Source of the DNA: Bacteroidaceae bacterium
GTDB lineage: Bacteria > Bacteroidota > Bacteroidia > Bacteroidales > Bacteroidaceae
Assembly (NCBI GenBank): GCA_017614465.1
Contig: JAGABW010000032.1
Location: 1-43,501, forward strand
Length of the DNA: 43,501 nt
Direction of reading: 5' to 3'
In this document: positions 1-43,501 of the stretch, one piece after another
How positions within the stretch are numbered: the first letter of the stretch is position 1
Layout: each line of letters begins with the position of its first letter
Notes under the pieces: model-generated
What the model saw: only the letters and a program-made list of their open reading frames with translations
Databases searched by the model: none
Told to the model about the DNA's origin: nothing
Program-made: the position numbers and the translations under genes

Positions 1-261
1 AATAAAGCCATCGACAAGGCTATAAACAAGAATCTCAAGGTTTTAAATATAGAAAACAAATTCGAGCCGCCATACGTAGATGTCGACTCGAATACAGCTT
101 TAAGATATCTTCATGGAGAAGCATTAACCTTGCCAGCCGAGACACCACGTGGATTAATAACTATTACCTATCAAGGATTACCTTTAGGACAAGTAAAGAA
201 TATCGGTAATCGTGCTAACAATCTTTATCCAAAGGAGTGGCGTATCAGAAAGCAGATCTGA
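1..261 (+). CDS. RsmF/NOL1-NOP2-Sun family rRNA cytosine-C5 methyltransferase, 3' end only
   Basis: Partial gene: the first 87 codons of the window are open in frame 1 and end at TGA 259-261, and the start lies outside. The translated piece ends in GLPLGQVKNIGNRANNLYP followed by KEWRIR, which matches the PUA-like RNA-binding domain at the C-terminus of RsmF-type enzymes. These methylate cytosines of 16S rRNA with S-adenosylmethionine. The catalytic domain with its two cysteines is not in the window, so the target base cannot be judged. The stop lies four bases before the stop of the convergent gene at 266-823, with no room for a separate terminator. Confidence 0.8.
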   Translation, partial: NKAIDKAINKNLKVLNIENKFEPPYVDVDSNTALRYLHGEALTLPAETPRGLITITYQGLPLGQVKNIGNRANNLYPKEWRIRKQI

Positions 262-265
262 TTAA

Positions 266-823
266 TTATGATTCTTCATCCAAGAATTTATATTCAAAAT
301 TAGTGCTCTTTGCAGATGGGAACTGACTACGTGGATCCACATCCTGACGATTTCTCAGATGGTTCACGATACGATTATAACAATCCAAAGGACTTGAAGC
401 CTTCAGTTTTGCTCTGAAACGAGTATCTTTATACTGGAACTTATTTGTTTCAGGAATCTGTATTACTCTTTTGAATGTAAGAGCAGCATCGTACCATCCG
501 ATTTGTTCTTCTGCAAGTAAATCCATTACAGATTTCTTTCTTTCAGGAACATAAGTACCCTCAGCCTTCTGAGCATTACGTATACGTTCCATTTCTTTAA
601 ATTCTTCTAATGTACGTGCTTCTGTCTTTAAGAAAAGTACATAATTAGTGTATCCAGCCTTCAAACGGAACGGATAAAGATTATTTGACTTTTGGAAATT
701 AATAATCTTATTGATGACAGAATCATCAATCTTAACTTCTTTCAAAGTTTGTAAAAACGCTACAACCTCGTCTAAGTTAGTTGCCAACGTGTCATTCTCA
801 AAATACCTAATATACAAATTCAT
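266..823 (-). CDS. Conserved protein of unknown function, 185 aa
   Basis: I do not recognise a characterised family. The protein is soluble, without signal peptide or membrane segment, and rich in charged residues; the N-terminus (MNLYIRYFENDTLATNLDEV) looks like a short beta-alpha start. The C-terminal third has many Arg/Lys (KDTRFRAKLKAS, NRIVNHLRNRQ), which could suit nucleic-acid binding, but this is inference only. ATG start at 821-823. It is preceded by about 210 nt of leader downstream of a good Bacteroidetes promoter at 1043-1073. It converges tail to tail with the methyltransferase gene, 4 bp apart. Codon use and composition resemble the neighbours, so it is probably a core gene of the lineage. 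Confidence 0.75.
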   Translation of the reverse strand: MNLYIRYFENDTLATNLDEVVAFLQTLKEVKIDDSVINKIINFQKSNNLYPFRLKAGYTNYVLFLKTEARTLEEFKEMERIRNAQKAEGTYVPERKKSVMDLLAEEQIGWYDAALTFKRVIQIPETNKFQYKDTRFRAKLKASSPLDCYNRIVNHLRNRQDVDPRSQFPSAKSTNFEYKFLDEES

Positions 824-1002
824 AAAAACAACAAATATAAATAATTAATTCATCAATTAATTAACTAAACGATTGTGCGTTTATCATAACATGCACATTT
901 TTATAAGGTTTAACTAATTAATTCTTAATAATACGTTTTTTTAATCTGTCTCTATATTACGATAAATATTTAAACAATAGATAAAAATCTCTCTCTATAA
1001 TG

Positions 1003-1019
1003 CAGTATCTAAGATACTG
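1003..1019 (-). other. Small hairpin in the leader of the 266-823 gene
   Basis: Perfect 7-bp stem CAGTATC / GATACTG with a 3-nt loop. It lies about 25 nt after the predicted start of transcription on the minus strand, within a leader of about 210 nt. There is no T-run after it, so it is not an obvious terminator; it may stabilise the 5' end. Confidence 0.4.
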
Positions 1020-1042
1020 AGCAATATCCACTTATTACAGCG

Positions 1043-1073
1043 CAAAGATAATAATTATTTTATCAATACACAA
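1043..1073 (-). promoter_or_regulatory. Bacteroidetes-type promoter for the 266-823 gene
   Basis: On the minus strand TTG (1071-1073), 20 nt, then TATCTTTG (1043-1050), the exact TAnnTTTG form of the Bacteroidetes sigma-ABfr promoter. Predicted transcript start near 1036. It points away from porE (which ends at 1103) and into the unknown gene. Confidence 0.6.
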
Positions 1074-1102
1074 TATCAAATCGTATTTTTATACTTTATT
1101 AA

Positions 1103-3217
1103 TTAAAAAATATAGTTTTCCTCTGATTCTTCACTTCTTTTGTTTCTCTGATTAATGCTATTACGCTTGTTTTCAGAGCTACGACTTGATTTGTTATCAT
1201 CTTTATTACTAAACTCTTCTATTGAGAGTCCGTATGTAGTACGAAGCACACGGAACTCTGTTCTTCGATTAAGAGAGTTACAAATTTCCTGCTCTTCCTT
1301 TTTCAGTTTTGAGATAAATTCCTCTGTAAGTGTATCTCCCTCATTCAGGAACGGATGTGCTTCTGCAAGTTTTCTTCTAACTAATTTTGGTCGGCTCTCG
1401 CCATATCCCACTGCGGTAAGACGGTCTTTCTTGATACCATGTTCTATAAGATATCTTACGACCGACTCTGCTCGTCGTTGTGACAGACGTTGGTTATAAG
1501 CATCATTACCACGGTAATCACAATGGGCTGATAACTCGATTGTTATATTAGGATTCTCGTTAAGCATAACCACCAGTTTATCCAATGCATCTGTGGATTC
1601 TGGTGTAAGTGTTGCCTTATCGAATTCATAGAATATATTATCAATCAACACAGGAATATTAATTGGTGGAAGAGGGAACTGCAGTGTGTAGTCTTCGCTC
1701 TCTTCAGACTGTCGTACACTTATTTCCTGTTTCACATTCAGATAGCCAGCAGATGTTCCAAGCATTACATATTTCACACCTGGTTTCAATATTTTCTGGA
1801 ACGAGCCATCGCCTTTCACACTGATTTTCTCATTTGTTCCATCATCACCGACTACATAAACAAGAGCTTCAGGGAGTTCATATCCGTCTTTCTCATACAC
1901 CCATCCTGTAACGGTTTGTAAAATCTCGGGCAGTTCAAAACTATATATATTTTCCCAACCACGATTATTATCGCCACGGCTTGACGAGAAAAATCCGCGA
2001 TTGTGCAAGCCATCGAAAGTCATTCCAAAGTCATCGGCACTGGAGTTCAACGGATATTGTTGGTTTTCAACGATCCAACCTCTTACAGAATCGGGAGCAG
2101 CAATAAATATGTCCAATCCACCCATTCCCGGATGTCCGTCAGAAGAGAAATACAAATCACCGTTTGGTCGGAACGAAGGGAACATCTCATTACCGGCTGT
2201 ATTGATTGGACGCCCTACATTCTCAACTCCACCGAAACCGTTATCAAGAATACGTGTTCTCCATATGTCATATCCGCCTTCTCCACCTGGCATATCACTC
2301 ACGAAATAGAGCCATTGTCCGTCGGGAGAAACTGCCGGATGAGCATAAGATGATAGAGTGTCTCTTGATAATTCACATTTTACAGGCTTTCCCCATGCGG
2401 CATCCGAACGGCTTGACTTAAATATCTCGGCATTTCGAGGATAGTCTGGATGTGATGCACAACGGGTAAAGTATAATGTTTTACCGTCGGGAGAGATACA
2501 ACTTACTCCATCTTCATATTCAGAGTTGATGTCAGACTCTATTTCCTCTATTGCTTTCCATTTCTTGTTTTCATCCTTACGTGCGATAAACATATCGGCA
2601 TATTTCACACCTGTCACACCATTTGTTTCATCACCAATGGCATCCCTGCGTGTAGATGTAATGATTATCTGGTCGCAATCATCACCAAACAACATTGGAG
2701 AGAAATCAGAACGTGAGGAATTGAAGAAGCCTTCTTTTTTAACCTTATATAAATTAGGATTTGACTTCCACTGCGGCGCAAGTTCACATGAAAGCAGACC
2801 TGCATGTCCAAGTTCACTACTTGGATCTATCTGGACATACTGTGAGAATGATTCACGGGCAGCCTTATAATTTGCGAGTTTTAGTTGTTGCATACCTAAT
2901 TGCAACAAAGCCGTACTATCAGGGTGACCATATCTCACCGCATTCTGATATGCCTGCATGGCTTTCTGAGGGTTATTTATCCTCCTATAGCAGTCAGCCA
3001 TCCTAAAAGCTCTGTCAGCCCTTTTAGGTTTATCCTTTGTTGGTATAGCCGAATATGATTTCTTATAGAATTGTGCAGCAGAATAATATTCACCCATAGA
3101 ATAAGCCTGTTCACCTTTCTTAAAATAAACAGCCTCGTTACTACATGACACAATAACTGATAACGCCACAAGTATTGTGGTTATATAAGCGATATTATAT
3201 TTTCTTTTATTATTCAT
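1103..3217 (-). CDS. porE: PorE-like type IX secretion lipoprotein (TPR, beta-propeller, CRD, OmpA domains)
   Basis: 704 aa. The signal peptide ends in a lipobox with Cys25 (SVIVSC). Order of domains: TPR repeats about 35-150; a PD40/WD40-like beta-propeller about 160-430 (repeats such as SPDGKTLYFTR and SPDGQWLYFVSDM); a carboxypeptidase-regulatory-like fold about 433-505; an OmpA C-terminal peptidoglycan-binding domain about 520-665 (FYEFDKATL, NRRTEFRV); and a charged, low-complexity tail of about 40 residues. This four-domain order is the one known for PorE of Porphyromonas gingivalis, an outer-membrane lipoprotein of the type IX secretion system that links the machine to peptidoglycan. 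It lies 123 bp downstream of topB and is probably the last gene of the meaB-porQ-cmk-ispH-topB run. Other OmpA/TPR proteins share the domains, so the PorE name rests on architecture. Confidence 0.75.
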   Translation of the reverse strand: MNNKRKYNIAYITTILVALSVIVSCSNEAVYFKKGEQAYSMGEYYSAAQFYKKSYSAIPTKDKPKRADRAFRMADCYRRINNPQKAMQAYQNAVRYGHPDSTALLQLGMQQLKLANYKAARESFSQYVQIDPSSELGHAGLLSCELAPQWKSNPNLYKVKKEGFFNSSRSDFSPMLFGDDCDQIIITSTRRDAIGDETNGVTGVKYADMFIARKDENKKWKAIEEIESDINSEYEDGVSCISPDGKTLYFTRCASHPDYPRNAEIFKSSRSDAAWGKPVKCELSRDTLSSYAHPAVSPDGQWLYFVSDMPGGEGGYDIWRTRILDNGFGGVENVGRPINTAGNEMFPSFRPNGDLYFSSDGHPGMGGLDIFIAAPDSVRGWIVENQQYPLNSSADDFGMTFDGLHNRGFFSSSRGDNNRGWENIYSFELPEILQTVTGWVYEKDGYELPEALVYVVGDDGTNEKISVKGDGSFQKILKPGVKYVMLGTSAGYLNVKQEISVRQSEESEDYTLQFPLPPINIPVLIDNIFYEFDKATLTPESTDALDKLVVMLNENPNITIELSAHCDYRGNDAYNQRLSQRRAESVVRYLIEHGIKKDRLTAVGYGESRPKLVRRKLAEAHPFLNEGDTLTEEFISKLKKEEQEICNSLNRRTEFRVLRTTYGLSIEEFSNKDDNKSSRSSENKRNSINQRNKRSEESEENYIF

Positions 3218-3300
3218 TATATTCTCTGTGCTACACTTATCATGTTATCTGATGACAGAATCGTCGGAATGTTGACAGCGGGAGTATGTACATTCAAAAT

Positions 3301-3322
3301 AATAACGGAAATACACGTTATT
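3301..3322 (-). terminator. Weak hairpin between topB and porE
   Basis: 7-bp inverted repeat AATAACG / CGTTATT with an 8-nt loop, followed on the minus strand by ATTATTTTG. This is a weak candidate attenuator or partial terminator after topB; the stem is AT-rich and the T-run is broken. Confidence 0.25.
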
Positions 3323-3340
3323 TATTGCATATACTATACC

Positions 3341-5431
3341 CTATTCGTCAAACGGACGTCTGAACGTGCATCCTTCTTTCCAGCGTGAACATCCATATGA
3401 TGTCTTACCTTTTATGATGACTCCTTTTCCACACTCAGGACAAGGAAGACCTATCCAAGAATCGGTTGAATCTACTTTATTCTCAACAGTCTTTGTTTTT
3501 TTGCTTCCACCACGCGACTTTGTCGATTTTGGTTTGAAGCCTGCAGGCACCTGATCGGATACATTCTTCTTTTGTTTAGAACGAGTCGTCTTGCTTTTCT
3601 CTTCAGCCTGTTGTACGAATTCTATATATCTGTTAGAATTATCTGCTCTTACTGTATTTATCAGATCCACAACCATTTGCTTCAGTTCTTCGATAAATTG
3701 TGAGGCAGAATAATCATGTCGTTCAATCTGACGGAGTTTCTTTTCCCATATACCTGTCAGTTCGGCACTTTTGAGCAATTCCTCATGTATGAGTCCTATC
3801 AGCTGTATGCCAGTAGGAGTTGCTATCAGGTTCTTGCGTTCCTTCCTTATATAATTTCGTTTAAGAAGGGTTTCAATTATTGCCGCACGTGTTGATGGGC
3901 GTCCTATACCGTTCTCTTTTAAAGCATCGCGCAATTCCTCGTCGTCCACCAACTTACCAGCTGTTTCCATTGCTCGCAGAAGGGTTGCTTCAGTATATAA
4001 TTTAGGTGGTGTGGTCCATTTCTCCATCAATGACGGAGTATGAGGTCCGGATTCACCTATTTTGAATTCAGGCAACACTTTCTCGTTATCCTGATTATCC
4101 TGAGAATCGGTATCAGACTGGTTTTGAGCATAAATCGCTTTCCAGCCCTGACTGAGAATCTGTTTACCTGTAGCCTTAAACTCCACAGAACCGATTTCCT
4201 TGTCATTCTCGTCTTTACATTCACTAAGTACTGTAGTAGTCAGGAACTTACAGTCAGGATAAAACACAGCAATAAAAGAGCGTGCCACCAAATCATAAAC
4301 TCTTCGTTCCACATCTGTAATATTATTTGCAGGTTGTCCAGTTGGTATGATTGCATGGTGGTCAGTCACCTTGGAAGAGTCAAACACTTTCTTGCTTTTT
4401 ATAAGAGTCTTACCCTTCAAAGGTTGGGTATATTGTTCATATCCACGAATACCCATTAATATATTAGGACATTTTGGATAGATATCATCACTAAGGAAGG
4501 TTGTATCTACACGTGGATATGTAGTTAGTTTCTTCTCATAAAGGCTTTGGATTGTCAGCAAAGTCTGTTCTGCCGAATAGCCGAATTTTTTATTACAATC
4601 CACCTGAAGACTTGTAAGGTCATATAATCGTGGAGGAGCTTCAGTTCCTTTCTTAGATTGTACATCGGTTATCACCAGAGGCAGATTCTTCACCTTTTCC
4701 AGATAAGCCTCACCTTCTTCTTGTGACAGGAATTTTCCTTTCGTAGCCTGAAAAGTCGTATCGCGATATACAGTTGAGAGAATCCAATATTGTTCTGGGA
4801 CGAAGTTGTCTATTTCCTCCTGACGATGAACAATCAGAGCCAGGGTTGGTGTTTGTACACGTCCGATACTCAATACCTGTCTGTTCTGACCGTATTTCAT
4901 TGTGTATAATCGTGTGGCATTCATTCCCAAGGTCCAGTCACCGATTGCCCTACTTAGTCCAGCCTCATAAAGTGACTGATATTCACTCTGATCCTTAAGA
5001 TTTTCAAATCCCTTTCTGATAGCTTCTTCAGTAAGCGAACTGATCCACAAACGTTTCACAGGGCATTTCACACCTGCTTTCTGCATTACCCATCGTTGTA
5101 TCAGTTCTCCTTCTTGCCCGGCATCACCACAGTTGATTATCTCATCGGCATCTTTCATAAGTCGCTCAATCACCTGAAATTGAGCCTTTATACCTTTATC
5201 ATCTTTTAGTTTGATTCCAAAACGAGGAGGGATCATTGGCAAATCCCACATATCCCAATGTTTCCACCTGTCGGTATATTCTCCAGGAGACTTCAGTTCG
5301 CATAAATGTCCAAAAGTCCATGTAACCTGATAACCATTACCTTCAATAAATCCCTGGCGTGTCTGGGTTGCCCCTAACACGTTTGCGATATCTCGTGCAA
5401 CAGTTGGTTTCTCCGCAATACAAACCTTCAT
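3341..5431 (-). CDS. topB: DNA topoisomerase III (type IA)
   Basis: 696 aa. The N-terminal Toprim domain starts MKVCIAEKPTVARDIA and carries the metal-binding D-A-G-Q-E-G-E motif at 103-109. The catalytic tyrosine is Tyr305 in TTYPRVDTTFL, and SIGRVQTPTLA (188-198) is the conserved motif of the toroidal domain. The C-terminus carries a four-cysteine zinc finger (CPECGKG ... CSRWKEGC) before the end. The enzyme passes single DNA strands through a transient nick and helps decatenate replication and recombination intermediates. Length fits the TopB-type enzymes of Bacteroidetes, some of which sit on mobile elements; here it is flanked by ispH (59 bp) and porE, so it looks chromosomal. ATG start at 5429-5431. 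Confidence 0.92.
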   Translation of the reverse strand: MKVCIAEKPTVARDIANVLGATQTRQGFIEGNGYQVTWTFGHLCELKSPGEYTDRWKHWDMWDLPMIPPRFGIKLKDDKGIKAQFQVIERLMKDADEIINCGDAGQEGELIQRWVMQKAGVKCPVKRLWISSLTEEAIRKGFENLKDQSEYQSLYEAGLSRAIGDWTLGMNATRLYTMKYGQNRQVLSIGRVQTPTLALIVHRQEEIDNFVPEQYWILSTVYRDTTFQATKGKFLSQEEGEAYLEKVKNLPLVITDVQSKKGTEAPPRLYDLTSLQVDCNKKFGYSAEQTLLTIQSLYEKKLTTYPRVDTTFLSDDIYPKCPNILMGIRGYEQYTQPLKGKTLIKSKKVFDSSKVTDHHAIIPTGQPANNITDVERRVYDLVARSFIAVFYPDCKFLTTTVLSECKDENDKEIGSVEFKATGKQILSQGWKAIYAQNQSDTDSQDNQDNEKVLPEFKIGESGPHTPSLMEKWTTPPKLYTEATLLRAMETAGKLVDDEELRDALKENGIGRPSTRAAIIETLLKRNYIRKERKNLIATPTGIQLIGLIHEELLKSAELTGIWEKKLRQIERHDYSASQFIEELKQMVVDLINTVRADNSNRYIEFVQQAEEKSKTTRSKQKKNVSDQVPAGFKPKSTKSRGGSKKTKTVENKVDSTDSWIGLPCPECGKGVIIKGKTSYGCSRWKEGCTFRRPFDE

Positions 5432-5490
5432 ATTTCTCCTTTATTATTTACGGTATCATTCAGTTAATAACTATCTGTAGAAAAGTCTGT

Positions 5491-6366
5491 TCAGCATCCT
5501 AACTTATTCATTATAACCGTGCGGCAATTCTCCATCAACCATTTAGGTGTACTGGTTGCCCCACATATTCCCACAGATTTAGCATTCTCAAACCATGAGA
5601 AATCTATTTCGTTGGCATCATCAATAAGATAAGAAAGAGGATTTACCTTAAGGCATTCCCCGAAGAGGACTTTCCCGTTAGAGCTTTTCTTGCCACTCAC
5701 AAATAATATAACATCATGTGACTCAGCAAAATCCCTTATATGCGACATTCTGTTTGCCACTTGTCGGCATATAGTGTCAAAATAGCAGAACACGGCATCA
5801 CCTTGCATATGTGACTGGATATAATCCACTATCTCACGAAAGCCATCGAGCGATTTAGTTGTCTGACTATACAATTGGATATTATGATTGAAATCCAGTT
5901 TTCTGGCATCATCCATTGATTCTATAACAATCGCTGTACCGTCGGTTTGTCCGACAAGTCCCACCACTTCGGCATGACCGTTTTTACCGTAAATCACAAT
6001 CTGAGTATGGTTTTCGGTTTCACTCAGGCTTGCTTCATATGCTGTACGTATCCTTTTCTGCAGATTCAGAACTACGGGACATGTCGCATCGATGATCTCA
6101 ATATTCTGTTCTTTTGCCTGAAGATATGTTGACGGTGGTTCTCCATGAGCACGAAGTAATAATTTCGTGTCATGTATATCACACAAATGAGCCTTATCTA
6201 CGGTTATCAGCCCCAAATCCTTCAATCTGTCACATTCACGACCGTTGTGAACGATATCGCCAAGACAATAAAGAGAGTCTGAGTTTTCCAATTCAGTCTC
6301 TGCCGCCTTGATTGCACGAGTCACACCATTACAGAATCCAGAGCCGCTGTCTATTTCTATTACCAT
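5491..6366 (-). CDS. ispH: 4-hydroxy-3-methylbut-2-enyl diphosphate reductase
   Basis: 291 aa, normal length. All three iron-sulphur cysteines are present: Cys12 (GFCNGVTRAI), Cys96 (DATCPVV) and Cys200 (DTICRQ), along with His40 (VHN), His74 (RAHGEP) and the GATSTP motif near the end. IspH performs the last step of the MEP pathway, reducing HMBPP to isopentenyl and dimethylallyl diphosphate in the cytoplasm, and supplies quinones and undecaprenyl carriers. It follows cmk by 60 bp and precedes topB by 59 bp on the same strand, so co-transcription is likely. ATG start at 6364-6366. Confidence 0.95.
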   Translation of the reverse strand: MVIEIDSGSGFCNGVTRAIKAAETELENSDSLYCLGDIVHNGRECDRLKDLGLITVDKAHLCDIHDTKLLLRAHGEPPSTYLQAKEQNIEIIDATCPVVLNLQKRIRTAYEASLSETENHTQIVIYGKNGHAEVVGLVGQTDGTAIVIESMDDARKLDFNHNIQLYSQTTKSLDGFREIVDYIQSHMQGDAVFCYFDTICRQVANRMSHIRDFAESHDVILFVSGKKSSNGKVLFGECLKVNPLSYLIDDANEIDFSWFENAKSVGICGATSTPKWLMENCRTVIMNKLGC

Positions 6367-6426
6367 TATATGTCAATGAATTTGTCTGTTCATTCAGTCT
6401 GTTCATTCACGATTGCAGAAACTCAG

Positions 6427-7155
6427 TCATGCAGACTGATTTGCCTTATCAACAGCCTGAGTGAACATATCCAATAATATCTTATTCTGTTCTTCCTTTG
6501 TAAGATTACTGTTATCAAGCACAAGGGCATCATCTGCCTGGCGCAAAGGATTTACGTCACGATGAGAATCAATATAATCGCGTTCCTGAACATTCTTCAG
6601 AATCTCATTATAATCAAGATTCTGATCACCTTTCTCTTGTAATTCCTTGAATCTGCGCATTGCACGAACCTCTGCCGATGCTGTAACAAACACTTTTAAT
6701 TCAGCCTGAGGGAAAACTGCAGTACCGATATCACGTCCGTCCATTACAATACCCTTCTTTTCTCCCATTTGTTTCTGTTGCATTGTCAGTTTCTCCCGAA
6801 CAAAAGGCAAGGCTGCAATAGGACTAACAAGATTTGAGACTTCCATTCCACGTATCAAATCCTCGACAATCTCACCATTCAGACAAGCCAAAGGCTGTTT
6901 TGTCTCCTGGTTCAACACGAAACTGATCTCAACATCCTTCAGTTGTTTTTTCAGTTGTTCCTCATCTATCCATACCGAAGAGTCATTATCGGTCTTATTC
7001 TTTATCAATCCATTACGTATAGCAAACAATGTGACAGTACGATACATTGCGCCAGTGTCCACATATATGTAACCGACTTCTCTTGCCAACCACTTAGCCA
7101 TCGTACTTTTTCCACAAGATGAATGTCCGTCAATCGCTACTATTATTCTATTCAT
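6427..7155 (-). CDS. cmk: (d)CMP kinase
   Basis: 242 aa. P-loop GHSSCGKST at 10-18; the CMP-site motif VDTGAMYR at 32-39; [11 protein letters not shown] in the middle of the protein; an arginine-rich lid region around RAMRRFKE and RDYIDSHR. The enzyme phosphorylates CMP and dCMP with ATP for nucleotide recycling. Length agrees with bacterial Cmk. Located between porQ (102 bp upstream) and ispH (60 bp downstream), an arrangement that I recall from other Bacteroidales genomes. Confidence 0.95.
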
Positions 7156-7257
7156 ATATTTATTTCTGTTTAATCGCCATAAAATGGTATAAGTAAGTTA
7201 TATCTTCACCATTAATATTAATTTCAGAGTTCTTCGGAGTCGAACCGTCCGTTATCG

Positions 7258-8193
7258 TCAGAACGTATAACTTAAGTTTGCCAATAACGAAGAACTTGAC
7301 ACATGATATTTCCCATACGCCACACCAACCTTGAATTTCTTGACAGCCAGTCCTGCTCCAAGAGATAATCCAGCCCATTTACTACTGTCTGCGACCTTCA
7401 TTTCGTCGGCTCTTAGCGGATTATATCCCACGGCAACCCATGTTGCATCAGAAGGGAAGATATCAAGTCCTAAGGTTATATGATGCTTTGGTTTCTTATA
7501 CTTCCATGAAGTAAGTTTATCGAATGTGAGAGAAACTCTCAGAGGAGCATTATTGAAATCCTTACTTATACCCAACACCACATTACAAGGCAATGATTCA
7601 TGTGTCTCATGCAAGGCTTTTACCTGACCGCCTACATTTTGCGCCACAAGTCCGATTGACCAGCCATGATCCTCGTCGTAATAATTCAATCCGAGATCCA
7701 CACCTAAGGCAACAGACGAGAATTCGCCATAATTAGACATCAGGACCTTTGCCTGAACACCACCGCTCCATTTGTCACTCAACAAATATGAATAACCGCC
7801 TTGAATATTAATATCATTAGCTGAGAACGTTCCGAGTTCTTCAAAATCCTCATTTGTCTCATGCATCTCACCATAATTGAGCACCATGGCACCTAAAGCC
7901 CACGAGCCACGTTCTCCAGCCTGTTTCACAAACGAAGCACTGAATTTATTCGAACTGGCCATATATGAAGTGTAATTGAAATTAAGTGTCTTATCTGACA
8001 CATTACACATCAATGCAGGATTGGTGAAAAACATTGTTGCATCGTCCTCAATAATACTCACGTTATTTCCACCCAAAGCAGCAGAATGGGCAGATGTGGG
8101 AATACGCAAGAATTCGTATCCTGTATCATCCTTTTGGGCTGACACCAAACACGAAACCATACAAAATGAGATTATCAGAAACAGTCTGTTCAT
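7258..8193 (-). CDS. porQ: Type IX secretion system protein PorQ
   Basis: 311 aa with a signal peptide (cleavage after about residue 19, VSAQ). The N-terminal part (YEFLRIPTSAHSAALGGNNV, DDATMFFTNPALM) is the typical start of PorQ/PorV-type outer-membrane beta-barrels of the FadL-like group, and the protein ends in Phe (LSYTF), as do many barrels. PorQ is needed for type IX secretion and sorting in P. gingivalis and is structurally related to PorV. It starts 17 bp after meaB and is followed by cmk and ispH; the pairing of porQ with cmk/ispH supports the call over a generic PorV family member. Confidence 0.85.
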   Translation of the reverse strand: MNRLFLIISFCMVSCLVSAQKDDTGYEFLRIPTSAHSAALGGNNVSIIEDDATMFFTNPALMCNVSDKTLNFNYTSYMASSNKFSASFVKQAGERGSWALGAMVLNYGEMHETNEDFEELGTFSANDINIQGGYSYLLSDKWSGGVQAKVLMSNYGEFSSVALGVDLGLNYYDEDHGWSIGLVAQNVGGQVKALHETHESLPCNVVLGISKDFNNAPLRVSLTFDKLTSWKYKKPKHHITLGLDIFPSDATWVAVGYNPLRADEMKVADSSKWAGLSLGAGLAVKKFKVGVAYGKYHVSSSSLLANLSYTF

Positions 8194-8210
8194 ATATAAC
8201 TAAACGAGTT

Positions 8211-9323
8211 TTATTCTTGTGATTTTCTTAATTCATCAAAATATTTATTGATCAATCCGTTAGCCGCCATAAACGATGTCATTTGTCCTCCAAGTACCAT
8301 TTTCTCCATTTCCGGAAGCATCTCCTTGATGGTTGGATTATAATAGAAATCATTACGCAACTGTTCATTTATACTTTCATACATCCAGTATTTGGATTGT
8401 TCATTCCTACGATATTGGAAATACCCTGATTCCTTAACTTTGTCAATATAGTCAAATATCATCTTCACCACCTTATCAACATTTAGGTTATAAAAACCTG
8501 AATAGCACAGAACCTCTGGTATAATTCCACTTGCTGGTTTTGGGAACAGATGCAAAGCATTACGGAAGTGGCTGGCTGCCAACTCTGCTTTTTCCACATT
8601 ATTGCCATCAGCCTTATTTATCACGATGCCATCGGCTATTTCCATGATACCGCGTTTTATGCCTTGCAATTCATCACCTGTACCAGCCAACTGAATCAGC
8701 AGGAAGAAATCAACCATGGAATGACATGCTGTCTCACTTTGTCCCACACCAACTGTCTCAACAAATATCTTATCATATCCAGCTGCTTCACACAAGATGA
8801 TTGTCTCACGTGTCTTACGAGCGACTCCACCTAATGAACCAGCCGTAGGTGAAGGGCGTATGAACGATTTGGGATGAACTGCAAGCTGTTCCATACGGGT
8901 TTTATCACCGAGAATACTTCCCTTGGTCTTCTCCGAACTTGGGTCTATAGCCAACACCGCCAGCTTTCCGCCATATTGCTCCAGCACCTTCAATCCGAAC
9001 ATATCGATACTGGTACTTTTACCTGCTCCAGGCACACCACTGATACCTATACGCACAGAATTTCCGCTATATGGAAGGCAAAGTTCAATCACTTTCTGCG
9101 CAATCTTCTGATGTTCTCTCAGTGTACTTTCAACCAAAGTGACAGCTTGGCTCAACATAGCGACATCCCCACGTAATATTCCATCCAAATATTCTTCTGG
9201 AGTATAGATCTTTGTTCTCCGTTTTCTGATTTTACTAAGATACGGATTCACAATTTCTTGATGATCAACACCTGAGTTAACCATCAATCCTTCATATTCA
9301 CTACTATTTTCAGGATGTTCCAT
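8211..9323 (-). CDS. meaB: MeaB-type GTPase, methylmalonyl-CoA mutase chaperone
   Basis: 370 aa. P-loop GVPGAGKS at 96-103; switch residues and VETVGVGQSE at 188-197; guanine-specificity motif NKAD at 236-239; C-terminal dimerisation arm (PEMEKMVLGGQMTSFMAANG). MeaB protects methylmalonyl-CoA mutase and gates its B12 cofactor; in Bacteroidales the mutase runs the succinate-to-propionate route. No mutase genes lie in this window, so the partner is elsewhere. First gene of a probable minus-strand operon with porQ (17 bp gap), cmk, ispH, topB and porE; a promoter is visible at 9377-9408. Confidence 0.93.
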   Translation of the reverse strand: MEHPENSSEYEGLMVNSGVDHQEIVNPYLSKIRKRRTKIYTPEEYLDGILRGDVAMLSQAVTLVESTLREHQKIAQKVIELCLPYSGNSVRIGISGVPGAGKSTSIDMFGLKVLEQYGGKLAVLAIDPSSEKTKGSILGDKTRMEQLAVHPKSFIRPSPTAGSLGGVARKTRETIILCEAAGYDKIFVETVGVGQSETACHSMVDFFLLIQLAGTGDELQGIKRGIMEIADGIVINKADGNNVEKAELAASHFRNALHLFPKPASGIIPEVLCYSGFYNLNVDKVVKMIFDYIDKVKESGYFQYRRNEQSKYWMYESINEQLRNDFYYNPTIKEMLPEMEKMVLGGQMTSFMAANGLINKYFDELRKSQE

Positions 9324-9376
9324 ATTCAGATAGTATATAATTATAACGTGAAAATGCTCTTTTTATTATTTGTTTA

Positions 9377-9408
9377 CAAATATACGAAGATTCATTGAGA
9401 TAAACGAA
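9377..9408 (-). promoter_or_regulatory. Promoter of meaB and the genes after it
   Basis: Minus strand: TATATTTG at 9377-9384 (exact TAnnTTTG) with TTCG, a near match to the -33 TTTG, 20 nt upstream at 9405-9408. Predicted leader of about 45 nt before the meaB ATG. Confidence 0.5.
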
Positions 9409-9647
9409 CGATTTTATAAGAATATTCGTACCACAAACATATAACGGATTTCAGCATGATAAATGCCCTACCACAACAAATCACACTCCAAACGCCCCGA
9501 CAGACAAAAGGGTTTTCAGACAATCCAATGCCCCGTAAGTTGAAAATAGAAAATTAAAAGTTCTCAGGAGCAAAGAAAATAAACATCAATTATTGCGTTC
9601 CAGCGCCATGATTGCTATTTACGGCAAGACTATTAAGACAAATGATA
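9409..9647. other. Intergenic stretch without recognised feature
   Basis: Between the meaB promoter and the rpmA terminator. The only ORFs are very short (for example 26 codons on the plus strand from about 9459) and have no promoter or family resemblance. No tRNA, repeat or riboswitch pattern was seen. Confidence 0.5.
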
Positions 9648-9692
9648 TAAAAAGCAAAACGACCAATCATTCTTTATGGAGAATGACCAGTC
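9648..9692 (-). terminator. Rho-independent terminator of rplU-rpmA
   Basis: 13-bp stem between 9661-9673 and 9680-9692 (three G-U pairs in RNA form), 6-nt loop, followed on the minus strand by GTTTTGCTTTTTAT. It sits 28 bp after the rpmA stop. Confidence 0.75.
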
Positions 9693-9719
9693 GCTTAACC
9701 TTATTTACTTTGAAGTTTA

Positions 9720-9986
9720 TTAAACTTCAGCCTGTACAGGTACGATTGAAATTGTAGAGCGATCTTTGTAACCACGCTTGAAAGTTACAATACCATCAGC
9801 AAGAGCATACAAAGTATCGTCCTTACCGATTCCTACATTCTTACCTGGATAGTGAACAGTTCCACGCTGACGAACCAAAATGTTACCAGCTTTAGCATAC
9901 TGACCACCGAATAATTTAACACCGAGTCGTTTGCTGTGTGACTCACGGCCGTTCTTTGAACTACCTACACCTTTCTTATGTGCCAT
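9720..9986 (-). CDS. rpmA: 50S ribosomal protein L27
   Basis: 88 aa. The N-terminus [20 protein letters not shown] followed by LGVKLFGG is diagnostic for L27, whose N-terminal tail reaches the peptidyl-transferase centre. There is no N-terminal extension of the Firmicutes type, so no protease processing is expected. Second gene of the rplU-rpmA operon, 29 bp after rplU, with a terminator just downstream. In many bacteria an obg gene follows; here none does. Confidence 0.97.
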
Positions 9987-10015
9987 GTTAATTTACGTTG
10001 TTTTAATGGTTAAAC

Positions 10016-10333
10016 TTAAGCGACAACACTCTTGATTGTCAATTCTGTAAACTGCTGACGATGACCACGGAGTTTCTTGTAACCCTTACGACGGCGCTTG
10101 TGGAATACGAGTACTTTATCACCCTTTACAAGAGGAGAAACTACTTCACACACAACTTTTGCACCTTCAACTGTTGGAGTACCTACAGTCACTGCGCCTT
10201 CATTGTCAACTAATAATACTTTCTCGAACTCAACTTGTTGTTGAGCTTCAGCGTCCTTAAGGTGATGAACGAAAAGCTTCTTTCCTTCTTCAGCCTTGAA
10301 CTGCTGACCGTTAATTTCTACGATTACGTACAT
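10016..10333 (-). CDS. rplU: 50S ribosomal protein L21
   Basis: 105 aa, standard length. [18 protein letters not shown] at the start and [18 protein letters not shown] near the end are the L21 signature; it binds 23S rRNA. Promoter at 10441-10470 gives a leader of about 100 nt, long enough for feedback control by a ribosomal protein. Start ATG 10331-10333. Confidence 0.97.
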
Positions 10334-10434
10334 ATTTTTATTATTAAACGGGTTTGACCAAGGGGCGAAGATTCATTAAATATCAACTGATATCTGTATA
10401 AAATCTTACTTTTATAAGCCTCTTTGGCATAAAT
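10334..10434 (-). other. rplU 5' leader, about 100 nt
   Basis: From the predicted transcript start to the rplU ATG. It holds a short palindrome ATATCAgtTGATAT at about 10382-10395. Such leaders often carry binding sites for autogenous control; no known motif was identified by eye. Confidence 0.35.
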
Positions 10435-10440
10435 CGGCTG

Positions 10441-10470
10441 CAAAGATAATAATAATTTATCACATAACAA
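10441..10470 (-). promoter_or_regulatory. Promoter of rplU-rpmA
   Basis: Minus strand TTG (10468-10470), 19 nt, TATCTTTG (10441-10448). Exact match to the Bacteroidetes consensus. Confidence 0.65.
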
Positions 10471-10543
10471 TATTTATTGCAAATTTTCTTTCATTTTCTT
10501 GTTCACATAAGATTTTTTAACACGATATTCATATGGAATTCAA

Positions 10544-11482
10544 TCAAGAAAACTGAAAAAGTAGAACAAATGCCGTTGCAGCAAGAATGAGTCCGAGAAC
10601 CTGCAACAGTCTAAGTCGCTCTGAGAAAAACAGCACCCCCACCAATGTTGACAACAACACTACAGACGTGTGATACATCGGATATAGAACACCTGTTGAC
10701 AAGTCTAACAACCCACGAAGTATAAATGCGGTACATCCGGCATTTAACACCCCTAACAATCCGCCACCTACGACTACACGCCATCCTAATCGATGTTTCT
10801 TGAAACTACCAGAAACCACACAAATAAGTAAGGACAGAAGCATAGCCATAAGGAATATATTGCCAGTAAGCGCATTTAATTTAAAGCCGACCAAAGACGA
10901 ATTCTGACATTGTTCGGAAACTGTATGTTGAAGTAACTTCAGTGAGAAATCGCATATTCCATAAAAAAAGAACACACCCATTAATCCAACCACCGAATAA
11001 ACACCCATCTTTGGCGACACCGGAGCATACTTATCCTTTCTTCCTCGCCCTTTCCCACCTATTGGCATCACGATACACACCAAAGCCAAAAGAATCAATG
11101 ATATTGGTATTAACGCTGGCGCAGGCTGATCAAGAAACGCCCAAGACAAAACGACAGGCAGCACCAGGGATGCTTTAGCCGCAACCGTAGTAAGGGCCAC
11201 CCCGTTAAGACTCACAGATTTTCCCATCATAACGAAAGCTATCATAAAGAAAGCACCTACAATCAACGATAGAAAATACACCATTGGCGATAAGACATAG
11301 GCATCCCAGCCCACATCCGACATCATCGTGGCATTATAAGATATCGGAATCCAATTTATCAGTACCGCAGCAATATAGTTGAAAAGTACAATCTGCTTTA
11401 TATCCAGATTATACTTATTAAATACCTTAAAAAGCACGTTACACGTTGTACCACAAAGGATAGCCAAAAGTAAATATAACAT
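10544..11482 (-). CDS. DMT/EamA-family permease
   Basis: 312 aa from the ATG at 11480-11482; a TTG codon two codons upstream is a less likely start. About ten hydrophobic segments in two halves (first half starts MLYLLLAILCGTTCNVLFKV, second half around GVYSVVGLMGVFFFYGICDF), as in the drug/metabolite transporter superfamily. The two-fold repeat and the Pro/Gly-rich helix ends (YPMYHTSVVLLSTLVGVLFF) fit EamA domains. The substrate is unknown; nothing in the neighbourhood points to one. A promoter at 11506-11536 overlaps the terminator of the preceding small transcription unit. Confidence 0.8.
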   Translation of the reverse strand: MLYLLLAILCGTTCNVLFKVFNKYNLDIKQIVLFNYIAAVLINWIPISYNATMMSDVGWDAYVLSPMVYFLSLIVGAFFMIAFVMMGKSVSLNGVALTTVAAKASLVLPVVLSWAFLDQPAPALIPISLILLALVCIVMPIGGKGRGRKDKYAPVSPKMGVYSVVGLMGVFFFYGICDFSLKLLQHTVSEQCQNSSLVGFKLNALTGNIFLMAMLLSLLICVVSGSFKKHRLGWRVVVGGGLLGVLNAGCTAFILRGLLDLSTGVLYPMYHTSVVLLSTLVGVLFFSERLRLLQVLGLILAATAFVLLFQFS

Positions 11483-11505
11483 AATCAATCTATTATTTCG
11501 AGATG

Positions 11506-11536
11506 CAAAAATATAAAAAAAAGGCGTTTCATCAAA
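11506..11536 (-). promoter_or_regulatory. Promoter of the DMT permease, overlapping a terminator
   Basis: Minus strand TTTG (11533-11536), 19 nt, TATTTTTG (11506-11513). The TTTG is the loop of the hairpin at 11522-11547 and the spacer holds its T-run, so the same bases read as terminator and as promoter. Confidence 0.5.
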
Positions 11537-11547
11537 ATGAAACGCCT
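11514..11547 (-). terminator. Strong terminator after the micropeptide gene
   Basis: Perfect 11-bp stem AGGCGTTTCAT / ATGAAACGCCT with a 4-nt loop (11522-11547), followed on the minus strand by eight T. No plus-strand gene ends here, so it must close a minus-strand transcript coming from 11592 or above. Confidence 0.75.
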
Positions 11548-11591
11548 AATGGATTGTATATTTTATAGAGTTAACTTTCAAAAGAAGAGCG

Positions 11592-11669
11592 TTATTTCAA
11601 TATAGAAATGTTGCTCACTAAGGCAGCTACTATAACTACGGCTGCAACTAAAATACCTAAAATTTCCAT
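11592..11669 (-). CDS. Putative 25-residue hydrophobic membrane micropeptide
   Basis: ATG at 11667-11669, TAA at 11592-11594. The peptide starts MEILGILVAAVVIVAALV and ends SNISILK: one membrane-spanning helix with a single acidic residue at the N-end and one Lys at the C-end. I know no family for it. Support: a strong terminator begins 44 bp downstream, a promoter with a Crp/Fnr-like box lies about 435 bp upstream, and the 12 nt before the ATG are A/T only, like other Bacteroidetes starts. It could be a small membrane-protein subunit, a type I toxin-like peptide, or a chance ORF in a regulatory RNA. The region has no other coding candidate of the right orientation and size. Confidence 0.5.
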   Translation of the reverse strand: MEILGILVAAVVIVAALVSNISILK

Positions 11670-11711
11670 AATATATAAATTTTAAATTAATAAATAAAAT
11701 CCTAAAAACAG

Positions 11712-11814
11712 AGTTGGGGACACATTTTTTAATTATCATGTGTAATCATCATCTCGTTTCATCATCCCCTTCTCTCCAAGGGTTGGGGTCACACTTGACC
11801 TTGCCCCTAAATGT
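11712..11814. repeat. G-rich palindromic, REP-like element with a duplicated 12-mer
   Basis: GTTGGGGACACA at 11713-11724 and GTTGGGGTCACA at 11782-11793 differ at one base. The second is embedded in stem-forming sequence: CCCTT / AAGGG around 11767-11783 (plus-strand text CCCCTTCTCTCCAAGGG) and TGACC / GGTCA at 11787-11800. It is much richer in G+C than its AT-rich surroundings. The form resembles intergenic palindromes scattered in some Bacteroidetes genomes. Confidence 0.4.
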
Positions 11815-11815
11815 T

Positions 11816-11912
11816 TAACATTAACTAATCAAATCTTAATTAACCAATCAAACTAACCTTTTAAAAACTAATCAAACTAACTTTAACCTAAATACTAACC
11901 AATCTTTAACCT
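11816..11912 (-). repeat. Degenerate tandem repeats in the leader
   Basis: On the minus strand three to four units of the type GGTTAGTTTGATTGGTTA / AAGTTAGTTTGATTAGTTTT occur within about 95 bp, with irregular period of 20-30 nt. They are T/G-rich and nearly free of C on the minus strand, so that RNA would be largely unstructured there. Confidence 0.4.
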
Positions 11913-11955
11913 TTATATTATTCCATTTGCGTTGTCTGCGTTTAAACATCTTCAT
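11872..11955 (-). CDS. Possible 27-residue basic leader peptide
   Basis: ATG at 11953-11955, TGA at 11872-11874. Begins MKMFKRRQRKWNN and ends FRLKLV; ten of 27 residues are Lys or Arg. It lies in the leader between the promoter at 12104-12135 and the micropeptide. Its 3' part runs into the tandem repeats. The coding evidence is only an open frame and a basic composition, so it may be chance. Confidence 0.25.
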   Translation of the reverse strand: MKMFKRRQRKWNNIKVKDWLVFRLKLV

Positions 11956-11999
11956 GATTTTTATTTCTTATCATTAAATGTTATTTTTACTCACATCAT

Positions 12000-12035
12000 C
12001 TATAGACTAAGTCTTGAGATGTTCTTTTGTGCCAT
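12000..12035 (-). CDS. Possible 11-residue leader peptide
   Basis: MAQKNISRLSL then TAG (12000-12002). It is the first ATG after the predicted transcript start, about 63 nt downstream. It could be a regulatory upstream ORF; no independent support. Confidence 0.2.
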   Translation of the reverse strand: MAQKNISRLSL

Positions 12036-12103
12036 TTAACAAATCCTTGGTTTTACTTATTATTTTATAATGTTTTCAACCTTGTTTTTGTCTTTTGACA
12101 CTG

Positions 12104-12135
12104 CAAAGGTAAGGCGGTTTTACAAACCCACCAAA
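12104..12135 (-). promoter_or_regulatory. Strong Bacteroidetes promoter facing a gene-poor region
   Basis: Minus strand TTTG (12132-12135), 20 nt, TACCTTTG (12104-12111). Predicted start near 12098. The only downstream content before a strong terminator is about 430 nt of leader and the 25-residue peptide. Confidence 0.65.
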
Positions 12136-12171
12136 TATTTTTCAAAAAAAAGCGCAAAACTATATTATTTA

Positions 12172-12185
12172 TTGATTTAAATCAA
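12172..12185. promoter_or_regulatory. Crp/Fnr-family operator-like palindrome
   Basis: TTGATTTAAATCAA is a perfect 14-bp palindrome and an exact TTGAT-N4-ATCAA, the FNR consensus of Proteobacteria. Its centre is about 80 bp upstream of the predicted start of the 12104-12135 promoter, a usual class I activator position. Whether the local Crp/Fnr proteins read this sequence is not known. Confidence 0.45.
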
Positions 12186-12196
12186 CTTGTGTGTCC

Positions 12197-12208
12197 GAGC
12201 ACGTGCTC
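12197..12208. promoter_or_regulatory. 12-bp palindrome next to the Fnr-like box
   Basis: GAGCACGTGCTC, perfect and G+C-rich in AT-rich DNA, 12 bp from the TTGAT palindrome. It may be a second operator; function unknown. Confidence 0.3.
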
Positions 12209-12444
12209 ATTTTACATCGTAATGAGCAATTTTATTTCGGTGTGTACGCACACAACAGCACATTAAACGAGTATAAAAACCACCACTTTTATCGGAAATC
12301 CGCCCCATATCTACGTACCCCACCATACACCACCATCAAACCCATTTTACCGCATACAATTATGGCCGAATCATTCAATCACACAAGAACGACCAGACAA
12401 ACACACGAAAAAGAGAACGGATTAACACGCAATATTATTGATGA
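12209..12444. other. Gap between operator region and glycosyltransferase stop
   Basis: About 235 bp with no gene that I can support. A plus-strand open frame runs through it into the glycosyltransferase 3' end but has no family resemblance, promoter or plausible composition (many His, Thr, Pro from ACC/CAC-rich DNA). Confidence 0.45.
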
Positions 12445-13590
12445 TTATCGCAAAATAACCGAACCAACAATAATATTATCAAATTTTGGAGAATAAATAG
12501 CGGCACATGGCGCATGATCGCCACAAGACAGGGATTCCATCTTTGACAGGACCTCGGAATAAGAACATGAATCCACATCATAAATCACGCAGTCTGCATC
12601 TCCGGCAGAATCAACACCACAATTAAGATGATTCCTCTCACATAAAGCTTTAACAGCAGGCATATTTGCATCTGATACATCCAAAAAGAATTTCACCTTT
12701 TTCAAATAAGCCGAATCAGACACTTCACCAACAAACACTCGTCTGAGTTTTCTACGAACAAACTCAGCCACACCCTTTCCCCAAATAGCCATTCGTACAA
12801 TAAGGGAAAGAAACCAACTACGATTAGAATAATACTTACTAAAGAATATCAGCATTGCCTGATAAAATATCTTCACATACCTGTAAGTATCCTTACGTGT
12901 ACTCTCACCTTTATAATGTAATATACGCAATGGCAAATAATAGTTCTTATGCCCTGTAAGCAACAAGCGATACGACAAATCAATATCTTCACCATACATA
13001 AAGAATGATTCATCAAAGAACCCCACTTCGTCAAGAAGAGAACGTCGGATAAACATAAAAGCACCGGAAATGATTTCAATCTCGCTGCATTTATCCTTAT
13101 CAAGAAACATCATATGATATTTCCCTATAACACGATTTCGAGGGAACAGCTTACTCAATCCAGACATATGAAAGAAAGCCGTTGAAGGAGTTGGCACACC
13201 ACGACGTGACTCTTTAGCAAATGTACCGTCAAGATTAAGCATTTTCACTCCACATGCGCCAATCTGAGGGTCATTATCCAAACAATCCACACATCCTTTG
13301 AGTACATCTTCCCCAACAATGGTATCTGGATTAAGCAACAACACATATTCAGCAGAAGTCATGCTCAATGCCATATTATTAGCCTTTGCAAAGCCTACAT
13401 TAACATCATTCTCCACATAGACAACCTGCGGATAACGTGCACGAAGATATGAAACAGAATCATCACCGCTCGCATTGTCAACGACAAAAACCTCGCCATC
13501 AATATCTTTCATTGCACGAAAAACAGAGTCAAGGCATTGTTCCAAATGAAAACGGACCTTATAGTTTACTATGATTACTGCTAATTTCAC
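12445..13590 (-). CDS. Glycosyltransferase family 2, rhamnosyltransferase-like
   Basis: 381 aa with a GTG start (13588-13590); no in-frame ATG lies between it and the previous stop. GT-A fold: VIIVNYKV at the start, VDNAS at 37-41, NVGFAKANN at 64-72 and LNPDT at 86-90, the acidic motif for the nucleotide-sugar metal. GEDIDLSYRLLLTGH further on is typical of WbbL-like enzymes that add rhamnose or similar sugars to lipid-linked or cell-surface glycans. A patch of hydrophobic residues (FLSLIVRMAIWG) may touch the membrane. It begins six bases after the stop of the membrane protein at 13597-14079, so the two are co-translated or co-transcribed. Substrate unknown. Confidence 0.85.
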   Translation of the reverse strand: MKLAVIIVNYKVRFHLEQCLDSVFRAMKDIDGEVFVVDNASGDDSVSYLRARYPQVVYVENDVNVGFAKANNMALSMTSAEYVLLLNPDTIVGEDVLKGCVDCLDNDPQIGACGVKMLNLDGTFAKESRRGVPTPSTAFFHMSGLSKLFPRNRVIGKYHMMFLDKDKCSEIEIISGAFMFIRRSLLDEVGFFDESFFMYGEDIDLSYRLLLTGHKNYYLPLRILHYKGESTRKDTYRYVKIFYQAMLIFFSKYYSNRSWFLSLIVRMAIWGKGVAEFVRRKLRRVFVGEVSDSAYLKKVKFFLDVSDANMPAVKALCERNHLNCGVDSAGDADCVIYDVDSCSYSEVLSKMESLSCGDHAPCAAIYSPKFDNIIVGSVILR

Positions 13591-13596
13591 CTTACA

Positions 13597-14079
13597 TCAA
13601 TCTTCTGTTACGTCAGTTGTTACATTATTATCAAGTTGCTCAATATAATTATTTATTTTTTCCTCAGACGGAATACACATCATGGTTATGACCATGTCGA
13701 TGCATGCACATAAAAGACCAATAGTGTCTAACAACAAAAAGTATAAGACAATGCCAAATAATGCAGCAAACATCAACATACCTATACGAATAACACTCCA
13801 CAAATGATACGAGCTGAGAGCCTCATCATGATTCATACGCTTCAAACTTTTGTGCGTATTGAGAGTGAAAAGCTTTAAAGACAAAACCACAAAACTGAGA
13901 GTTACGACAACACAAGCGACATTTAAATAATATGCCAGTTTACTGTTTTCCTCCACACAATATAATCCATTAGGAATGAGATTCATTTCACCGGCAACAA
14001 ATGTCATTATCACAATCAACCACACCAACACATACTCACCCACCAACCACTTTAATACTTTTTTTATATTCTTTGTCAT
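13597..14079 (-). CDS. Four-helix membrane protein of unknown function
   Basis: 160 aa. Hydrophobic segments at about 14-32, 48-68, 96-114 and 116-132, with a positively charged loop (KLFTLNTHKSLKRMNHDEA) between helices 2 and 3 and an acidic C-terminal tail rich in Asn/Thr/Asp. I do not recognise a domain. Its position between recR and a glycosyltransferase, six bases from the latter, suggests a role at the cell envelope, but this is inference. Confidence 0.7.
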   Translation of the reverse strand: MTKNIKKVLKWLVGEYVLVWLIVIMTFVAGEMNLIPNGLYCVEENSKLAYYLNVACVVVTLSFVVLSLKLFTLNTHKSLKRMNHDEALSSYHLWSVIRIGMLMFAALFGIVLYFLLLDTIGLLCACIDMVITMMCIPSEEKINNYIEQLDNNVTTDVTED

Positions 14080-14256
14080 AATCTCTTATATTTATTTTCA
14101 AACTCACCGGGTCACTTATTTCACCTTCGTAAAGAAAGACGATTCAAACTTCATATGTGACGCATGAGTTAAACATGTCGTATTTATATTATATATCAGT
14201 TTATGTATTTATCATTATAATTATACACATCAGCCACACTTATCTACGAGAGAAAA

Positions 14257-14871
14257 CTATGCAAACGGTACTCTATTAACGATAGACCGGCCTAAAGTAG
14301 CCTCGTCTGTGTACTGCAACTCATCATTCACAGACAATCCACGCGCAAGAACTGTCAACTTCACAGTTTCCGTGAAAGTTTTGAGTTTACGCGATATATA
14401 GAAATTCGTTGTATCTCCCTCCATTGTGGAACTCAGCGCAAGAATCACCTCCTTCACACCTCCTTCGCTTACACGATCAACCAAACTTTGAATCTGTAAA
14501 TCAGAAGGACCCACACCATCCATCGGACTGATAACGCCTCCAAGCACATGATACAATCCATTATATTGCATTGTAGCTTCAATCGCCATCACATCTTGAA
14601 TATTTTCGACAACACAGACTATAGATGTATCACGCTTTGAATCGCCACATATTCCGCAGACATCAGAATCCGAAATATTATGGCAGACTTTACAATATTT
14701 CACTTCGTGTCTTAGACGAACTAAAGCATTAGCCATTGCATCAACAGAATTCATGTCCATTCTTAGTATATGCAAGACCAAACGCAATGCAGTTTTACGC
14801 CCTACTCCAGGCAGACGAGACAATTCGTCGACCGCACGTTCAAATAAGACTGAAGAAAAATGAGGTTCCAT
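14257..14871 (-). CDS. recR: Recombination mediator protein RecR
   Basis: 204 aa. Helix-hairpin-helix at the N-terminus ([13 protein letters not shown], 19-31), zinc finger with Cys60, Cys63, Cys72 and Cys75, Toprim domain beginning [16 protein letters not shown] (83-98), and a Walker-like C-terminal end ([20 protein letters not shown]). RecR with RecO loads RecA on gapped DNA. Normal length. 177 bp separate it from the membrane protein downstream. A -7 element for it lies at 14906-14913. Confidence 0.96.
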
Positions 14872-14905
14872 CTAAATCAAAATAACATTCCTACATTTGT
14901 GGCGA

Positions 14906-14913
14906 CAAAGGTA
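14906..14913 (-). promoter_or_regulatory. -7 element upstream of recR
   Basis: Minus strand TACCTTTG. No TTG at the usual distance, so the promoter may be weak. Leader of about 28 nt. Confidence 0.45.
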
Positions 14914-15003
14914 CAAAATAAATCACAAAAAGCCACCTAAAACCACATTTTTTAATAAATATGACTGTTTCTTTAAAAAAAATCGAAACTTTAGCACCAA
15001 TTA

Positions 15004-15035
15004 TTTGCATGGTAATAATTTTTGGTTTATCTTTG
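15004..15035 (+). promoter_or_regulatory. Promoter of the HU-like gene
   Basis: TTTG (15004-15007), 20 nt, TATCTTTG (15028-15035). Exact consensus spacing. The predicted start is near 15042, giving a leader of about 180 nt. Confidence 0.7.
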
Positions 15036-15041
15036 CAGTAC

Positions 15042-15224
15042 TCCTTTTTACAAGAATGGTCTAGATTAAATTTTAAAAATGTGTACAAAAAATTTTTAAA
15101 AGGTGTAGGCCTATTGAAAAAGATGAGTAGAGAATATATTAATTGTGTAAGAAATTGATTAGTTAGTACTAAAATGTTCATGTAGAGCATCAGGTATCCC
15201 CTGAGGAGCTACAGCATTAAAGTT
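15042..15224 (+). other. Structured leader of the HU-like gene
   Basis: Holds a perfect 10-bp AT-only stem (15071-15080 with 15092-15101) and a short hairpin TCAGG / CCTGA (15190-15194 with 15200-15204) that ends 21 nt before the ATG. The length and the hairpin next to the start suggest translational control, perhaps by the HU-like protein itself. Confidence 0.4.
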
Positions 15225-15617
15225 ATGAGTATAAGATACAGATTAACCACACTCAAGGACAACATCAGCAAAAAGCCGAAGAAAGGTTATTATGCTCAGG
15301 TGGTAACCAAAGGGACGATAGACACAAAAACCCTTTGCAAGCATATCACTAATAGTTGTTCACTAACTAATGCCGATATGGCCGCCGCCATCATCTCTCT
15401 TGCACAGAACATGACAGAATACCTGTTAGATGGATATAATGTCAACATTGAGGGAATAGGAACTTTTTCGCTTTCGGCAGAATCAAAAATTGTAGACAGG
15501 CACGAAGAAATCCACGCCCAATCCGTACAGGTAAAGAACATCAACTTTCGCCCAGCAGTAAGCATGAAGAAGGCAATGCTCGAAGCGAAGTTTGAACGGG
15601 AGAAGACCGATAAATAA
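15225..15617 (+). CDS. HU-family DNA-binding protein, HU_rel type
   Basis: 130 aa. The core (TNADMAAAIISLAQNMTEYLLDGYNVNIEGIGTFSL) is an HU/IHF fold with the strand-turn of the beta arm; the N-terminal 30 residues (YRLTTLKDNISKKPKKGYYA) form the extension typical of the Bacteroidetes-specific TIGR01201 group. Such proteins bend or coat DNA; the exact role of this branch is poorly known. It has its own promoter and is followed, after 119 bp, by the SPOR lipoprotein. Confidence 0.88.
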   Translation: MSIRYRLTTLKDNISKKPKKGYYAQVVTKGTIDTKTLCKHITNSCSLTNADMAAAIISLAQNMTEYLLDGYNVNIEGIGTFSLSAESKIVDRHEEIHAQSVQVKNINFRPAVSMKKAMLEAKFEREKTDK

Positions 15618-15661
15618 AAAAATGCAAGAGTTTAGATATTAATCATCTTGCAGATTATCAG

Positions 15662-15692
15662 TTGATATTCTCCAAAAACAAGATTACATTTA
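15662..15692 (+). promoter_or_regulatory. Promoter of the SPOR lipoprotein
   Basis: TTG (15662-15664), 20 nt, TACATTTA (15685-15692), one base from TAnnTTTG. It supports the start at 15737 rather than an upstream TTG in the same frame. Confidence 0.5.
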
Positions 15693-15736
15693 GTGAGATA
15701 ATAACAACAAGTATTAATAAAGAAAATTCCAACAAA

Positions 15737-16216
15737 ATGAAAAAAATCCTCTTTCTTGGCTTAGCCATCGTTTCAGCTTTAACAGTGGTTTCATGTAAAT
15801 CAACAGAAAGCAGCTACAAAAAAGCATACGAAAAAGCTCGTGCTCAAGAAACAGCACAGCAAGCAACAACTCCAGTTCAAGTAACTCCAGTAATAACAGA
15901 AACTGTACCAACTGTTGCTCCAGTACAACAAGAAGACTACTCAGATCTTCGTACAGAGAAACTTACAGCTGTGAACGGAGCTACACTTCAAGCCTACAAT
16001 GTAGTATGCGGTTCATTCAGAAGCCTTGACAATGCAAACAATCTTCGCGTTGCATTACAAAACAAAGGTTATTCTGCAGTTGTAGCACAGAATCCAGAAA
16101 CAGGAATGTATCGAGTAATTGCATCATCATCATCAACAAAAGCAGCTGCCATAGCTGCACGCGACAGATTACGCGCAACATATGCTGATGCATGGATTTT
16201 ATATCGTACATACTAA
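15737..16216 (+). CDS. SPOR-domain lipoprotein
   Basis: 159 aa from ATG 15737-15739. Signal peptide MKKILFLGLAIVSALTVVSC with the lipid-bearing Cys at 20. A Thr/Pro/Gln/Val-rich linker of about 50 residues leads to a SPOR domain (about 85-158: YNVVCGSFRSLDNANNLRVA to ADAWILYRTY). SPOR domains bind denuded septal peptidoglycan, so the protein probably acts at the division site from a membrane anchor. It stands alone between the HU-like and GT5 genes and has its own promoter and two downstream hairpins. Confidence 0.87.
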   Translation: MKKILFLGLAIVSALTVVSCKSTESSYKKAYEKARAQETAQQATTPVQVTPVITETVPTVAPVQQEDYSDLRTEKLTAVNGATLQAYNVVCGSFRSLDNANNLRVALQNKGYSAVVAQNPETGMYRVIASSSSTKAAAIAARDRLRATYADAWILYRTY

Positions 16217-16227
16217 CATATAAGATA

Positions 16228-16259
16228 TAACACATTATTATAAATAATGTTGTGTTTTT
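16228..16259 (+). terminator. Terminator of the SPOR lipoprotein gene
   Basis: Hairpin ACATTAT / ATAATGT with a 5-nt loop and extra outer pairs, then TTGTGTTTTT. It begins 12 bp after the stop. Confidence 0.6.
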
Positions 16260-16326
16260 CAATCAGCTTAGTTTAAGCACATTTTAATTTCTTTTTGGTA
16301 AGTGAGAATAATGTAAGAATTATCTC

Positions 16327-16368
16327 AAGCGGTCATCTGTTGCGAAACACATGACCGTTTCTTTATTT
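16327..16368 (+). terminator. Second, stronger hairpin terminator
   Basis: CGGTCAT / ATGACCG stem (16330-16336 with 16351-16357) continued by an inner TGTT / AACA around a GCGA tetraloop of GNRA type, then TTTCTTTA. It has no gene of its own directly upstream; it may be a back-up to the terminator 75 bp before it or end a small RNA. Confidence 0.5.
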
Positions 16369-16449
16369 CATTATACATAGCAAAAAATTCAAAAAAACAG
16401 TAAATATCCACAAACACACATCTAAAAAAGATTAAATTAGAGGTATTTG

Positions 16450-16482
16450 TTGCAAAAGTCACAATTTTTTTTTATATCTTTG
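16450..16482 (+). promoter_or_regulatory. Promoter of the GT5-like gene
   Basis: TATCTTTG at 16475-16482, with TTG at 16450-16452, 22 nt upstream. Leader of about 32 nt. The rest of the 304-bp gap holds the two terminators above and nothing else that I can see. Confidence 0.6.
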
Positions 16483-16520
16483 CATAATAAAATTTAATAA
16501 GAGATATAAAAGATACATAA

Positions 16521-17333
16521 ATGAAAGCAAAAAAGATTCTTTTCATCACTACTGAGATGACACCATTCGTGCCCGAAAATACAAAATCGCTCAAGGGACG
16601 CAATCTGCCACAAGCAATACAAGATCTTGGACACGAAATACGCACATTCTCTCCTAAATGGGGAATCATAAACGAAAGAAGAAACCAACTTCATGATGTT
16701 ATACGACTTTCAGGTATGAATCTTATCATTGACGACACAGATCACCCACTTATCATCAAAGTGGCATCTATTCAGGCTGCACGTATGCAGATCTATTTTA
16801 TAGACAATGAAGATTTCTTTCAGCGTAAAGGAATAGAGGCCGATTCTGATGGAAACGAATATACAGACAACGGAGAGCGTGCAATATTCTATGCCCGTGG
16901 TGTATTGGAAACCGTAAAGAAACTACGTTGGGTTCCAGATGTGATACATTGTCACGGTTGGGCAACAGCAGTGGCTCCCCTACTTATCAAAAAAGCATAT
17001 CAAGACGAACCATCATTTGCAGAAGCAAAAGTTGTATTCTCTGCCTCAAGTAATGAGATAAAGACCAACATGGGAGAGAAGTTCATTCAAAGCATCCCAT
17101 TCAAAGACATCACCACAGATGATGTTGCAGATATCTGCACAGGCATATGCGATTACAACTCACTGGCTAAGATAGCAGTAAAATTCTCAGATGGACTAAT
17201 ACTTGATGACAATAAAGTTTCAAAGGAAATCACAGATTACGCAAAAGAAATAGGCAAGCCAATCCTAAAAGCACAACCTGAAGACACTTATGCACAAGCA
17301 TACAGCGACTTCTACGATTCATTAATGGATTAA
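16521..17333 (+). CDS. Half-length GT5 glycogen/starch synthase-like protein
   Basis: 270 aa. The whole protein matches the N-terminal Rossmann half of glycogen synthase: ILFITTEMTPFV at the start, PDVIHCHGWATAVAPLLI at about 139-156. The ADP-glucose motif K-T-G-G-L is replaced by T-K-S-L-K-G, and the C-terminal GT-B half with the nucleotide-sugar site is absent. There is no frameshift: the gene ends cleanly and the next gene follows at once. So it is probably not an active synthase; similar short versions are common in Bacteroidetes genomes, where they are annotated as glycogen synthase. A regulatory or structural role is possible. It is co-transcribed with the DUF4270 gene. Confidence 0.8.
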   Translation: MKAKKILFITTEMTPFVPENTKSLKGRNLPQAIQDLGHEIRTFSPKWGIINERRNQLHDVIRLSGMNLIIDDTDHPLIIKVASIQAARMQIYFIDNEDFFQRKGIEADSDGNEYTDNGERAIFYARGVLETVKKLRWVPDVIHCHGWATAVAPLLIKKAYQDEPSFAEAKVVFSASSNEIKTNMGEKFIQSIPFKDITTDDVADICTGICDYNSLAKIAVKFSDGLILDDNKVSKEITDYAKEIGKPILKAQPEDTYAQAYSDFYDSLMD

Positions 17334-17371
17334 GAGTGTCACATAAAAAACAAAACCTCAAAGTATTAGCA

Positions 17372-18742
17372 ATGAACTTAATCAGATTATATACAGCAAC
17401 GCTCCTTGTATTATTAGGAGTTGCATTTGTTTCATGTGATGATAATACAGACACAATAGGTGGTGACATAATGCCATCAACCGACCTTACCATTAAAGAA
17501 AGTAAGGCATACGACGTTTTCACACAATCATATTCTGCAGGAAACTCTGTATTGGCACGTTCAAACATGTCGTATTTAGGACGTTTTACAGATCCAGAAA
17601 CTGGAACAATTATAAAGTCGGACTTCATAACACAGTTCAATAGTAACAAAAGTTTCGGTTTCCCTGACTCAATAATCGATAACTACGTAACATCGGTTGA
17701 TTTACAGTTATATGTAAAGAATTATATCGGTGATTCATTAGCAAGTTTCAAATTATCTGTGTACCCACTGAACACAATTTTGGATCCAGATAAGAAATAT
17801 TATACAGATATTGATCCTAATGAATACTGTGACATCACAGCCAAACCATTAGCTGAAAAATGGTACACAATCGTAGACCAGACTGTACCTGAGAGCCAAC
17901 GTTGGAGTAAGCAATATTACGACAAAATCCAAATAAAGCTTGACAGAGAGATTGGTCAGGAAATGTACAATTTATATAAGAAATCTCCAGAGACATTCGA
18001 GAATACCGAATCATGGGTTAACAGCGATATTACCGGTTCCAAAGGTTTCTACTTCAAATTAGAAAGTGGTGACGGAGCTATGGCGTATATCGACCTTGCA
18101 CTCCTGAACGTACATTTCAGATATTATGATGATTCATTAAAATGTGACACATCTGCATATTGTCAGTTAGCAGCAACAGAGGAGATAATACAAGTCACTC
18201 GATTTGAAAACAGCAATCTGGACGCTCTCCTTGCTGATAACAACGCAACATATCTCAAGAGTCCTGCAGGAATATTCACAATGGCAACTCTACCAGTCGA
18301 AGAGTTGAATTTCAACGACACCATAAATTCTGCAGCAATCACGTTCACAAGATACAACGACCGAGTAAAGAACGACTTCAAATTGGAAATACCACAATCT
18401 TTACTAATGGTACGATTGGATGACTATAAAGACGGATTCTTTGAGAAATACAAGGTTTCGGATAATGAGACATCATATTTAGCAACCTTCGACAAGAGAA
18501 CCAATACTTATAAGTTTAGCAACATATCACGTCTTTTGAAGACAATGATTAAAGAGAAAAATAATGGTGAGGCTACTGAAAACTACAATAAAGTATTGCT
18601 TATTCCTGTTGAAGTGAAATACGACTCATCTAATAAGATCGTAAAACTGTGTCACGACTTCAGTATGACGAGCGCACGACTCGTAGGTGGCGAGACAACA
18701 CCAATAAAATTATCTGTAGTATATTCTAAATTCAAGAAATAA
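17372..18742 (+). CDS. DUF4270 lipoprotein
   Basis: 456 aa from ATG 17372-17374; a GTG at 17336, two bases after the previous stop, is an alternative. Signal peptide with lipobox ending VSC, then an acidic DDNTD stretch that, in Bacteroidetes, often accompanies export to the cell surface. The body (GGDIMPSTDLTIKES, YLGRFTDPETGTIIKSDF, ITFTRYNDR) fits DUF4270, a beta-rich family of unknown function found next to the short GT5 gene in several Bacteroidales. A bidirectional terminator follows at once. Confidence 0.85.
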   Translation: MNLIRLYTATLLVLLGVAFVSCDDNTDTIGGDIMPSTDLTIKESKAYDVFTQSYSAGNSVLARSNMSYLGRFTDPETGTIIKSDFITQFNSNKSFGFPDSIIDNYVTSVDLQLYVKNYIGDSLASFKLSVYPLNTILDPDKKYYTDIDPNEYCDITAKPLAEKWYTIVDQTVPESQRWSKQYYDKIQIKLDREIGQEMYNLYKKSPETFENTESWVNSDITGSKGFYFKLESGDGAMAYIDLALLNVHFRYYDDSLKCDTSAYCQLAATEEIIQVTRFENSNLDALLADNNATYLKSPAGIFTMATLPVEELNFNDTINSAAITFTRYNDRVKNDFKLEIPQSLLMVRLDDYKDGFFEKYKVSDNETSYLATFDKRTNTYKFSNISRLLKTMIKEKNNGEATENYNKVLLIPVEVKYDSSNKIVKLCHDFSMTSARLVGGETTPIKLSVVYSKFKK

Positions 18743-18745
18743 CAT

Positions 18746-18783
18746 AAATTAAACGAGTGAGGAATTCCTCACTCGTTTAATTT
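18746..18783. terminator. Bidirectional terminator, perfect 38-bp palindrome
   Basis: A perfect inverted repeat of 19 + 19 bases with no spacer (centre GAATTC), T-runs on both sides. It lies between the convergent DUF4270 gene and the YqiA-like gene. The outer five to six pairs are A-T and the inner ones G-C-rich. Confidence 0.8.
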
Positions 18784-18805
18784 TATCTATCTATAATCAT
18801 AAAAA

Positions 18806-19381
18806 TCAAATATCTAAAATCTGTCGCACCAAAGGTAAGACAGCACTTTTCAACACCTTTTCATTGAGTTGATGTTCCCCATCAAAACGTGTTGCATTCT
18901 TATAATATTTTCGAAACAAGTCGTAAGTGTTTACAGACTTATCATGGATGCCAAATAACCCGTAAGTATTCTCCTTATCAAAATCAGTGATACCCTTAAA
19001 CTGCTGACGTTCCATCATATTGAAATGCTGTATGATGTCTTTAGTAATCTTAAAGGTCTTCTGATGGTCTTTTCGTCCATTCAGAAACTTATGTTCACCT
19101 GTCTTCAATGCATTAGACATACGTGACATGTTAAATGCCGGATTCACGCATATCTTTTTAAATCCGAACATCTGCTGAGCATACATAGCCCCCATTGAAG
19201 TACCAATTATCAGATCAGGTTGTTCTTCTTTAACAAATTGCTGCAAAAAAGGAAGAGCCTCTGCTGGATCTACAGGAATATCCGGTGCCACCACATCCAC
19301 TTCAGGAAGCAGTTTCCTTAATAACTCAACTGTGCCGCTTGCCCCCGATGAAGCAAAGCCGTGGAAATATACTATCTTCAT
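18806..19381 (-). CDS. YqiA/YcfP-family alpha/beta hydrolase
   Basis: 191 aa. YFHGFASS (5-12) is the oxyanion region; the nucleophile is Ser62 in GTSMGA, followed by Asp147 (GIHDKS) and His170 (DGEHQL), a full catalytic triad. Such small esterases are widespread and their natural substrates are poorly known. It lies 25 bp downstream of uxaA and is probably its co-transcript, though a metabolic link to altronate is only inferred. Confidence 0.85.
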   Translation of the reverse strand: MKIVYFHGFASSGASGTVELLRKLLPEVDVVAPDIPVDPAEALPFLQQFVKEEQPDLIIGTSMGAMYAQQMFGFKKICVNPAFNMSRMSNALKTGEHKFLNGRKDHQKTFKITKDIIQHFNMMERQQFKGITDFDKENTYGLFGIHDKSVNTYDLFRKYYKNATRFDGEHQLNEKVLKSAVLPLVRQILDI

Positions 19382-19406
19382 ATTATTATCGATTATACTA
19401 TTAACT

Positions 19407-20897
19407 TTAAAGTGTTACACCATTCTTGAAAATTGAAATCTCTTGATAATTCTTTCGTTCATTCCAAGTCAGCTCACCCGATGCCACAGATATAACCTTC
19501 TTACAGAAAGAGTCGAAAACAGAGTTCATAGGCACTCCTTCAACCAATGTTCCTGCATTAAAATCAATCCATGTCGGTTTATTCTTCGCCAGTAAAGAAT
19601 TAGTTGAGACCTTCATAGTTGGAACAAAAGTGCCGAATGGAGTTCCTCTACCTGTTGTAAACAGCACGATATGGCATCCAGCTGCCGCGAGAGCCGTACT
19701 TGCAACCAAATCATTGCCTGGAGCACTCAAAAGATTCAATCCCTTATCCTTGATGATATCACCATAATCGAGGACACCACAAACTGGACTCTTACCACAT
19801 TTCTGTGTACAACCAAGAGCTTTCTCTTCAAGAGTACTTATACCTCCGGCCTTATTGCCAGGACTTGGGTTTTCTCCAACAGGTTCGCCATGACTTAAGA
19901 AATATTGCTTAAAGTCGTTTACCAGTTTTACTGTTTGTTCAAAAAGTTCCTTTGTCTTGCATCTGTTCATAAGGATAGTCTCTGCGCCAAACATCTCTGG
20001 GACTTCTGTGAGTACTGTTGTACCACCTTGCACCACAATATAATCAGAGAATACTCCAAGTAAAGGATTGGCTGTGATTCCAGAGAATCCATCAGAGCCA
20101 CCACACTTCAGACCGACTTTCAATTCACTAAGAGGTACATCAACACGGCGATCATCCTTCATTATGGAATAGAGTTCTCTTAATATCTTCATACCCTCCT
20201 CTATCTCATCTCCTTCCACTTTCTGTGTGACCATTAAACGTATTCTTTCCTTATCATAATCACCTAATAACTTCATGAATTCATCAGGTTGATTATTTTC
20301 GCATCCTAATCCGACGATCAACACGGCACCTGCATTAGGATGAAGAGCCATGTCACGCAAGATCTTTCTTGTGTTCTCGTGATCATCACTCAACTGACTG
20401 CAACCATAGTTATGAGGGAAGGCTATTATACGAATATTATCATTACACACTTCATGTTTAAGGCACTCACATAGTTGATTACAAACACCATTGACACAAC
20501 CTACCGTTGGTATAATCCATAGTTCATTTCTAATCCCTACGTCCCCATTCTTTCGTCTATATCCTTTAAACGTTGCAATCGGTGCATTTTGTTGATTATC
20601 TTTAATCTCATTTATAGGATCGTACGAATAATCAAGTAATCCGCTTAGATTAGTCTTAATATTCTCATGGTTAACAAAATCGCCTTTCTTCTGATTTTTT
20701 ATAAGATGTCCGATTGGATAACCATATTTTACAACGTTGTCACCTTCCTGTAAATCCTGTAAGAGGAATTTATGTCCGGCTGGTATATCATTATTGACAG
20801 TGATTTGGTTTCCGTCAACAACAACAGAGTCACCTGCCTTAAGGTTTTCTATTGCAACGGCAACATTATCCGCCGGATTTATTTTTATAGTCTTCAT
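19407..20897 (-). CDS. uxaA: Altronate dehydratase
   Basis: 496 aa from ATG 20895-20897; the open frame continues nine codons upstream but lacks support. N-terminal SAF domain (about 1-85: IKINPADNVAVAIENLKAGD) and the long C-terminal catalytic domain, with cysteine- and histidine-containing motifs (FPHNYGCSQLSDDHENT, LKCGGSDGFSGI, CTQKCGKSP) that likely bind the metal. It dehydrates D-altronate to 2-keto-3-deoxygluconate in galacturonate (pectin) breakdown. It follows the araC-type gene by 38 bp. No uxaB, uxaC or kdg genes are present here. The related galactarate dehydratase is an alternative, but the SAF-plus-C-domain layout and size fit UxaA best. Confidence 0.9.
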   Translation of the reverse strand: MKTIKINPADNVAVAIENLKAGDSVVVDGNQITVNNDIPAGHKFLLQDLQEGDNVVKYGYPIGHLIKNQKKGDFVNHENIKTNLSGLLDYSYDPINEIKDNQQNAPIATFKGYRRKNGDVGIRNELWIIPTVGCVNGVCNQLCECLKHEVCNDNIRIIAFPHNYGCSQLSDDHENTRKILRDMALHPNAGAVLIVGLGCENNQPDEFMKLLGDYDKERIRLMVTQKVEGDEIEEGMKILRELYSIMKDDRRVDVPLSELKVGLKCGGSDGFSGITANPLLGVFSDYIVVQGGTTVLTEVPEMFGAETILMNRCKTKELFEQTVKLVNDFKQYFLSHGEPVGENPSPGNKAGGISTLEEKALGCTQKCGKSPVCGVLDYGDIIKDKGLNLLSAPGNDLVASTALAAAGCHIVLFTTGRGTPFGTFVPTMKVSTNSLLAKNKPTWIDFNAGTLVEGVPMNSVFDSFCKKVISVASGELTWNERKNYQEISIFKNGVTL

Positions 20898-20935
20898 ATT
20901 ATAATACCATTTGTTCGTTATCAATAAGAATGAAT

Positions 20936-21838
20936 TTATTTCTTTCTGAAATCACGCGGAGTCTGCCCCGTATGTTTCTTGAAATATTTTGCAAACATAG
21001 ACTGAGTTGAGAAATTCATCTTCTGACAAATTTCCTTTATCGTAATATTATAGTTCTTCAATAATGCTTTCGCCTCGAATATTACATATTCGTCAATCCA
21101 TTCAGTTGCATACTTACCACTAACCTCATGAATTACGGACGACAGATATTTAGGAGTAATACACAATAAATTTGCATAGAATATCACTTGACGTTCTTGC
21201 TTATAATGATTCTGCACCTCATCTATAAAACGATTAAAGATCTCATCCCGTCGGCTAGGCGCCTTAGACGCCCCGTTGTCCTGATTAGATTGGATAAAAG
21301 ACTGTAATCCGTTATATTTAAACAAATTAAGATAGGCACGTGCAACTTGGGACTTATATTTAAAATCAGGTTCCATCAGTTTGTGTTTCATCATCACATA
21401 CAACTGTATAGCCTCTTTTAGACGTTCCTGAGATATTTCTGCAAATGGAAAGTTTTTTGTTCTCTGCATTAGTGTAGCATATGTCTTCACGTCCTCGGTA
21501 TAATCCATGAAATCACGTGCAATAGCAATGATTGCTCCCTTAAAGTTTGAAGAAATATCAAGTACCTGCATGTATGAATTTTCCAGAAGAGTTGCCACCA
21601 TGCTATTTGTCAGGTTATACTCCTGAAAATTAACCTTCAGTTTCATATTACCTTCAACACACAATAAGATTATTGTCATACTCAACTGCACAGGGATATC
21701 CATACGAGCTACTCTGGGCTGGCGAATAGTGGCATCGACAAAATTATCTGACATAAAGAGCTTTCCCTCAATCTGAACAGAATCATCGTCTTGCGGGAAG
21801 GTTGTGAAATCAATCTTCGCAGGTTCTTTGTTACTCAT
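20936..21838 (-). CDS. AraC-family transcriptional regulator
   Basis: 300 aa from ATG 21836-21838; the open frame upstream of it is hydrophobic translation of non-coding AT-rich DNA and lies across two promoters. The C-terminal 100 residues hold the double helix-turn-helix (VIFYANLLCITPKYLSSVIH; TIKEICQKMNFSTQSMFAKY) with the typical end GQTPRDFRK. The N-terminal 190 residues look like a sensor domain of cupin type. It is upstream of uxaA on the same strand and divergent from an MFS transporter, 130 bp away. It may control either, but its ligand is unknown. Confidence 0.88.
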   Translation of the reverse strand: MSNKEPAKIDFTTFPQDDDSVQIEGKLFMSDNFVDATIRQPRVARMDIPVQLSMTIILLCVEGNMKLKVNFQEYNLTNSMVATLLENSYMQVLDISSNFKGAIIAIARDFMDYTEDVKTYATLMQRTKNFPFAEISQERLKEAIQLYVMMKHKLMEPDFKYKSQVARAYLNLFKYNGLQSFIQSNQDNGASKAPSRRDEIFNRFIDEVQNHYKQERQVIFYANLLCITPKYLSSVIHEVSGKYATEWIDEYVIFEAKALLKNYNITIKEICQKMNFSTQSMFAKYFKKHTGQTPRDFRKK

Positions 21839-21857
21839 ATTATATAATATATGAATA

Positions 21858-21865
21858 CAAATATA
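21858..21865 (-). promoter_or_regulatory. -7 element of the araC-uxaA operon
   Basis: Minus strand TATATTTG; TSS about 21851, leader of about 13 nt. No clear -33 TTG at 20 nt. Confidence 0.4.
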
Positions 21866-21939
21866 CACAAAAAACGCCAATAAATGAAATAAAATCAACC
21901 AAAAAGAAGGAAAATAAAACAGACAAACAAAAAAGTTTA

Positions 21940-21947
21940 TAACTTTG
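21940..21947 (+). promoter_or_regulatory. -7 element of the MFS gene
   Basis: TAACTTTG, 21 bp before the ATG at 21969. It overlaps a TTG that would otherwise extend the reading frame, so it excludes that longer start. Confidence 0.45.
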
Positions 21948-21968
21948 CAGAAGTATATAAGGAATGAC

Positions 21969-23222
21969 ATGGAGAAATCTAAAAGTAAACAACATATATG
22001 GAACAACAAAGATTATGTAAAGATACTGATATCAACCTTTATGCTTTACTTTTCTTTCATGCTTCTCATGCCCTTATTGCCATTATATCTCAAAGACACA
22101 TTCAATGCAGATAAGGATATTATAGGTATAGTATTGTCTGGCTACACACTTGCATGCCTTATTATTCGTCCTTTCAGCGGATATATAGTAGATTACTTTC
22201 CACGAAAGACAGTACTTCTTATCTGTAACTTCTTTTTCTTTGCATTCTTCACCAGTTATCTGGTAGCAGGCAGTATAACCGTATTCGCCATTTTCCGCAC
22301 ACTTCACGGATTTCCATACGGAGCCACAACCGTAGCCACAAGTACTGTTGCTGTAGATGTACTTCCTCCACACATGCGCGCAAAAGGTATCGGTTATTAC
22401 GGGCTTAGCAATAATCTGGCAATGGCAACAGGACCGACGATTGCCTTATATCTGTTGCATCTGACCGACAGTTATACCGCGTTATTCTGGCTCTCACTGA
22501 TTTGTTCTTTCATCGGACTGGCATTGGAATATACGATAAAGGTGAATCCTATAACGGACGAGGTTGATTCCACAATTGAAAGCAACACAGAGATAGTCAC
22601 TGACATCCAGACCAAAAGAAGACGTAAGAAACTGTTGGTAATATGGAGAAAGGTGTTCTTAACTAAAGGTTGGAGTGAAAGTATATCAATCATGTGTTTT
22701 GCCTTTGCATATGGTATTATGTCCACATATGCAGCCATATACGGAAAAGAAGAACTTGGTATTACTCAAGGAGCAGGAACGTTCTTTATTCTGCTTGCTG
22801 CAGGACTAATGATTTCACGTCTTACAGGCACAAAAGCCCTCAGTAAAGGAGCAATAACAAAGAACGCATCCAAAGGAGTGGTTATATCTTCTTTAGGATA
22901 TGTGTTATTTGCCTCACTACACAATCACTTCGGTTATTATGCTTCAGCATTTATCATCGGATTAGGCAACGGACTGATGTACCCTGCATTCCAAACCATG
23001 TTCATTAACCTGGCCTCTCACAAACAACGTGGGACAGCCAATTCCACCATACTGTCTTCGTGGGATATGGGATTAGGCACAGGAGTATTGCTTGGCGGTG
23101 TCTTGGCAGAGTCTGTCAACTACACATATGCCTTATGGGCTGCATGTCTGTCATACGTAATAGGAACTGCTTTTTACTTCATATATGTGAAAAGCCATTT
23201 CATCAGGAATAAACTTAGGTAA
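21969..23222 (+). CDS. MFS transporter
   Basis: 417 aa with about 12 membrane helices in two groups of six, split by a charged loop (about 200-230: EYTIKVNP, TKRRRKKLLVIWRK). The motif A region reads RPFSGYIVDYFPRKTVL (about 59-75). The sequence FRTLHGFPYGATTVATSTVAVDVLP is common in Bacteroidetes MFS proteins of the arabinose-efflux/drug-exporter group. The substrate is unknown. It is divergent from the araC-type gene and 18 bp before the aminopeptidase. Confidence 0.88.
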   Translation: MEKSKSKQHIWNNKDYVKILISTFMLYFSFMLLMPLLPLYLKDTFNADKDIIGIVLSGYTLACLIIRPFSGYIVDYFPRKTVLLICNFFFFAFFTSYLVAGSITVFAIFRTLHGFPYGATTVATSTVAVDVLPPHMRAKGIGYYGLSNNLAMATGPTIALYLLHLTDSYTALFWLSLICSFIGLALEYTIKVNPITDEVDSTIESNTEIVTDIQTKRRRKKLLVIWRKVFLTKGWSESISIMCFAFAYGIMSTYAAIYGKEELGITQGAGTFFILLAAGLMISRLTGTKALSKGAITKNASKGVVISSLGYVLFASLHNHFGYYASAFIIGLGNGLMYPAFQTMFINLASHKQRGTANSTILSSWDMGLGTGVLLGGVLAESVNYTYALWAACLSYVIGTAFYFIYVKSHFIRNKLR

Positions 23223-23240
23223 TAATTTAAGGAGAATCAT

Positions 23241-24647
23241 ATGTTAGCATTCAGTAAGGAAACATACATAAACCGTAGAAATATATTAAAGCAAAAAGTT
23301 AAAAGCGGCATGATTGTGCTTTTCGGCAACAATAATGTTCCTGTGAATTACCCAAACAACTGCTATAAATATAGGCAAGATTCTTCTTTCTTATATTATT
23401 TTGGTCAACAGAGAGAAGGACTAATCGGAATTATAGATATCGACAACGATTGCGAATACTTGCTCGGAGACGACATCAATATAAATGATATAATTTGGAC
23501 AGGATATGTACCATCCGTAAAAGAATTAGCAGAAGAAATCGGGGTACACAAAACTGCGCCAATAAACAAGCTGGGAGATATCATAAAGAACCACTTACCC
23601 ATATCTGAATCATCCCCCACACTACATTTTCTGCCCCAATATCGTCATGACATAATGATTCTGTTGGGAGACGTACTCAATGTACATCCGCTAAAAGTCA
23701 ACGATATGGCATCTGTGACACTGATTAAGAGTGTTGTTGACATGAGAGCCGTAAAATCATCCGAAGAAATTGAGGAAATAGAACGTGCGCTGTCCATAGG
23801 CTATGAGATGCATACAACAGCCATGAAACTATGTCGGCCTGGGGTTAGTGAAAGATACATAGCAGGAGTACTCTCGGGAATTGCAGAAAGTAAGGGCTGC
23901 ATGGAATCATTTCAGACTATCCTCACAATGCATGGTGAGATATTTCATGGCAATCCGTCAGATGCTCCACTCGAGGCAGGTAGGCTGATGTTATGCGATG
24001 CAGGAGCCGAAACGATAAACAACTATTGTTCCGACCACACACGAGTAACTCCTATTAGTGGAAAATTCACATCACGCCAACGAGACATATATTCAATAGT
24101 CGAGCAATGCCATGACCTTGTCATTAGTCTGGCTAAACCTGAGAAGAAGTGGATTGATATACATCTTGACGTATGCCGTCATATGGTAAGTTGTCTGAAA
24201 GATATAGGATTAATGAAAGGTAATGTTGACAATGCAGTCGAAGCAGGTGCCCATGCACTATTCTTTCCCCATGGATTAGGACATATGTTAGGAATGGACG
24301 TACACGATATGGAAGGATTTGGACAAATACATGTTGGTTTTGATGAAGACGTACGCCCCTCAGATCAATTTGGCACAAACAATCTGCGTTGTGGCAGGAG
24401 GATAAAATCAGGATGGGTACTTACAGACGAGCCTGGTATTTATTTCATTCCTATACTTATAAATCAATGGAAAGGAGAAAAAAAGCATCAGGAGTTCATA
24501 TGCTACGATAAAATTGATAATTATTATGATTTCGGAGGAATCCGTATTGAAGATGATATTCTAATAACAGATAGCGGATGTAGGATGTTAGGAAACAAAA
24601 TTATACCATATCATATATCCGACGTTGAAGATTATATAAATCAATAA
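23241..24647 (+). CDS. Aminopeptidase P (Xaa-Pro aminopeptidase), M24B
   Basis: 468 aa. The N-terminal creatinase-like domain covers about 1-170 and the pita-bread catalytic domain follows. All five metal ligands can be assigned: Asp253, Asp265, His348 (PHGLGHMLG), Glu397 (TDEPGIYF) and Glu437 (RIEDD). The enzyme removes the first residue from peptides with proline in second place. No signal peptide, so cytoplasmic. An AAGGAG stands 8 bp before the ATG, an unusual Shine-Dalgarno-like start for this phylum. 18 bp after the MFS gene; 56 bp before the C1 peptidase. Confidence 0.93.
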   Translation: MLAFSKETYINRRNILKQKVKSGMIVLFGNNNVPVNYPNNCYKYRQDSSFLYYFGQQREGLIGIIDIDNDCEYLLGDDININDIIWTGYVPSVKELAEEIGVHKTAPINKLGDIIKNHLPISESSPTLHFLPQYRHDIMILLGDVLNVHPLKVNDMASVTLIKSVVDMRAVKSSEEIEEIERALSIGYEMHTTAMKLCRPGVSERYIAGVLSGIAESKGCMESFQTILTMHGEIFHGNPSDAPLEAGRLMLCDAGAETINNYCSDHTRVTPISGKFTSRQRDIYSIVEQCHDLVISLAKPEKKWIDIHLDVCRHMVSCLKDIGLMKGNVDNAVEAGAHALFFPHGLGHMLGMDVHDMEGFGQIHVGFDEDVRPSDQFGTNNLRCGRRIKSGWVLTDEPGIYFIPILINQWKGEKKHQEFICYDKIDNYYDFGGIRIEDDILITDSGCRMLGNKIIPYHISDVEDYINQ

Positions 24648-24703
24648 CATGATATATCTATACAACCTTTAATCATATAATAACAACACAATTTGAGAGA
24701 ATT

Positions 24704-25879
24704 ATGAATAAATTAACTACAATCACATTTTGTCTTGCTTTTTCAACAAATGTATTAGCAAATAATGACAACTATGGCTTCACAACCATAAAAGAACTTC
24801 CAATTACCTCAGTAAAGAATCAAAACCGTTCTGGAACATGTTGGGCATATTCAGGACTGGGGTTCTTCGAAGCAGAACTTCTACGAATGGGTAAAGGTGA
24901 ATACGATTTATGTGAGATGTTTGTTGCACATAAAACCTACGAGGACAGAGCACAAAAAGCAATACGACTCCACGGAGATATTAGTTTTTCGGAAGGCGGA
25001 TGCTTTTATGATGTGGTTTACTGCATGAGAAACTATGGTATTATACCAGAAGAAGCAATGCCCCAACCTGGCACATTGTGCGGTGACACATTGGCAAATT
25101 TCAGAGAATTATTCACATTAGCGACAAAATACGTTACAGGAATATCTAAAGGTGATTATAAGAAATTATCACCAGCTTGGCCTAAGGGCTTAAATGGGAT
25201 ATTAGATGCATATATAGGCGAGGTTCCTACAAAGTTCATATATAACAATAAGGAATATACCCCGATATCATTCCAAAAGAGTCTTGGACTAAACATGGAC
25301 GACTATATCAATCTGACATCATATACCCACCATCCGTTTTATGAACAATTCATATTGGAAATACCTGACAACTGGCGTTGGGGAAGCAGTTATAATATAC
25401 CGATTGATGAATTGATGCAGGTTATAAGCAATGCCATTAACAAGGGATTTACGGTTGCATGGGCTTCCGACGTATCAGAAATCGGTTTTACCAGAGATGG
25501 ACTCGCAGTATATCCAGATATTGAAAGGATTAACGAAAATGAAGGCACAGATATGGATTACTGGTTAAACATGTCGGAAGCTGATAGAAAGAAGGCATTA
25601 ACCAATGAGCCACGTCCTGAAAAGCTATTCACTCAGGAAGAACGTCAAAAAGGATATGACAATTGGGAAACCACTGATGACCATGGCATGCTAATATATG
25701 GAAAAGCAAAAGATAAAGACGGGAAGGAATATTTCATGGTTAAAAACTCATGGGGAAAACGAGGCGACTATGCTGGCATATGGTATGCATCAGAGGCGTT
25801 TGTCAGAAATAAAACAATGAATATATTAGTACATAAAGATGCTATACCAAAGTCAATTGCCAATAAGCTTAAGTTATAA
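24704..25879 (+). CDS. C1-family (papain-fold) peptidase, bleomycin-hydrolase-like
   Basis: 391 aa with a signal peptide of about 19 residues (FSTNVLAN). Catalytic residues: Gln40, Cys46 (GTCWAYS), His327 (DDHGML) and Asn348 (VKNSWG). The spacing and the long insert of about 250 residues between Cys and His fit peptidase C1B (PepC/BlmH-like), as found in many Bacteroidales. These are usually aminopeptidases; the signal peptide places this one in the periplasm or on the outer membrane. Likely co-transcribed with the aminopeptidase P gene. Confidence 0.9.
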   Translation: MNKLTTITFCLAFSTNVLANNDNYGFTTIKELPITSVKNQNRSGTCWAYSGLGFFEAELLRMGKGEYDLCEMFVAHKTYEDRAQKAIRLHGDISFSEGGCFYDVVYCMRNYGIIPEEAMPQPGTLCGDTLANFRELFTLATKYVTGISKGDYKKLSPAWPKGLNGILDAYIGEVPTKFIYNNKEYTPISFQKSLGLNMDDYINLTSYTHHPFYEQFILEIPDNWRWGSSYNIPIDELMQVISNAINKGFTVAWASDVSEIGFTRDGLAVYPDIERINENEGTDMDYWLNMSEADRKKALTNEPRPEKLFTQEERQKGYDNWETTDDHGMLIYGKAKDKDGKEYFMVKNSWGKRGDYAGIWYASEAFVRNKTMNILVHKDAIPKSIANKLKL

Positions 25880-25915
25880 ATAACACAAAAGATAAAAGAT
25901 AATATTGTTATATAA

Positions 25916-25948
25916 AAAGAGGTCACATCGTTTTGATGTGACCTCTTT
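25916..25948. terminator. Bidirectional terminator between the C1 peptidase and the OmpA genes
   Basis: Perfect stem AAAGAGGTCACATC / GATGTGACCTCTTT (14 bp) with a 5-nt loop; A/T-rich flanks on both sides. Confidence 0.8.
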
Positions 25949-25968
25949 AATTATATCATTAAAATGAT

Positions 25969-26448
25969 TTACTTAAGTTCGATAACAGCACGACGGTTAA
26001 GAACGTAAGGAGTAACTTCGTTGATTCCACCAACTGCTTTAATAGTGATGTTATCACGATTTACACCAAGACGTACGAGTTCGTTAGCTGCTGCTGCTGC
26101 ACGACCTTCAGAAAGTTTTTGGTTCCATGCTGATGAACCAGTCTGGCTATCTGCAGAACCTGTAACAACAACCTTAGCACCAGTTTCCTTAGCTACAGCT
26201 GCAACTGCTTCAAGGTTGATAAGATCCTTCTGAGAGTTGATTGTAGTAGAGTTAAGATCGAAGAATACAGATGTTGCTGCTGCTGCTACAACACGTTCAG
26301 GATCTGGGCCTGGAGCTGGCTTCTTAGCAAGTTCTGCACGAAGACGAGCATTTTCAGCACGTTCCTTGTCGAGTTCTGCACGAAGTTTAGCAAGAGCTTC
26401 TTCGCTTGCAGCTGCAAGAGCATTGTATGCATCAAGTGTAACAGCCTT
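25969..26448 (-). repeat. Direct repeat, copy A (3' part of OmpA copy 1)
   Basis: 480 bp nearly identical to 27238-27717. It encodes the end of the linker and the OmpA domain of the two tandem porin genes; third-position changes are few. The 5' parts of the genes are clearly more divergent. Confidence 0.85.
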
Positions 26449-27201
26449 AGAGAATGTGCTCTTTCCAAGGTTGAATTGGAAACCAAGTTCACCAGTAAGG
26501 ATACTATTACACATTGCATTGTCTGTACCTTCAGCCTTTTCTACAGGAATATATCCACGCCATTGTTCAGTTGTTGTAGTATATGAGCAATCGAGATAGA
26601 TACCGAAGTGCTTAGTGATACGCCATGTATTCTCAATACCTACACCGAGAGCTGGTGAATAAGAGTTCTGGTTGAACACACGAATAACTCCGGCACGTGG
26701 ATATGCAATTACATTCCATACACGATTTTCGTTGTATCCACAAAGGATGTTGCTCAAGTTAAACTGAACATCACCAAAGAGACCAGCCCAATCATATGCT
26801 TCTGTTACAGGAAATACTTCATCATTTAGAGCAACGGCTCTTGGTTGGAATGGGAGTTCGTATTTTGCAGGTCCCCAGAATTCATGACATCCACAAGTGT
26901 GTGGATCAATGATTCCATTTTCCCAGTTTGCCTTAAGACGAAGTCCGAATCCAGGAGTAAACCACTTACCAATAGCTAAGTCTACACCGAAAGTCTTACC
27001 CTGATGGAATACATTCTTAGCCCAATCATGTGCTCCATAAGGATTCAAGAGTGACATATCAAAACCTGCTTGAATATACCAGTTAGACCAAAATGAATTA
27101 GTTGCTACTGTATATTTTGAAGGAGTTTCAATCTGAGATGTCTGAGCATTTGCTACAGTACCAAGACTTGCGAAAGCAAGTGCTATCAAAATCTTTTTCA
27201 T
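25969..27201 (-). CDS. OmpA-family outer-membrane protein, copy 1
   Basis: 410 aa. Signal peptide MKKILIALAFASLGTVANAQ; N-terminal beta-barrel about 30-245 (alternating Tyr/Trp/Phe strands, NFWSNW-like start and ENTWRITKHFGIYLDCSY); an Ala/Leu/Arg coiled-coil linker (about 265-293); OmpA C-domain about 300-410 (FFDLNSTTINSQKDLINLEA, NRRAVIEL). It resembles the Pgm6/7 (Omp40/41) pair of P. gingivalis, which form an abundant heterotrimer that ties the outer membrane to peptidoglycan. It is 36 bp downstream of its paralogue, and the C-terminal 159 residues differ from that copy at only four positions. Confidence 0.9.
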   Translation of the reverse strand: MKKILIALAFASLGTVANAQTSQIETPSKYTVATNSFWSNWYIQAGFDMSLLNPYGAHDWAKNVFHQGKTFGVDLAIGKWFTPGFGLRLKANWENGIIDPHTCGCHEFWGPAKYELPFQPRAVALNDEVFPVTEAYDWAGLFGDVQFNLSNILCGYNENRVWNVIAYPRAGVIRVFNQNSYSPALGVGIENTWRITKHFGIYLDCSYTTTTEQWRGYIPVEKAEGTDNAMCNSILTGELGFQFNLGKSTFSKAVTLDAYNALAAASEEALAKLRAELDKERAENARLRAELAKKPAPGPDPERVVAAAATSVFFDLNSTTINSQKDLINLEAVAAVAKETGAKVVVTGSADSQTGSSAWNQKLSEGRAAAAANELVRLGVNRDNITIKAVGGINEVTPYVLNRRAVIELK

Positions 27202-27237
27202 AATATAAGTCCTTATTTTTAGTTATTTAATTCAATA

Positions 27238-27717
27238 TTATTTGAGTTCGATAACTGCACGACGGTTAAGAACGTAAGGAGTAACTTCGTTGATTCCACC
27301 AACTGCCTTAATAGTGATGTTATCACGATTTACACCAAGTCGAACAAGTTCGTTTGCTGCAGCAGCTGCACGACCTTCAGAAAGTTTTTGGTTCCATGCT
27401 GATGAACCAGTCTGGCTATCTGCAGAACCTGTTACAATAACCTTAGCACCAGTTTCCTTAGCTACAGCTGCAACTGCTTCAAGGTTGATAAGATCCTTTT
27501 GAGAGTTGATTGTAGTAGAGTTAAGATCGAAGAATACAGATGTTGCTGCTGATGCTACAACACGTTCAGGAGCTGGACCTGGAGCTGGCTTCTTAGCGAG
27601 TTCTGCACGAAGACGAGCGTTTTCAGCACGTTCCTTGTCGAGTTCTGCACGAAGCTTAGCAAGAGCCTCTTCGCTTGCTGCTGCAAGAGCATTGTATGCT
27701 TCAAGTGTAACAGCCTT
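27238..27717 (-). repeat. Direct repeat, copy B (3' part of OmpA copy 2)
   Basis: Partner of 25969-26448 at a distance of 1269 bp. Long direct repeats of this kind can recombine or undergo gene conversion. Confidence 0.85.
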
Positions 27718-28461
27718 AGAGAATGTGCTCTTTCCGAGGTTAACCTGGAATCCGAGTTCACCTGTGAGGTAACCATTACATCTACCATTGTCATTTCCGT
27801 TATATGTTTCATATTCTGACACATATGATTCATATTCACGCCATTGACGAGTAGTCATTGTATAAGTGAAATCCATGAAGATTCCGAAACGCTTAGTTAT
27901 TTTCCATGTATTCTCGATACCTACACCAAGAGCTGGTGAATAAGAGTTGTAATCGAATACACGAACAACACCTGCACGTGGATATGCGATGAGGTTCCAT
28001 ACACGATTTTCATTGTATCCGCAGAACAAATTGCTTAAGTTGAATGTTACATCACCAAATAATCCAGCCCAATCAATTGGTTCAGCACTATAATTAACTC
28101 TACCTTCTTGAGAAGCTTTAACTGTAAATGGTCCCCAGAAATCATGACAATCACATGTATGTGGATCTATGATACCATTTTCCCAGTTAGCTTTGAAGCG
28201 AAGTCCGATTCCTGGAGTAAACCATTTACCGGCTGCGATATTCACACCAAATGTTTTTCCTTGGTGGAATACATTCTTGGCCCAATCCTTTGCACCATAA
28301 GGATTCATAAGTGACATATCAAAACTACCTTGAACGTACCAGTTTGAGAAAAATGAATTTGTAGCAACTGTGTACTTTGAAGGAGTTTCGACACTTTTAT
28401 TCTGTGCAAATGCTACAGAACTAAGACTTGCGAATGCAAGTGCAATCAAAATCTTTTTCAT
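27238..28461 (-). CDS. OmpA-family outer-membrane protein, copy 2
   Basis: 407 aa, paralogue of the neighbour. Signal peptide MKKILIALAFASLSSVAFAQ; same barrel layout with differing loops (for example YSAEPIDWAGLFGDV; a loop of about 20 residues rich in Glu, Tyr and Asn after QWREY), the same coiled-coil linker and OmpA domain. It is the first gene from the promoter at 28573-28602, so both copies are probably co-transcribed, and the protein likely pairs with copy 1 in a heterotrimer as known for Omp40/41. The difference in the loops suggests different exposure to hosts or phages. Confidence 0.9.
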   Translation of the reverse strand: MKKILIALAFASLSSVAFAQNKSVETPSKYTVATNSFFSNWYVQGSFDMSLMNPYGAKDWAKNVFHQGKTFGVNIAAGKWFTPGIGLRFKANWENGIIDPHTCDCHDFWGPFTVKASQEGRVNYSAEPIDWAGLFGDVTFNLSNLFCGYNENRVWNLIAYPRAGVVRVFDYNSYSPALGVGIENTWKITKRFGIFMDFTYTMTTRQWREYESYVSEYETYNGNDNGRCNGYLTGELGFQVNLGKSTFSKAVTLEAYNALAAASEEALAKLRAELDKERAENARLRAELAKKPAPGPAPERVVASAATSVFFDLNSTTINSQKDLINLEAVAAVAKETGAKVIVTGSADSQTGSSAWNQKLSEGRAAAAANELVRLGVNRDNITIKAVGGINEVTPYVLNRRAVIELK

Positions 28462-28572
28462 AAATACTTTTAATTAAAAATTATAATCTTGTTATTGTTT
28501 ATATTCTCATCTTTTATACATTTCATCATCTGACTCGTGCCCAAAAAGCGCAATAAGCCAATATTTCAATTG

Positions 28573-28602
28573 CAAAATTAGTATTTTTCCGTAATAAACA
28601 AA
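28573..28602 (-). promoter_or_regulatory. Promoter of the OmpA pair
   Basis: Minus strand TTTG (28599-28602), 18 nt, TAATTTTG (28573-28580). Leader of about 105 nt. Confidence 0.55.
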
Positions 28603-28703
28603 CATAAACGCAAAAAAAATGCATCTTTTTTTAACATTTCACTTGTTTTTTTATATATTTGAGCAGTAAAACAGTCAATTAAGGCATATTTATTGCATAA
28701 AAA

Positions 28704-30539
28704 TTATTTAATTCTAAATAGTTTGTCAATTTCAGAATCATCTACATTTGTAAACACGACATCACCATCTGGTGTATAACGCGGAGAAGGCAGGTCGAAC
28801 AACTGTCCTAAAAGCAGACGTGTTTCTTCATCTGAAAGAACTTGACCATATGGAATAGCTACTGCTTTTGCCATTGTCAGAGCAATATTCCGGTGTACTA
28901 TTTCTTTAACATTGGTTTCTGTATCAACTGAGACTGCAAGTAAATCATGAAGTAATTTTACTGGATTTGCAGTATCAATACCCGAAGGCACGCCATTAAT
29001 ACTATACGAACCATTTCCAAGATTTGTCAGTTCAAAACCTATATATTCAAGATCTTCGATTATATTATCAAGTACCAATTGTTCTGTAGGAGTAAACTGA
29101 ATTAGTTCAGGGAACAATGTTCTTTGGGAAGCCCCTTGATGTTGGAAGAGGTTATCCATATATTGTTCGTACAAGACTTTAACATGGGCCTTATATTGAT
29201 CTATCAGCAACAATCCGCTTTTATCAGGCATTACTAAATATTGTCCTTTGTATTGAAAGAAAGGTACAGTCAAATCTGGTCGATATGATTCGCCTGATGA
29301 CACATGTGTATCAAAATCTGAATTATCCCACAAAGATGTTTGTTGATTCTGTTCCATTGAGACATTAGCATCTTCATATAATGAAGACCAATTCTGTGGG
29401 ACTGATGCACAATTATCACGATTATTATATGTAAACGGATTATAGTTGGTACTTGCTATTTTTGGTTGTTGAGGATATGTACGATTATTTGTATCCATTA
29501 TAGGAATATCGGGACGATCCTCGGTATCAAAATCGATCATCGGAGTATTGGCATACCTACCAAGCGATTCTTTTACCACAGCGTGAATAACCTGCCATAT
29601 ATCCTGTTCGTTATCGAATTTGATTTCAGTTTTAGTAGGATGAACATTTACATCAATTGAGGATGGATTTACAGCAAGATAGATAAAGAACAATGGTTGT
29701 TCGCCCGCTGGTATAAGATTTTCATAAGCATGAACCACTGCACTTCTAAAATATGGATGATTCATATATCGTCCATTTACAAAGAAGAACTGATGTGCTC
29801 CCCTTTTACGTGCAGACTGTGGTTGACCAATGTATCCCGTAATTGACACCAAAGATGTTTCAACCTCAACAGGAACTAAATCTGCATCAAACTTACGTCC
29901 TATCACATTTATGATGCGTTGGCGCAAAGAACTGGCATTAAGATTATATATATCTACATTGTTATTGGTCAATTTAAATGATATATCAGGATGTGTCAGT
30001 ACTATACGTTCAAACTCTGTGATAATATTAGATAATTCGGTTTGATTTGATTTTAGGAATTTGCGTCGTGCAGGTACATTAAAAAAGAGATTACGTACAG
30101 CAAAGTTACTACCTACAGGACAAGTTGTAGGTTCTTGAGCCTCTACTTTTGAGCCTGAGATTTGAATCATACATCCCAAATCATCTTCAGGACGACGTGT
30201 ACGCAATTCAACTTGAGCCACTGCAGCAATTGAAGCTAAAGCCTCACCACGGAATCCCATTGTTGTCAATGAGAACAAATCAGTAGCTGTTTGTATTTTT
30301 GAGGTAGCATGACGCTCAAAGGCAAGACGGGCATCTGTTTCAGACATACCCTTACCATTATCTATCACCTGAACACACGTCCTTCCTCCATCAGTTATCA
30401 ACACCTGTATGGAAGTGGCGCCAGCATCAACAGAATTCTCAACTAATTCTTTTACGATTGAAGCCGGTCTTTGTACAACCTCACCAGCAGCAATTTGATT
30501 TGCCACCGAATCAGGGAGTAAATGTATGATATCTTGCAT
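28704..30539 (-). CDS. mutL: DNA mismatch repair protein MutL
   Basis: 611 aa. GHL ATPase motifs: NQIAAGEVVQRPASIVKELV (14-33), DNGKGM (60-65), GFRGEALASI (95-104). The C-terminal dimerisation domain begins near 430. The place of the endonuclease motif (DQHA-x2-E-x4-E) reads DQYKAHVKVLYE at 447-458: the first Asp-Gln and the last Glu remain, but the His, Ala and middle Glu are changed. MutL couples MutS mismatch recognition to strand removal. It is the last gene of the block from guaB or from the PPIases and follows the 97-residue protein after 70 bp. Confidence 0.94.
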   Translation of the reverse strand: MQDIIHLLPDSVANQIAAGEVVQRPASIVKELVENSVDAGATSIQVLITDGGRTCVQVIDNGKGMSETDARLAFERHATSKIQTATDLFSLTTMGFRGEALASIAAVAQVELRTRRPEDDLGCMIQISGSKVEAQEPTTCPVGSNFAVRNLFFNVPARRKFLKSNQTELSNIITEFERIVLTHPDISFKLTNNNVDIYNLNASSLRQRIINVIGRKFDADLVPVEVETSLVSITGYIGQPQSARKRGAHQFFFVNGRYMNHPYFRSAVVHAYENLIPAGEQPLFFIYLAVNPSSIDVNVHPTKTEIKFDNEQDIWQVIHAVVKESLGRYANTPMIDFDTEDRPDIPIMDTNNRTYPQQPKIASTNYNPFTYNNRDNCASVPQNWSSLYEDANVSMEQNQQTSLWDNSDFDTHVSSGESYRPDLTVPFFQYKGQYLVMPDKSGLLLIDQYKAHVKVLYEQYMDNLFQHQGASQRTLFPELIQFTPTEQLVLDNIIEDLEYIGFELTNLGNGSYSINGVPSGIDTANPVKLLHDLLAVSVDTETNVKEIVHRNIALTMAKAVAIPYGQVLSDEETRLLLGQLFDLPSPRYTPDGDVVFTNVDDSEIDKLFRIK

Positions 30540-30609
30540 TTATTGAATTATGATTTTGTTATATTCATCAATTAATATTCATCACCATTATAGTGTAATA
30601 TCTATAATT

Positions 30610-30903
30610 TCAAAACAAAACTCCAGTATATAGATATCTAAGTAAAATAAGCAGTACTACAATAATCATTATAATTATACCGGAAGCAAGTGGTTTTCGT
30701 CCACTTTCCTTTCTTCTCTTAAGATGTTTGGTAGCACCAACAAATTTTCCCCTTATATCTTCTGGATCGAAGTCCTTTTCGGGTATGAGACCAAGATCGC
30801 GTTTTGCTTTTTCTTCGATCTTTTGCAGCTTTTCTTTTCGAGGGTCATAATATATGTAATTATGACGGAATCCTCTTGGTTGTTTTACTGTAAATAATCC
30901 CAT
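30610..30903 (-). CDS. Small tail-anchored protein of unknown function
   Basis: 97 aa. A basic soluble part (YYDPRKEKLQKIEEKAKRDL; about residues 18-37) and a single C-terminal membrane helix at about 75-93 (GIIIMIIVVLLILLRYLY). I know no function; similar proteins occur between the OstA-like gene and mutL in Bacteroidales. The start overlaps the stop of the OstA-like gene by one base (TAATG), a sign of coupled translation, so an envelope-related role is more likely than a repair role. Confidence 0.8.
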   Translation of the reverse strand: MGLFTVKQPRGFRHNYIYYDPRKEKLQKIEEKAKRDLGLIPEKDFDPEDIRGKFVGATKHLKRRKESGRKPLASGIIIMIIVVLLILLRYLYTGVLF

Positions 30904-32552
30904 TATTGTTTCTTTATTTTATTTAGTTTTTGGATTGGAGCAACACGTGTTTCTGTTTTTTTCAACATATTATTTGCGTTTTTTCCTCTCCATTCAAAAA
31001 TATCATCTTTATCAGTAGGTCGTATATAGTCAAACCACGCAAATCCATTCAAGTACCTTTTATCCTCGGGTACTTTCATAGCCGGATACATGGTTCCGGT
31101 TGCAGCCGGCATCCATATTTTCTTGACTTTTTTGTTTTCCATATACAAGCGCAATTCAGATGTTTCGGTATAATTCATACCGATTCTATTACCATCTTTC
31201 TCATCGAAAAAGTATGTCACATAAACATTTCCGTGGGCTTCATTGTGTTCTATCTCACCATTTCTGAAATAGCACATCATTTCTTTAGCTGACACTTGAT
31301 TATATGACACAGAATCCAACTTCTCGATTGTCATTGCTTGTCTTAGGATATGTACCCAGTCCACAGTACTATCGTTATTATACACACGGATTTCCTCGCC
31401 AAATATCTGTTGCTGTTCATTCCACAAGATTGGTTGTCCGTAAAGATATGTACAAGAATCTGGAGATACAGCTACAAGAGAATCACAAACAGCCTGCACA
31501 TCATTTCTAAACATACGCACATGCTTATATGCATGAATATTACGATACACAGAGTCCGTATTATGATTATACGAATACATACGCAATGTATCTCCATGTA
31601 CATAGATTGTGTCAGGCGAAGAATATTCCATCACTACAGCCCGACCTGTTGCCATTGCATTACCAGTCAAGTCCTCATATCTGCAATAATCACCTTTTAG
31701 TGTACATTTATTCTCGTCATCAGTGATTATAACGTTTCCAAATCCTTCACTGATTCCAGTTGTTTTATCATAATGCAAACTATCGCCTATTATTTTTCTC
31801 ATATCTTTGATAATATATGAGCGGTCTAACAAATAAGCCTTTGCTTGCTTTGTATTATATACACCATTCTCACCATAGACAAACGTTCCATCACTTGTAG
31901 TAATATTGGTAGATGATACGATTTTTGCCATTTCGGTATTAGTATAGTAATACAATTTATCTGAGACAAGATTAAATTTGGGGTTAGTTAGCTCGACATT
32001 ATCAGTAAAATATGCCTCATGAGTAGCAGGAGTATATTGTCCCCATTGTGATTTCAATACATTCTCACCATCATATAAAGTACCTCCATCAAGATACATA
32101 CCTACCCCATATGCACGATCATAATCCAACTTATCTGTGGTTAGTTTTGATTTTTTATGTATCAGAACCACATGACCTCGTGCATGAGCTTGCATACCAT
32201 ATCCATCATAGAAAAGTGAATCCCCTGTTAATTTAAGTGTGTCGCCCTGAATCATCTTCACATGCCCGTAAGCATCAAAGGAATTATCTTCGCGATAGTA
32301 TCTGGCACTATCACAATCAAGATAAATACCATCATGACTTAGTTTCACATGTCCCACAAGAATCTCAGCGCGTGAATCACGTAATGTCTTATAAAGCAAG
32401 TCGGCGTGTATGAGATGAATTCGAGAGTCGGTGCGTCTTCCGCGTCCATTTTTCTGTGCCATAACAGGTAAGCACAAAAAAAGGGAAAGGATACTCACAA
32501 GGAGCACCTTACACCTTATTATATATATAGCATTGATATTACTATTCAGCAC
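30903..32552 (-). CDS. OstA-like outer-membrane biogenesis protein
   Basis: 549 aa. Signal peptide around CKVLLVSILSLFLCLPVMAQ. The start is GTG at 32550-32552 (no in-frame ATG before a stop); an internal GTG 15 codons on is also possible. The body consists of repeated short beta strands of the type GDSLFYDGYGMQAHARGHVV / GDSLHYDKTTGISEGFGNVI, the jellyroll fold of OstA/LptA proteins, over about residues 40-400. Such proteins bridge lipopolysaccharide between membranes; in Bacteroidetes this longer form is usually near PpiC-type isomerases, as here. Whether it replaces LptA or LptC is inferred. Confidence 0.85.
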   Translation of the reverse strand: MLNSNINAIYIIRCKVLLVSILSLFLCLPVMAQKNGRGRRTDSRIHLIHADLLYKTLRDSRAEILVGHVKLSHDGIYLDCDSARYYREDNSFDAYGHVKMIQGDTLKLTGDSLFYDGYGMQAHARGHVVLIHKKSKLTTDKLDYDRAYGVGMYLDGGTLYDGENVLKSQWGQYTPATHEAYFTDNVELTNPKFNLVSDKLYYYTNTEMAKIVSSTNITTSDGTFVYGENGVYNTKQAKAYLLDRSYIIKDMRKIIGDSLHYDKTTGISEGFGNVIITDDENKCTLKGDYCRYEDLTGNAMATGRAVVMEYSSPDTIYVHGDTLRMYSYNHNTDSVYRNIHAYKHVRMFRNDVQAVCDSLVAVSPDSCTYLYGQPILWNEQQQIFGEEIRVYNNDSTVDWVHILRQAMTIEKLDSVSYNQVSAKEMMCYFRNGEIEHNEAHGNVYVTYFFDEKDGNRIGMNYTETSELRLYMENKKVKKIWMPAATGTMYPAMKVPEDKRYLNGFAWFDYIRPTDKDDIFEWRGKNANNMLKKTETRVAPIQKLNKIKKQ

Positions 32553-32605
32553 ACTAATGATAATTTACAAAATTCAGGGTTATATACTATAAGAAGTAAA
32601 AGAAG

Positions 32606-33991
32606 TTATTCTTTTATCCATCCTGGATATTGGAATTCACAATTCTGCCATCCATCGTTGATTCTCACATAAGTTGTTTTTTGCTTATCACGAATCCACT
32701 TATCAATAAGTTCTGCGCTACGACGTGAAATTACAACCTGCTGCATCAATTGGAAATCTTCTTTTAAAGTAGCTCTGTGACCATTTACTCTATTTTTCAA
32801 TCTTACAGCAGCCACAACTTCCTTACCTTTATTGTTAATCATAATAAAAGGTTTAGAGATTTCTCCGATCTGCATGTTAGCAACGGCTCTGGCAATCTCA
32901 GGTGGGAGTTCTTTCATTTCAAACTTAGAAGTACCGTAATTCTCACTTTCCTCATTCTGGATATAATTATTAACCAATATTCCGTAATTGTTTCGGCTTT
33001 CCTTATCATCAGAAATCATTGGCAACTTTTCTTCAAAAGAATATTCGCCTCTTCTTATCTCATCACAAACAGAATCAACAAACAATATACATTTTTCGAT
33101 TGCCTGATCTGTCACACGTGGTTTTCTCAAAATGTGACGGCAATTAATCTTATCTCCACGTTTTTCAATTAACTGCACAATATGAAATCCATATTCAGAT
33201 TCAAAGATCTTACTAACAGTCTTATCATCGTTCAAATTAAATGCCACAGATGAAAATTCAGGAACCAATTCCATTCGTCCTTTAAAACCGAGTTCACCAC
33301 CACGTGCTGCACTACCATCATCCTGTGAATACATCACAGCCAATGTAGAGAAGCGGTCTTTTCCAGAGTTTACACGTTCAGTATAATTTCTCAAATCATT
33401 TTTCACTCTGTCTATTTCCTCTTGAGAGACTTCTGGTTGACGAACCAAAATCTGTACTTCGACTTGTGTTGGCACAAATGGGACACTATCTTCAGGTACA
33501 TTCTTAAAGAATTCCTTTACCTGTGCAGGTGTGACCTTAACTTTACTCATTAAAGATCTTTGTACACTCTTAACCAGGAGATCTTTCTTTTCTGTTTCAT
33601 ATAACTGTTCTCTAATTTGCGATGTTGACTTTCTGAAATACTCCTCCATCTTTTCCTTAGAACCGATATTCTCGATAAAGAATTCTATACGAGCATCAAC
33701 ATTCGCAAAGATTTCGCTATCAGTTACTTGAACTGAGTCTAATGATGCTTGATGAAGAAATAGTTTCTGAACTGCCATTTGTTCTGGAATAAAACAATAT
33801 GGGTCATTATTAAATCGATGCCCCTGAGCTCGTGCTTCAAGTATTCCTTGTTCTACTTCTGATCTATATATAGCATCATCACCGACAACCCATACAACTT
33901 CATCTATAACATTTTTGTTTGATTGGGCTTTCATCATCAAACTATTTACAGAAGCCAATATGCAGCATGCAAAAAAGAGGATTCTTCTCAT
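32606..33991 (-). CDS. SurA/PpiC-type peptidyl-prolyl isomerase
   Basis: 461 aa. Signal peptide to about residue 22 (MMKAQ). A SurA-like N-terminal helical chaperone region (VGDDAIYRSEVEQGI, 36-50), then PPIC rotamase-type domains: one with the SAARGGELGF motif and YGFHIVQLIEKR, and a second, more divergent one. These periplasmic chaperones help outer-membrane proteins fold. It precedes the OstA-like gene by 53 bp and follows another PPIase by 47 bp. Confidence 0.88.
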   Translation of the reverse strand: MRRILFFACCILASVNSLMMKAQSNKNVIDEVVWVVGDDAIYRSEVEQGILEARAQGHRFNNDPYCFIPEQMAVQKLFLHQASLDSVQVTDSEIFANVDARIEFFIENIGSKEKMEEYFRKSTSQIREQLYETEKKDLLVKSVQRSLMSKVKVTPAQVKEFFKNVPEDSVPFVPTQVEVQILVRQPEVSQEEIDRVKNDLRNYTERVNSGKDRFSTLAVMYSQDDGSAARGGELGFKGRMELVPEFSSVAFNLNDDKTVSKIFESEYGFHIVQLIEKRGDKINCRHILRKPRVTDQAIEKCILFVDSVCDEIRRGEYSFEEKLPMISDDKESRNNYGILVNNYIQNEESENYGTSKFEMKELPPEIARAVANMQIGEISKPFIMINNKGKEVVAAVRLKNRVNGHRATLKEDFQLMQQVVISRRSAELIDKWIRDKQKTTYVRINDGWQNCEFQYPGWIKE

Positions 33992-34038
33992 ATTTACTAT
34001 TACTTTATTAATTATATTTAAGAACCATAAATATCACA

Positions 34039-35466
34039 TCAATGATTATTAACGGTTTTCAAGACTGACTTATCAACAGAAACTGGATACTTTGCACGTA
34101 ATTGTTCTACCCATTCTTGTTCCTTTACTGATTGATAATCAGAAACTACTTGAGCTCTGACATCTTTATATGTTTCTGGTTTTGAGATTATCCTTCCATA
34201 TGTATCCACATAATCAAAACCACCTTGTTTCTTTATTTCACCATCCTTACCGAATTGGAGTATATCTACATTATTACTATCGCCTTGTTTATAGATTCCA
34301 TGTTCAATTCTTACAACAATTAATGAATCTGTATTATATTTGTCAACTATCATCTGTCCCCACTTATTATCATCTTTTTCTTTCTTAATCAATTGTTTAG
34401 CACCTTCGATAATACCTGGTTGTTTTGCTCTTATCAATATACCCTTGAATCGTGGGCTATCCCATTTATATTTCTTTTTATTCTTTGCGAAATATTGAGC
34501 GATTCCAGCCTCATCTTGCGCTGCCACATCCCAGATTGTAGTTTTCACAATTTCATACATAAGTGTACCATCATAGTATTCTTGTGACAGATACTTCTGA
34601 TCCATATCTCGTGCAATAAGCTTATCGAATTCTCTGTCGATAATAACTTGTCGTGATACACCTTCTTTATTTGCTAAAGAATCAATATAATGATTTGCAG
34701 ATATTTTTTGAATTCCGCGAGCTTTCAAGTTCTTCAAGATATCATTATGATAATAATCATATGATTGAATCTGAATCTGGTGGCGATCAATCATCTTAAT
34801 TATGTGCCATCCTACTGATGATTTAAATGGTGCAGACACTTGTCCTGCCTGCAATTTAAAGGCAGCATTTTCGAATTCTGGAATCATCTGACCTTTCACA
34901 AATTGTCCAAGCGAACCACCACGAGCAGCAGAGCCCTTGTCATCAGAACATTTCTTTGCCAATTCGGCAAAGTCAGCCCCGTTATTCAAAGCCCTGTATA
35001 TAGAATCGATTCTTTCTTTAGCTACTTTTTGTTGTTCAGGAGTTGCATCCTGACGCATTAAAACCAAAATATGACTTGCAGTCAGTACATCTTCGCCAGC
35101 ATAGCGATCCACATACCTTTTATATTGACTATAAGCTTCTCTTTCAATATAAGAGCTATCTACAACAGTTGGTAACAACATCTGTTCGCGATAACTCATA
35201 AGATCATTCTTTACAGAAGTTAACGTATCAAATTTTGCATCTTCAGCGGCAAGTACTTTTAATTTGAAATTAACAAATAAAGGTACATAGTCTTCTACAC
35301 TCTTTTTATCGATGACGCCATCTGAGTTGTTTTTATTATAGCTATATTCGAACTCTGATCGTGTTATTTGTTTTCCATTTATTGTCATTATAATGGGATC
35401 ATTAGATTGAGCGAATCCCATTGCTGCAGCCATATATGCAAAAGCTGAAATCAGTATCTTCTTCAT
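34039..35466 (-). CDS. Periplasmic PpiC-type peptidyl-prolyl isomerase
   Basis: 475 aa from ATG 35464-35466 (the frame extends 12 codons further but the signal peptide MKKILISAFAYMAAAMGFAQ fits this start). One PPIC domain with SAARGGSLGQFVKGQMIPEF and GWHIIKMIDRH, flanked by helical regions of SurA/PrsA type. Role: folding of exported and outer-membrane proteins. Together with the next gene it forms a tandem of two related but dissimilar isomerases. Confidence 0.87.
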   Translation of the reverse strand: MKKILISAFAYMAAAMGFAQSNDPIIMTINGKQITRSEFEYSYNKNNSDGVIDKKSVEDYVPLFVNFKLKVLAAEDAKFDTLTSVKNDLMSYREQMLLPTVVDSSYIEREAYSQYKRYVDRYAGEDVLTASHILVLMRQDATPEQQKVAKERIDSIYRALNNGADFAELAKKCSDDKGSAARGGSLGQFVKGQMIPEFENAAFKLQAGQVSAPFKSSVGWHIIKMIDRHQIQIQSYDYYHNDILKNLKARGIQKISANHYIDSLANKEGVSRQVIIDREFDKLIARDMDQKYLSQEYYDGTLMYEIVKTTIWDVAAQDEAGIAQYFAKNKKKYKWDSPRFKGILIRAKQPGIIEGAKQLIKKEKDDNKWGQMIVDKYNTDSLIVVRIEHGIYKQGDSNNVDILQFGKDGEIKKQGGFDYVDTYGRIISKPETYKDVRAQVVSDYQSVKEQEWVEQLRAKYPVSVDKSVLKTVNNH

Positions 35467-35503
35467 TGTAAGGAATTTGATTATCTTATTGTTATATAAC
35501 ATA

Positions 35504-35569
35504 TCAAATGAGGTTCATACATTTTATGGGGAAGTGACAATCTCCATAATAAGCATGAAACTCATTTGA
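35504..35569. repeat. Long imperfect inverted repeat after guaB
   Basis: TCAAATGAG / CTCATTTGA arms (35504-35512, 35561-35569), continued inward by TTCAT / ATGAA after one mismatch and by TTATGG / CCATAA pieces, so a 66-nt RNA hairpin can form. On the plus strand it is followed by GTTTTT, but no plus-strand gene ends here. On the minus strand it lies between guaB and the first PPIase. Confidence 0.6.
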
Positions 35570-35580
35570 CTGTTTTTGAA

Positions 35581-37134
<1,554 letters not shown>

Positions 37135-37208
37135 TTAAATTTATCAAAATAGTCATTAAAGACATCAACTTTGCGCATTATGGGTTTCACTAAACGAGCA
37201 ATATTTCT

Positions 37209-39428
37209 TTATTTTCCTTCTTTTTCGATATCGTTCTTTTTTCCCATATGTCTATCAAGAAAATCCTCCATTCTTGTCAAAAGATGCAAGCGTGTATCAC
37301 CCACATTCAAATGATGATTACGGTTAACATAAAACTCTGTTTCGAATTGTACGTTATGTTGTTTATATACTTTTGTAAGTTCTTCCATATTCTGGAAATG
37401 AACATTATCATCGGCATAACCATGAACCAACAGCACGTCGCCATGGAGTTTGTCCACCCTCGTCATAGGATTATCATCATATGCTTCTGAATTTTCCGAA
37501 GGTAATCCCATGTATCTCTCTGTATATATAGTGTCATAGAATCTGAAAGAAGTAACAGGTGCAACTGCAATTCCGCAATTAAACACCGGGCGTCCTTCTG
37601 ACATTGCCATCAGTGTGTTCCAACCTCCATAGCTCCATCCCCAGATTGCTATTTTATCTTTATCTACATATGGCAAAGACGACAGATACAAAGCTGTCTC
37701 GACTTGGTCATTGGCTTCTATATAACCAAGATGCTTATATGTAGTTTTTCGCCATTCTTCACCACGCCCGCCAGTGCCTCGTCCATCCACACACACCACA
37801 ATATACCCTTTCTGAGCCAATCGTTTTTCCCATAGCAAACCCGGATACAAGCCATTTGCCCATTGATTCTTTACTTTTTGGTTTCCTGGTCCTGAATACT
37901 GAAACATTAGTACTGGATATTTCTTATTCGCATCAAAATCATCAGGTTTCACCATCCATCCGTTTAACAAAACATTCTCGTTGATTGCAAACTGAAAGAA
38001 GTCGACATTACTGGATTCTACTTCACTCAATGCATCACTCAAAGCATTATTATCCTCCATGGTGTATAATTCACTACCCTTATTATCACAAAGAGAATAT
38101 TTAGAAGGCGACTTCAAAGAAGACCATTTCTTAATGAAATAATTACAATTATCATCAAAAAGAGCGATATTCACACCTTTATCCTTTGTCAAAAGATTTT
38201 TTTCGCCTTTCTCATCAACTGAATACACATATTGTTCAAGAGGACTTCCTTCATTACTTGAAAAATAAAACCTACCCTTATCATCCTGACCATAATAGTC
38301 TAATACCTCATAATTACCCTTACTAAGTTGCTTTATCATCGTACCGTTCATATCATAGAGATACATATGTCTGAAACCATCCCTTTCGCTCAACAAAACG
38401 AATCGCTCATGAGAAAAGTCAAGATTCTGATAGAATGCCTCATCGACATATGTACTATTTGATTCAGAAACCAATAGTTCACAATCGCCATTAAGAGGAT
38501 TTGCCTTATAAATATTACATACGTTTTGAGCCCTATTCAATGTAACAACTGCCAATTTATTAGCATCACAAGTAAACTGAATCCGCGGTATATACCCATC
38601 ATCATCCAGTGGGACATTAATTCTGCGACACTCCTTATTATATATATCGTAAGCAAACACGCTCACTTTTGAGTTTGTCTCCCCTGCTTTAGGATATTTA
38701 TATTCATACATCTTAACAGAATTGGCGTCATCAACATGATTGAAGATTGGAAAAGCGAAAGTTGGCACATCCGTTTCATCAAATCTAATCCATGCAATAA
38801 ATCTTCCATCTGGAGAAAAGTCAAAAGCGCAATTATACGAGAACTCCTCTTCGTTCACCCAATCAGGTTTTCCATTTATCACATGATTAAATCGTCCGTC
38901 ATTTGTGATTCTTTTTTCTTTTCTGTCTTTCAACGTCACAACATATATATCATTATCACGTACGAATCCCGCCATAGAGCCGTCAGGAGAAAGCTTCAGA
39001 CATTCAATATTCCCCTTATTGGAAAGGACACGCATCTTTTTACTCCTTATATTATACAAATAATAATTTGAAACGGCAGAATGACGATAAATAGATCGCC
39101 TATCAGTTTCCACAAACACATATCTCATATTAGGAGTTATAAGACAGTCAGCCATATTATCAGGCTTATCACCTATCACCTCATCAAGATCAAGCAAAAC
39201 CTTTTGAGATTCAGGATTCGCAGATGAATGCAGGATCAACTTACGTCCATGCTGAATGGTGTAATAATCTCCATTGGACAAAAATTTGACATCACCTATT
39301 CCTTTTTCTGAAAATTTGCCAGATACTACATCCTCTAATGTTATCATACTTATTGTTTTCGCACTTATTTGTAATTGAAAAGTCAAAATACATATACTTG
39401 TAATAGACCACTTCAATAAAAATTTCAT
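37209..39428 (-). CDS. Dipeptidyl peptidase IV, S9B family
   Basis: 739 aa with a signal peptide of about 23 residues (LQISAK). N-terminal beta-propeller (about 30-480) with DWVNEEE at 189-195, the double-Glu motif that holds the peptide N-terminus in DPP IV; C-terminal alpha/beta hydrolase with Ser599 (GWSYGG), Asp673 or Asp674 (HGYADDNV) and His705 (NRNHH). Typical length. It clips Xaa-Pro dipeptides and works with aminopeptidase P on proline-rich peptides such as collagen fragments. Secreted or periplasmic. Confidence 0.92.
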   Translation of the reverse strand: MKFLLKWSITSICILTFQLQISAKTISMITLEDVVSGKFSEKGIGDVKFLSNGDYYTIQHGRKLILHSSANPESQKVLLDLDEVIGDKPDNMADCLITPNMRYVFVETDRRSIYRHSAVSNYYLYNIRSKKMRVLSNKGNIECLKLSPDGSMAGFVRDNDIYVVTLKDRKEKRITNDGRFNHVINGKPDWVNEEEFSYNCAFDFSPDGRFIAWIRFDETDVPTFAFPIFNHVDDANSVKMYEYKYPKAGETNSKVSVFAYDIYNKECRRINVPLDDDGYIPRIQFTCDANKLAVVTLNRAQNVCNIYKANPLNGDCELLVSESNSTYVDEAFYQNLDFSHERFVLLSERDGFRHMYLYDMNGTMIKQLSKGNYEVLDYYGQDDKGRFYFSSNEGSPLEQYVYSVDEKGEKNLLTKDKGVNIALFDDNCNYFIKKWSSLKSPSKYSLCDNKGSELYTMEDNNALSDALSEVESSNVDFFQFAINENVLLNGWMVKPDDFDANKKYPVLMFQYSGPGNQKVKNQWANGLYPGLLWEKRLAQKGYIVVCVDGRGTGGRGEEWRKTTYKHLGYIEANDQVETALYLSSLPYVDKDKIAIWGWSYGGWNTLMAMSEGRPVFNCGIAVAPVTSFRFYDTIYTERYMGLPSENSEAYDDNPMTRVDKLHGDVLLVHGYADDNVHFQNMEELTKVYKQHNVQFETEFYVNRNHHLNVGDTRLHLLTRMEDFLDRHMGKKNDIEKEGK

Positions 39429-39458
39429 ATTTCAATTTATTTTAATTACATTTGTTGA

Positions 39459-39466
39459 CAAATTTA
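39459..39466 (-). promoter_or_regulatory. -7 element of the DPP IV gene
   Basis: Minus strand TAAATTTG, about 30 bp before the ATG. No TTG at the usual distance, so the support is weak. Confidence 0.35.
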
Positions 39467-39495
39467 CGAATTTATCAGTAAGAAGAGCGACGATT

Positions 39496-40083
39496 ATGTA
39501 TAAAAAAATCATTATAATGTTCATTTTGTCCGTCTTGGTTGTTTCTTGCAAGGACAAGAGCAGCGAGCCAGACAAAGAATCTATTTTACTCTCTGCCATT
39601 CATCAAGAAGCAGATATTGTCACGACAGAGCTCACAATACGGAAGATAGCCATATATGATTCAGACAAGACAGAAAAAATTTCATTACGCGATCCAAACA
39701 CATGGAAATTTGGAAGCAGGAAATGTGTTGTTCCTGTATCGATAAATATAAAATACGGGTATGACATACGCGACATAAAACTTGAAAGCATTCGTATTGA
39801 CGACTCAAGCAAAATCATATACATCAAATTGCCAGAAGCAAAAGTTATTGATTCAGGTTATAACACAGACACCGAGTCGGGCAATATTGTGTGCATATCC
39901 ACAGGACTTCGTTCTGCAGTAGGACACGAAATGATTGAAACAATCAGTCGAAAAGCATACCAAGAAGTTTTGAAGAAAGGAGAATTTAAGGATATTGCAG
40001 AAAAGGACATACGCAACAACGCCAAAATGATATTTGACAGTTTAGCAAAATCATTAGGTTATAGTGGTGCTGAAATCGAATAA
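39496..40083 (+). CDS. DUF4230 lipoprotein, copy 1
   Basis: 195 aa. Lipobox ending VVVSC (Cys18), then KDKSSEPDKE. The body (SAIHQEADIVTTELTIRKIA, KLPEAKVIDSGYN, AKDIRNNAKMIF-like end) is typical of DUF4230, a family of unknown function with an N-terminal membrane or lipid anchor. 47 bp before a second member with low sequence similarity but the same plan; a pair in this order suggests the two proteins work together. Confidence 0.83.
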   Translation: MYKKIIIMFILSVLVVSCKDKSSEPDKESILLSAIHQEADIVTTELTIRKIAIYDSDKTEKISLRDPNTWKFGSRKCVVPVSINIKYGYDIRDIKLESIRIDDSSKIIYIKLPEAKVIDSGYNTDTESGNIVCISTGLRSAVGHEMIETISRKAYQEVLKKGEFKDIAEKDIRNNAKMIFDSLAKSLGYSGAEIE

Positions 40084-40130
40084 CTTATTTCTCTTAGATT
40101 TATGTATTTCAACCTATTACATTATCGATT

Positions 40131-40730
40131 ATGAAACATAAGAAAATAATACTTATAACAGGACTTACTGCACTCATAATAATAATCTGTATTTTTGTAA
40201 TACGGAAAATGAACAATGATCCAGAGGGAATCACACTTGAAGAAACTGCCGATGCCATCATCGAGGTTATGCCAAGCAATGATTTATATGTATCAACCGC
40301 TATCATTGAGGATTTCACCACTGCACATCAAACAGAATATCATTTAGGGCTAATTCCCGAAGAACATTCATGCGTGCAAGTATTACGTCAGAAAGTCAGC
40401 CACAAGATAAGAATGGCAGATATAAAATACACGATGATTGAGCCCAAGAAAGTATTGGTAAAATTGCCCGAACCATTGTACAACGCATCGACAATACATT
40501 CTTCATTTGTATCCGATGATGAAGATTATTGGTTTCAAAATCTTTCATCGACAAAAAACATGAAGAAAAAGATTGAGGCGCAAATTAAAAACCGATTTGA
40601 CACTAAAGAAAACAGGCGAAAATCAAAATTTTACGCCATGCAATCTATTTCTCATATAATCACCCAACTCGGTTATCAGGTAGAGTTTGAAGACGTCGTT
40701 TTATCTTCTCCACAAACTGATAGTTTTTAA
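40131..40730 (+). CDS. DUF4230 membrane protein, copy 2
   Basis: 199 aa. An N-terminal membrane helix (IILITGLTALIIIICIFVI) replaces the lipobox of copy 1. The body shares the strand pattern and the VLVKLPEP motif with copy 1 (IYIKLPEA). The 3' end overlaps the convergent radical SAM gene by 71 bp, with both frames open and of normal length. Confidence 0.8.
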   Translation: MKHKKIILITGLTALIIIICIFVIRKMNNDPEGITLEETADAIIEVMPSNDLYVSTAIIEDFTTAHQTEYHLGLIPEEHSCVQVLRQKVSHKIRMADIKYTMIEPKKVLVKLPEPLYNASTIHSSFVSDDEDYWFQNLSSTKNMKKKIEAQIKNRFDTKENRRKSKFYAMQSISHIITQLGYQVEFEDVVLSSPQTDSF

Positions 40731-41565
40731 GTCCCCATCCAGGAACAGCCAACAGGCCAGGAGGCGACTGACTGACAAAACGTTCAAAAATCATATCAGG
40801 TCTGCTCTTAGCGATAAAATCACAGACCAGTTCCACATATTCATCAACCAACATTCTCATAAAATCTTCAGGATGTTCAGCATACTCTATTGCCATACGT
40901 GTGCCTTTTATGATTTGCAGTTGATGTAGTTTCAATATTGTCAATGGCAATTCAGACAATGCCACAGCTGTATTTAATATATCGCCTCTGGTTTCGCCCG
41001 GCAAGCCCAATATAATATGACCGCCTACAGGAAGCCCGCGTTTCGCTGTATCAATCACAGCCTTACGAGTACACGCAAAATCATGTCCTCTGTTAATCCG
41101 CTTAAGAGTCTTATCATGAGCACTTTCGATACCATATTCCACCAAGACGAAGACACCTTTATCGTGTAACGACTGTAAATAATCAAGTAATTTATCCGAC
41201 ACACAATCAGGACGTGTCCCAATAACCAATCCCACTACATCATCCACACTAAGAGCCTCTTCATACTTACGCTTCACATCGTCAAACGGTCCGTATGTAT
41301 TGGTATAAGCCTGAAAATATGCAAGATACTTCATGTTAGGATATTTCTTTCGGAAGAAATCGCGTCCTTCATTCAGTTGGTCAGAAATACTTTTTTCAGT
41401 CTTACAATACTCAGGGTTAAACGACTGGTTATTGCAGTATGTACAACCGCCGAACCCAGTTCGTCCGTCTCTGTTAGGACATGTAAATCCTGCATTGATT
41501 GATATTTTCTGAGCCTTACATCCAAGTTGTGAAGTTAGCCATGCACCAAATTCAAGATATTCCAT
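40660..41565 (-). CDS. Radical SAM protein, TIGR01212 (YhcC) family
   Basis: 301 aa. The iron-sulphur cluster cysteines are Cys29, Cys41 and Cys44 in the family-specific C-x11-C-x2-C arrangement (FTCPNRDG, GGCTYC). The barrel continues with GLPGETRGDI and ESAHDKTLKRINRGHDFACTR, matching the family to its end (ESPPGLLAVPGWGLKN-like segment). The reaction is not established. Length is normal, so the 71-bp overlap with the DUF4230 gene does not come from a lost stop. Confidence 0.92.
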   Translation of the reverse strand: MEYLEFGAWLTSQLGCKAQKISINAGFTCPNRDGRTGFGGCTYCNNQSFNPEYCKTEKSISDQLNEGRDFFRKKYPNMKYLAYFQAYTNTYGPFDDVKRKYEEALSVDDVVGLVIGTRPDCVSDKLLDYLQSLHDKGVFVLVEYGIESAHDKTLKRINRGHDFACTRKAVIDTAKRGLPVGGHIILGLPGETRGDILNTAVALSELPLTILKLHQLQIIKGTRMAIEYAEHPEDFMRMLVDEYVELVCDFIAKSRPDMIFERFVSQSPPGLLAVPGWGLKNYQFVEKIKRRLQTLPDNRVG

Positions 41566-41636
41566 ACGACAACATCTTACATCCCGAGGGTTATAAGAGA
41601 GATTATAGCGAGTTATAAGTTATTATTCAAAAAGAG

Positions 41637-42479
41637 TTATTTATTATCAACCTTCTCTGCAATCACATTCTTCAGAAGTCCCATATTGTCGAAGCATTGT
41701 TTCTGGGCGAGGAATATTGTGAGCATAAGAGAAAGCATAGAAGCCACAAATGTGATTACCACAATCATCATCTGATATTTTATAGCCTGACTCGGATCAC
41801 TTCCTCCTAATATCTGTCCGATCATAGTACCTGGCATAGCTACAAGTCCCATGACGGCCATATTTGCAATACATGGATTAAACGCCTTGATTGCCGCTTT
41901 TCTCATAAAAGGCTGCGTTGCCTCCCATCTTGTTGCGCCATTTCCCAATAGATATCGGTACATCTGTTGTTCTCTTCGTATACCTTCAAAATAAGTACTT
42001 AAAGCAAGTACGTTAACGCCAAGCATATTACCTAATAACAGTCCGAAGATTGGTATAAAATATCTTGCAGAGAAAAGATAAGACAGGAACTCTGTTGATG
42101 TAAATGTCTGTTCAAAAATCTTCATTTCCGAACTACCCAGAACCAGTCCTATAAAATAAATGCTTATTATCAAAGCCGTAGAAAGGAAAGATACGAGCAG
42201 TGGGATGCCCATATATTGCAGTTTGAGGCGTGTCCGCTGTATTGCCGTTCCAGTAGCGACAAATGTCATAATCAGTCCCCAAATCAAATTAACCCACCAC
42301 ACATCACTTAAGAAAAGGAACTGCAAATACAATCCTATCAGCCATAATTGTATAATCATGCGAATTGTGGCTGACAATGTAGAATGCACCAAACCTGTTC
42401 TCAGTTTATAAAGAAAGAACAGAGGTATCAACATAAGAACCAGTCCTATTCCTAATCCGTATATATCAATATCTACCAA
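41637..42479 (-). CDS. fetB: FetB/UPF0014-family ABC permease
   Basis: 280 aa. Start TTG at 42477-42479: no ATG fits, and the first helix needs these residues (VDIDIYGLGIGLVLMLIPLF). About seven membrane helices; conserved core GNMLGVNVLALSTYFE and LVAMPGTMIGQILGGSDPSQAI. The family member FetB of E. coli, with the ATPase FetA, exports iron and helps resist oxidative stress. It follows the ATPase gene by 11 bp. Function here is by homology only. Confidence 0.88.
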   Translation of the reverse strand: MVDIDIYGLGIGLVLMLIPLFFLYKLRTGLVHSTLSATIRMIIQLWLIGLYLQFLFLSDVWWVNLIWGLIMTFVATGTAIQRTRLKLQYMGIPLLVSFLSTALIISIYFIGLVLGSSEMKIFEQTFTSTEFLSYLFSARYFIPIFGLLLGNMLGVNVLALSTYFEGIRREQQMYRYLLGNGATRWEATQPFMRKAAIKAFNPCIANMAVMGLVAMPGTMIGQILGGSDPSQAIKYQMMIVVITFVASMLSLMLTIFLAQKQCFDNMGLLKNVIAEKVDNK

Positions 42480-42490
42480 AATATTTAGAT

Positions 42491-43126
42491 TTAGAAGTTT
42501 AATGTTTTTATTTCAACAACCTGATCCGAGTTATCGATAATAGCCTTATGATGCGACGCTACCACAATAGTAACATTCTCACTATCAATCAGATGTCTGA
42601 AATAACGCAGCACCAGTTGTGCTGATTCAGGATCAAGAGCACTGGTAGGTTCATCAACAAGAATCAGTTTTTTATGCAGTAATCCAGCCACACTAAGCAT
42701 CACTCTCTGCCGTTGTCCTCCACTGATTTCAGTTGTTCTCTTTTCCAGGATGGAACGGTCAAGATTCAGGAATTCCCATTCTTTCAGCACCTTCTCATCG
42801 GAATAATCCTTTTGATGATTAGCTTTTAAAGAGAAAGGCAAATAAATCATCTCCTTCACTGTTTCCTGAGGCAATGCCAATTCCTGAGGCACATAAGCAA
42901 TCATACGTCTTATCGAATCGATATTAGTATGCGACACCTGTATTCCGTCAATCAATATCTCACCCTCAAAAGCCACGAACCCCATGATTGCATTCAGCAA
43001 AGATGTCTTACCACATCCAGATTCGCCACATATACAGACAAGTTGCCCCCTATCCACATCTAATGAAAGGTGGTTGATAACAGTTTTCTCACCATATTTA
43101 ATTGTGACGTCTTTAAGTTGCAGCAT
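42491..43126 (-). CDS. fetA: FetA-like ABC transporter ATP-binding protein
   Basis: 211 aa from ATG 43124-43126; an upstream in-frame start would lie on the -7 element. Walker A GESGCGKT at 34-41, Q-loop PQE (80-82), signature SGGQRQ at 135-140, Walker B LILVDEP at 154-160, H-loop HHK near the end (ASHHKAI). Pairs with the FetB-type permease 11 bp downstream. Confidence 0.9.
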   Translation of the reverse strand: MLQLKDVTIKYGEKTVINHLSLDVDRGQLVCICGESGCGKTSLLNAIMGFVAFEGEILIDGIQVSHTNIDSIRRMIAYVPQELALPQETVKEMIYLPFSLKANHQKDYSDEKVLKEWEFLNLDRSILEKRTTEISGGQRQRVMLSVAGLLHKKLILVDEPTSALDPESAQLVLRYFRHLIDSENVTIVVASHHKAIIDNSDQVVEIKTLNF

Positions 43127-43165
43127 GATTCTAATATTAAAAGACAAATAAAAGCTTTTGCTTTG

Positions 43166-43173
43166 CAAAGATA
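43166..43173 (-). promoter_or_regulatory. -7 element of fetAB
   Basis: Minus strand TATCTTTG, with no clear -33 motif. Leader of about 33 nt. Confidence 0.45.
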
Positions 43174-43265
43174 CGCATTTTTTTCATAATACTGTTTCTC
43201 ACAAACATATTTTGATTTTCAAACATTAAATAACCATAATATACAGTTATTTATTCATTATATTT

Positions 43266-43296
43266 TTGAATATTCGATTTTTATGTGTTACATTTG
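43266..43296 (+). promoter_or_regulatory. Promoter of the ABC ATPase at the right edge
   Basis: TTG (43266-43268), 20 nt, TACATTTG (43289-43296). Predicted start near 43303, leader of about 80 nt. Confidence 0.65.
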
Positions 43297-43384
43297 CAGC
43301 ATTCTAATTAATCAAATCGCAATGATATTATCATCAACAGATTAATAAAAGTTATATAAGGTTTTATTAAATTTTAAATTATTT

Positions 43385-43501
43385 ATGTTGAATTTTAACA
43401 ATATAACATTCGGTTATACAAAAGGACTTAATGTGCTTGAGAATTTCTCATTAGAAATCTCTGAAGGAGGCGTATATGGTCTTCTTGGCAAAAACGGAAC
43501 G
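43385..43501 (+). CDS. ABC transporter ATP-binding protein, 5' end only
   Basis: 39 codons from ATG 43385-43387 to the window edge. MLNFNNITFGYTKGLNVLEN begins like an ABC ATPase, and the last residues GLLGKNGT are the start of the Walker A motif. An aromatic A-loop is present (FGY). The rest is outside; the transported substrate cannot be judged. It is divergent from fetAB. Confidence 0.85.
   Translation, partial: MLNFNNITFGYTKGLNVLENFSLEISEGGVYGLLGKNGT

Follow-up and report, generated by a model that had tools for sequence, protein, structure and literature searches.

Within a 43,501-nucleotide contig of a Bacteroidaceae bacterium (the window), the minus strand carries a unit that we read, on balance, as a transcript activated by a Crp/Fnr-type protein and encoding a single-span membrane micropeptide, with the transcript itself most likely being a dual-function RNA. 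The preliminary description of this DNA had offered two readings, a membrane micropeptide under redox or metabolic control and a small peptide borne on a regulatory RNA, and this proposal is supported by conserved geometry, selection on the peptide, recurring words in the leader and, in one subgroup of relatives, an element resembling the small RNA FopS. The parts it listed (palindrome, exact promoter, leader of about 430 nt, 25-residue ORF and perfect terminator) are all present on the minus strand, arranged as follows.

12241..12252, minus strand: second palindrome, TGTGCGTACACA, 67 nt upstream of the Fnr-type box
12172-12185, minus strand: Fnr-type box, TTGATTTAAATCAA, a perfect palindrome centred near -80 relative to the putative start
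12104-12135, minus strand: Bacteroidota promoter as read in the sequence, TTTG-N20-TACCTTTG
12132-12135, minus strand: -33 element, TTTG
12104-12111, minus strand: -7 element, TACCTTTG
near 12098, minus strand: putative transcription start
11670..12098, minus strand: leader, 429 nt from the putative start
11820..11915, minus strand: repeated words GGTTA / TTAGTTTGATT, within the leader
11778..11808, minus strand: leader hairpin from computed folds, AGGGGCAAGGTCAAGTGTGACCCCAACCCTT
11592-11669, minus strand: ORF of the 25-residue hydrophobic micropeptide, MEILGILVAAVVIVAALVSNISILK
11514..11547, minus strand: intrinsic terminator with an 11-bp stem (11522-11547), a loop of 4 and then a T run
12445-13590: glycosyltransferase gene (Pfam match), flanking the unit on one side
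10544-11488: 314-aa frame in the same orientation as the micropeptide ORF, on the other flank

The terminator stem is perfect, as had been claimed, but one of the eight T credited to the run after it is the stem's own last base. The 314-aa frame had no Pfam match at E ≤ 0.001, and searches of the window with Rfam (at gathering) and ARAGORN found nothing. A generic sigma-70 scan, whose model lacks the Bacteroidota consensus, returned 16 promoter-like sites in the window against 15.6 expected. An upstream basic ORF (MKMFKRRQRKW...) was rejected as not conserved, since only ~10 codons of it are left in the sister genome (L003). A further perfect palindrome, GAGCACGTGCTC (12197-12208), stands shortly before the Fnr-type box, and L023 has a degenerate form of it.

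Conservation of the micropeptide and its promoter

When the peptide was compared with 61 relatives, 10 genomes had a match at E ≤ 1. At E ≤ 0.1, a 10-row profile (A1) then hit 64 of 399 genomes of the family, and at E ≤ 1e-5 it still hit 47; the weakest of these matches include chance hits in long frames. Across the order, a wider profile (A5) matched just 4 of 393 genomes, the window's included, and the other three matches were weak (E 0.005-0.05); on these sampled genomes, the peptide family thus seems confined to the window's own taxonomic family. Six named records with the peptide are all uncultured metagenome assemblies (three Prevotellaceae, two Bacteroidaceae and one Bacteroidales). With hmmsearch, 2888 small ATG ORFs of the sampled loci yielded 166 hits and, once identical contexts and shared stops were removed, 79 homologous ORFs from seven genera (g1, g9, g11, g15, g18, g20 and g53). 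Shared features of the peptides are a hydrophobic middle and, in most, (V/A)SN followed by S or T, with K as the last residue; the g9 and g11 forms have no C-terminal K, and some g1 relatives have more distant forms (e.g. MDTIVLFLLGIMFFAFILSNISAWK) that escape the profile.

In comparisons among 65 distinct 25-codon genes, all but 2 of 2080 pairs (2078) had pN below pS, a uniform direction even though such pairs are not independent of one another. Mean pN/pS rose from 0.14 in the nearest band to 0.46 in the farthest. These data indicate that the peptide is under purifying selection, and the near-universal excess of pS means that it is very probably translated. The window peptide has a maximal 15-residue hydropathy of 3.23 and probably forms a single inner-membrane span. 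With five peptides submitted to each, Pfam and NCBIfam gave no match above cut-off (weak Pfam matches to PF11446 and PF04021 fell below it), and PHROGs and PADLOC gave nothing; no relative of alignment A3 was found in IMG/VR. Viral contigs were considered as carriers and rejected, none of 116 pattern matches being confirmed. The literature matches listed, drawn from a scope mostly outside subscription journals, contained no description of the micropeptide family. For Bacteroides thetaiotaomicron, 409 predicted sORFs are given in the accessible part of PMC7366714.

Seven loci (L025, L031, L034, L041, L075, L079 and L081) have two micropeptide ORFs after one promoter. In an uncontrolled count, 58 of 72 homologous units have a hairpin of -10 kcal/mol or lower before a T run no more than 450 nt past the ORF. 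Units of genus g18 also encode, further downstream, a member of a second, different micropeptide family (the MIALLGVIILMVAVVALVFRN type, 21 aa; L025 1761-1826, also L040, L056 and L057).

For each of the 79 ORFs, we took the best-scoring box among those lying 70-80 nt ahead of a TAnnTTTG. In 78 of them TAnnTTTG stands at a set distance from the box, which starts 74-76 nt before the -7 element, the interval in which all the best ones fall. In 61 of the 79, the box has no mismatch and the -7 element is followed by its C, and 17 have one or two departures (in L076 and L084 the box is perfect and only the C is missing); the single ORF without such a box and -7 element, L090, is a weak member. With reversed sequence as control, 52 of 79 had no -7 match, and the best score, 9 of 11 points, was reached in 2. 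Four loci (L008, L009, L012 and L015) had been included only because their DNA resembles the window region, and they do not count as independent; leaving them out, the box is 74-76 nt before the -7 element in 74 of 75. The preliminary description had staked its proposal in part on conservation of peptide and promoter in related species, and both are conserved, with fixed geometry.

Since tandem ORFs share promoters, these ORFs represent 72 distinct promoters. Of these, 45 carry TGTGYGNNCACA in the 120 nt ahead of the box, against a shuffle mean of 0.07, mostly at distances of 15-18, 48-52 and 67-70 nt. Box and TGTGYGNNCACA together look like a composite, helically phased activator region. In L005, three GGTGTACACC palindromes crowd into a short stretch (2133-2218), noticed through a spurious Rfam match.

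A TTGAT-N4-ATCAA-like box at a fixed promoter distance is what is expected of Fnr/Crp-activated promoters, and the homologous units show it. Judged from the sequences, the box is Fnr-like in its letters only, so that redox control is no more than a possibility. The family PF13545 was found above cut-off in all 8 relatives examined; the window's own genome (78% complete) has two matches that do not reach the cut-off, including a Crp-like protein of 226 aa. By eye, the recognition helices lack the Fnr glutamate at its usual place, and we have therefore assigned no Crp/Fnr protein to the box. Cur (BT4338) of Bacteroides, whose regulon includes the small RNA MasB, would be comparable as a Crp-family activator that switches a small RNA, but the motif in the accessible parts of the sources, wwwTATGTTnTAnAACATAwww, differs from TTGAYnnnnRTCAA (PMC6989115, PMC10994844, PMC3878776). 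Neither the HcpR2 motif GTAACnnnnGTTAC (accessible part of PMC1274295) nor Bacteroides PM2, with boxes at -10 and -30 (accessible part of PMC7366714), fits the box, and the accessible parts of PMC12040651 and PMC12119571 contain no motif matching it.

Leader words and a FopS-like block

Leaders range from about 80 to 500 nt across units, those of g9 and g11 being only ~80-140 nt, and they carry repeated sense-strand AGGTWA/AAAGATT words. Across 71 leaders, AGGTWA occurs 205 times, where shuffles give 45.9 ± 6.0, and the opposite strand has none; its density is 10.2 per kb, compared to 0.54 for 196 further upstream regions taken from the sampled loci. The enrichment persists when the last 60 nt are removed (170 versus 33.9, 69 leaders) and when the g15 subgroup described below and the last 30 nt are left out (103 versus 21.8 ± 4.4, 50 leaders). 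AGGTAAAAAGATT often stands immediately before the ATG, and in several loci (L080, L085, L136 and L137) the word does so directly. In the window leader, GGTTA is present in 5 copies (as many in 1 of 2000 shuffles) and AGGTWA in 3 (as many in 43 of 2000). The fold of 11672-12098 has a z-score of -1.80, with 3 of 100 shuffles folding as well, and by eye the hairpin AGGGGCAAGGTCAAGTGTGACCCCAACCCTT has similar letters in L003, L004 and L005, of the same genus.

One g15 subgroup, chosen by peptide type, has in its 21 leaders a near-invariant block of ~100 nt; other g15 units (L044, L059, L065, L070, L072, L073, L075-L078 and L082-L084) are outside it. The core of the block, seed plus hairpin, is found in 19 of 71 leaders, with a U-run behind it in most copies. 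The U-run hints at a short FopS-like RNA terminating at the block hairpin, in which case read-through would make the peptide. In the g15-subgroup leaders, the block matches the FopS / GibS small RNAs (RF04319) in the seed GUAUUAGAUUUAAGGUUAAuAAAaGAuU, the hairpin with a GUGA-type loop and the U-run. When Rfam was run on 34 loci, 21 of them from this subgroup, FopS matched at full length at the block in 18, all in the subgroup (18/21, versus 0/13 of the others; 2 of 15 loci in one batch and 16 of 19 in the other). The scores (26.9-33.6 bits, E 0.33-6.5) are singly not significant, and the best (33.6, in L045 and L047) does not reach the RF04319 gathering threshold of 56 bits. Local alignment to the 5' part of FopS scored 40-47 in the 21 subgroup leaders versus shuffles near 18 ± 3, and for 33 of 71 leaders no more than 2 of 200 shuffles scored as high. 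The window leader is a weak match outside the 45 best-scoring of the 71, holding only words related to the FopS seed and no Rfam match.

In the block hairpin, 80 of 80 cells are paired and 3 of 10 pairs have changed on both sides, among 8 distinct sequences from close relatives. The fold of one g15 block has a z-score of -1.00, and the case for structure in the block rests on covariation rather than energy. FopS, as characterised in the accessible part of PMC11697453, is ~65-70 nt long and has canonical promoters, with sORFs excluded; in contrast, the element here lies inside a longer leader, before a micropeptide and under an Fnr-type box. FopS would be expected to go with RbpB, yet proteins with an RRM (PF00076, RbpB's family) were found in only 2 of 8 genomes and were missing from 6, among them G030, which is 99% complete and carries the block. 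Complements of the seed with at most 2 mismatches were not in excess in the window's own genome (39 + 44 sites versus 43 + 44), and no clear seed complement was seen by eye at 30 SusC-type loci, where starts were placed by a crude rule that is surely wrong in L246 and L247.

Other products behind the same promoter

Genome-wide, the pattern of box, 58-63 nt and TAnnTTTGC occurs 78 times in 61 genomes, versus 3 when read backwards; the window site is one of four in its own genome. Judged by eye, the other genes after it include glnK-amtB-like, dapF/dapL-like, glutamate synthase-like and nuoA-like ones. At L126, L131, L134, L146 and L155 it precedes nitrogen-assimilation-like genes (glnK-amtB, gltB, dapF-dapL; by eye), with boxes such as TTGACATGTGTCAA that perhaps belong to a second regulator.

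Of 78 promoters taken from loci L096-L223, some with the family peptide, 17 have AGGTWA-N0-3-AAAGATT within 450 nt, compared to ~3 expected from the 0.09 per kb of other upstream regions. At least 8 of these 17 encode the family peptide or a distant g1 form (L107, L109, L111, L114, L132, L198, L199 and L201). Elsewhere the word accompanies other hydrophobic micropeptides (L117, the site of L151; L136; L142), a basic 34-residue ORF (L137) or, by eye, a transporter-like gene (L153), and L147 and L152 have it without a convincing ORF, their frames being of 19 and 17 residues only. From these differing word-bearing units, we conclude that promoter and leader words travel together as sequence elements while the product varies. 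Hydrophobic sORFs follow the box at 72 of 116 sites, whereas the opposite strand has them at 45; the comparison is of little weight, as 57 of the 72 are in L001-L095 and L198-L202, loci chosen for likeness to the peptide or to window DNA.

Several further products were noticed behind such promoters. L109, L110 and L165 share another micropeptide, MEQ(V/L)TK-QM...LFLYAF-MVD, behind the same box and promoter; in the first two loci it precedes a SHISMMK-type peptide. One genome has similar basic peptides of ~30 residues after the box in L156 and L157 (MKKVK(S/N)IF...ADPMIWGYVML). In L139, the leader downstream of the box holds eight AGGTWA words in 450 nt, without a recognised family micropeptide.

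Competing readings and biological meaning

The main rival is a plain mRNA that makes the peptide alone, with the words serving as duplicated ribosome-landing or mRNA-stability elements. We regard this as doubtful, although it is a serious contender: the position of the word right before the ATG in the four loci named above may serve translation only, the g9 and g11 leaders are short, and the FopS block is restricted to one subgroup. Against it, the words stay enriched without the last 60 nt, the near-invariant block with its covarying hairpin recurs in 21 g15-subgroup leaders, and L147 and L152 keep the word where there is no convincing ORF. The converse, a regulatory RNA in which the ORF is incidental, would account for the strand-specific words and the FopS likeness in a subgroup, but is hardly credible given codon-level selection in 2078 of 2080 pairs and 79 ORFs kept in seven genera behind leaders very different in length and letters.

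A type I toxin-antitoxin locus, in which a membrane toxin is repressed by an antisense RNA, would fit the short hydrophobic peptide, the tandem copies and the long leader. It is improbable, as antisense Bacteroidota promoter-like sites were seen in 0 of 72 units versus 2 of 72 in the reversed control, the conserved box is of activator type, and the PADLOC, PHROGs (five peptides each) and IMG/VR (A3) searches came back empty. A leader peptide or attenuator for the downstream gene is a still more remote reading; frame 10544-11488 does lie in the same orientation, but a strong terminator separates it from the ORF, and by eye the downstream genes vary (the 314-aa frame in the window, GH2-like genes in L107, L111 and L132, others in L025 and L114).

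We therefore return to the dual-function transcript that we favour. Given the conserved geometry, a Crp/Fnr-superfamily activator would bind the TTGAY-N4-RTCAA box at about -80, in many relatives together with a second factor on TGTGYGNNCACA further upstream, and would switch on a standard Bacteroidota promoter. The promoter and terminator present would delimit a transcript of ~580 nt ending at the hairpin. Codon-level selection strongly supports translation of the 25-residue peptide, whose hydrophobic stretch would form one inner-membrane span with the C-terminal K inside. Small peptides such as CydX, AcrZ and SgrT tune a membrane protein or complex, and the most likely role of this one would be that of such a partner. 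The leader, rich in AGGUWA/AAAGAUU like part of the FopS R1' seed, would act at the RNA level, probably through base pairing to mRNAs or contact with a protein.

CydX, KdpF, AcrZ and MgtS are small single-span membrane proteins; the peptide resembles them in being a short hydrophobic helix with its own small gene, but differs in having no Pfam or NCBIfam family match above cut-off. SgrS/SgrT and AzuCR are dual-function RNAs with a small peptide. The peptide of VcdRP in Vibrio has 29 residues, according to the accessible part of PMC8672173. All three share with the unit a peptide of ~25-30 residues combined with an RNA function, both functions being putative here. We know of no relation between the window unit and SgrS/SgrT, AzuCR or VcdRP.

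Too short for standard gene finding, the peptide has no curated family in Pfam, NCBIfam, PHROGs or PADLOC, and despite its smallness its own promoter module has been kept over seven genera. A conserved peptide gene, a promoter of fixed layout and a long leader resembling a known small RNA in some relatives make it probable that these bacteria employ a class of regulated micropeptide transcripts that has gone unrecorded. More tentatively, as a possibility we would not yet rely on, Bacteroidaceae and Prevotellaceae may have a class of Crp/Fnr-type-switched RNAs with a constant promoter module, a multi-seed leader in the language of FopS (often without an RbpB-like protein) and exchangeable membrane micropeptides. 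If so, these would be dual-function RNAs coupling a metabolic signal to both mRNA control and a membrane complex. The unit offers a direct handle on the signal behind the Fnr-like box in gut Bacteroidota, on the role of single-span micropeptides in these bacteria and on the possible use of FopS-type seeds where no RbpB-like protein is seen.
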